Positions 1-36,363 of a stretch of 36,363 bases of DNA are shown here, piece after piece. The position numbers and the translations under genes were made by a program. Positions within the stretch are counted from its first letter, which is position 1, and each line of letters opens with the position of its first letter. The notes under the pieces were generated by a model. The model was given only the letters and a program-made list of their open reading frames with translations, was not told the DNA's origin and did no database searches. Source of the DNA: Rhizobiaceae bacterium (GTDB taxonomy: Bacteria > Pseudomonadota > Alphaproteobacteria > Rhizobiales > Rhizobiaceae); the NCBI GenBank assembly GCA_026981655.1, contig JALSIJ010000268.1:1-36363 (forward strand), in the 5' to 3' direction.

Positions 1-895
1 GATCAGCCAGCGTTGCGGCAATTACCTCTAACGATATTTCCAGCCGGTCGCATTCTTCCGCATCAACAGTGAAATTCAGATCATATTGTCTGGCTGCAAG
101 CGCAAGTTCGAGCAATTTTGGCACCAGCTCAACCATGAGCCGCGCCTTTTGCACCGCCTCATAGCGCGGATGAAGCGCTGACAATTTGACCGAAATGCCC
201 ATCCGGTCTGGCAGCGGCTTCTTGCCCGCCTTTTTACCAATCGCCTCAATGGCTTGCGCGTAGGCGTTAAAATAACGCTCCGCATCGGCCATCGTGCGGG
301 CACCCTCGCCCAGCATATCAAAGGAATATTGATAGCCATCGGCAATGTGGGGCTGGGCCTTAATAAGAGCTTTTTCGATGCTCTCGCCCAGCACAAATTG
401 ATGACCCATAAAATGCATTGCCTGCTTGGTTGCCTCGCGAATGGCAGGGCCGCCCAGGCGTTTTGTAATGCCGCCAAGAATGGAACTTGCATTATCGTCA
501 GAATGAATGATTTTTGCCGAAAGCCCCAACCCCCAGGTCGCCATGGAAACAAACCATGTGCTTGCCTGTTGCTTTTGCTCCCAATCGCCAACGCCCAGTC
601 TATCCTCGATCAACTTATCCTGTGTGGCCTTGTCGGGAATGCGCAATAAAGCCTCTGCCAGCACCATGAGCGCCAAACCCTCGCGGGTGGAAAGCGCATA
701 ATCACGCAGAAAATCCTCCAACCCACCGATCTTTCCCGCGCGGTCACGGATGGTTTCAATCAGGCTTTTTGCATCATTTTCAATGCGGGCTTTTGCGTCT
801 TTGCTGAAATCCACTTTTCGACATAACTCAGTGAGTATCTCACCATCATCAGCGGCATAAGGAGCGGTAAATCGGGGCAATGGCTGGGTAAGCAT
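1..895 (-). CDS. putA: Bifunctional proline dehydrogenase / glutamate-semialdehyde dehydrogenase PutA, N-terminal part
   Basis: PutA oxidises proline to glutamate through an FAD-dependent proline dehydrogenase and an NAD-dependent aldehyde dehydrogenase. Only the first ~298 residues are in the window; the gene continues off the left edge. The reading frame from the ATG at 893-895 is open to base 1. Visible family motifs are REGLALMVLAEALLRIPD, a DMLGEGART stretch near residue 190, SVKLSALHPRYE near 235 and NFTVDAEECDRLE near 275, which marks the start of the proline dehydrogenase barrel. The short N-terminus has no room for the ribbon-helix-helix DNA-binding domain of autoregulatory PutA proteins, so control must come from elsewhere. 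The divergent Lrp-type gene fits that role. Identification is firm; the total length cannot be judged. Confidence 0.93.
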   Translation of the reverse strand, partial: MLTQPLPRFTAPYAADDGEILTELCRKVDFSKDAKARIENDAKSLIETIRDRAGKIGGLEDFLRDYALSTREGLALMVLAEALLRIPDKATQDKLIEDRLGVGDWEQKQQASTWFVSMATWGLGLSAKIIHSDDNASSILGGITKRLGGPAIREATKQAMHFMGHQFVLGESIEKALIKAQPHIADGYQYSFDMLGEGARTMADAERYFNAYAQAIEAIGKKAGKKPLPDRMGISVKLSALHPRYEAVQKARLMVELVPKLLELALAARQYDLNFTVDAEECDRLEISLEVIAATLAD

Positions 896-1005
896 GGGCG
901 TAATCCTGAATAGACATATTACCTATAATATCATGAAAATTCTTGAACTAAATTCGTATTTAATGCTAAATTATTGAGTTATATTCAGTAAAAAGGAATA
1001 AATTA
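896..1005. promoter_or_regulatory. putA-putR divergent promoter/operator region
   Basis: This AT-rich 110-bp region separates two divergent genes. CTGAATA at 906-912 is matched by its inverse TATTCAG at 982-988, giving two inverted half-sites about 70 bp apart. A possible plus-strand promoter is TTGAAC (943-948), an 18-bp spacer and TAAATT (967-972). The layout is typical of Lrp-family control of putA; the exact operator is inferred. Confidence 0.4.
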
Positions 1006-1470
1006 GTGAATTCATCTGTTAGTGACACCGACCGAAACATCTTGAAAATTCTGCAATCAGAGGGCCGGATCACCAACCTGCAACTGGCGGAACGGGTGAA
1101 CCTTTCTCCAACCGCCGTGCATGAACGGGTTAAGCGACTTACCCGTGACGGTTATATCGAGGGCTATTCAGCCCGGTTGAATGCCGGCCTTTTAGGCTTT
1201 GGTATGACCGTGTTTGTCGAGGTAAAACTCGATCGCACCACCAAAGATGTGTTCGACGCCTTTGCCCGCGCCGCCAATCGCGCGCCGGAGGTTATGGAAT
1301 GCCATATGGTGGCCGGCGGCTTTGATTATCTGGTGAAAACCCGGGTTCGCGACATGGCCGCCTATCGGGCTTTTTTATCAGACGTGCTGCTCGCGCTGCC
1401 CGGTGTGCGCGAAACCCACACCTATGCGGTGATGGAAGAAGTGAAGGTGAGCACCGGATTGCCGATTTGA
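1006..1470 (+). CDS. putR: Lrp/AsnC-family transcriptional regulator, probable proline-responsive PutR
   Basis: This 154-residue protein has the standard Lrp/AsnC architecture. An N-terminal winged helix-turn-helix (about residues 8-60, with NLQLAERVNLSPTAVHERV as the recognition region) is followed by an alpha/beta ligand-binding domain (about 68-145, with CHMVAGGFDYLVK). The GTG start at 1006 is preceded by AAAAGGA at 991-997, good spacing for a ribosome-binding site. It lies head to head with putA, which lacks its own DNA-binding domain. In rhizobia and Agrobacterium the Lrp-type PutR activates putA in response to proline, so that role is inferred from context. The family is certain; the ligand is not shown by the sequence. 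Confidence 0.88.
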   Translation: MNSSVSDTDRNILKILQSEGRITNLQLAERVNLSPTAVHERVKRLTRDGYIEGYSARLNAGLLGFGMTVFVEVKLDRTTKDVFDAFARAANRAPEVMECHMVAGGFDYLVKTRVRDMAAYRAFLSDVLLALPGVRETHTYAVMEEVKVSTGLPI

Positions 1471-1530
1471 CCTTGCAAACACATTGCGTTTTTAGCATTT
1501 ATTGAGGCTTACAAAAACCACGGTTTATAA

Positions 1531-2001
1531 ATGGAAGAAAATCTTGAAATAGTCGTTCAGGCAGCCAACGACAAAGCCCGGATATGCCGTTCGATACTGG
1601 AAACTCTGCCAGAATGGTTTGGTATTGAATCTGCTCGAGAAAACTATATTCGCGAAGTGAAGCATCTGGAAGTGTTCGCCTGCGTTGCCGACAATCATCC
1701 TATTGGCTTCATCGGGTTAAAAACCCATAACCCCTTAAATATTGAGATTTATGTGATGGGTGTTCTGCCAGCATGGCACCGGCAAGGCATCGGCAAAAAA
1801 CTGATTGCGAGATCAATTGAACATGGCAAACAGAAAGGCAATGAGTTTCTCACCGTGAAAACTCTTTCGGCACAATCCGACGATGTGCATTACGCTGATA
1901 CAAGATTGTTTTATCAAAGCTGCGGGTTTGCTCCATTCGAGGAATTTCCTGATCTATGGGGCAGTGACAATCCCTGCATGATGATGATCAAACCAATCTA
2001 A
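1531..2001 (+). CDS. GNAT-family N-acetyltransferase
   Basis: This 156-residue protein has a single GNAT fold. The acetyl-CoA-binding motif A is clear: a beta strand ending in VMGVLPAWHRQGIGKKLI, with the RQGIGK pyrophosphate loop near residue 88. Later FYQSCGF (near 130) is the usual motif B region. The substrate cannot be read from the sequence; small-molecule and antibiotic acetyltransferases share this fold. It follows putR by 60 bp and is convergent with the dihydroorotase gene, 8 bp away at the stop codons. No strong Shine-Dalgarno sequence is visible before the ATG. Confidence 0.85.
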   Translation: MEENLEIVVQAANDKARICRSILETLPEWFGIESARENYIREVKHLEVFACVADNHPIGFIGLKTHNPLNIEIYVMGVLPAWHRQGIGKKLIARSIEHGKQKGNEFLTVKTLSAQSDDVHYADTRLFYQSCGFAPFEEFPDLWGSDNPCMMMIKPI

Positions 2002-2009
2002 CCGCGCCC

Positions 2010-3335
2010 TCACAACCCTTCCATAAACCGCACTGCCGCACCATTGCTGCCGCCGATCAGCTCACCTTCCCACATGACGCGTTTACCTCGGATGACTGTG
2101 CCGATGGGCCAGCCGGTGACGGAGACCCCATCGTAAGGGGTCCAGCCGCACTTGGAGGTTATCCATTTGTTGGTAATGGTCTCTGTTCGCCCCAGATCAA
2201 CAATGGTGAAATCCGCATCATACCCGGCTGCAATGCGGCCCTTATTGGCAATCTGGAACAATCTTGCCGGCCCGGCGGAAGTAAGGTCAACAAACCGTTC
2301 CAACGTCAATTTACCGGCACGCACATGGTTGAGCATCATCGGCACCAGAGTTTGCACGCCTGTCATGCCAGAAGGCGATGCAGGGTAAGGTTTTTGCTTT
2401 TCGGCCAAGGTGTGGGGTGCATGGTCTGACCCCAGCACATCGACGATGCCCTGATCCAGCCCCTGCCAAATGCCCTCTTTGTGGCGCTTGTCGCGCACCG
2501 GCGGGTTCATCTGAATAAGGGTTCCAAGCCGCTCATAATCATCGGCGGTCAACGTCAGGTGATGCGGCGTTACCTCGACGCTTGCAACATCCTTGTGCGC
2601 CTGCAAAAATACCATTTCTTCAGCCGTTGAAATATGCAGCACGTGAATGCGCGCGCCGCATTTGCGCGCGATACTAACCAGCCGTTCGGTGCACTGAAGC
2701 GCGGCAACCTCATCGCGCCATACGGGGTGCGAACGCGGATCATCCTCAATGCGCAAATGTTCACGCTCGCGCAGGCGAAACTCATCTTCTGAATGAAAGG
2801 CCGCACGACGGCGGGTTTTGGACAAAACGGCTGCAACGCCTTCATCATCTTCGATCAAAAGATCGCCGGTGGAGGAGCCCATGAAAACCTTGATACCGGC
2901 CGCACCGGGCAAGCGTTCAAGCTCCGGCAGATCGTCAACATTCTCTCTTGTGCCACCCACCCAAAAGGCAAAATCGCAGTGCATCCGGTTGGTAGCGCGC
3001 GCAACCTTGTCGGCCAGGGCCGCCTCATTTGTGGTTAGCGGGTTGGTGTTGGGCATTTCAAAGACTGCAGTCACCCCGCCCATAACGGCAGCAAGCGAGC
3101 CGGATTGCAGGTCTTCCTTGTGTTCCAGCCCCGGTTCGCGAAAGTGCACTTGTGAATCAATAACACCGGGCAGAATATGCAGCCCCTTGCAATTAACACG
3201 TTCGCCAGCATCACTTTGTGCCAGATTACCAATGAAGGCGATCTTACCGCCGGTAACACCAATATCGCGTTCAGCGCGACCATCGTGATTGACCACAATT
3301 GCGTTCTCAAAAATTCTGTCGAAGGTTTGTCCCAT
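2010..3335 (-). CDS. pyrC: Dihydroorotase (pyrimidine biosynthesis)
   Basis: This 441-residue cyclic amidohydrolase fits dihydroorotase, which interconverts carbamoyl-aspartate and dihydroorotate in UMP synthesis. Visible family motifs are VHFREPG (near 64), EMPNTNP, the GIKVFMGSS segment with the lysine expected to be carboxylated, HSEDE, HVLHIST and GSDHAPH with the catalytic Asp. The first His of the metal-binding HxH is Gln62 here (SQVHF), as I recall for other alphaproteobacterial members, so it is probably a subfamily trait. An AGGAGTGG sequence precedes the ATG. The gene is divergent from ygfZ. Allantoinase is the main alternative, but the FREPG and NTNP motifs favour dihydroorotase. 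Confidence 0.87.
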   Translation of the reverse strand: MGQTFDRIFENAIVVNHDGRAERDIGVTGGKIAFIGNLAQSDAGERVNCKGLHILPGVIDSQVHFREPGLEHKEDLQSGSLAAVMGGVTAVFEMPNTNPLTTNEAALADKVARATNRMHCDFAFWVGGTRENVDDLPELERLPGAAGIKVFMGSSTGDLLIEDDEGVAAVLSKTRRRAAFHSEDEFRLREREHLRIEDDPRSHPVWRDEVAALQCTERLVSIARKCGARIHVLHISTAEEMVFLQAHKDVASVEVTPHHLTLTADDYERLGTLIQMNPPVRDKRHKEGIWQGLDQGIVDVLGSDHAPHTLAEKQKPYPASPSGMTGVQTLVPMMLNHVRAGKLTLERFVDLTSAGPARLFQIANKGRIAAGYDADFTIVDLGRTETITNKWITSKCGWTPYDGVSVTGWPIGTVIRGKRVMWEGELIGGSNGAAVRFMEGL

Positions 3336-3418
3336 GAAAATCCACTCCTGCCCTTGCCGCGCTGCTGCCTTGGGCTTACTTAGACTTTTTGCCTAATGCA
3401 AGACGGAAAGGCCAGAAG

Positions 3419-4294
3419 ATGAATTCTGCTGAATTAACCGACCGCGCGCTGGTGCGTATTGATGGTGAGGCTGCGACCGAATTTTTGCAAAATCTGATCA
3501 CTTGCGATGTGGAAAAGCTGGTTGAGGGCGCGGCCACATTTGGCGCGTTGCTGACACCGCAGGGCAAAATCCTGTTTGATTTTTTCTGCATAAAAACCGG
3601 CGCCGGCTATCTGTTTGATATTTGCGAAAGCCTGAAGGCTGATTTCATCAAGCGGATGACATTTTACAAACTGCGCACGCCGGTAGAGATTGCCGCGGCC
3701 GATGACAATTTGAAGATCTTTTCCGCGTGGAACGATTCAGGCAATTTCGATCTGGATGACATAGACATTGAAGATGGCTTTGCCTTTATCGACCCAAGGC
3801 TTACCGCGATGGGCGCACGTATTTTTTCTACCGGTTTTGAAGCCAATACCGGTTTGAACGATTATAATGCACACCGAATTGCGCGCGGCATGCCAGCAGG
3901 TGGAGAAGACTATGGTTTTGGTGAAGCCTTCCCGCATGATGCGATGATGGACCAATTTGAAAATGAGGGTACAGGCGTTGCCTTCAGCAAAGGTTGTTAT
4001 GTGGGGCAGGAAGTTGTCTCGCGCATGCAACATCGCGGCACCGCCAGACGACGGATAATTATCATAAAGGCAGAACATACCTTGCCAGACCCTGGCACGG
4101 CGATTGATGCGGATGGCAAGGCTATCGGCACCATAGGCTCGACCAATGGCAACCAGGGCCTTGCCATGATGCGGCTTGATCGGCTGTCCAAAGCCATTGC
4201 TGCGGGTAATGCGATTTCTGCCGCTGGCATGGCGCTCACGGCCCAGTTGCCACAATGGAGCAATCTCTCGCTCCATGTTGACGCTAGCAGCTAA
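3419..4294 (+). CDS. ygfZ: Folate-binding YgfZ/GcvT-like protein
   Basis: This 291-residue protein belongs to the YgfZ branch of the aminomethyltransferase-fold family, which supports repair or maturation of iron-sulfur enzymes using tetrahydrofolate. The signature K-G-C-Y-V-G-Q-E is present near residue 191, and NLITCDVEKL plus LLTPQGKILFDFF near the N-terminus match the family. The ATG at 3419 was chosen because GAAAGG at 3406-3411 is well placed; an upstream in-frame TTG at 3389 would add ten residues but has no ribosome-binding site. The gene leads a three-gene unit with the HD hydrolase (11 bp later) and the phosphatase. Confidence 0.9.
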   Translation: MNSAELTDRALVRIDGEAATEFLQNLITCDVEKLVEGAATFGALLTPQGKILFDFFCIKTGAGYLFDICESLKADFIKRMTFYKLRTPVEIAAADDNLKIFSAWNDSGNFDLDDIDIEDGFAFIDPRLTAMGARIFSTGFEANTGLNDYNAHRIARGMPAGGEDYGFGEAFPHDAMMDQFENEGTGVAFSKGCYVGQEVVSRMQHRGTARRRIIIIKAEHTLPDPGTAIDADGKAIGTIGSTNGNQGLAMMRLDRLSKAIAAGNAISAAGMALTAQLPQWSNLSLHVDASS

Positions 4295-4305
4295 GGGCTT
4301 TCTCG

Positions 4306-4905
4306 ATGGCTGCTAAAAATCAACCGCGCGCATGGCAACGTATGCTTTCGGGCCGCAGGCTGGATTTGCTCGACCCCTCGCCGTTGGACATCGAGATTTC
4401 AGACATCGCCCACGGGCTGGCTCGCGTTGCCCGCTGGAACGGCCAAACCATTGGCGAACATGCATTTTCAGTGGCCCAGCACTCGCTGGTGGTGGATGAT
4501 GTGTTTGCAAGTCTTGTCATCAATGCAACACCACAACAGCGCCTGATGGCGCTTTTGCATGATGCGGCGGAATATGTGATTGGCGATATGATTTCGCCTT
4601 TCAAGGCTATTATTGGCGGCGATTACAAAGAGGTCGAGCACCGGCTGCAAACGGCTATTCATTTGCGTTTTGGTCTCCCCGCCGAAACGCCGATAAAGAT
4701 CAAAAAACTGATCAAGAAAGCCGACATTGTTTCAGCCTATTTTGAAGCAACGGAACTGGCCGGATTTTCCAGTTCCGAGGCGAGAAAAATATTTGGCCGC
4801 CCATCCGGGTATTCTCCCACAGATTTTCCCGTTACACCGCTTACAACAATGGAAGCGCAGAATGCATTTTTACAACGGTTTGAAACGCTGGATAGGTTGC
4901 TGTGA
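4306..4905 (+). CDS. HD-domain hydrolase (YfbR-like 5'-nucleotidase family)
   Basis: This 199-residue HD phosphohydrolase has the metal-binding pattern H (in GEHAFSVAQHS), HD (in LLHDAAEYVIGD) and a later D (in KKADIVSAYFEATE). The combination HDAAEYVIGDMISPFK is typical of the YfbR-like group, which removes phosphate from deoxynucleoside monophosphates. The start follows AAGGG by a short spacer. The stop codon overlaps the GTG start of the next gene, so the two are probably translationally coupled. The precise nucleotide substrate is not known from sequence. Confidence 0.85.
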   Translation: MAAKNQPRAWQRMLSGRRLDLLDPSPLDIEISDIAHGLARVARWNGQTIGEHAFSVAQHSLVVDDVFASLVINATPQQRLMALLHDAAEYVIGDMISPFKAIIGGDYKEVEHRLQTAIHLRFGLPAETPIKIKKLIKKADIVSAYFEATELAGFSSSEARKIFGRPSGYSPTDFPVTPLTTMEAQNAFLQRFETLDRLL

Positions 4906-5417
4906 AAAAAATAATTTATGTCTGCCCCTTGTCCAGGTTTGAAGAAACGCTTGCGCTATCCGGGGCGAAAAGGGTGATCAGCTTATTGAGTAATGATGGA
5001 CCGTTTGAGCCCCCCCAAGGTATTTCTGCGGATAACCACCTGCATTTGCAGTTTAACGACATTACCGCAGACAGAGCCGGGCTAACCTCGCCATCCAAAC
5101 AGCATGTTTTAAGTCTGATTGAGTTTGCGCGACAGTGGAACTGGTCCACCCCGCTGCTCATTCATTGCTGGGCCGGCATCAGCCGTTCGCCGGCTGCGGC
5201 CGCGATCATTGCGCTGGCGCTTGAACCTTCATTTAATGATCAGCAACTTGCGAAAAAAATGCGCGGGCTTTCCGCAGAAATCACCCCAAACATCAAAATG
5301 ATCGAAATCGCCGATGATTTTTTAAATCGCGAAGGGTTATTTTTATCAGCATTCCGCGCAATCGGACGCGGAAAAGATGCCTTTGAAGGCACTGTTTTCA
5401 GGCTCGAACTTGACTAA
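4902..5417 (+). CDS. Dual-specificity/tyrosine-phosphatase-like protein
   Basis: This 171-residue protein carries a CX5R phosphatase loop, HCWAGISRSP (near residue 87), the signature of protein tyrosine and dual-specificity phosphatases. The Cys nucleophile and Arg are both present. A candidate general-acid Asp lies in the preceding FNDITAD segment. The GTG start overlaps the stop of the HD hydrolase gene (GTGA). The target may be a phosphoprotein or a small phosphorylated molecule; coupling to a nucleotidase leaves the second option open. It ends 30 bp before the convergent PilZ gene, with no obvious terminator between them. Confidence 0.82.
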   Translation: MKKIIYVCPLSRFEETLALSGAKRVISLLSNDGPFEPPQGISADNHLHLQFNDITADRAGLTSPSKQHVLSLIEFARQWNWSTPLLIHCWAGISRSPAAAAIIALALEPSFNDQQLAKKMRGLSAEITPNIKMIEIADDFLNREGLFLSAFRAIGRGKDAFEGTVFRLELD

Positions 5418-5447
5418 AGATTTAGGCCGCTATGCATGGAAGATGAT

Positions 5448-5825
5448 TTAGGATGTCGGTCTTTTTCGAAGAATTGAGACCTTGGAGCGGTCGATAGTTG
5501 GATCCACCACCTGGGTACGCCCGGCTTTGGCCTGCTGCACTTCAGAGATAAATTTTGCACCAATTTCTCGCCCACGGCGCCAAATAACTTCGCATTCAAC
5601 GCCAATTGAATCAATCTCAACAAATAGATGAAAGAGATCTGGAAGAATATCATTGTCCTTGAGCTTGATCTTGGCACCCGTATCGGAAATATCACGCAAA
5701 ACTACTTCCATCGAAATCGCCTGATTATTGTAAGAAGCAATTGCCTTTTTGAGCGTTCTTCTACGCAAAACACGCTTGTCGGTCTCTTTAGCTGCGCCTG
5801 TCATCTGTGCTTGTACTTGTTCCAT
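5448..5825 (-). CDS. PilZ-domain protein (putative c-di-GMP effector)
   Basis: This 125-residue single-domain protein matches PilZ. The N-terminal RRRTLKK supplies the arginines of the RxxxR region, and RDISDTGAKI supplies the D/NxSxxG motif, the two halves of the c-di-GMP binding site. VECEVIWRRGREIGAKF is the usual closing strand pair. Such proteins transmit c-di-GMP signals to motility, adhesion or polysaccharide systems. Partners are not visible here. Two CtrA-like TTAA-N7-TTRA sites lie 70-135 bp upstream, which suggests cell-cycle control. Confidence 0.85.
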   Translation of the reverse strand: MEQVQAQMTGAAKETDKRVLRRRTLKKAIASYNNQAISMEVVLRDISDTGAKIKLKDNDILPDLFHLFVEIDSIGVECEVIWRRGREIGAKFISEVQQAKAGRTQVVDPTIDRSKVSILRKRPTS

Positions 5826-5895
5826 GCCATCTACTTCTGATTTTAGTTTTACTCACCCATCTAAGGGATTGATTAGCGTTTATAGCGATGACAAA

Positions 5896-5960
5896 TTAAA
5901 TTAGCGTTGATAACAGAGTAATTTAACTCAAATTCTGCTCTATACTTAATGGACCATTAA
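5896..5960 (-). promoter_or_regulatory. Candidate CtrA-binding sites upstream of the PilZ gene
   Basis: TTAA-N7-TTAAC occurs at 5946-5961 (TTAA at 5946-5949 and at 5957-5960, followed by CC). This is an exact match to the full CtrA consensus known from Caulobacter and rhizobia. A second near-match, TTAA-N7-TTGA, lies at 5896-5910. Both fall in the 131 bp between the recO stop and the PilZ start. The first site is also a perfect palindrome with 7-bp arms and overlaps the recO stop codon. Binding is inferred. Confidence 0.45.
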
Positions 5961-6691
5961 CCTTGCATTTTTCGGCGGACGGCATTGACAAAGCTGGCGC
6001 GCTCATTGGGTGCCGCAATATTGCGCGGCTCGAATACGTGACGGGACAAAAAATATCCAGACAGCTCAAAGCCTGCTTCAATTTCCGTTAATTCAGGATG
6101 GCTATCAGAACCATTTGGCATCAAAAAACATGGTAACACCAATAGTTTATCAATCCAGGGAAGTGCTTTTTCATGACAAACAGCTCGGCCCGTCTTTGGA
6201 GAAACATGGCTAAGACTATCGCTTACACCAGTAACCGCGCATTTTGTCAGATCCAAACCAAACCCCAGATCATCCAACAACGCCAGTTCAAATTTTATCA
6301 TCAAGACGGCGGCAATTGATGCATCCTGCAAATGCGATAAAATAATCTCAAGCGCCTCATGAAGGTGTTTATGCACATCCCGCTCAGGTATTAATCGCAA
6401 GTGCGATGCAAGGGTTTGAATACCGAATACACCGATTGGTGTAGCCATCAGCTCGGAGGTTCTAAGCTCTGTCGCCTCGAGTGTCCATGAGCCAAGATGC
6501 TCGTCCAACCGGGCGCGCCAATGGGCTTCAACCGAATTTCCCGGCTGTAAAAAGGGGAGTTTTTTTCGCGATCGTCCGCCGCGCACGATACCCAGGTGAC
6601 GGCCGTGATGTCTGGTCATTATCTCAACAATAAGGCTGGTCTCACCATGCTTGCGGGTGCCGATGATTATGCCTTCATCATTCCATTCCAT
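5957..6691 (-). CDS. recO: DNA repair protein RecO
   Basis: This 244-residue protein matches RecO, which anneals single-stranded DNA and helps RecR load RecA in the RecFOR pathway. The N-terminal OB-fold strand WNDEGIIIGTRKHGETSLIVEIMT and the following HHGRHLGIVRGGRSRK are characteristic. LQPGNSVEAHWRARLDEHLG continues the OB fold, and the rest is the helical domain. The order era-recO is common in Proteobacteria. The gene starts 36 bp after era and is probably in the same transcript. Confidence 0.93.
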   Translation of the reverse strand: MEWNDEGIIIGTRKHGETSLIVEIMTRHHGRHLGIVRGGRSRKKLPFLQPGNSVEAHWRARLDEHLGSWTLEATELRTSELMATPIGVFGIQTLASHLRLIPERDVHKHLHEALEIILSHLQDASIAAVLMIKFELALLDDLGFGLDLTKCAVTGVSDSLSHVSPKTGRAVCHEKALPWIDKLLVLPCFLMPNGSDSHPELTEIEAGFELSGYFLSRHVFEPRNIAAPNERASFVNAVRRKMQG

Positions 6692-6727
6692 AGGCTGACC
6701 ATTCCATATGCAGGATGCAATATATTG

Positions 6728-7669
6728 TTAGCGGGGGAATTCCAAACCCATCTCACGGAAGCGCTCCGGGTCTTCAATCCAGTTTTCACGCACTTTGACA
6801 AACAGGAACAGATGTACTTTCTGATCGAGAATTTCACTAATTTCCTTGCGGGCACCGGTCGAAATTGCCTTGATGGATTGACCACCCTTGCCGATTACAA
6901 TTTTTTTGTGGGTGGCACGCTGCACATAAATGGTCTGTTCAATCTTTACGCTGCCATCCTTTTTCTCGGTCCAGCTTTCAGTTTCCACATGCGATGCATA
7001 GGGAAGTTCCTGATGCAGGCGCAGATACAATTTCTCGCGGGTGATCTCAGCCGCCAACTGGCGCATGGGAAGGTCGGAAATCTGATCTTCCGGATAAAGC
7101 CAAGGGCCCATCGGTAGCTCTTTAGCCAAATAATCCAGAAAATCATCACAGCCATGACCTTTAAGCGCTGAAACCATGAAGGTTTGCTCAAAATCTACAT
7201 TCTCATTGGCCTGGGCTGCAAGCAATAGTAAATTATCGCTACCCACCGCATCAATTTTGTTCAGTAACAGGATTTTGCGCTGCTTCTCGCCTTCCAGCGA
7301 CTTCAGTATGGCTTCCGCATCACCGCGTATGCCCCGCTCTGCATCAATCAGCAGGACAATCAAATCGGCGTCATGGACACCACCCCATGCGGCATTTACC
7401 ATCGCCTCGTCGAGTTTTCTGCGCGGACGAAAAATACCGGGTGTATCAATAAAAACAATCTGTGTTTGATCTTTGATCGTAATCCCACGAACGACCGAGC
7501 GGGTGGTCTGCACCTTATGACTGACGATTGAAACCTTGTTGCCTACCAAATGGTTTACCAGTGTGGATTTGCCAGCATTTGGTGCACCAATCAGCGCAAC
7601 AAAGCCGGCTTTGGTATTACCCTGGCCACCAATTCGGCCATCAAGCGGTGTTTCATCTATTGAATTCAT
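6728..7669 (-). CDS. era: GTPase Era
   Basis: Era is an essential GTPase that binds the 3' end of 16S rRNA during 30S assembly. The 313-residue protein shows the GTPase motifs in order: G1 GAPNAGKST (near 30), G3 DTPG (near 75) and G4 NKID. The C-terminal KH domain carries VIGKGGQSIKAI. The start ATG overlaps the rnc stop in an ATGA junction, indicating translational coupling. Length is close to the usual ~300 residues, with a slightly long N-terminus. Confidence 0.97.
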   Translation of the reverse strand: MNSIDETPLDGRIGGQGNTKAGFVALIGAPNAGKSTLVNHLVGNKVSIVSHKVQTTRSVVRGITIKDQTQIVFIDTPGIFRPRRKLDEAMVNAAWGGVHDADLIVLLIDAERGIRGDAEAILKSLEGEKQRKILLLNKIDAVGSDNLLLLAAQANENVDFEQTFMVSALKGHGCDDFLDYLAKELPMGPWLYPEDQISDLPMRQLAAEITREKLYLRLHQELPYASHVETESWTEKKDGSVKIEQTIYVQRATHKKIVIGKGGQSIKAISTGARKEISEILDQKVHLFLFVKVRENWIEDPERFREMGLEFPR

Positions 7670-8388
7670 GTTGATTGCTTTTCCTCAGCATCCCAAATTC
7701 CCTCACGTTCGAGAATAATTCGTGCCGCATTTTGCTCGGCAGAACGTTTCGAGCGACCTTTTCCTTCACAACCTTCATGGTTTTCCAGAATAACTTTCAC
7801 GGTAAATACCGGATCATGATCAGGTCCTTGCTGATTGACCAATTCATAGGTCGGTGTACTGCACTTATTGGAATGTGCCCATTCCTGCAATGCCGTTTTA
7901 GAATCCCTTCGTGCAGCATCGGCCAGGAATAGGCGGTCGCCCCACAATTTACGCACAACTTTTGATGCTTCGCTCAATCCGCCATCAAGATAAACCGCTG
8001 CAATTACAGCTTCCACAACATCTGCCCTAACCCCTTGCATGCGCTTGCTGGTGAGGTGCTTTAAATCAGCACCGGCGCGAATAAACTCATGCAGGCTAAT
8101 TTGATCGGCAATCAGGGCGCAGGTTTTACCGTTGACTAAAGCATTCAGCCGTAACGATAATTCCCCTTCAGCGGCATCCGGGAATGTTTCAAACAGTAAT
8201 TCTGACACCACCAGACCCAATACCCGGTCGCCCAGAAATTCGAGCCGCTCATATTGCTGGCCATCTACATTATGCTTGGTGGCACTGGCATGGGTGAGCG
8301 CTCGGCCCAAATGCTGGGGGGAGTCAAATTTATAACCAATTCTGCGTTCCAGTTCGTCAAGCTGTTGTTTGCTGATATTGTTTTTCAC
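7666..8388 (-). CDS. rnc: Ribonuclease III
   Basis: RNase III cleaves double-stranded RNA in rRNA and mRNA processing. The signature ERLEFLGDRVLGLVVSELLF contains the acidic catalytic residues, and a C-terminal double-stranded-RNA-binding domain ends in GRSKRSAEQNAARIILE. The open frame runs upstream to 8463, but that extension lies inside the lepB coding region and has no family similarity. A GTG at 8386-8388, just after the lepB stop, gives a 240-residue protein that begins before the conserved LERRIGYKF and is the better start. The 3' end overlaps era by 4 bp. Confidence 0.95.
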   Translation of the reverse strand: MKNNISKQQLDELERRIGYKFDSPQHLGRALTHASATKHNVDGQQYERLEFLGDRVLGLVVSELLFETFPDAAEGELSLRLNALVNGKTCALIADQISLHEFIRAGADLKHLTSKRMQGVRADVVEAVIAAVYLDGGLSEASKVVRKLWGDRLFLADAARRDSKTALQEWAHSNKCSTPTYELVNQQGPDHDPVFTVKVILENHEGCEGKGRSKRSAEQNAARIILEREGIWDAEEKQST

Positions 8389-8392
8389 ACAA

Positions 8393-9139
8393 TCATAACC
8401 CGGTGAAGATACGCTCGGTGCGCAATGTATCAGGCCAACGCCATATTTCCCATGGGCTCGCACCTGAAGATACGGAAAAGAAAATCACCTTGGCTTTCCC
8501 TACAAAATTTTCAAATGGTACAAAACCCACATCAAACCGGCTATCGAGCGAATTATCCCGATTGTCTCCCATCATGAAATAATGGCCCGGAGGCACCTCG
8601 AAAACGCGGGTATTATCCGCATCGGTATTTGGATACAGATCCAGGGTTTTATAGGAAACACCGTTGGGCAGGGTTTCGGTATAAATAGGCACGCTTGTGC
8701 CGCTCGCGTATCGCCCTTCCGGCTTAAACTGGCCTGTCAACTCACGTTTGACGGCCACATCGTTAATGTGCAGTACGCCATTGATCATTTGCACCCGGTC
8801 GCCCGGCAGGCCGATAACCCGCTTAACATAGTCAATCGAGGGATTGCTGGGCAGTTTGAATACCGCAATATCACCGCGCTTTGGTTCTTCCGCCCAAATG
8901 CGACCTTCGAACAGATCCGGGCTAAAAGGAATTGAATGCTTTGAAAAACCATAGCTCATTTTCGAAACAAACAAATAATCGCCCACAAGCAGGGTCGACA
9001 TCATCGACCCGGATGGGATGCTGAATGGTTGAAAAAGCAATGTGCGTACGACCACTGCCAACAGGAGTGCCTGCACTATGATCTTGATGGTTTCACCAAA
9101 AGTACCTTCGGATTTTTTTTCTGCCTCAGCGTCCGCCAA
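8393..9139 (-). CDS. lepB: Signal peptidase I
   Basis: LepB removes signal peptides from exported proteins at the inner membrane. One N-terminal transmembrane segment (about residues 17-36) precedes the catalytic box IPSGSMMSTLLVGDYL, with Ser45 as nucleophile. YVKRVIGLPGD supplies the general-base Lys, and GDNRDNSLDSR is the family's third signature. The frame opens at a TTG at 9175, but a TTG at 9139 is preceded by AGAGGCGGA with good spacing, giving 248 residues, the usual rhizobial size. The start choice is uncertain; the identity is not. The gene is 4 bp before rnc. Confidence 0.94.
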   Translation of the reverse strand: MADAEAEKKSEGTFGETIKIIVQALLLAVVVRTLLFQPFSIPSGSMMSTLLVGDYLFVSKMSYGFSKHSIPFSPDLFEGRIWAEEPKRGDIAVFKLPSNPSIDYVKRVIGLPGDRVQMINGVLHINDVAVKRELTGQFKPEGRYASGTSVPIYTETLPNGVSYKTLDLYPNTDADNTRVFEVPPGHYFMMGDNRDNSLDSRFDVGFVPFENFVGKAKVIFFSVSSGASPWEIWRWPDTLRTERIFTGL

Positions 9140-9276
9140 AGTTCCGCCTCTCTTAAGAGTTTTGCCTATACACAAATGTACCAGACAGTTTTCAACAATT
9201 GTAACTTGAATGTGCGCAAATCTCTATCTCAGATAAGCGACATGATTTAGGCCTGCTCATATCTGTTTATTATTAA

Positions 9277-9762
9277 TTAGGCAACGATGGTTGTTTGCCG
9301 CTCACCTATATGGGGATTGAGGCCAGTATCTTCCACAATTTCTTCGACATTTTGTTTTTTATTATCAACGGGGAGCGCCTCGATGATTACGAATGCTTGG
9401 GCCAAAGGATAGTCATCTGTAATGGTTAGATGAATGACGGCGCGATAACCTGATGGTATCATTTTATCAAGCTGAACTGCCGCACCATTGGTTAGATTCA
9501 TGGTTGGCTTGCCCGAGGGTAAATTTACAACCCCCATATCGCGCCAGTAAACGCCACGGCTAATCCCTGTTCCCAATGCCTTGGAACAAGCTTCCTTGGC
9601 CGCAAATCGCTTGGCGTAGGAAGCTGAACGCTCCTTGCGGGCATCTGATTTCCTACGCTCAATTTCAGTAAAAATTCGGTTGGTAAATCGATTGCTATAT
9701 CGCGCCAGAGATTTGTCTATACGGCGAATATCAATCAGGTCGCTGCCAAGACCGATGATCAT
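9277..9762 (-). CDS. acpS: Holo-[acyl-carrier-protein] synthase
   Basis: AcpS transfers 4'-phosphopantetheine from CoA to acyl carrier protein. The N-terminal [11 protein letters not shown] has the metal-binding Asp8, and [13 protein letters not shown] carries the conserved Glu/Lys motif. At 161 residues it is about 25 longer than typical rhizobial AcpS. The extra C-terminal tail after FVIIEAL is acidic and polar with no recognisable motif. Its ATG overlaps the stop of the DUF2062 gene (ATGA). A 137-bp gap separates it from lepB. Confidence 0.94.
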
Positions 9763-10406
9763 GAGGGGTGCACCATATCATCATTGACTGGGAAACGAGC
9801 ACCACTGTTTCTGCTCGCTGCGGCTTTCTTCATCAGCTTCTTTTGCCGTGCGGCATGAAAAAACACAGCCAACCTGCGGGTGATAATATAGGATATGATT
9901 GCCGCACAGGCGCCTAAAGGAATGCCACCAAAGAGCATTGGCTTAAGCAATGGTGTCCAAATTTCTGCAAGCGCCAGACCAAAGCCGGCGAAATCCAATT
10001 GCCAAAGCGCTTCACCTGCATCTTTCATGATTGTGCTGAGATGATGAAATGGTGCATCCGCCTTGGAGGTTTCGCCCAATAATTTACGGCCAAGAGAGAA
10101 AGTGGATGCCCAGATAAACGGAAAAGTCAGCGGATTGCCGACAAATGTTCCAAGTGCGGCGGCAATCAGGTTTCCGGCAAGAATATAGGCCAGCGCAAAG
10201 GCCAGTATAAAATGAAAACCCATAAATGGGGTAAATGTGGCAAAAACGCCCGCTGCAACGCCTGCGGCAATTGTATGGGGGGAGCCTGTCAATCTGAATA
10301 TTCGTTTTGATACGTAAAGACCTGAACGGGCCCAGCTGCGACGCGGCCAAATCCACACTCTGAACTTTTCGCCAATACCAGGCGGGGTTCTTCTACGAAA
10401 CAACAT
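9759..10406 (-). CDS. DUF2062 membrane protein
   Basis: This ~215-residue protein belongs to DUF2062. The recognisable part is [25 protein letters not shown] followed by a hydrophobic segment and the NPLTFPFIW stretch, with further hydrophobic helices near the end of the protein. An N-terminal positively charged region (RRRTPPG, WPRRSW) precedes the membrane part. The function of the family is unknown; its place between pyrE and acpS is conserved in rhizobia. The frame continues upstream to 10457 but the ATG at 10406 begins the conserved MLFRRR sequence. Neither start has a strong Shine-Dalgarno sequence. The 3' end overlaps acpS by 4 bp. Confidence 0.83.
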
Positions 10407-10556
10407 CAAACACAATTCCAACCACAATTCCAACCACGGGCCAACTCCGGCAAACACCCGAAAACCTTCAAATATCGAAAGCCACAGCCCTCAATAAAAT
10501 AACCTTACACCAAGTAACTTAATAGGAGATGATTGTTACACCACTATGGCAATACA

Positions 10557-11138
10557 TTATTGCAACCCCCTGCTTCCAGGCTTAATTGGCGCAATAGCTG
10601 CAAGCTCGGGCGGAATATCTTCTACCCGGTAGGCAGGAACCTCAAATTCAGCAAGTGCGATCAATCTGGCACCAACATCGGCCTTTCCGGCTGACCTGTC
10701 AATCAGACATGATGCGGCTAAAACATCGGCACCAAGTTCTTCAAGTGAGGCAATCGTTTCGCGTATTGAAAGGCCGGTGGTCACAATATCCTCGACGATA
10801 ACAACACGTGAACCCGGCTCCATTTCAAAACGTCGCAATTGAAACTTACCATCCTGACGCTCCACCCAGACATTCGGTATTTTCAAATGCCGCGAAACCT
10901 CATAGGCCGGGATAATGCCGCCAACCGCCGGCCCGACCACATAATCAATTTTACCGAGACCGGCCTGCTGGATTTTCTGTGCAAGAGCAGAACACAATAT
11001 CTCGGTTTTATCCGCATGCATAAAAACACGGGCTTTTTGAATGAATGTCGGACTGCGCAATCCTGATGTCAGAATAAAGTGCCCGTCGAGAATTGCGCCA
11101 CACCCGCGAAAAATATCCAAAACCTCGTCTCTGGTCAT
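10557..11138 (-). CDS. pyrE: Orotate phosphoribosyltransferase
   Basis: PyrE joins orotate to PRPP to form OMP, the fifth step of pyrimidine synthesis. The 193-residue protein contains the PRPP-binding signature VVIVEDIVTTGLS (near 120) and the earlier VGPAVGGIIPAYEV loop. FILTSGLRSPTFIQK near the N-terminus holds the usual substrate loop. The gene begins 21 bp after rsh and is probably co-transcribed with it. Dihydroorotase and PyrD genes also lie in this window, but in separate transcription units. Confidence 0.95.
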   Translation of the reverse strand: MTRDEVLDIFRGCGAILDGHFILTSGLRSPTFIQKARVFMHADKTEILCSALAQKIQQAGLGKIDYVVGPAVGGIIPAYEVSRHLKIPNVWVERQDGKFQLRRFEMEPGSRVVIVEDIVTTGLSIRETIASLEELGADVLAASCLIDRSAGKADVGARLIALAEFEVPAYRVEDIPPELAAIAPIKPGSRGLQ

Positions 11139-11159
11139 GTCTTCTGCCCCATTATCATT

Positions 11160-13388
11160 CTAGCCATTTACCCGTTCCACTTTTGATATAATCTTCAATC
11201 CGCGAATTTCCCTTATCAGTCGATTGAGGTGTTTTAAATCCCAAACTTCCAAATCAATTTGCATTTTGGTAAAATCAGGTGCGGTGGTCAGCATTTCAAG
11301 GGAGTGAATATTGCCGTCATTTCGGGCAACCAGTTCCGCAATTTTTGCTAATGTGCCCGGTTCATTGATCGCGGTTACCATAACCCTTGCTGGAAAACGG
11401 TCATGGTTGTTTTCATCAATATCCCAGCGCACATCTAACCATTCATCACTTTGCCCTTCAAACTTTTGCAAAGCCGGTGATTGAATTGGATAAATTGTAA
11501 TCCCCTCACCCGGTGTCATAATACCAACAATCCGGTCGCCAGGGACCGCACCGCCATTGGGGGCAAACCGCACCGACTGGTCGGCTGAATGCCCCCGAAT
11601 TGGAATGGCTGATGCATTTGATTTCTGGCGCTGCTTTTTTCGCCCTGGCATTTTGAATATTATGCCAGCGGCATCTTTCAAACCAAACCAGCCTTCGCTG
11701 GCAACCGGTTTCGGAATTTGGGTTACGCGTTCATCCTGATAGTCTGGATAAACCGCCTTGACCACATCGCTGGAGATCAAATCGCCGCGCCCAACATCGG
11801 CCAAGACTTCTTCAATGGTTTTACGGGCAAGACGCTGCAAACCGGATTTCAACGCCTCTTCTGAATAGGATTTCCCTGCCCGTTCAAAGGCCCTTTCGAG
11901 AATTGTATTGCCAACTCCGCTATATTGGTCCTGCACTGCTTTTTTTGTGGCACGCCTGATTGCCGCGCGCGCCTTGCCGGTAACAGCCACTGATTCCCAA
12001 GCGGTTGGTGGCACCTGTCCCTCGGCGCGAATTATGTCGACTTCATCGCCGTTATGCAGTTCTGTTACCACGGGCATAATTCGACCGTTGATCTTGCACC
12101 CAACGCAACTATCGCCCAGCTCGGTATGCACCGCATAGGCAAAATCTATCGGTGTTGCACCGCGTGGCAAGGCAATAAGCCGCCCTTTCGGAGTAAAGCA
12201 AAACACCTGATCGAGAAACAGTTCGAGCTTCGTGTGCTCGAGAAAATCATCCGGATTATCGCCTTCCGCCAACAGGGCAATTGTGCTGCGCAGCCAACCA
12301 TAAACGCTGCCATCCCGGTCAAGGGGGTGGCCTGTGGCCGGCGCCTCGCCGTTTGCGACATCCTTGTAAAGCGTATGGGCGGCAATTCCGTGTTCTGCGA
12401 CCGCGTTCATATCGGCGGTTCTGATTTGCAATTCAACGCGCTGGTTCGACGGACCAACAATGGTTGTGTGAATGGATTGGTATCCATTGCCCTTCGGGGT
12501 TGATATGTAGTCCTTGAAACGCCCGGGCACGGTTGACCATGTGGTGTGGGCAATGCCCAATGCGCGGTAGCAGTCATCGGTTGTATCAACGATGATACGG
12601 AACCCAAAGATGTCAGACAATTGCTCAAAACTCATCGCCCGCCGTTCCATCTTGCGGAATACCGAATATGGCCGCTTTTCACGGCTGGAAACGCGGGCGC
12701 TGATGTTGTGATCGAGCAATTTCAACCGCAGTTCCATTTCAATGGACGAGATCAGATCAAAATTTTTCTCATGCAACTCGTTTAATCGTTTGGTGATCGT
12801 CTCAAACGCCTCGGGATTAAGGTGCATGAAGGATAAATGTTCCAACTCTTCGCGAATATCCTGAATACCCATGCGGCCGGCCAGAGGCGCATAAATATCC
12901 ATCGTCTCCTGTGAAATCCGCCCGCGCTTTTCCATCGGGACGAAATGAAGCGTGCGCATATTGTGCAAGCGGTCGGCAAGTTTAACCAAAAGCACCCGCA
13001 CATCATCGGCCACGGCAAGCAAAAGCCTTCGCAGATTCTCGCCCTGTCGCGCCTCTTTGGAAACCAGATCAATACGCTTTAATTTGGTTAGTCCCTCAAC
13101 CAGCGAGCCAATATCTTCCCCGAACAGCTCGTCGATTTCTTTTCGGGTTGCGTCCGTATCCTCAATCGTGTCGTGCAGCAGGGCAACGGCAATGGTTGCC
13201 TCATCCAGCCGCAGGTCTGTCAGAATTGCGGCAACTTCCAAAGGATGAGAAAAATAGGGATCGCCATTTGCGCGGGTTTGGCTGCCATGTTTCTGCATGG
13301 CATAAACATAGGCCTTGTTGAGGAGATTTTCATCAACATCCGATTTATAGGCGGATACCCGTTCCAGCAGTTCATATTGACGCATCAT
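11160..13388 (-). CDS. rsh: Bifunctional (p)ppGpp synthetase/hydrolase, RelA/SpoT homologue
   Basis: This is the stringent-response enzyme that makes and degrades (p)ppGpp. In order it has: an N-terminal HD hydrolase domain with H in YFSHPLEVA, HD in LLHDTIED and RLHNMRT; a synthetase domain with RPYSVFRKMERR, IFGFRIIV and GNGYQSIHT; a TGS domain (FTPKGRLIALPRGATPIDFAY); and a C-terminal ACT domain (VMVTAINEPGTLAKIAELV). Both active-site motif sets look intact, so a bifunctional enzyme is expected, as in alphaproteobacteria with a single RSH. The ATG at 13388 gives 742 residues and has GGA upstream; a TTG at 13406 is the alternative. It follows rpoZ after a terminator. Confidence 0.96.
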   Translation of the reverse strand: MMRQYELLERVSAYKSDVDENLLNKAYVYAMQKHGSQTRANGDPYFSHPLEVAAILTDLRLDEATIAVALLHDTIEDTDATRKEIDELFGEDIGSLVEGLTKLKRIDLVSKEARQGENLRRLLLAVADDVRVLLVKLADRLHNMRTLHFVPMEKRGRISQETMDIYAPLAGRMGIQDIREELEHLSFMHLNPEAFETITKRLNELHEKNFDLISSIEMELRLKLLDHNISARVSSREKRPYSVFRKMERRAMSFEQLSDIFGFRIIVDTTDDCYRALGIAHTTWSTVPGRFKDYISTPKGNGYQSIHTTIVGPSNQRVELQIRTADMNAVAEHGIAAHTLYKDVANGEAPATGHPLDRDGSVYGWLRSTIALLAEGDNPDDFLEHTKLELFLDQVFCFTPKGRLIALPRGATPIDFAYAVHTELGDSCVGCKINGRIMPVVTELHNGDEVDIIRAEGQVPPTAWESVAVTGKARAAIRRATKKAVQDQYSGVGNTILERAFERAGKSYSEEALKSGLQRLARKTIEEVLADVGRGDLISSDVVKAVYPDYQDERVTQIPKPVASEGWFGLKDAAGIIFKMPGRKKQRQKSNASAIPIRGHSADQSVRFAPNGGAVPGDRIVGIMTPGEGITIYPIQSPALQKFEGQSDEWLDVRWDIDENNHDRFPARVMVTAINEPGTLAKIAELVARNDGNIHSLEMLTTAPDFTKMQIDLEVWDLKHLNRLIREIRGLKIISKVERVNG

Positions 13389-13427
13389 TGGCGCATTTCC
13401 AAACAATAAATGTTGGATTTAGACTTA

Positions 13428-13462
13428 CAAAATAAAACGGCGCAGACAATACGCCGCGCCGT
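13428..13462 (-). terminator. Probable Rho-independent terminator downstream of rpoZ
   Basis: Read on the minus strand, ACGGCGC and GCGCCGT (13437-13443 and 13456-13462) form a perfect 7-bp GC-rich stem with a 12-nt loop, followed directly by TTTTATTTTG. It lies about 200 bp after the rpoZ stop and 40 bp before the rsh start. It should separate or attenuate transcription between the two genes. No T-run follows on the plus strand. Confidence 0.6.
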
Positions 13463-13540
13463 AAAACTATTATAAACAATTTCTGGTGATACAGCGCAAA
13501 CTGGCTCCCATCCATTCATGTCTGCCAAGCCATTGCTCTA

Positions 13541-13651
13541 AAGCATATCGCGTTCAATTGCACTCATCCGATATGCTATTCTTATTATTCTCACATGTCT
13601 TTATTCCGAAAACCGGTTCCCACCAACGGATCGAGTCCGAGGGCATGCTTT
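13541..13651. repeat. Rhizobiales-style palindromic intergenic repeat unit
   Basis: AGCATATCG (13542-13550) is inverted perfectly as CGATATGCT (13569-13577). After a short spacer comes CATGTCTTTATTCC, then GAAAACCGGTTCCCAC (13609-13624), and the unit closes with GGGCATGCTTTT (13641-13652). This two-part arrangement, a CATATCG palindrome followed by a CATGTC...AAAACCGGTTCC...CATGC unit, resembles dispersed intergenic palindromes I recall from Agrobacterium, Brucella and related genomes. It sits 14 bp after the rpoZ stop codon. Only one copy is seen in this window, so the repeat status rests on family memory. Confidence 0.5.
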
Positions 13652-13664
13652 TGGGAGACAGGCT

Positions 13665-14072
13665 TTAGTAATCGTCGCTTTTTTCCGGCGGGACTAATCC
13701 CTCAATACCGGCAAGCAGCTCTTCTTCGGAAAGACTGTCAAATGTCACATCCGTGCCGGGCGTTTCAGCCGTTGAGAAATCAGCCAAGACTCCATCAATG
13801 GAAATTTCCGGCTCAGGAACAATAACCTGTTCTGGCTCATCTACTTCCACATGCTTTTGCAGAGAATGAATAAAGTCTTCTTTCAAATCGCCCGGAGATA
13901 AGGTCTCCTCGGCAATTTCGCGCAAAGCCACTACCGGATTTTTGTCATTATCGCGATCAATCGTGATTTCAGAACCGGAAGAAATCTGACGCGCCCGGTG
14001 ACTGGAAAGCAAAACTAGCTCGAAGCGGTTATCGATTTTATCAATACAGTCTTCGACGGTAACACGTGCCAT
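13665..14072 (-). CDS. rpoZ: RNA polymerase omega subunit
   Basis: RpoZ is the small subunit that helps assemble beta' into RNA polymerase and forms part of a ppGpp site. The N-terminal [20 protein letters not shown], followed by ARQI and [13 protein letters not shown], is diagnostic. The 135-residue length with an acidic C-terminal tail is usual for alphaproteobacteria. CAGGAG precedes the ATG. It lies upstream of rsh, the conserved order, but a terminator-like hairpin and a repeat unit intervene. Confidence 0.96.
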
Positions 14073-14458
14073 CGTGTAGCTCCTGATTTAGAAATTGGTG
14101 GAATTATTGTCTACCTATACATATTCATTTCAAAATTCAAGCAATTCAGCCATGAATTGACTAAAATAATACGCAACTGATCTTTGGCATTACGGCATTT
14201 GATGCCGATCAACTCAAGATTAAAATGCTGCTGATAATCTTAGGAAAGAATTAACCTAATCTGATGGGTTCGCTCCTCATGTAGATTGCATTATAAAGGC
14301 CGATCTTGTATGGATAATCAACTCAATATAGTTTGAGAAACGAGGGGCGGCCCTAACCGCACTCCTAAATCCCAAAACGCCCGCTAATGTGCTTCAAAAA
14401 AGCACATGTTTTAGTCAAATGATTTTTCAGCTGACGATATTCAAGAAAGACATTTAAG
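14073..14458. other. 386-bp intergenic region: rpoZ promoter region and possible small RNA
   Basis: There is no convincing protein gene here. The rpoZ half must hold the rpoZ promoter; it contains the perfect palindrome CGGCAT-TTG-ATGCCG at 14193-14207. The NYN-gene half contains a GC-rich stretch (14342-14363) able to fold as a short hairpin, followed by the terminator-like stem at 14388-14412. Together these could be a plus-strand small RNA of roughly 70-80 nt ending near 14412. This is inference from structure only. Confidence 0.3.
14388..14412 (+). terminator. Terminator-like hairpin upstream of the NYN gene
   Basis: TGTGCTT (14388-14394) pairs perfectly with AAGCACA (14400-14406) around a CAAAA loop and is followed by TGTTTT. 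No annotated plus-strand gene ends just before it, so it either closes an unannotated small RNA or acts as a leader attenuator for the NYN gene 47 bp downstream. Confidence 0.42.
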
Positions 14459-15040
14459 ATGTTTGATTCACGAGAGAAAATTGCCCTTTTCATCGATGGT
14501 GCGAATTTGTATGCGACCTCAAAAGCCCTGGGTTTTGACATAGATTACAAACAGTTACTGGTTTATTTTCAGCAAAAAGGCTATTTGCTTCGCGCCTATT
14601 ATTATACAGCTCTCATTGAAGATCAGGAATATTCTTCCATTCGCCCGCTGATCGATTGGCTCGACTATAATGGCTACAGGGTTGTAACCAAACCAGCCAA
14701 GGAATTTACAGATTCAACCGGCAGACGCAAAATCAAAGGCAACATGGATATTGAACTTGCAGTTGACGCTATGGATTTATCGGACACTGTTGATCATATG
14801 GTATTGTTTTCAGGCGATGGCGATTTCCGCAAACTGGTTGAATCATTGCAGCGCCGCGGCCGGAAAGTTACGGTTATTTCGACGGTCGCAAGCCAGCCAC
14901 CAATGATTGCAGATGATCTTCGCCGACAGGCAGATCACTTTATTGACTTAAACAGCATCAAGAACGAAATCGGCCGCGACCCTTCCGAGCGGCCGCAACG
15001 TCAACAGTTTGAAGAATTTGAGGAAGACGAAGATTATTGA
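14459..15040 (+). CDS. NYN-domain (LabA/DUF88-type) putative ribonuclease
   Basis: This 193-residue protein is a NYN domain, a PIN-like fold associated with metal-dependent RNA cleavage. The expected acidic residues are visible in ALFIDGANLYAT (near 12), KGNMDIELAVDAM (near 95) and LFSGDGDFRKLVE (near 120). The C-terminus is a low-complexity acidic tail (EEFEEDEDY). The family includes LabA-type regulators, but substrates are generally unknown. The stop codon overlaps the start of the next gene by one base (TGATG). Confidence 0.88.
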   Translation: MFDSREKIALFIDGANLYATSKALGFDIDYKQLLVYFQQKGYLLRAYYYTALIEDQEYSSIRPLIDWLDYNGYRVVTKPAKEFTDSTGRRKIKGNMDIELAVDAMDLSDTVDHMVLFSGDGDFRKLVESLQRRGRKVTVISTVASQPPMIADDLRRQADHFIDLNSIKNEIGRDPSERPQRQQFEEFEEDEDY

Positions 15041-15720
15041 TGTCCAAAATGGATAATTGCGCCTATGAACCCGGGCGGGATTGTCCGCTTTGTCCAAGGC
15101 TGGTTGAATTTCGTCAGCAATACAGAAAAAGCGACCCCGACTGGCACAATGCTCCGGTTCCAACCTGGTATCCGAGTAATGACGCCGACAAAGGCGCATT
15201 AAAAGTCAAATTGCTGATCGTCGGCCTGGCGCCCGGATTGCGTGGCGCCAACCGCACTGGACGCCCTTTTACCGGCGACCATGCCGGCGACCTGCTCTAT
15301 GCGACCATGACAAAATTTGATTTCGCCGGTGGTGAATATGGGGCTGACCCAAACGACGGTTTAGCGCTGAACGATGCGGCCATAACCAATTCAGTGCGCT
15401 GTGTCCCCCCACAAAACAAACCTGTTGGCGCTGAAATAAATGCCTGCCGTCCGTTCCTACTGGAAACGATTGCAAGAATGCCCAATCTCAAGGCAATACT
15501 TACCCTTGGCAAGATTGCCCATGACTCGACGGCTCGCACATTGGGAACCCGCGTTGCTGCAGTAAAATTTGGCCATAATATCAAACATACAATGGGCGAA
15601 CACACAGTTTTTTCCAGCTATCACTGTTCACGGTACAATACAAATACCGGAGTCTTGACCGAGGAAATGTTTGATGACGTGTTCAAAAACATCAGAGATT
15701 TCATCAGCCTTTCCAACTGA
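15040..15720 (+). CDS. Uracil-DNA glycosylase, family 5-like (UDGb)
   Basis: This 226-residue protein matches the family-5 uracil-DNA glycosylases, which remove deaminated bases from DNA. Motif 1 is GLAPGLRGANRTGRPFTGD (near residue 67), and the second active-site region is YHCSRYNTNTGVLTEEMF near the C-terminus. Cysteines in NCAYEPGRDCPLCPRL, in SVRCVPP and in INACRPF could be iron-sulfur ligands, as is usual in families 4 and 5. The ATG at 15040 is preferred over the TTG at 15037. It is translationally coupled to the NYN gene. Confidence 0.88.
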   Translation: MSKMDNCAYEPGRDCPLCPRLVEFRQQYRKSDPDWHNAPVPTWYPSNDADKGALKVKLLIVGLAPGLRGANRTGRPFTGDHAGDLLYATMTKFDFAGGEYGADPNDGLALNDAAITNSVRCVPPQNKPVGAEINACRPFLLETIARMPNLKAILTLGKIAHDSTARTLGTRVAAVKFGHNIKHTMGEHTVFSSYHCSRYNTNTGVLTEEMFDDVFKNIRDFISLSN

Positions 15721-15758
15721 AACCTTACCCGCCACCCAACAACTTACTCGGCAAGTAT

Positions 15759-15787
15759 TCACATATCGCTATTTATGTGATTTATTC
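15759..15787 (+). other. AT-rich inverted repeat after the UDG gene
   Basis: TCACATA (15759-15765) and TATGTGA (15774-15780) are perfect inverted arms with an 8-nt loop, followed by TTTATTC. It could be a weak terminator for the UDG gene or an operator for the SLC13 transporter gene 45 bp downstream. Sequence alone does not decide. Confidence 0.35.
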
Positions 15788-15824
15788 AAAACACTGCGAT
15801 ATTGAGATTTGGGAGGATCAGTGC

Positions 15825-17366
15825 TTGAGCAAACTTAGTCTGGTTAAGGATGGTCCACAGGCACATGTGGCCTCGACAACCTGGTCGGCGAGGCTTGGGC
15901 GACAAGGTTATCACCAGCTCGAATACTTTTTTGCCCAACTAAATTTCTACTATTTCTGGGAAAAGCGATGGTTTATCATCGCAATTGCCGTTGGGTTTTT
16001 TCTGCTGAATATTCCTACCCCTGATGGGCTCACCCGTGAAGGCATGATTATTTTGACCATGTCAATCATGGCAACGATCCTGTTTGTAACAGAGCCTATC
16101 CCACTGCCTACCGTTGCACTTTTGATCATCGTCGGGCAGGTTATCCTGCTGGGGCTTGAATCCAATGAGGTTGCCCGCAGCCTGATGACCGATTCCGTTT
16201 TGTTCATCATGGGCTCATTGATGCTCGCGGTTGCCTTAATCCACCAGAAGCTGGATCAACGTATCGCCTGGCTAATCGTGCGAATGACCGGTACCAAAAC
16301 CGCCAATATCTGCTTTGGAATTTCGGTAGTATCTGGAATTCTGGCCTCCTTCGTGGGTGAACACACGGTGGCCGCCATGATGTTGCCGGTTGGCATTACA
16401 CTGATTACGCTGACATCGACCGACCGGAAAAAAGTGCGCAATCTTGCGGCGGTAATATTGTTTTCCATCTCCTATGGCTGCTCGGTTGCGGGCATTGGAA
16501 CACCTTCCGGGGGTGCGCGTAACGCCATTATGATCGGCTATTGGAAAGAGTTTTTCTACGATCCGGCAAATCCGGAAACCCATCGGTTTTTGATCGATTA
16601 CGTGAAATGGATGGCCTATGCCTATCCAATGTTTCTTATTCAGTTGCCGCTGGTAACATGGGTGTTGCTGTCGACTTTCAAGCCAGAATATCACAACCTT
16701 ACCCGTCCGGTGGCGAAATTACGTAAGCAGGTCGAATTGCTTGGGCCTATGTCTATTTCCAATTACATCGCAATATTACTTTTCCTATTGGTTATCTTTG
16801 GCTGGATATTCTTTTCCAGTCTGATTGGTATGGGTATTATCGCCATTTTGGGGGCAGCCGCCTTTCTGGTGGCCGGACAAGTGCAATGGGAAGATATTAA
16901 TTCCGGGGTAAACTGGGGTGTTGTGCTGCTTTATGGGGCGGCAATCTCGCTTGGCGTGCAGATGAAGGATACGGGAGCTGCCGAATGGGTGGCGGAGAAT
17001 TTCATCTTCATTTTGTCCACCATAGGGGTCGAGACCGGCCTTGGTCTTTGGGCTGCTATCTCGTTACTGACAACTTTCGTTACCAACACGATGTCCAATG
17101 GTGCTGCGGTCGCCGTGCTTGGGCCGATCACGCTTAATATGGCAACGGTCGCAAATGAAAGCCCAATTCTCATTGGCTTTATTACTTCTATTTCATCCGC
17201 ATTCGCTTACTTGACAGTTGTTGGAACCCCCGCATCGACGATTGTTTATGCGGCAGGATACCTGACACCCAAGGACTTTTTAAAGGCCGGGTGGCGGATG
17301 GTTATTGTATCAACAATATTGATGATGCTGGTGGCGAAATTTTACTGGCCTTATGTGGGGGTTTAG
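15825..17366 (+). CDS. SLC13/DASS-family sodium:anion symporter
   Basis: This 513-residue polytopic membrane protein belongs to the divalent-anion:Na+ symporter family (SLC13), which moves dicarboxylates, sulfate or similar anions. Conserved SNT-type motifs are present: GTPSGGARNAIMIG in the first half, and TNTMSNGAAVAVLGPI with VVGTPASTIVYAAGYL in the second. About eleven hydrophobic segments are visible, after an unusual ~45-residue soluble N-terminus. The frame opens at 15777, but GGGAGGA at 15811-15817 points to the TTG at 15825. The stop lies 1 bp from the start of the USP gene, so the pair is probably one unit. The anion cannot be deduced. Confidence 0.87.
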   Translation: MSKLSLVKDGPQAHVASTTWSARLGRQGYHQLEYFFAQLNFYYFWEKRWFIIAIAVGFFLLNIPTPDGLTREGMIILTMSIMATILFVTEPIPLPTVALLIIVGQVILLGLESNEVARSLMTDSVLFIMGSLMLAVALIHQKLDQRIAWLIVRMTGTKTANICFGISVVSGILASFVGEHTVAAMMLPVGITLITLTSTDRKKVRNLAAVILFSISYGCSVAGIGTPSGGARNAIMIGYWKEFFYDPANPETHRFLIDYVKWMAYAYPMFLIQLPLVTWVLLSTFKPEYHNLTRPVAKLRKQVELLGPMSISNYIAILLFLLVIFGWIFFSSLIGMGIIAILGAAAFLVAGQVQWEDINSGVNWGVVLLYGAAISLGVQMKDTGAAEWVAENFIFILSTIGVETGLGLWAAISLLTTFVTNTMSNGAAVAVLGPITLNMATVANESPILIGFITSISSAFAYLTVVGTPASTIVYAAGYLTPKDFLKAGWRMVIVSTILMMLVAKFYWPYVGV

Positions 17367-17367
17367 T

Positions 17368-18363
17368 ATGAAAACAACTTCCAAAAAGAGCATTGTTGCC
17401 CGCAATAAAGAGCTGGACGAGCAGGTAAAACGGCGACAAAACCGTTTTCGGGTTCTGGTGTGTATCAATGGAGAAGATGCGTCCTATGAAGGCGTCAAGA
17501 TTGCCGCTAAACTTTGCGAAAATGAAGTCAGTGATATTATTCTTTTATATGTTCGGCGGATTGACCAGGGATTGAATGCAGGCGGATTGCAGGTACGAGT
17601 TGCCCGGCGCAACCTGCTCGAATGGGGGTTGGAACTTCCCGGCATTAAATACCTCAGGCGCGGTTTTGAAATGTTGCTGGATATGAAATTTCTGGGCGAT
17701 GACTGGGAAGAACATATAAGCCATACGGATGTATTTGGCGACCCGCTAGGTGACAACAAGGTGGAGTATCGGGGTAAAAATGGCCGTCGTATTGTTTTAA
17801 AACTTAAAACTGCACCGGATATTTCCAGTGGTATTCTGCACCAGCACGAGCTTGGCCCCTATAACATGATTTTCATGGGGCCTCATATTCAATGGACAAC
17901 CAATTGGCGCTCGATGTTTATTCCAAACACAGTTCAAAAAATTGCCAGCCTTGCCCCTGCCTCGGTTATGACCGTCAGAGGCACATGCCAGGGCAATGGA
18001 TTTTTACTCTCAACTGACGGGTCACCACGATCAATACAAGCCAAAAAGCGTGGCGCTATTGTTGCCCATGTTTTGGGTGAACCTGTGAGTATATTAGGCA
18101 CGGCGGATGACGATAGCGATCTGGCTAATCTGGAAAACAGCGTCGATAAACTTTGCAAAGACCTTAAGAAGGATGGCTTAAAAACCGGTGATTGCAAAGT
18201 AGTTGTCGGCGATCCGGTTCGTGCGACAATCGAGGCCGGTAATTCCTATTCGGCCATTGTGGTTTCAGATCGGCAAACAACCAGGTTCAACCGGTTTTTC
18301 AAAGGCAGCATCGCATTTGATATTATGCACCTGTCGACAACATCTGTTTTGAACGTGCGGTAA
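17368..18363 (+). CDS. Tandem universal-stress-protein-like protein
   Basis: This 331-residue protein appears to hold two USP-like alpha/beta domains. The first begins RFRVLVCINGEDASYEGVKIAAKL (near 32); the second begins GNGFLLSTDGSPRSIQAKK (near 210) and ends KGSIAFDIMHLSTTSVLNV, the usual USP closing pattern. The glycine-rich ATP loop is only partly conserved. The ATG at 17368 lies just behind GGGGG at the end of the transporter gene. Coupling of a USP to a transporter recalls TeaD, which regulates the TeaABC ectoine transporter, so a role in gating or regulating the SLC13 partner is a reasonable inference. The stop is 2 bp from the convergent smpB stop. Confidence 0.8.
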   Translation: MKTTSKKSIVARNKELDEQVKRRQNRFRVLVCINGEDASYEGVKIAAKLCENEVSDIILLYVRRIDQGLNAGGLQVRVARRNLLEWGLELPGIKYLRRGFEMLLDMKFLGDDWEEHISHTDVFGDPLGDNKVEYRGKNGRRIVLKLKTAPDISSGILHQHELGPYNMIFMGPHIQWTTNWRSMFIPNTVQKIASLAPASVMTVRGTCQGNGFLLSTDGSPRSIQAKKRGAIVAHVLGEPVSILGTADDDSDLANLENSVDKLCKDLKKDGLKTGDCKVVVGDPVRATIEAGNSYSAIVVSDRQTTRFNRFFKGSIAFDIMHLSTTSVLNVR

Positions 18364-18365
18364 AA

Positions 18366-18842
18366 TCAGCCCTGTTCTCGCATGATGCGGGCTTTGTCGC
18401 GTTGCCAATCGCGGTTCTTTTCAGTTTCGCGCTTGTCATGTATCTTCTTACCCTTGGCAAGGGCGATTTCAAGTTTGGCAATACCGCGATCATTAAAGTA
18501 AAGCTTTAACGGCACGATGGTCATGCCTTCGCGCGCCATACCATTGCGCAGTCTGGTAATTTCCCGCTCTTTCAACAGCAATTTGCGGCGGCGGCGTGGT
18601 TCATGATTGAACCGGTTGGCCTGCAAATAAATCGGAATATTGGCATTGATCAGCCAGATCTCGCCATCTTCATCTGAAGCGTAGCTTTCCGCAATATTGG
18701 CTTTGCCTTCACGCAGGGCTTTCACTTCGGTGCCGACAAGCATCAGCCCCGCTTCAATCGTATCTTCAATTGAATAATTGTAGCGCGCCTTACGATTATC
18801 GGCGATAACTTTTCTTGCCGGAGTTTTGGGTTTCTTTGCCAT
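18366..18842 (-). CDS. smpB: SsrA-binding protein SmpB
   Basis: SmpB binds tmRNA and delivers it to stalled ribosomes for trans-translation. The 158-residue protein shows [32 protein letters not shown] and the C-terminal [15 protein letters not shown], all family hallmarks; the basic tail mimics an mRNA/tRNA in the decoding centre. It follows dapA by 7 bp, the usual rhizobial order. The tmRNA gene itself is not in the window. Confidence 0.97.
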
Positions 18843-18849
18843 AAAATTA

Positions 18850-19731
18850 TCAGTTTATCAGGCCGGTTTTGCGCATGGCGGCATCTATTTCCCCGGCCGT
18901 TTTGGCTGTTACCGGCAGAATAGGCGAGCGGAGATGATTTTCCATACGGCCAAGTTTTGACAACGCATATTTTGCACCGGATACACCTGGTTCCAAAAAC
19001 AATGCCCTGTGCATTGGCATCAAATTATTGTGCAGCTTTCGTGCAAGGGCAAAATCTCCATCGGCAAGTGCCGCATGGAATTCTGCGCACAGGCGCGGTG
19101 CCACATTGGATGTGACTGAAATGCCGCCAACACCGCCGTGGGCAGCATGGCCAAGTGCCGATGCATCTTCCCCGGTAAGCTGAATGAAACCTTCACCGCA
19201 GGCAAGATATTGTTCGCTCACCCGATCCATTGATGCGGTCGAGTCCTTTACGCCAGCAATTGATGGATAAGTCTTGTGCAAATAGGCCATCGTCTCAACG
19301 CTCATGTCAACGACAGAACGGCCGGGAATATTATAGATAAATATTGGCAGGCTAACGGCTTTTGCAACCGCAGAAAAATGGGCGATCAGGCCCTGTTGGG
19401 TGGGCTTGTTGTAATAGGGTGTCACCACCAAAACCGCATCCGCGCCGGCTTTTTCCGCATGTCTGGCAAGCTCAATGGCCTCGCGTGTATTGTTGGACCC
19501 GGCCCCAGCTATCACCGGAACACGGCCAGCGCTTTCATCAATGCAAATCTCGACAACCTGTTTGTGTTCCTCATGGCTCAATGTCGGGGATTCGCCCGTT
19601 GTACCCACCGGTACAAGATTGTTGGTTCCTTCTTTAATTTGCCAATCAATCAGATCACGGAACGATTTTTCATCAAGGGCACCTGTTGCATCGAATGGCG
19701 TTACCAGCGCTGTACTTGATCCCTTGAACAT
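18850..19731 (-). CDS. dapA: 4-Hydroxy-tetrahydrodipicolinate synthase
   Basis: DapA condenses pyruvate with aspartate semialdehyde in lysine and diaminopimelate synthesis. The 293-residue TIM barrel has [17 protein letters not shown] (near 42), [10 protein letters not shown] with the catalytic Tyr (near 134) and [12 protein letters not shown] with the Schiff-base Lys (near 162). The ATG at 19731, preceded by CTGGAG, starts the conserved [13 protein letters not shown]. The frame stays open for 35 more codons upstream, but that stretch resembles no DapA and is treated as leader. The gene sits directly before smpB. Confidence 0.96.
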
Positions 19732-19934
19732 TTTTATACTCCAGATAAATATCTTTATTTGCGACCAGTCGGCCACCCGTGGCAGTAAAGCATAATTGGC
19801 TCTTCCTGCAAGGTTCGCAACATAGTCACCACGCACAATATCTGCAAGAGAGTGTTTGCGATGAACCTTGTAATATGCAAATTGCTGTCATCTTTGTTAA
19901 TTGCCTTTGAATTTCGAACTTTGAAAGACGCTTT

Positions 19935-20834
19935 ATGCCCGAAGCAAACAATCATGAGTATGTAGATTTCGAATGTTTGAGCGCTGATGGATTAGCCCTG
20001 CGCGGCAGGCGATACGGTTCTCGCGACTGGCATGACAGGTTGCCGGTTGTCTGCCTTGCGGGGCTGACCCGCAATAGCGCAGATTTTCACAAATTAGCAC
20101 TTTATCTCTCCACTCATCCAAAACACCCGCGTCAGGTTCTTTCACTCGATTATCGTGGTCGCGGGCTTTCCGATTTTGATAAAAACTGGGAAAACTACAA
20201 TCCGCTGGTAGAGGCCGCCGATACGATTTCAGCCATTGAGGCGGCCGGGTTTGAAGAGGTTTCACTGATAGGTACATCGCGCGGCGGATTAATCGCAATG
20301 GTGCTGGCGGCGCTGCGACCGGGCATTTTAAAGCAGGTTATTTTAAACGATATAGGGCCAGAAATTGATGGCGTTGGATGGGCCAGAATCAAAACCTCAT
20401 TGCAGCGCATGCGCGAACCTTCCAGTTGGGAAGAGGCCGTGGAAATTTTGCGCGACAACTTTGGAAGCCAGTTTACCGGCCTTTCAGATGTGGATTGGAT
20501 GGACCATGCAAGGGCTACTTTTCGCGATGAAAACGGAAAGCCAGAACGTAATTTTGATGAAGGGTTGATGACATCGATAAAAGCGCAAAACCTTGATCAG
20601 GAATTGCCAACATTCTGGCCACAATTTGACGGGCTGCGCCATACGCCATTGCTGGTAATACGCGGAGAAAACTCTGATTTATTTTCAGCAGAGACGCTGG
20701 AAAAAATGGGCACCCGCCATCCTGATATGCAGGAAATCACGGTTGAGGGCCAGGGCCATGCCCCCATTCTTCATACCGGCAAACTGCCTGAACAAATTTT
20801 TGAGTTTTTGGAAACCAGTCTCACGCACCATTGA
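19935..20834 (+). CDS. Alpha/beta-fold hydrolase
   Basis: This 299-residue alpha/beta hydrolase has the oxyanion region CLAGLTRNSADF (near 40), RGRGLSD, the nucleophile elbow GTSRGG with Ser (near 113), an Asp in RGENSDLF and the catalytic His in GQGHAP near the C-terminus, so a complete triad is likely. Hydrolases of this type act on esters, lactones or C-C bonds; the substrate is unknown. It is divergent from dapA and convergent with arsC. No cofactor or partner genes suggest a pathway. Confidence 0.83.
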   Translation: MPEANNHEYVDFECLSADGLALRGRRYGSRDWHDRLPVVCLAGLTRNSADFHKLALYLSTHPKHPRQVLSLDYRGRGLSDFDKNWENYNPLVEAADTISAIEAAGFEEVSLIGTSRGGLIAMVLAALRPGILKQVILNDIGPEIDGVGWARIKTSLQRMREPSSWEEAVEILRDNFGSQFTGLSDVDWMDHARATFRDENGKPERNFDEGLMTSIKAQNLDQELPTFWPQFDGLRHTPLLVIRGENSDLFSAETLEKMGTRHPDMQEITVEGQGHAPILHTGKLPEQIFEFLETSLTHH

Positions 20835-20866
20835 ACCAAGAGAGTTTTGGGCACCATTACTGACGG

Positions 20867-20907
20867 TTCAAGTTTTGCACTTCGCACTCCTCAACGTGCA
20901 ACTTGAG
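20867..20907. terminator. Imperfect hairpin between convergent hydrolase and arsC genes
   Basis: TTCAAGTTTTGCAC (20867-20880) pairs with GTGCAACTTGAG (20896-20907) apart from a two-base bulge, around a 15-nt loop. It lies between the stops of two convergent genes and could slow transcription from both sides. No T-run follows, so a Rho-independent terminator is only a weak call. Confidence 0.3.
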
Positions 20908-20942
20908 CTGGACCCCGGCCTGCAGACACCTGAAATGGCTGC

Positions 20943-21284
20943 CTATAGAATATCCAGCACATTTTCCGGCGGCCGGCCAAGGGCGGCCTTACCATTTGCC
21001 TCAACGATTGGTCGTTCAATTAAAATTGGATGCTTGCTCATTGCAGCCACCAACGCCTCATCATTCGCATTGGACAATTGCAATTCCTTATAGATCTTTT
21101 CGCCTTTTCTAACCACATCGGAAGCTTTGCAGGAAAGCAGATTAAGAACTCGGGTGATTTCTGCCTTTGATGGCGGGGCTTTTTGATAGTCAACAATCTG
21201 TGGCTCAATACCTCGGTCTTGCAATAGTTGCAGAGTTTGGCGGGATTTAGAACAGCGCGGATTGTGCCAGATTGTTACTTCCAT
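20943..21284 (-). CDS. arsC: Arsenate reductase, glutaredoxin-coupled (ArsC/Spx family)
   Basis: This 113-residue protein has the ArsC thioredoxin-like fold. It contains WHNPRCSKSRQTL with the catalytic Cys near residue 11, and later ILIERPIV, the region that holds the arsenic-binding arginine. ArsC reduces arsenate to arsenite with glutathione and glutaredoxin. No other ars gene is nearby, so it is a stand-alone member, and some of these act as general YffB-like reductases. The ATG at 21284 follows AAGGA; a TTG one codon earlier is less likely. Confidence 0.88.
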   Translation of the reverse strand: MEVTIWHNPRCSKSRQTLQLLQDRGIEPQIVDYQKAPPSKAEITRVLNLLSCKASDVVRKGEKIYKELQLSNANDEALVAAMSKHPILIERPIVEANGKAALGRPPENVLDIL

Positions 21285-21422
21285 CAATATTTCCTTATTA
21301 TAGTATAATCGGGTTTTAATATCCGATTCGAGGCTGTTTTCAACAGGGTGGCAAAAATTAGAACTTGCACTTGAGTGGGCTTGAATGCAACCTAACGTAA
21401 GATTCTATCACAGGAGAGAAAC

Positions 21423-21872
21423 ATGGGATTTTTTAATTTTGTAAAGTCAGTGGGCAAAAAACTCGGCATTGGTGACGAAGAAGAGGTAGCGAACGCTGAA
21501 GATCTTAAAAAGGAACTCGATAGCTATAATCTGGGTACAGATAATGTGGAAATTGAGGTCAAGGGTGACACCGTCGTTGTTAAAGGCGAAGTGGCCGATC
21601 AGTCGATTTTTGAGAAAGCCATTCTGGCGGTGGGCAATACCTTGGGTGTTTCCAAAGTTGAAGCATCAGAAATGAAAGTTGCCGATGCAGGCTCCGTTGC
21701 TGAACCGGTATTCCACGAAGTGAAAAAAGGCGAGAACCTTTGGAAAATCGCCACCAAGCATTATGGAAACGGCTCAAAATACACAGCGATTTTTGAAGCC
21801 AATAAACCAATGTTGAGCGACCCGGACCTGATTTACCCAGGCCAGAACCTACGCATTCCAGCGCTCGACTAA
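21423..21872 (+). CDS. kbp: BON-LysM protein, Kbp/YgaU-like
   Basis: This 149-residue protein matches the YgaU/Kbp family. An N-terminal GFFNFVKSVGKKLG helix is followed by a BON domain (about 25-90) and a C-terminal LysM domain (about 98-147, with KKGENLWKIATKHYG and IYPGQNLRIP). E. coli Kbp is a cytoplasmic potassium-binding protein induced by osmotic stress; the role here is by family. There is no signal peptide, which agrees with a cytoplasmic location. AGGAGAG precedes the ATG. A clear terminator follows. Confidence 0.9.
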   Translation: MGFFNFVKSVGKKLGIGDEEEVANAEDLKKELDSYNLGTDNVEIEVKGDTVVVKGEVADQSIFEKAILAVGNTLGVSKVEASEMKVADAGSVAEPVFHEVKKGENLWKIATKHYGNGSKYTAIFEANKPMLSDPDLIYPGQNLRIPALD

Positions 21873-21889
21873 TTGCCCGAGAATAACAA

Positions 21890-22975
21890 TTAAAGACCGG
21901 CCCAGTGGTCGGTCTTTTTTCCAATGATCTGATCGACATTGCCAAGGCCCGTATCGTCGAGATATTGCGTGATGCCCACACCAATCTGCCGGGCCAAATC
22001 CGGCCCCTGATAAACCAGTCCCGTATAGACCTGCACCAGATTGGCGCCGGCTTCCAGTTTTGCGATTGCGGTTTTGGCGCTATCAACTCCGCCAACACCA
22101 ATTATTGGCAAGTCGGCATTTAACAGCTGACGCATCTTTGCCAGAACAATGGTGGATTTTTCAAATAAAGGCCTGCCTGAAAGACCGCCCTGTTCTTTGG
22201 TATGAACTGAACTTTTCAACCCGCTTCGATCCAGAGTGGTGTTGGAAATAATCACGCCGTTGAGCATCGAGCCATTGACCACCGCCGCAATTTCGTCAAG
22301 TTCGCTATCGTTCAAATCAGGTGCAATTTTTAGAAATACAGGTACGTTGCGCCCCGCCGTTTCTGCCATTTGATCACGCTTTTCCAGCACGTGATCAAGC
22401 AGCTTTTTCAAGGCATCACCGGCCTGAAGATTGCGCAAGCCCGGTGTGTTGGGCGACGAAATATTGACAGTAAAATAGCTTGCAAGTGAGGCAAAGACCT
22501 CAATACCTTTGACATAGTCCGCAACGAAATCATCGCTGTCTTTGTTCGCCCCTATATTAACACCAAGGATGCCATTATCCCGGCGCGCCTTTAACCGTTG
22601 CAGAACGGCCGCATGCCCCTGATTGTTAAACCCCAAACGATTGATAATGGCATTGTCGTGGGTCAGCCTGAATATTCTGGGTTGCGGGTTGCCCATCTGC
22701 GGCCTGGGGGTGATGGTTCCAACTTCTGCAAAGCCGAAGCCCATCCGCAAAATTGCATCCGGCACTTCGCCGTTTTTGTCGTAACCAGCGGCAATACCAA
22801 GAGGATTTGGAAAATCCAGCCCGGCAATGCTTTGTTGCAGCCGCGCATCCTGCCTGTTGGGGCATTGGGGCATCAGCCCTGATTTCAGCGCCTTGATCGA
22901 CAGATGATGCGCCTGCTCCGGCGGCAATTTAAAAAGCGCTGGTCTGGCCAGTTGGAACAGCAAAGACCGGACCAT
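21890..22975 (-). CDS. pyrD: Dihydroorotate dehydrogenase (quinone), class 2
   Basis: PyrD oxidises dihydroorotate to orotate at the inner membrane, passing electrons to quinone. The 361-residue protein has the class 2 N-terminal helical region (LPPEQAHHLSIKALK), then DFPNPLGIAAGYDKNG, VNISSPNTPGLR with the catalytic Ser, and IIGVGGV and LVQVYTG for FMN binding. Its ATG overlaps the stop of the DUF952 gene (TAATG), indicating coupling. The length is normal. Confidence 0.96.
   Translation of the reverse strand: MVRSLLFQLARPALFKLPPEQAHHLSIKALKSGLMPQCPNRQDARLQQSIAGLDFPNPLGIAAGYDKNGEVPDAILRMGFGFAEVGTITPRPQMGNPQPRIFRLTHDNAIINRLGFNNQGHAAVLQRLKARRDNGILGVNIGANKDSDDFVADYVKGIEVFASLASYFTVNISSPNTPGLRNLQAGDALKKLLDHVLEKRDQMAETAGRNVPVFLKIAPDLNDSELDEIAAVVNGSMLNGVIISNTTLDRSGLKSSVHTKEQGGLSGRPLFEKSTIVLAKMRQLLNADLPIIGVGGVDSAKTAIAKLEAGANLVQVYTGLVYQGPDLARQIGVGITQYLDDTGLGNVDQIIGKKTDHWAGL
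21892..21920 (+). terminator. Rho-independent terminator of the kbp gene, overlapping the pyrD stop
   Basis: AAAGACCG (21892-21899) and CGGTCTTT (21910-21917) form a perfect 8-bp stem with a 10-nt loop and end in TTTTTT on the plus strand. The minus-strand pyrD stop codon (21890-21892) overlaps the foot of the stem, so the last pyrD codons are part of the hairpin. An A-run on one arm makes it potentially bidirectional. Confidence 0.75.
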
Positions 22976-23334
22976 TATTCCGCGTCCAGTTCGGGCAGGA
23001 TATGCTTGCCATTTTTATCTTGCTCAATTGGCTTAACCCAGCGCACGAAGTTTAAATGTAGCGGCTGATAGAGGTGCGGAAACAGCATGCCGCCACGGGC
23101 TTCCTCAAAAACAATCGCATCGCCCATTGCGGCCGCATCTATTGCGATCAACAATAAATCGGTGCGCCCGGAAAAGTGTTTTTCAAGGGTTGAGGCGGTC
23201 TGATTACGGGTTGAAAAATGGATAAATCCGTCGGCCAGATCAATCTCTGCACCGGTAAAAACTCCGGCCTTTTCAGCCTCAGCCCAAAGGCTCTTATCGC
23301 AAATTTTGTATATGGTGTTATGGCTCATATCCAT
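22975..23334 (-). CDS. DUF952 family protein
   Basis: This 119-residue protein matches DUF952. Typical features are TIYKICDKSLWAEAEKAGVF at the start, DGFIHFSTRNQ in the middle and FPHLYQPL near the end. The family is small and cytoplasmic with no firm biochemical role. It is translationally coupled to pyrD, an arrangement also found in other rhizobia. The ATG at 23334 or the in-frame ATG two codons later could be the start. Confidence 0.83.
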   Translation of the reverse strand: MDMSHNTIYKICDKSLWAEAEKAGVFTGAEIDLADGFIHFSTRNQTASTLEKHFSGRTDLLLIAIDAAAMGDAIVFEEARGGMLFPHLYQPLHLNFVRWVKPIEQDKNGKHILPELDAE

Positions 23335-23383
23335 CGGGCGACCTGTTTGTTGTTAGAACTTCTGTTTGCAATACAACTATTCG

Positions 23384-23400
23384 CCATTATGTCATAATGG
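23384..23400. promoter_or_regulatory. Perfect 17-bp palindrome in a divergent promoter region
   Basis: CCATTATG-T-CATAATGG is a perfect palindrome around a single central base. It lies in the 127 bp between the divergent DUF952/pyrD operon and the secreted hypothetical gene. One base is too short for a hairpin loop, so a dimeric repressor or activator site is the more natural reading. No regulator gene is adjacent. Confidence 0.4.
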
Positions 23401-23461
23401 AGACCTGATTTTCGGCGTATTATACGATTTAGCCACAGAATTTATCAATGAGGTGCAGACC

Positions 23462-23914
23462 ATGAAATTGAACAGAACCAACTCAATCACAGCCGTTTTG
23501 ATGATTTTTGCAGTTTTTGCAGCGCCGGCCCTCGCCGGAAATGCGGCACCACAACAGGCCGCACGGTTTTCTGTAATCGAGACTGCAAACGGTTTTTTGC
23601 GGCTTGATCAGGAAAATGGCAGTATCTCCATTTGCAAGGAAGAAAACGGACAAATGATTTGCAAAGTCGGGGCCGATGAACGCCGCGCCTATCAGGTAGA
23701 GATTGACCGGATCAACCAGCAACTCGACAAAATTAAAATCAGACTTGATGCACTCGAGGGGCGGAAATCGGCAGCCAAGCTTGACCCCGATGCGTCCAAG
23801 GCCAAGGAAGAAGATGAATTTAACCGGGCTTTAAAGTTTGCCGACAAGGCTTTTCGCCATTTCTTTGGCATGGTCAAAGAGTTGAAAAAAGAGGAACAAA
23901 AGGATGCGATTTAG
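23462..23914 (+). CDS. Secreted hypothetical protein
   Basis: I cannot assign a function. The ATG at 23462 is preceded by GAGGTG and begins a clear signal peptide: basic MKLNR, a hydrophobic core and an AxA-type site at APALA near residue 25. The mature part has GFLRLDQENGSISIC and a second Cys about ten residues later, which could pair. A predicted coiled coil (about 70-95, YQVEIDRINQQLDKIKIRL) and a charged, lysine-rich C-terminus follow. It resembles small periplasmic proteins annotated as hypothetical in rhizobia. The frame opens further upstream at 23366, but that would bury the signal peptide. Confidence 0.75.
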   Translation: MKLNRTNSITAVLMIFAVFAAPALAGNAAPQQAARFSVIETANGFLRLDQENGSISICKEENGQMICKVGADERRAYQVEIDRINQQLDKIKIRLDALEGRKSAAKLDPDASKAKEEDEFNRALKFADKAFRHFFGMVKELKKEEQKDAI

Positions 23915-24000
23915 GATACTTTTTGTCACGATCTGCTGCCGCGAGAAACACTGATAAACCGGGCTTTACCGACCCAGTTTTTCCTTCTGGTTCTCATTTA

Positions 24001-24015
24001 TGCACTTTTAGTGCA
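24001..24015. promoter_or_regulatory. Inverted repeat upstream of the mu-crystallin-family gene
   Basis: TGCACT-TTT-AGTGCA is a perfect 6-bp inverted repeat 45 bp before the start codon at 24060. It is not followed by a T-run directly, so an operator is at least as likely as a terminator for the preceding secreted-protein gene. This is inference. Confidence 0.3.
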
Positions 24016-24059
24016 CACTGGTTTTTGTAACCAATGGCACAAAAGAGGGATAATATTCG

Positions 24060-25001
24060 ATGGGGCAAATACCGTTTATTACATCCGCAGATGTGGAAGA
24101 TAAACTCACCTGGACAATCATTGCTGATGCACTGGCTGCCGGACACAAGGGCAAAAAGGCTGAAATTGGTGATTTGCTGTTACAACACGGCGGCAATGCC
24201 ATGCTCAACCGCGCGGCATGGATTGATGGCAGCGGACTAGCACTGAAATCAATGAGTGTGTTTCCAAAAAATGCAGATCGCAGTCCGGCGCTCCCAACCA
24301 TTCAAGGGGTGATGCTTTTATTCGATGATGAAACCGGCGAAGTGCGCGCATTGATAGACGGAGTGCTGGTGACCAAGTGGAAAACTGCCGGTGATTCCAT
24401 GCTTGGTGCACGGTTGCTGGCCCGAAAAAATTCACAAAATCTGCTGATTATCGGGTCTGGCAATGTTGCTGCTTCACTTATTGATGCCTATCTGGAAATA
24501 TTTCCGTCCATTCAACAAATTGAAATCTGGAGCAGAACATACGCAAATGCGGAAAAACTGGCCAGACAGTCAGTCGTCAAAGGGCAAAATGTCGTGGCCG
24601 TATCAGATTTGCCTGCGGCTGCGGGCCGCGCCAACATTATCTCTTGCGCAACCATGTCTACCAATCCGGTGATTAGCGGCCGTTGGGTCAAGCCCGGCAC
24701 TCATGTTGACCTGATCGGAGCCTATTCTCCGCAAATGCGTGAGGCGGATGACGAGCTTTTGCAAAAGTCCGAAATATTTGTCGATGCGCGCGCGACCACT
24801 ATTGCGCATATTGGCGAACTTATGATGCCGCTCGCTTCCGGTGCAATTACCAGGGCTGATATTCTTGGAGATTTCTACGATCTTTGCAAAAACAAATGCG
24901 GCCGAAGCAATGAGGATGCCATTACCGTGTTTAAAAATGGTGGGGGCGCCCATCTCGATCTGTTGACCGGGCTTGCCATGCTGGAGGTCTATCAGCAATA
25001 G
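24060..25001 (+). CDS. Ornithine cyclodeaminase / mu-crystallin family protein
   Basis: This 313-residue Rossmann-fold protein belongs to the OCD/mu-crystallin family. Key segments are KSMSVFPKN (near 63), the nucleotide-binding LLIIGSGNVAASLIDAY (near 128) and CATMSTNPVISGRWVKPGTHVDLIGAY (near 200). Members include ornithine cyclodeaminase, alanine dehydrogenase and ketimine or imine reductases, and sequence does not separate these well. It ends 8 bp from the convergent aldo/keto reductase gene. It may be unrelated to the neighbouring aromatic operon. Confidence 0.85.
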   Translation: MGQIPFITSADVEDKLTWTIIADALAAGHKGKKAEIGDLLLQHGGNAMLNRAAWIDGSGLALKSMSVFPKNADRSPALPTIQGVMLLFDDETGEVRALIDGVLVTKWKTAGDSMLGARLLARKNSQNLLIIGSGNVAASLIDAYLEIFPSIQQIEIWSRTYANAEKLARQSVVKGQNVVAVSDLPAAAGRANIISCATMSTNPVISGRWVKPGTHVDLIGAYSPQMREADDELLQKSEIFVDARATTIAHIGELMMPLASGAITRADILGDFYDLCKNKCGRSNEDAITVFKNGGGAHLDLLTGLAMLEVYQQ

Positions 25002-25009
25002 ATCGCGGC

Positions 25010-26053
25010 TCACATAGGCAGCGGGTGATCACGGTAGACCTGTTGAATATCGGCCATTACTTCCGCGCTCAATGTCAGGTCTTTGGCGGCGATATTGTTT
25101 TTCAATTGTTCTATAGATGTGGCCCCAATAATGGCGCTCATCATGAAGGGCCTGGTTAAGCAAAATGCCAGCGCCATTTGCGCCTGGTCCAGCCCATGCT
25201 TTTTGGCCACATCATGATAAAGCGCAATCGCCGCCTCGGTCTGCGGCACATAGCGGCCATTGAGATTGGGCTGCATGGCGCGGCGCGAACCTTCAGGAAT
25301 ATCACCATCTAGATATTTGCCGGAAAGCCCGCCCGCTGCCAGTGGTGAGAAAGCCATCAGGCCGATATTTTCCAAGACACTGACTTCGGCCAGATCGAGA
25401 TCGAAAATCCGGCAGGTGAGACTGTATTCATTTTGAATGGATGCAGGTCTTGGCAGCCCATTTCTGCTGCTTACCTCGAGAAATTTCATCACCCCCCAGG
25501 CGCTTTCATTAGAAAGACCAAACTGACGCATTTTGCCCTCATCCTGCAATCGCGCGATCTCGCCAAGAATGTCAACGACTTCCTGTTCCATATTTTCAGG
25601 TTTCAAAGTGGATGGATCAAAGGTCCAGTATTTTCTGAAATGATAGGAGCCGCGGTTGGGCCAATGCAATTGAAAGAGATCAACATAGTCTGTTTGTAAT
25701 CGAAGCAGGCTTTCCTCCAGCGCTTCGCGTATCATCACACCGGTAACGCGAGCGCCATCGCGAAAATTCTGATTGCCTTCGCCGGTAATTTTCGAAGCGA
25801 TAATCAGCTTGTCCCGGTCCGGGCGGCTATTTAACCACGAACCGATCAGCTTTTCGCTGAGGCCTGAGGTTTCAGCAAGCCTTGGCGTGGTGGGATACAT
25901 TTCAGCCGTATCAATGAAATTCACCCCCTCGCCTACCGCATAATCAAGCTGTTCATGGGCCTCACTTTCAGAATTTTGCGACCCCCAGGTCATTGAACCC
26001 AGACATATTTCGCTCACCTGAATATCCGTTTTGCCAAGTTGATTATATTTCAT
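25010..26053 (-). CDS. tas: Aldo/keto reductase, Tas-like
   Basis: This 347-residue NADPH-dependent aldo/keto reductase resembles E. coli Tas. The catalytic tetrad can be placed: Asp and Tyr in FIDTAEMYP (near 52), Lys in IIASKITG and His in LFQLHWP. It is the last gene of the lig operon, 27 bp after pobA, with AGGAAAG before the ATG. Its place could mean a role with aromatic or aldehyde intermediates, or simple read-through; a standard lig pathway has no AKR step. Convergent with the mu-crystallin-family gene. Confidence 0.88.
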   Translation of the reverse strand: MKYNQLGKTDIQVSEICLGSMTWGSQNSESEAHEQLDYAVGEGVNFIDTAEMYPTTPRLAETSGLSEKLIGSWLNSRPDRDKLIIASKITGEGNQNFRDGARVTGVMIREALEESLLRLQTDYVDLFQLHWPNRGSYHFRKYWTFDPSTLKPENMEQEVVDILGEIARLQDEGKMRQFGLSNESAWGVMKFLEVSSRNGLPRPASIQNEYSLTCRIFDLDLAEVSVLENIGLMAFSPLAAGGLSGKYLDGDIPEGSRRAMQPNLNGRYVPQTEAAIALYHDVAKKHGLDQAQMALAFCLTRPFMMSAIIGATSIEQLKNNIAAKDLTLSAEVMADIQQVYRDHPLPM

Positions 26054-26080
26054 CGTTCGACTTTCCTAAATGTAACAAGA

Positions 26081-27268
<1,188 letters not shown>

Positions 27269-27274
27269 TTATTA

Positions 27275-28123
27275 TTATTCCACGCATTCCAGCAGCATGG
27301 TGCCTGCGCCGGTGTTTGAAATTGGGATGTGATAATTCTGGTGCAGCGGGGTTACTTTATCGCCAAGCGCACCGCGCATCATCATCCACATGAGAAATTC
27401 CGTTCCCTGCGCGCCGGCCTGACGCACCAGTTCGTGACGGGAGATTTTGGTGAGCTCTTCCGGGTCCGTAACGATTTTTTCCATGCACATCTGGTCAAAT
27501 TCTTTGTTGATAAATCCGGCCCGTTCTCCATCCAGTTGATGGGAAAGCCCACCGGTGCCGAGCACCACAACCTTTATATCGTCCGGGTAGGAACGAATGG
27601 CTTTGCCCAGCGCTTTACCGAAATCTAGCGCCCGCTTCAGGGTTGGGATCGGGTGCTGCACCGTGTTGGCGCTGATGGGAATGGCGCGCGGCATATTCGG
27701 GTTATCGCCCAGACCGGGCCAAAAAAGCTGCATGGGAACGGTAAAGCCATGATCAACCGCAAGTTCCTGACATGAGGTGATGTCAAATTCATCGTCCACC
27801 ATTCCTTCAATTATGTGCCAGGAAAGTTTGGCATCACCTGGAAAAGGCGGGAGTTTTGGCAGCCCCCACCCTTCATCCTCATTGACATATTCATGCGCCG
27901 CGCCAATCGCGAAAGTTGGCATCTGGTCGAGGAAAAAGCCCAACCCATGATCATTATAAATGTTGATGGCCACATCGGGCTTATGCTCATCCAGCCATTC
28001 ACGAATGGGCGGATAGGCATCGAAAAACGGTTTCCAATATGGGTCTTGCATCTGCTCACGGGCAATGGCATTGCCAACGGCTGGAATATGCGAAGTGGTC
28101 AACCCTCCAATAATTTTGGCCAT
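27275..28123 (-). CDS. ligB: Protocatechuate 4,5-dioxygenase beta subunit
   Basis: LigB is the catalytic subunit of the type II extradiol dioxygenase LigAB, which opens protocatechuate between C4 and C5 to give CHMS. Iron ligands His12 (TTSHIP) and His59 (YNDHG) and a Glu in QGTEFLMW are present, as is the catalytic His in GTGGLSHQL. The 282-residue length is usual for the family, and one base separates it from ligA. GGGAG within the end of ligA serves as its ribosome-binding site. Gallate dioxygenase is a related alternative, but separate A and B genes and the neighbouring pobA favour protocatechuate. Confidence 0.94.
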   Translation of the reverse strand: MAKIIGGLTTSHIPAVGNAIAREQMQDPYWKPFFDAYPPIREWLDEHKPDVAINIYNDHGLGFFLDQMPTFAIGAAHEYVNEDEGWGLPKLPPFPGDAKLSWHIIEGMVDDEFDITSCQELAVDHGFTVPMQLFWPGLGDNPNMPRAIPISANTVQHPIPTLKRALDFGKALGKAIRSYPDDIKVVVLGTGGLSHQLDGERAGFINKEFDQMCMEKIVTDPEELTKISRHELVRQAGAQGTEFLMWMMMRGALGDKVTPLHQNYHIPISNTGAGTMLLECVE

Positions 28124-28124
28124 A

Positions 28125-28490
28125 TCAATCTCCCGCCCTTAGCAGTTTTTCCTTGAATTCCTTGACACTCATACCGGTTTGTTGAGCGCCAATATCCTGC
28201 ATGTTCATTTTGTAAATGCCGGCAAATTTGGCGAGATAGTAAATATTACCGCCGGCGGCAATCATCTCCAGCACATTCTTGTTTCGGCAGGCCTGTTTTT
28301 GCTCATCATTCAGTTTAAACTTGTCAAAATAGGCTTCCGGGTCTGCCAGATACGCCTCACGGGCTTCGGCTGCGTTAAACGAATAACACATCTTGTTCAG
28401 CGCATAGCCCTTCATCGCCATCTCACCATCGAAAAAAGTTGTCCCTTCAATAGGGGTATGGTGGTCAAATTCAGATATTTCCATCGTCAT
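28125..28490 (-). CDS. ligA: Protocatechuate 4,5-dioxygenase alpha subunit
   Basis: This 121-residue all-helical protein matches LigA, the small subunit that caps the LigB active site. Characteristic segments are GYALNKMCYSFNAAEAREAYLADP (start of the domain), LNDEQKQACRNKNVLEMIAAGGNIYYLAKFAG and the terminal SVKEFKEKLL. Its ATG overlaps the ligI stop (ATGA) and its own stop is one base before ligB, so the two subunits should be made in step. Confidence 0.93.
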   Translation of the reverse strand: MTMEISEFDHHTPIEGTTFFDGEMAMKGYALNKMCYSFNAAEAREAYLADPEAYFDKFKLNDEQKQACRNKNVLEMIAAGGNIYYLAKFAGIYKMNMQDIGAQQTGMSVKEFKEKLLRAGD

Positions 28491-29410
28491 TTCCCTTCTA
28501 TAATTATTTCAGGCCAATACAGCCGCATGGGGTTATCGACCAATAATGCCTGTTGCAATTGCGCCGTTGGGGCGATTTGCGGTATTAGGTCGACCAGTTC
28601 ACCATCATCCGGCATATGCGACTTCATATTCGGGTGCGGCCAGTCAGTGCCCCATAATACCCTGTTTGGAAAACGCTCAACCAGCAGATTCGAAAAGGGT
28701 ATCACATCGCCATAGGGCGGGCCGCCATTGGAAAGTCGTTCCGGGCACGAAACTTTCGTCCAGATATTTTCGTTCTCATCTATCAGGCGAACAAAGCGTT
28801 GAAAATCCACGTCACTCAATGATTTGGAAACGTCCGGCCGCCCCATATGATCTACCACCACAATGGTAGGTAATTGCTGCAAAAACGGGATCAGTTCTTC
28901 AAGGTCTGCTGCCTCAAAATACACAACGATATGCCAGCCAAGCCGGGCAATTCGTTCGGCAATATCGAGAAAAACCTGTTTTGGTGTAGCATCGACCAGC
29001 CGTTTGACAAAGTTAAAGCGGACGGCACGCACGCCAGCATCATGCATTTGGCTTAATTCATCATCGCTAATATCGGGTGCGATGACCGCGACCCCACGCG
29101 CCAGACCTTCGCTGCTTATAAGCGCATCAATCAGCGCATCATTATTGCGCCCGTGACAGGATGCCTGAACAATGACATTGCGGGAAAAACCAAGATGGTC
29201 GCGGAGAGCAAAAAGTTGGTCTTTAGAGGCATCGCAGGGGGTATATTTTCGTTGTGGTGCAAAGGGAAATTTATTTGCCGGACCAAACACATGGCAATGG
29301 GCATCAACGGCGCCAACCGGTGGTTTAAAGGCAGGTTTTTGTGGATTTGGATGAAACGGCATCCAATCCACATCCATGATCTGAATTTCATCTTCAGAAA
29401 TTTCTGACAT
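28487..29410 (-). CDS. ligI: 2-Pyrone-4,6-dicarboxylate hydrolase
   Basis: LigI opens the lactone 2-pyrone-4,6-dicarboxylate to oxalomesaconate. The 307-residue amidohydrolase-superfamily protein has GAVDAHCHVFGPA near residue 35, HIVVYFEAADLEEL and VVVDHMGRPD in the middle, and WGTDWPHPN with the catalytic Asp near residue 250. The metal-independent LigI pattern is preserved. The start overlaps the ligU stop by one base (TGATG). This step needs PDC made by LigC, whose gene is not in the window. Confidence 0.92.
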   Translation of the reverse strand: MSEISEDEIQIMDVDWMPFHPNPQKPAFKPPVGAVDAHCHVFGPANKFPFAPQRKYTPCDASKDQLFALRDHLGFSRNVIVQASCHGRNNDALIDALISSEGLARGVAVIAPDISDDELSQMHDAGVRAVRFNFVKRLVDATPKQVFLDIAERIARLGWHIVVYFEAADLEELIPFLQQLPTIVVVDHMGRPDVSKSLSDVDFQRFVRLIDENENIWTKVSCPERLSNGGPPYGDVIPFSNLLVERFPNRVLWGTDWPHPNMKSHMPDDGELVDLIPQIAPTAQLQQALLVDNPMRLYWPEIIIEGK

Positions 29411-30465
29411 CAGGCAAATACCTTTCCATCAAACAGTTTTCGTGCGGTCCGCAAAACGGCAGCTTTTGTGACCATATCCGCATCATCCAGTTCCACCAAA
29501 ATAGTGGATTGACCAATTGGGTGTTCAATCTGTAACTGCTTTGGATTGCCTTCTGCGATACGAGCCAATTGATGCGCAGTGGAGCCTTCCAGCAGACAGG
29601 CGGTTGCAACACTGACCGCGCCCAACACCCCAATTGAAGCATGGCAGCGGTGGGGAATGAAAGTGCGGGTCGAGATAGCTCCACCCTTTTGCGGCGCACT
29701 AATCATAGTCATTTTTGGCACGGTTTTTTCAGCCACATTACCAAGCATCATCATTGGGCCAGCCTTAAGTCGAATAACCTCGAGCCGTGATTTCAATTCC
29801 TCATCGGCTTCGAGTTCTTCGCGGGTTTCGCGCCCGGTGATTTCCATATCGGATGCTTTAAGCACAACGCAGGGCATACCATTATCAATCAGCGTTACGG
29901 CCACGCCTTCAATCTCATCGACAACATTGCCGCTGGGCAGTAGCGCGCCGCAGCTTGAACCGGCAATATCACTAAACTCAATCAAGATCGGGCTTGCTGT
30001 ACCCGGCACACCGTCAATTTTTGCTTCACCGAAATAGCTAACTTCGCCCTTCGGGGTTTCCACTGTGGCAATGGCGATCTTACCGGTATTCTGCATGAAA
30101 ATCGTTACCGGGGTTCTGCCATTTTTGGCCTCAACCAACCCGCGCTCAATGGCAAATGGCCCAACACCTGCCAACATATTGCCGCAGTTCTGCGCGTCAC
30201 TTACAGTGGCCTGATCGACCGCAACCTGCAAAAACAGATAATCCACATCAACGCCATCACGTTCTGATTTATTTACGACTGCAACTTTCGAAGTCAGCGG
30301 GTCAGCACCCCCCATACCATCAATCTGGCGCATGTCAGGCGACCCCATCATGGCAAGCAAGAACCGGTCACGCGCGTTGATGTCTTGCGGCAGATCATCC
30401 GCCACAAAGAACCCACCCTTCGAGGTGCCGCCGCGCATCCACATGCAAGCCACCCCCTCATTCAT
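29410..30465 (-). CDS. ligU: 4-Oxalomesaconate tautomerase (PrpF/LigU/GalD family)
   Basis: This 351-residue PrpF-family isomerase matches LigU/GalD, which moves the double bond of 4-oxalomesaconate so that it can be hydrated. Family features are [14 protein letters not shown] at the N-terminus, the [14 protein letters not shown] block, [18 protein letters not shown] with a catalytic Cys/active-site Asn-Cys, and [21 protein letters not shown] near the C-terminus. The ATG overlaps the ligK stop by 8 bp. PrpF aconitate isomerases are the nearest relatives, but the operon identifies the role. Confidence 0.9.
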
Positions 30466-31129
30466 ATTTCAGGCCTTTTTCAGCCAGTCGCTGACGCATT
30501 TTATACATATCAAGGCCCAGCTCGCCGGAAGCCAGTCGCGCCCGCTTTTCTTCTTCCAGCGCCACCCGCGCCTGGGCTTTTTCAAGCACCTCTTTGGCTT
30601 CCTCGCGCCGCACGACGCAAACTCCGTCATCATCAGCCACAATAATATCTCCGGGATTGACAAGCGCGCCGGCACAAACAACTGGAATATTGACCGAACC
30701 AAGCGTTTCTTTCACCGTTCCTTCTGCACTTATGGCTTTGGACCAGACCGGGAATTTCATTTCTTCGAGATCGCGAATATCACGCACACCCGCATCAATA
30801 ATTAGGCCCACTCCACCGCGCGCCTGCATGGAAGTTGCCAGCAAATCGCCAAAATAGCCCGCATCAGAAGGTGAAGTGACTGCCAGCACCAGAATATCAC
30901 CGGCCTGAACTTGTTCTATTGCCACATGAACCATCCAGTTATCACAAGGCGGGGCCAGAATGGTAATGGCCGATGCCGCAAGCGATGTGCCGCGATAAAT
31001 CGGCCGCATGTAAGAGGCCAAAAGCCCCTTGCGTCCTTGCGCCTCGTGCACGGTGGCCACACCGCATTCGCCCAACGCCTTGATGATCCCGAGATCAGCG
31101 CGCTCTATATTTTGAACCACCACGCTCAT
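30458..31129 (-). CDS. ligK: 4-Carboxy-4-hydroxy-2-oxoadipate aldolase
   Basis: LigK is the class II HMG/CHA aldolase that splits CHA into pyruvate and oxaloacetate, the last step of the pathway. The 223-residue protein has the RraA-like fold, with [11 protein letters not shown] near residue 30, [26 protein letters not shown] and [12 protein letters not shown] holding the GX(about 20)RD metal and substrate motif near 120. The C-terminal helix ([18 protein letters not shown]) is typical of LigK. Its ATG overlaps the galB stop by 4 bp. Confidence 0.92.
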
Positions 31130-31860
31130 ATCAATTCGCTCACTGTTTGCGGATAGATGGCCTGAAACCCTTCGGCATATTTAGCCGGTGTGCCGCCCGA
31201 TTGACCACCGGAATTACGGCGGAAATGATTGCCGCGATTTTCAGCCACATTGGTATAAAAATTCCACAAATGCTCTTGGCCCTGCATACACTCAATTGCG
31301 GCGCGCTTCTTTTCCCACACCTCGGAAATGTCCAAAAGCACATTAGGCTTCCAACCCATTTGCTCGGTTTGATGCGGTTCAAACAAATATAGCTGCGGCG
31401 CGCCAAGCACCTTTTCGCCCGGATTATGGCCCCAGGCCTGGGCGATCATCCGACATTCCATCGCCACTTCTGTCGTGTACATATGATCAGTATTATAGGG
31501 ATCATATTGGGAATGGCTCATCATAAATTTTGGCTGTACCGCTCTGATCACGTCGACCAGCTTAAACTTCGCATCACGGTCGAGATTAAGCGGATAATCA
31601 CCAAGATCGAAAAACTGAATGTCATGCACATCCAATGCTTTGGCTGCATTTTCAGCCTCAATGCGGCGTGCCGCCTTGACCTTTTCCAGCGTCATGCCTT
31701 GCTGTTTCCATAATTTGGCACTTTCGCCGCGCTCGCCATAAGAAAGGCAGACCACGGTGACATCATAACCCTTTTTTTGGTGCAGGGCGATTGCACCGCC
31801 CGCCCGCCAAACAAAATCGGCCGCATGTGCACTGATTATCAAAGCTGTTTTATTTGTCAT
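31126..31860 (-). CDS. galB: 4-Oxalomesaconate hydratase, PIG-L type (GalB)
   Basis: This 244-residue LmbE/PIG-L-fold protein matches GalB, a zinc-dependent hydratase that converts 4-oxalomesaconate to CHA. The N-terminal [19 protein letters not shown] carries the metal site in its GalB form, with AHAADF where deacetylases have [12 protein letters not shown] and [10 protein letters not shown] supply further ligands. It is an unrelated alternative to the amidohydrolase-type LigJ. It is the first gene of the operon, 257 bp from the divergent SDH-like genes, with a weak GGGATG-type ribosome site. Confidence 0.9.
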
Positions 31861-32117
31861 AAAATATCATCCCGCGCCAAACCAAAAACGAACTCCAGCT
31901 TATGATGATCATCGCGATGATAACCAGTTCAAAGGCCTCCAACTCAATTCGATTTGGCTATATTATTACTCAAAAATTAACCGGATAGCAGGCGTGCCCT
32001 TCCAGCATATGAAACTATCGCTTACAGGCACCATAAGAAATTGTCTCTTTATGACAGCGCTTCTTTCTATTACAATTTCGTGAGAAATCCTCACATCTAT
32101 TTCAACTGGAGCCAAAC
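31861..32117. promoter_or_regulatory. Divergent promoter region between the lig operon and the SDH-like operon
   Basis: No gene is seen in this 257-bp region. Two overlapping palindromes, GATGATCATC (31904-31913) and ATCGCGAT (31911-31918), lie about 45-60 bp upstream of galB and could be an operator. CTGGAG (32105-32110) is the ribosome-binding site of the first plus-strand gene. No LysR, IclR or GntR regulator gene is adjacent, so the regulator acts from elsewhere. Confidence 0.45.
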
Positions 32118-32858
32118 ATGTCCGCAGACGGGCGCATTTTGAAAATATCCGTCTGGCGCAGCGGTGCCGATGCCGATGCCGGTTCTTTTCAGGACTTTCA
32201 GGTACCCGCCAATCAGCATCAAACGGTTCTCGATGTGGTGAGCTGGATTCAGCAAAACCAGGACCCTTCCCTTTCCTATCGTTTCGCCTGCCGTGTCGGT
32301 ATGTGCGGCTCGTGCGCGATGATGGTCAATGGCAAGCCGCGCTGGACCTGTCGCACCCATGTGAAAAAGGTGCTAGAGGATGGTTTCATGCGCATTGAAC
32401 CGCTGCGCAATCTGCCGGTGATCAAAGATCTTGTCACCGATATGGACCCGTTCTTTGATAAATGGATTGCGGCCGAAGGGGTGTTTCATCCGACCAAAAG
32501 CCGCCACGATGCATTTGCATCAATTAAACCGGACAATCCTGCGCGCATTGAAGCTAACAAAGCGGTCGAGTGCATCAATTGTGCGGTGTGTTTTGCTGCT
32601 TGCGATGTGGTGGCAAACAATGCGGATTATCTCGGGCCGGCGGCGCTGAACCGCACTTGGTCGCTGGTCAATGATGCGCGGGACGGGGGGCAAGCAGCAA
32701 GGCTACAAGCAATTTCGCAATCGGGTGGCTGTCATAATTGCCATTCGCAGCAGGGATGCACAAATTTCTGCCCGAATGAATTAAACCCGACCGCCTCGAT
32801 CGCCGGTTTGAAACGCAAAACAATTGCCACCATGTTCAAACGAGGCCAACATGCTTGA
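32118..32858 (+). CDS. Succinate dehydrogenase/fumarate reductase-like iron-sulfur subunit
   Basis: This 246-residue protein matches the SdhB/FrdB subunit that carries electrons from the flavoprotein to the membrane quinone. The [2Fe-2S] site is CRVGMCGSC and a later C (residues 59-79). The [4Fe-4S] ligands are CINCAVC, and the [3Fe-4S] site uses the next Cys together with the C-terminal CHSQQGCTNFCP. The residue after the fourth Cys of the first group is Asp instead of the usual Pro, and an extra Cys lies three residues before the second group. It leads a four-subunit operon and overlaps the first anchor gene by 8 bp. Whether it is the housekeeping enzyme is discussed in the findings. Confidence 0.9.
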   Translation: MSADGRILKISVWRSGADADAGSFQDFQVPANQHQTVLDVVSWIQQNQDPSLSYRFACRVGMCGSCAMMVNGKPRWTCRTHVKKVLEDGFMRIEPLRNLPVIKDLVTDMDPFFDKWIAAEGVFHPTKSRHDAFASIKPDNPARIEANKAVECINCAVCFAACDVVANNADYLGPAALNRTWSLVNDARDGGQAARLQAISQSGGCHNCHSQQGCTNFCPNELNPTASIAGLKRKTIATMFKRGQHA

Positions 32859-33195
32859 TGCTCGGCTTTATTTGGCGCAACGCCTGACCGCATTGATTAT
32901 GGCGCCGCTGGTGCTCACCCATATCGTGGTGATTATTTATGCGGTGCGCGGCGGGCTTTCCGCATCTGAAATTTTGGCTCGGACGCAGGGCAGCATTTTG
33001 TGGCTCGCATTTTACGGCACATTTGTTGTGGCCGTATCCGTCCATGCGGCAATTGGCTTACGGGTCATCGCGTTCGAAATGTTGAAGATCAAAGGGGCAG
33101 CGCTTTCAATCCTGTTCTGGGGTATTTTGGCCGCGCTGTTATATCTGGGGTTTAGCGCTGTTTATGCGGTAACTTTTGCCGAGGCCGCCACATGA
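32851..33195 (+). CDS. SDH/FRD-like membrane anchor subunit 1
   Basis: This 114-residue protein has three transmembrane helices (about residues 10-33, 50-72 and 85-107). The first has THIVVIIYA and the second HAAIGLRVIAFE, giving candidate haem-b His ligands in the HxxxGxR arrangement found in SDH anchors. The ATG at 32851 overlaps the iron-sulfur gene by 8 bp; an earlier ATG at 32824 would add residues read from the wrong frame of that gene. Together with the next gene it should form the quinone site. Confidence 0.85.
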   Translation: MLDARLYLAQRLTALIMAPLVLTHIVVIIYAVRGGLSASEILARTQGSILWLAFYGTFVVAVSVHAAIGLRVIAFEMLKIKGAALSILFWGILAALLYLGFSAVYAVTFAEAAT

Positions 33196-33533
33196 TCGCG
33201 CCGCATCGAAAACATGCTCTTTGGTTGGCCTATGCACTGCATCGCGCCTCCGGTTTGGCGTTGGCGGTTTTCCTGCCCGTGCATTTCTATGTGCTATCGC
33301 TGGCGTTGACCACCGACGGCAGACTTGATGATTTCCTCATATGGTCAGATCAGCCCTTGGTGAAATTTGCAGAATTCGGATTGATATTTTTGTTGGCAAT
33401 TCATTTCTTCGGCGGATTACGGTTGATGGCACTGGAGTTCCTGCCCTGGTCGCCAAGACAAAAAACCTATGCGGCCTTTGCCTTGGCCGGGTCTTTTTTC
33501 GTCTCCTGCACATTCCTTTTAAGCGCGGCGTGA
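33192..33533 (+). CDS. SDH/FRD-like membrane anchor subunit 2
   Basis: This 113-residue protein also has three membrane helices. The N-terminal ALHRASGLALAVFLPVHF is the SdhC-type HRxSG motif that contributes to the ubiquinone site, and HFFGGLRLMALEF is a second HxxxGxR haem motif. The start overlaps the previous stop (ATGA). The third helix ends the protein. Two anchors with two possible haem His pairs suggest a two-haem or duplicated type, but this cannot be fixed from sequence alone. Confidence 0.85.
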   Translation: MIAPHRKHALWLAYALHRASGLALAVFLPVHFYVLSLALTTDGRLDDFLIWSDQPLVKFAEFGLIFLLAIHFFGGLRLMALEFLPWSPRQKTYAAFALAGSFFVSCTFLLSAA

Positions 33534-33534
33534 G

Positions 33535-35280
33535 ATGAAGAACAATATTGAACGCCATGATACGGATATTTTGATCATCGGCTCAGGTGGCGCCGGGCTG
33601 TTTGCCGCCCTTCATGCCCAACAGGCCGCACCAAACGCAAAAATTACCCTCGCGGTCAAAGGGTTGATCGGCAAATGTGGCTGCACCCGCATGGTGCAGG
33701 GCGGCTATAATGTGGCGCTTGGCAATGGCGATAGTGTCGAGCGTCATTTCATGGATACGATCAATGGTGGCAAATGGTTGCCCAATCAGGATATGGCGTG
33801 GAAGCTCTGCAAAACTGCGGTAGAACGCATTCACGAGTTGGAGAACGAGATCGGCTGCTTCTTCGACCGCAACAATGATGGCACACTGCACCAAAAAGCT
33901 TTTGCCGGACAGACCGCCGACCGCACGGTGCATAAGGGCGATCTTACCGGCATTGAAATCATCAACCGGTTGATGGAACAAGTGCTTTCGCGCGGCATTG
34001 AAAAGCTACAGGAACATCGAGCTATAGGCTTAATCCCGGCGAAGGACGGGTCACGACTTTCCGGCGTGTTGTTCATTGATATGCGTACCGGAAAATTCCG
34101 GCTGGTGCGGGCAAAAAGCGTATTGATGGCAACCGGTGGCGGGCCAACCATGTATAAATACAACACCCCCTCGGGCGATAAAAGCATGGATGGGCTGGCG
34201 ATGGCCTATCGGGCCGGACTTTCCCTGCGCGATATGGAAATGGTGCAATTTCACCCGACCGGATTGTTGGGCGGCGAAGGCACCAAAATGACCGGCACGG
34301 TGCTGGAGGAAGGGTTGCGCGGTGCGGGCGGAGAGCTGCATAACAGCTTTGGCGCGCGCTTCATGTTTGATTATGACGCCAAGGGCGAACGCGCCACCCG
34401 CGATGTGGTGAGCCGCGGAATCTATGCGGAAATGCAGAAAAACAACACTTCGCCGAATGGCGGTGTCTACATTTCCATGAGCCATCTGGGGCCGGAAAAT
34501 GTCGCAGCAAAATTTCCCGGCATGGTGAAGCGCTGCGCAGATAGCGGCTTTGATTTGGCAGCTGGCAAAGTCGAAGTTGTGCCAACCGCGCATTACTTCA
34601 TGGGCGGCGTGATTGTTGATGCGGATACCAGAACCAGGCTTGAAGGACTATTTGTTGCCGGTGAAGATGCGGGCGGTGCGCACGGCTCCAACCGGCTTGG
34701 TGGCAACGGGGTTGCCAATTCCACCGTCTATGGCGGCGTGGCGGGCGATGTGATGGGTGCCGAATTCAACCCGACAGGTGCGCATTGCGAGCCGGATGAA
34801 CATATTTTAACCGCAGAAATCGACCGGGCGTTGCACCCTCTATCGCAAAAGCCCGGAAATTTTCATTTGCTGCGAACCGAACTACAAGAAATTATGTGGG
34901 ATGATGTGGGGATTATCCGTTCGAAAACCGGCCTTGAGCGCGGTATAAAAAGGATTGCTGAAATCAGTGGTGAACTGATGCAGATCGGTGTTGCCGGTGA
35001 CAATCTGGCCTTCAATCTCACCTGGCATGATTGGCTTAATCTGCGCAGTCTTTGCGATGTGTCCGAGCTGATTGCCAAATCGGCCCTGATGCGCGAGAAT
35101 TCTCGCGGTGCGCATTATCGCGATGACTTTCCTGAAAGCGGTGCGATGGAAGATTCTTACTTTACCGTGGCGCACAAGATAGGCGGCAATATTGATGTGG
35201 CACGCGAAGACGTTCAATTCAGCATCGTTCGGCCAGGTGAAACAATTTTGCGCGAAGGCGAGCCGGCAACATTGGTGTGA
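33535..35280 (+). CDS. SDH/FRD-like flavoprotein subunit, lacking the covalent-FAD histidine
   Basis: This 581-residue protein matches the SdhA/FrdA family, which interconverts succinate and fumarate. The FAD motif is ILIIGSGGAGLFAALHA (residues 12-28). Dicarboxylate active-site motifs are kept: QFHPTG (near 235), EEGLRGAGGE, RDVVSRGIY with the proton-relay Arg, PTAHYFMGG and GSNRLGGN. The segment that normally reads S-H-T...AQGG is GCTRMVQGG here, so Cys50 occupies the position of the His that binds FAD covalently. L-aspartate oxidases also lack that His, but the B, C and D subunits argue against that role. One base separates it from the preceding anchor gene. Confidence 0.88.
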   Translation: MKNNIERHDTDILIIGSGGAGLFAALHAQQAAPNAKITLAVKGLIGKCGCTRMVQGGYNVALGNGDSVERHFMDTINGGKWLPNQDMAWKLCKTAVERIHELENEIGCFFDRNNDGTLHQKAFAGQTADRTVHKGDLTGIEIINRLMEQVLSRGIEKLQEHRAIGLIPAKDGSRLSGVLFIDMRTGKFRLVRAKSVLMATGGGPTMYKYNTPSGDKSMDGLAMAYRAGLSLRDMEMVQFHPTGLLGGEGTKMTGTVLEEGLRGAGGELHNSFGARFMFDYDAKGERATRDVVSRGIYAEMQKNNTSPNGGVYISMSHLGPENVAAKFPGMVKRCADSGFDLAAGKVEVVPTAHYFMGGVIVDADTRTRLEGLFVAGEDAGGAHGSNRLGGNGVANSTVYGGVAGDVMGAEFNPTGAHCEPDEHILTAEIDRALHPLSQKPGNFHLLRTELQEIMWDDVGIIRSKTGLERGIKRIAEISGELMQIGVAGDNLAFNLTWHDWLNLRSLCDVSELIAKSALMRENSRGAHYRDDFPESGAMEDSYFTVAHKIGGNIDVAREDVQFSIVRPGETILREGEPATLV

Positions 35281-35291
35281 GGTAAAATCAG

Positions 35292-36263
35292 ATGATCTCA
35301 ATTGACAAAATTCAACAAACTGCCGAAGTCCTGATGGACAAGGCGGCGATCGAAATTCCGCAGGATTATCTGGACGGGTTGAAATCTGCCGCCAAAGTGG
35401 AGGATGGCGATCTCTCCGCCTTTGTGTTGCAGGCGATGCTGGAAAATTACCAAGCCGCCAAGGAAGACCGCCGCGCCATGTGTGGCGATACCGGTACGCC
35501 GCGCTGGTATGTTAAAATGGGCAATGAGGCGCAGATTGAAGGCGGGCCAGTGGCACTTGAAGCAGCCCTTCGGCGCGCCACCGCCAATGCCACAAACGGG
35601 GTGCCGTTGCGCCCGAACCGGGTGCATCCGCTTTGGCGCACCGATCACAATAATAATGTTGGCATCGGCGCGCCAGAAATTGAATATGGCTATGAGCCGC
35701 AAGGCGAATGGATTGATCTGATTACCGTGCATAAGGGCGGGCTATTCGGTACTGATTATAGGATGCTTTTCCCCTCCGACGGGATTGAAGGTATAAAACG
35801 GTTTTACCTCGATTGCCTTGTGGCCTTTGGCAAACGCGGCCTTGCCTGCCAACCGGCAATCATCGGTATCGGGCTTGGTGGCTGCAAGGATACCTGCATG
35901 GTGCTGGGCAAACGCGCCGCCTGCCTGCGCATTGTCGGCGACCGTAATCCGGACCCCAAAATTGCTGAACTTGAGGACGAATTTAAAGAGCTTGGCAATT
36001 CCATCGGCATGGGCGCAATGGGTTTTATCGGCAAATCCATGGTTATCGACTGCAATATTGAGGTTGGCTATTGCCACACCGGCGGCATGCAAATGTCGGT
36101 ACACGCCTTTTGCCTCTCATCCAGACGCGCCGTTGCGCGCATTCACGCCGATGGGCGGGTGGAATACCGAACCGACCCTGACTGGTTTACTGATTATCAA
36201 CGCCGGGAGACAGTGGAATGGGAAATTCCCCAGGACAAAAACAACCACGTAAAATCCGCCTAA
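35292..36263 (+). CDS. Class I fumarate hydratase / L-tartrate dehydratase-type alpha subunit
   Basis: This 323-residue protein matches the alpha subunit of two-part iron-sulfur hydro-lyases (TtdA, or the N-terminal half of class I fumarase). Cysteines for the catalytic [4Fe-4S] cluster lie in MCGDTGTPRW (Cys64), GIGLGGCKDTC (near 195) and GYCHTGGMQMS (near 260). These enzymes hydrate fumarate, mesaconate or other trans-unsaturated diacids, or dehydrate tartrate; sequence does not discriminate. It lies 11 bp after the SDH-like flavoprotein gene in the same operon, placing oxidation and hydration steps together. The beta subunit gene overlaps its last 46 bp. Confidence 0.9.
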   Translation: MISIDKIQQTAEVLMDKAAIEIPQDYLDGLKSAAKVEDGDLSAFVLQAMLENYQAAKEDRRAMCGDTGTPRWYVKMGNEAQIEGGPVALEAALRRATANATNGVPLRPNRVHPLWRTDHNNNVGIGAPEIEYGYEPQGEWIDLITVHKGGLFGTDYRMLFPSDGIEGIKRFYLDCLVAFGKRGLACQPAIIGIGLGGCKDTCMVLGKRAACLRIVGDRNPDPKIAELEDEFKELGNSIGMGAMGFIGKSMVIDCNIEVGYCHTGGMQMSVHAFCLSSRRAVARIHADGRVEYRTDPDWFTDYQRRETVEWEIPQDKNNHVKSA

Positions 36264-36363
36264 GCACTACGCCAACCCCGCAGGCATTAGCCGAATTGCG
36301 GTTGGGTGACATTGTCTATCTGGACGGGCTGATCTACACGGCCCGCGAAGGTGTTTATATGCG
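36218..36363 (+). CDS. Class I fumarate hydratase / L-tartrate dehydratase-type beta subunit, partial
   Basis: Only the first 48 codons are in the window. The ATG at 36218 has GGGAGA at 36205-36210 as a ribosome-binding site. The sequence KIRLSTTPTP, then ELRLGDIVYLDG and IYTAREGVYM, is the usual N-terminus of the beta subunit (TtdB, or the C-terminal half of class I fumarase). The frame overlaps the alpha subunit gene by 46 bp and no later in-frame start would keep the conserved beginning. The gene continues beyond the right edge. Confidence 0.85.
   Translation, partial: MGNSPGQKQPRKIRLSTTPTPQALAELRLGDIVYLDGLIYTAREGVYM

Follow-up and report, generated by a model that had tools for sequence, protein, structure and literature searches.

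Gene organization of the cassette

The window, meaning the whole stretch of DNA analyzed, is a single contig of 36,363 bases (G000:C268), and the cassette described here runs into its 3' edge. Coordinates and profile matches confirm the six genes, their order, and their common plus strand as claimed in the first-pass annotation. The features are as follows.

31861..32117, no strand: divergent intergenic region of 257 bp separating the cassette from the lig operon (from ORF coordinates and sequence)
32118..32858, plus strand: SdhB-like iron-sulfur subunit (PF13085, 108 bits; TIGR00384, 200.6 bits, passing the cut-off of 88)
32851..33195, plus strand: membrane anchor 1, SdhD-like (PF01127, 35.3 bits, above cut-off; start set at the ATG at 32851)
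33192..33533, plus strand: membrane anchor 2, SdhC-like, with an HRxSG motif (PF01127, 41.7 bits, above cut-off)
33535..35280, plus strand: flavoprotein of 581 residues, proposed catalytic subunit of a 3-sulfopropanoate dehydrogenase (PF00890, 240.5 bits; PF02910, 99.3 bits; in a clade of its own)
33682..33684, plus strand: codon for Cys50, at the site of the covalent FAD histidine in SdhA (alignment; Cys in 35/35)
34285..34287, plus strand: codon for Lys251, within a six-residue active-site insertion (alignment; Arg/Lys in 34/35)
34306..34308, plus strand: codon for Glu258, at the site of SdhA Thr254 (alignment; Glu in 35/35)
35292..36263, plus strand: class I hydro-lyase alpha subunit, type 1 (CGDTG), proposed 3-sulfoacrylate hydratase (PF05681, 216.9 bits; TIGR00722, 205.4 bits)
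36218..36363, plus strand: class I hydro-lyase beta subunit, 5' end only (ATG at 36218; 48 codons, then the contig end)

The genes are spaced as tightly as had been reported, with overlaps of 8 bp between sdhB and anchor 1 (using the ATG at 32851), 4 bp between the two anchors, and 46 bp between alpha and beta, and with gaps of 1 bp between anchor 2 and the flavoprotein and 11 bp between the flavoprotein and alpha. The beta gene is complete in a genome of the same genus (L122), where the genes after the cassette encode a sugar-type ABC transporter. In the window itself no sulfite or sulfur gene was found beside the cassette, the contig stopping inside the beta gene. The 257-bp region is probably a promoter region. 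The operon on its other side is indeed a protocatechuate 4,5-cleavage operon: LigK (TIGR02798) and 4-oxalomesaconate tautomerase (NF033377) score above cut-offs, and the other lig gene names are presumed.

The SdhB-like subunit carries cysteine sets for 2Fe-2S, 4Fe-4S, and 3Fe-4S clusters (read by eye) and scores below the cut-offs of both the SdhB model NF004616 (201 against 228 bits) and the TfrB model (142.8 against 385), and the anchors fall below those of TIGR02968 (anchor 1, 30.4 against 41.8 bits) and TIGR02970 (anchor 2, 47.2 against 52.3 bits). The hydro-lyase alpha subunit belongs to the class I TtdA/FumA superfamily, its TIGR00722 score clearing the cut-off of 100.65 and its three cluster cysteines aligning, and it lies below the fumarase/tartrate dehydratase equivalog cut-offs (NF004885, 194 against 276; NF006084, 146.2 against 365). 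It is 28.9% identical to TtdA and 24.3% identical to Escherichia coli FumA. Class I fumarase and L-tartrate dehydratase (FumA, TtdAB) share with the cassette enzyme a hydro-lyase of two subunits and the three cysteines, but the CGDTG motif of the window-type alpha subunit reads CQDTG in TtdA, E. coli FumA, and the enzyme type of locus L135.

A paralogous flavoprotein with a modified active site

The cassette is paralogous to the housekeeping succinate dehydrogenase, as had been proposed, a canonical sdhC-D-A-B set being present elsewhere in the genome (C22); the genome also encodes, at C219, another class I fumarase with 65% identity to E. coli FumA. Neither of the outcomes named in the first-pass annotation as refuting it was obtained, since this sdh is not the only one and the flavoprotein does not fall among the SdhA rows of the tree described below. 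Both complexes have four subunits, the Fe-S cysteine sets, the four conserved active-site residues, and SDH-type anchors. The cassette differs in its order of B-anchor-anchor-A, in a cysteine in place of the FAD histidine, a glutamate in place of Thr254, and the six-residue insertion, and in its separate position in the tree. The atypical FAD segment noted in the first-pass annotation is KCGCTRMVQGG, in which Cys50 replaces His45 of E. coli SdhA; all 35 aligned cassette flavoproteins have cysteine at this site, so that the SdhA histidine is found in none of them. We take the dicarboxylate site of SdhA to consist of H242, T254, R286, H354, and R399. The equivalents of H242, R286, H354, and R399 are invariant in all 35 aligned sequences, whereas the Thr254 site is occupied by glutamate in every one and the insertion supplies an arginine or lysine in 34; given the four retained residues, the Thr254 to Glu replacement, and the added basic residue, one end of the substrate site appears to have been remade. 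In an AlphaFold model (mean pLDDT of 75.6), confidence drops below 50 at residues 49–62, which include the FAD cysteine, and 239–256, which include the insertion, and the modeled active-site geometry was therefore not used.

Succinate dehydrogenase and fumarate reductase mutants that lose the covalent histidine are hindered in the oxidation of succinate-like substrates, and the residue is also missing from enzymes acting chiefly as reductases. By analogy with these mutants, the loss would be expected to impede a succinate-like oxidation, a point that stands against the oxidative reading proposed below.

The flavoprotein scores below the cut-offs of both SdhA models (TIGR01812, 412.4 against 567.3; TIGR01816, 327.2 against 727.35). 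Its best NCBIfam match is the fumarate reductase TfrA, also below cut-off (503 bits against 718); compared through these models, the methanogen thiol:fumarate reductase TfrA/TfrB is set apart by the membrane anchors of the cassette. In a 29-row tree the cassette flavoproteins form their own clade (support 100/100), outside the SdhA rows, and SdhA and FrdA group separately (99/94). The branches leading to NadB, FrdA, and E. coli SdhA are long, a point on which the program issues a warning; three over-long rows were trimmed, and REL_L026, REL_L024 (which did not pass a motif filter), L032, L034, L035, L038, L039, and the cassette rows L052 and L079 were left out. When the very long REL_L026 and three over-long cassette rows are included, support for the cassette clade is only 54/81.

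Neighborhoods and distribution in relatives

We collected 80 cassette loci (L041–L120), 49 of which have full flanks, with 7 kb or more on either side. All 49 encode SdhB, the anchors, FumA, and FumB. A TauE/SafE exporter is present in 36 of the 49, against an expectation of 0.026 per locus, and 38 contain a gene for TauE, YeiH, SuyAB, or SoxC/Sor; the remaining 11 show no sulfite gene in view. Further neighbors in relatives are YeiH, SoxC-like proteins, sulfite oxidases with a cytochrome c, and TctABC, and in Roseovarius nubinhibens (L064) the cassette directly follows TctB and TctA. The recurrence of these sulfite and sulfonate neighbors points to a sulfonate counterpart of succinate as the likely substrate. 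Three loci from three genomes in two families (L148, L149, and L150) hold in one cluster the complex, a hydratase, TauE, an ABC importer, SuyA-like and SuyB-like proteins, and two sulfolactate-dehydrogenase-like genes, SuyAB being sulfolactate sulfo-lyase. Much of this set, including the SuyAB-like and sulfolactate-dehydrogenase-like genes, recurs at L135, and in NT-25 homologues of sulfolactaldehyde reductase and succinate-semialdehyde dehydrogenase adjoin the cassette on what would be its supply side. Among the 80 loci, SuyAB is local in L099 only and Xsc in none.

The hydratases are of two types. Among the 80 loci, 76 have the window type and four show none, whereas the enzyme of the SuyAB-linked clusters is only 31.8–33.8% identical to that of the window, so that its product need not be the same; the L148 hydratase was typed with the L150 query (78%), and for L149 the typing used the beta subunit (69% to L135) together with the alpha subunit (35% to NT-25).

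In a sample of the class Alphaproteobacteria, the cassette occurs in 36 of 387 genomes. It is also found on plasmids, and the records label its genes FAD-binding protein, fumarate reductase, succinate dehydrogenase, or fumarate hydratase. A SuyB orthologue is present in 21 of the 36 cassette genomes and in 15 of the 351 others; a sample of 61 closer relatives shows a weak excess (6 of 12 with the cassette, 10 of 49 without). The unrelated LigK is likewise enriched (12/36 against 20/351), and the genome-level co-occurrence partly reflects metabolic versatility. Seven of the 36 cassette genomes have neither SuyB nor Xsc, and SuyB was not found in R. nubinhibens and four more of 12 cassette genomes tried. 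The genome of the window has Xsc, but a SuyB orthologue was not found in it (best match 31% identical), nor an Ldh_2 protein, nor ComE above cut-off.

A candidate route for 3-sulfopropanoate

We consider it probable, on the comparative evidence above, that the cassette serves the breakdown of a succinate analogue bearing a sulfonate group, 3-sulfopropanoate being the best candidate. The flavoprotein would remove two hydrogens from 3-sulfopropanoate to give 3-sulfoacrylate, the electrons passing to the quinone pool through the SdhB-like subunit and the two anchors as they do from succinate in succinate dehydrogenase. The class I hydro-lyase would then hydrate the double bond, most likely yielding 3-sulfolactate, the analogue of malate; we infer the direction of the reaction and the site of water addition together with the substrate. 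Sulfolactate would be desulfonated by enzymes encoded elsewhere, or adjoining in some relatives (SuyAB or the sulfopyruvate/Xsc route), and the sulfite exported by TauE/SafE or oxidized.

This chemistry has a precedent, as a thesis cited in PMC11489063 has R. nubinhibens ISM, which carries the cassette, degrading homotaurine via 3-sulfopropionate, sulfoacrylate, and sulfolactate; the passage citing it names no genes. The same paper gives homotaurine, and sulfoquinovose in Enterococcus gilvus, as sources of 3-sulfopropanoate, shows that it can serve Bilophila wadsworthia as an electron acceptor, and states that its bacterial degradation was previously unreported save in that thesis. Our literature searches found no gene assignment for the route. 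The cassette supplies candidate genes that make it testable, and, if the reading is correct, a duplicated step of central metabolism has been turned from carboxylates to sulfonates, and annotations otherwise taken as Krebs-cycle capacity would be corrected. A further comparison is the SlcC/ComC-SuyAB and TauE module of Paracoccus wurundjeri (PMC12421959), similar genes to which cluster with the complex in L148–L150 and L135; as described there, that module starts from sulfolactate and an SDH-like complex is not part of the description. The induced "cluster 3" of this organism, with fumarate and tartrate genes and a TauE homologue (PMC12421959), may be the same cassette.

A tentative alternative, for which we see a smaller though real chance, is that the window-type hydratase adds water at the sulfonate-bearing carbon and so carries out the desulfonation, the resulting bisulfite adduct collapsing to malonate semialdehyde and sulfite. 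The frequency of TauE (36/49) beside the rarity of local SuyAB (1/80) looks as if the cassette made sulfite itself, and the CGDTG motif sets this hydratase apart; SuyB, moreover, accompanies the other hydratase type in all 8 genomes that have it, and the window type in 11 of 24. In Pseudomonas sp. MPC6 the gene for a CoA-acylating methylmalonate-semialdehyde dehydrogenase (TIGR01722, 695.3 bits against a cut-off of 448.5) shares a single base with the end of fumB, and in Cupriavidus sp. P-10 a homologue lies ~3 kb from sdhB on the opposite strand. However, an MmsA homologue of at least 45% identity is local in none of the 49 full-flank loci (4/49 at a looser threshold), and R. nubinhibens, for which alone a route is reported, carries a hydratase of the window type (90% identical) and is cited in PMC11489063 as proceeding via sulfolactate. 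The two outcomes might even coexist, one SDH-like complex, with FAD attached to Cys50 rather than to histidine, serving a sulfonate version of the succinate–fumarate–malate steps and being paired with a canonical-motif hydratase that delivers sulfolactate to SuyAB or with a CGDTG-type desulfonase that releases sulfite directly; we regard this combination as unlikely. An improbable alternative substrate is 2-sulfosuccinate, imported or formed in the cell from sulfite and fumarate, which would be converted to oxaloacetate and sulfite in a catabolic or metabolite-repair unit. It would call for no extra enzyme and would suit loci with little beyond the cassette, TauE, LysR, and a tricarboxylate-type transporter, but it retains both carboxylates, whereas the dicarboxylate site seems changed at one end, and it leaves the SuyAB-like, sulfolactate-dehydrogenase-like, and aldehyde-dehydrogenase neighbors unexplained; a literature search found no biological paper on sulfofumarate/sulfosuccinate dehydrogenase or degradation.

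The first-pass idea of an oxidize-then-hydrate cassette holds, in that a hydratase of its own is joined to the complex and this is the best reading, but the proposed substrate fares poorly. A path from methylsuccinate through mesaconate to citramalate, or one from some other substituted succinate lacking a sulfonate, fits the family resemblance, and a class III CoA-transferase present in 9 of the 80 loci, in some between fumA and fumB, bears a weak likeness to succinyl-CoA:mesaconate CoA-transferase (189.2 bits against a cut-off of 700). Such a substrate would leave unaccounted for the sulfite exporters, sulfite oxidases, SuyAB-like genes, and importers that recur beside the cassette, and we judge this reading very improbable. 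None of the 13 recurrent neighbor clusters that were annotated is a citramalyl-CoA lyase. Least probable of all is operation in reverse, with the hydro-lyase dehydrating sulfolactate and the complex reducing sulfoacrylate with quinol in the manner of fumarate respiration; the missing covalent-FAD histidine and the TfrA match would suit it, but carriers include the aerobes Roseovarius and Marivita, and the cassette stands beside uptake systems and sulfite exporters.

A substrate linked to the lig pathway, the other first-pass suggestion, is not borne out, the lig genes of the window having no clustered counterpart in the 80 loci. Among the 12 class-sample cassette genomes with LigK, besides that of the window, one has the gene ~745 kb from the cassette and the other 10 carry it on a separate contig. 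The operon also adjoins the cassette in L121, from another genome of the same genus as the window, and close linkage was observed in that genus alone. A TPP enzyme and a CoA-transferase, as in a sulfolactyl-CoA lyase route, occur together in just 2 of the 49 full-flank loci and are left as a lead.

Layout of the cassette and its distinction from housekeeping sdh

The 36,363-base window is one entire contig of a 3.43-Mb genome, and the six-gene cassette layout proposed by the first-pass annotation was borne out by the open reading frames, the sequence and profile matches. The beta subunit gene is truncated by the contig end with 48 codons present; at the same-genus locus L122 the full beta gene is followed by a sugar-type ABC transporter (assigned by eye). 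The contig of a further same-genus locus, L121, likewise stops within the alpha gene, and in these two genomes both contigs end within the fumA-fumB stretch (window 36363; L121:1), so the break may reflect an assembly limit. Each of the two anchors (window 32851-33533) has histidines at likely helix positions, which could bind haem, perhaps two haems. Genome G004 of the same family carries two cassette copies (L125 and L126), with flavoproteins 65 and 64% identical to that of the window.

Contig C22 of the window's genome carries a canonical sdhC-sdhD-sdhA-sdhB that has the SHT motif typical of covalently bound FAD, so the cassette is not the only sdh in the genome, and contig C219 encodes a class I fumarase in a single chain, with 65% identity to E. 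coli FumA. The housekeeping SdhA and the cassette flavoprotein share 36% identity. In a cleaned tree of 29 rows, the cassette flavoprotein and 13 relatives form a clade (support 100/100) apart from SdhA and FrdA (99/94), as the paralogy suggested in the first-pass annotation would predict; earlier trees contained faulty rows, and support in one was only 54/81. The cassette is a real, widespread, paralogous module of SDH-like complex and hydratase.

The flavoprotein active site was compared with E. coli SdhA in an alignment of 35 sequences, that of the window plus 34 from the 80 loci (L041-L120) among the matches listed. SdhA residues H242, R286, H354 and R399 correspond to H240, R289, H353 and R387, invariant in 35/35. 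In contrast, the FAD-binding His45 of SdhA is replaced by Cys50 and Thr254 by Glu258 (both 35/35), and Glu258 is preceded by a six-residue insertion, with Arg or Lys at 251 in 34/35. We take Thr254 of SdhA to lie at one succinate carboxylate and R399 and H354 at the other; with four residues kept and Thr254 changed, one end of the site would be kept and one remade. Such a site would suit a substrate in which a single carboxylate is paired with an acidic group of another kind, and with Cys50 in the covalent position the FAD may be cysteinyl.

Gene neighborhoods in relatives

At least 589 relatives were found, and 80 loci were kept among the matches listed, 49 with at least 7 kb on each side (the full-flank set) and 31 with short flanks that were dropped. 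Among the matches listed, SdhB, the anchors, FumA and FumB are found in 49/49 full-flank loci, TauE/SafE and a LysR gene in 36/49 each, TctC in 23/49, TctA in 19/49, a SoxC/Sor-like sulfite dehydrogenase in 6/49, YeiH in 3/49 and SuyAB in one (L099), and 11/49 have no TauE, YeiH, SuyAB or SoxC/Sor gene. TauE occurs in 44/80 when all loci among the matches listed are counted. The TauE background is 329 copies per 248 Mb in 61 relatives, equivalent to 0.026 for a locus of such length; because the loci have common ancestry and other genomes supplied the background, the TauE figure is a large excess and not a probability. The available text of PMC11489063 describes a TauE protein that probably exports 3-sulfopropionate, and a TauE gene close to the cassette is therefore not necessarily a sign of sulfite. 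For the ABC importer ATPase of L099 the best models are of taurine, nitrate and aliphatic-sulfonate type, all below cut-off, and the importer is therefore no proof of sulfonate uptake.

Plasmid records (7 of 15 matches examined, one of the 7 without annotation) show a similar neighborhood. The cassette is accompanied by TauE, LysR and TctABC in Sulfitobacter THAF37; by YeiH, NIPSNAP, TauE, a TRAP transporter, a succinate-semialdehyde-dehydrogenase homologue and a sulfolactaldehyde-reductase homologue (324.3 bits, cut-off 348) in NT-25; by soxC, a second molybdopterin oxidoreductase with cytochrome c, and YeiH-type and TauE genes in Methylobacterium nodulans; by TctABC, TauE, YeiH, a sulfite oxidase with cytochrome c and an MMSDH-type dehydrogenase gene overlapping fumB in Pseudomonas MPC6; by TauE, a SuyAB-like pair of UxaA-family genes and two dehydrogenases in M. 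radiotolerans; and by YeiH, NIPSNAP, TauE and sulfolactate-dehydrogenase-like genes in Paracoccus versutus. The names SuyA, SuyB and SlcC are our assignments from gene layout and presumed family membership; against NF040650 (cut-off 500) the SlcD-like protein reaches 203.8 bits, and the only match of the SuyB-like protein is to a galactarate dehydratase model, with a score well short of that model's cut-off.

Three further families recur among the matches listed: a class III CoA-transferase in 9/80 loci (between fumA and fumB in those inspected), a TPP enzyme between the acetolactate synthase and 2-hydroxyacyl-CoA lyase families in 12/49 full-flank loci, and a gene of the nitroreductase family, which in many cases diverges from sdhB, in 12/49 (for example L131:7005-7832).

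L049:11860-13035, class III CoA-transferase
L062:11639-12850, class III CoA-transferase
L064:11168-12880 (Roseovarius nubinhibens), class III CoA-transferase
L131:5407-7008, TPP enzyme
L135:11648-13273 (a SuyAB-linked locus), TPP enzyme
L049:14797-16362, TPP enzyme

Candidate substrate and hydratase product

Three genomes, which represent three genera in two families (L148 in G096, L149 in G169 and L150 in G389), each have a single cluster that holds the flavoprotein, SdhB, anchors, class I hydratase, TauE and an ABC importer together with SuyA-like, SuyB-like and two sulfolactate-dehydrogenase-like genes. Read as a pathway, each cluster would begin with substrate uptake, continue with oxidation by the dehydrogenase complex, hydration by the class I hydratase, racemisation of sulfolactate and its cleavage to pyruvate and sulfite, and end with export. 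Traced back through hydration and dehydrogenation, sulfolactate leads to 3-sulfopropanoate, the most likely substrate; gene context in relatives gives good support for a role in sulfonate catabolism.

According to the available text of PMC11489063, there was no earlier report of bacteria degrading 3-hydroxypropanesulfonate and 3-sulfopropionate; the same text cites the thesis of Jutta Mayer (Konstanz) for homotaurine use by R. nubinhibens ISM via 3-sulfopropionate, sulfoacrylate and sulfolactate. The literature searched, with subscription journals and theses mostly outside it, yielded no gene assignment for 3-sulfopropanoate breakdown. From the P. versutus gene order we suspect that the induced "cluster 3" of P. 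wurundjeri (PMC12421959) is the cassette. Sulfofucose breakdown, in the available part of that paper, does not pass through 3-sulfopropanoate; induction would then be unspecific, or the cassette would have a different role.

Compared with the alpha subunit of the window, those of L135 and L150 show 31.8 and 33.8% identity, and by sequence L148-L150 and L135 have a hydratase of a different type; the window type has CGDTG, whereas L135, TtdA and FumA have CQDTG. In a class sample of 387 genomes (36 with the cassette flavoprotein, 351 without the cassette), 24 of the 36, counting the window, have the window-type hydratase, 8 the other type and 4 none in the stretch examined. SuyB orthologues occur in 8/8 genomes of the second type, 11/24 of the window type, 2/4 of the remainder and 15/351 without the cassette. 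The control gene LigK is likewise raised (10/24 window-type genomes versus 20/351), so the SuyB excess in the window type may be general versatility. Xsc is found in 14/24 window-type genomes versus 34/351, and 7/36 cassette genomes of the sample have neither SuyB nor Xsc. In 61 nearer relatives SuyB is present in 6/12 with the cassette versus 10/49 without, and among 12 named cassette genomes searched it is present in 7 and was not found in R. nubinhibens. Depending on the site of water addition, the window-type hydratase may form sulfolactate or free sulfite directly. We lean toward sulfolactate as the product because R. nubinhibens, the sole organism with a reported route, has a window-type hydratase (90% identical).

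Other genes of the window's genome

The window's genome has Xsc (967.6 bits), encoded at locus L151; in this 96% complete assembly a SuyB orthologue (best match 31% identical), an Ldh_2 protein and a ComE above cut-off were not found. We take the three-gene oxidoreductase of L151 to be a SoeABC-like, cytoplasmic sulfite-oxidising enzyme by its appearance; the sole match of its large subunit is thiosulfate reductase PhsA, at 180 bits against a cut-off of 694. The window also carries a protocatechuate operon, in which we presume PobA-like hydroxylase, LigAB-like and LigI-like proteins and take the PIG-L family protein to be probably a GalB-type hydratase.

L151:8804-16268, DsrC/TusE-like gene, xsc and three-subunit oxidoreductase in a row
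Window 26081-31860, minus strand, protocatechuate 4,5-cleavage operon including 4-oxalomesaconate tautomerase, LigK and the PIG-L family protein

This operon adjoins the cassette in L121 too.
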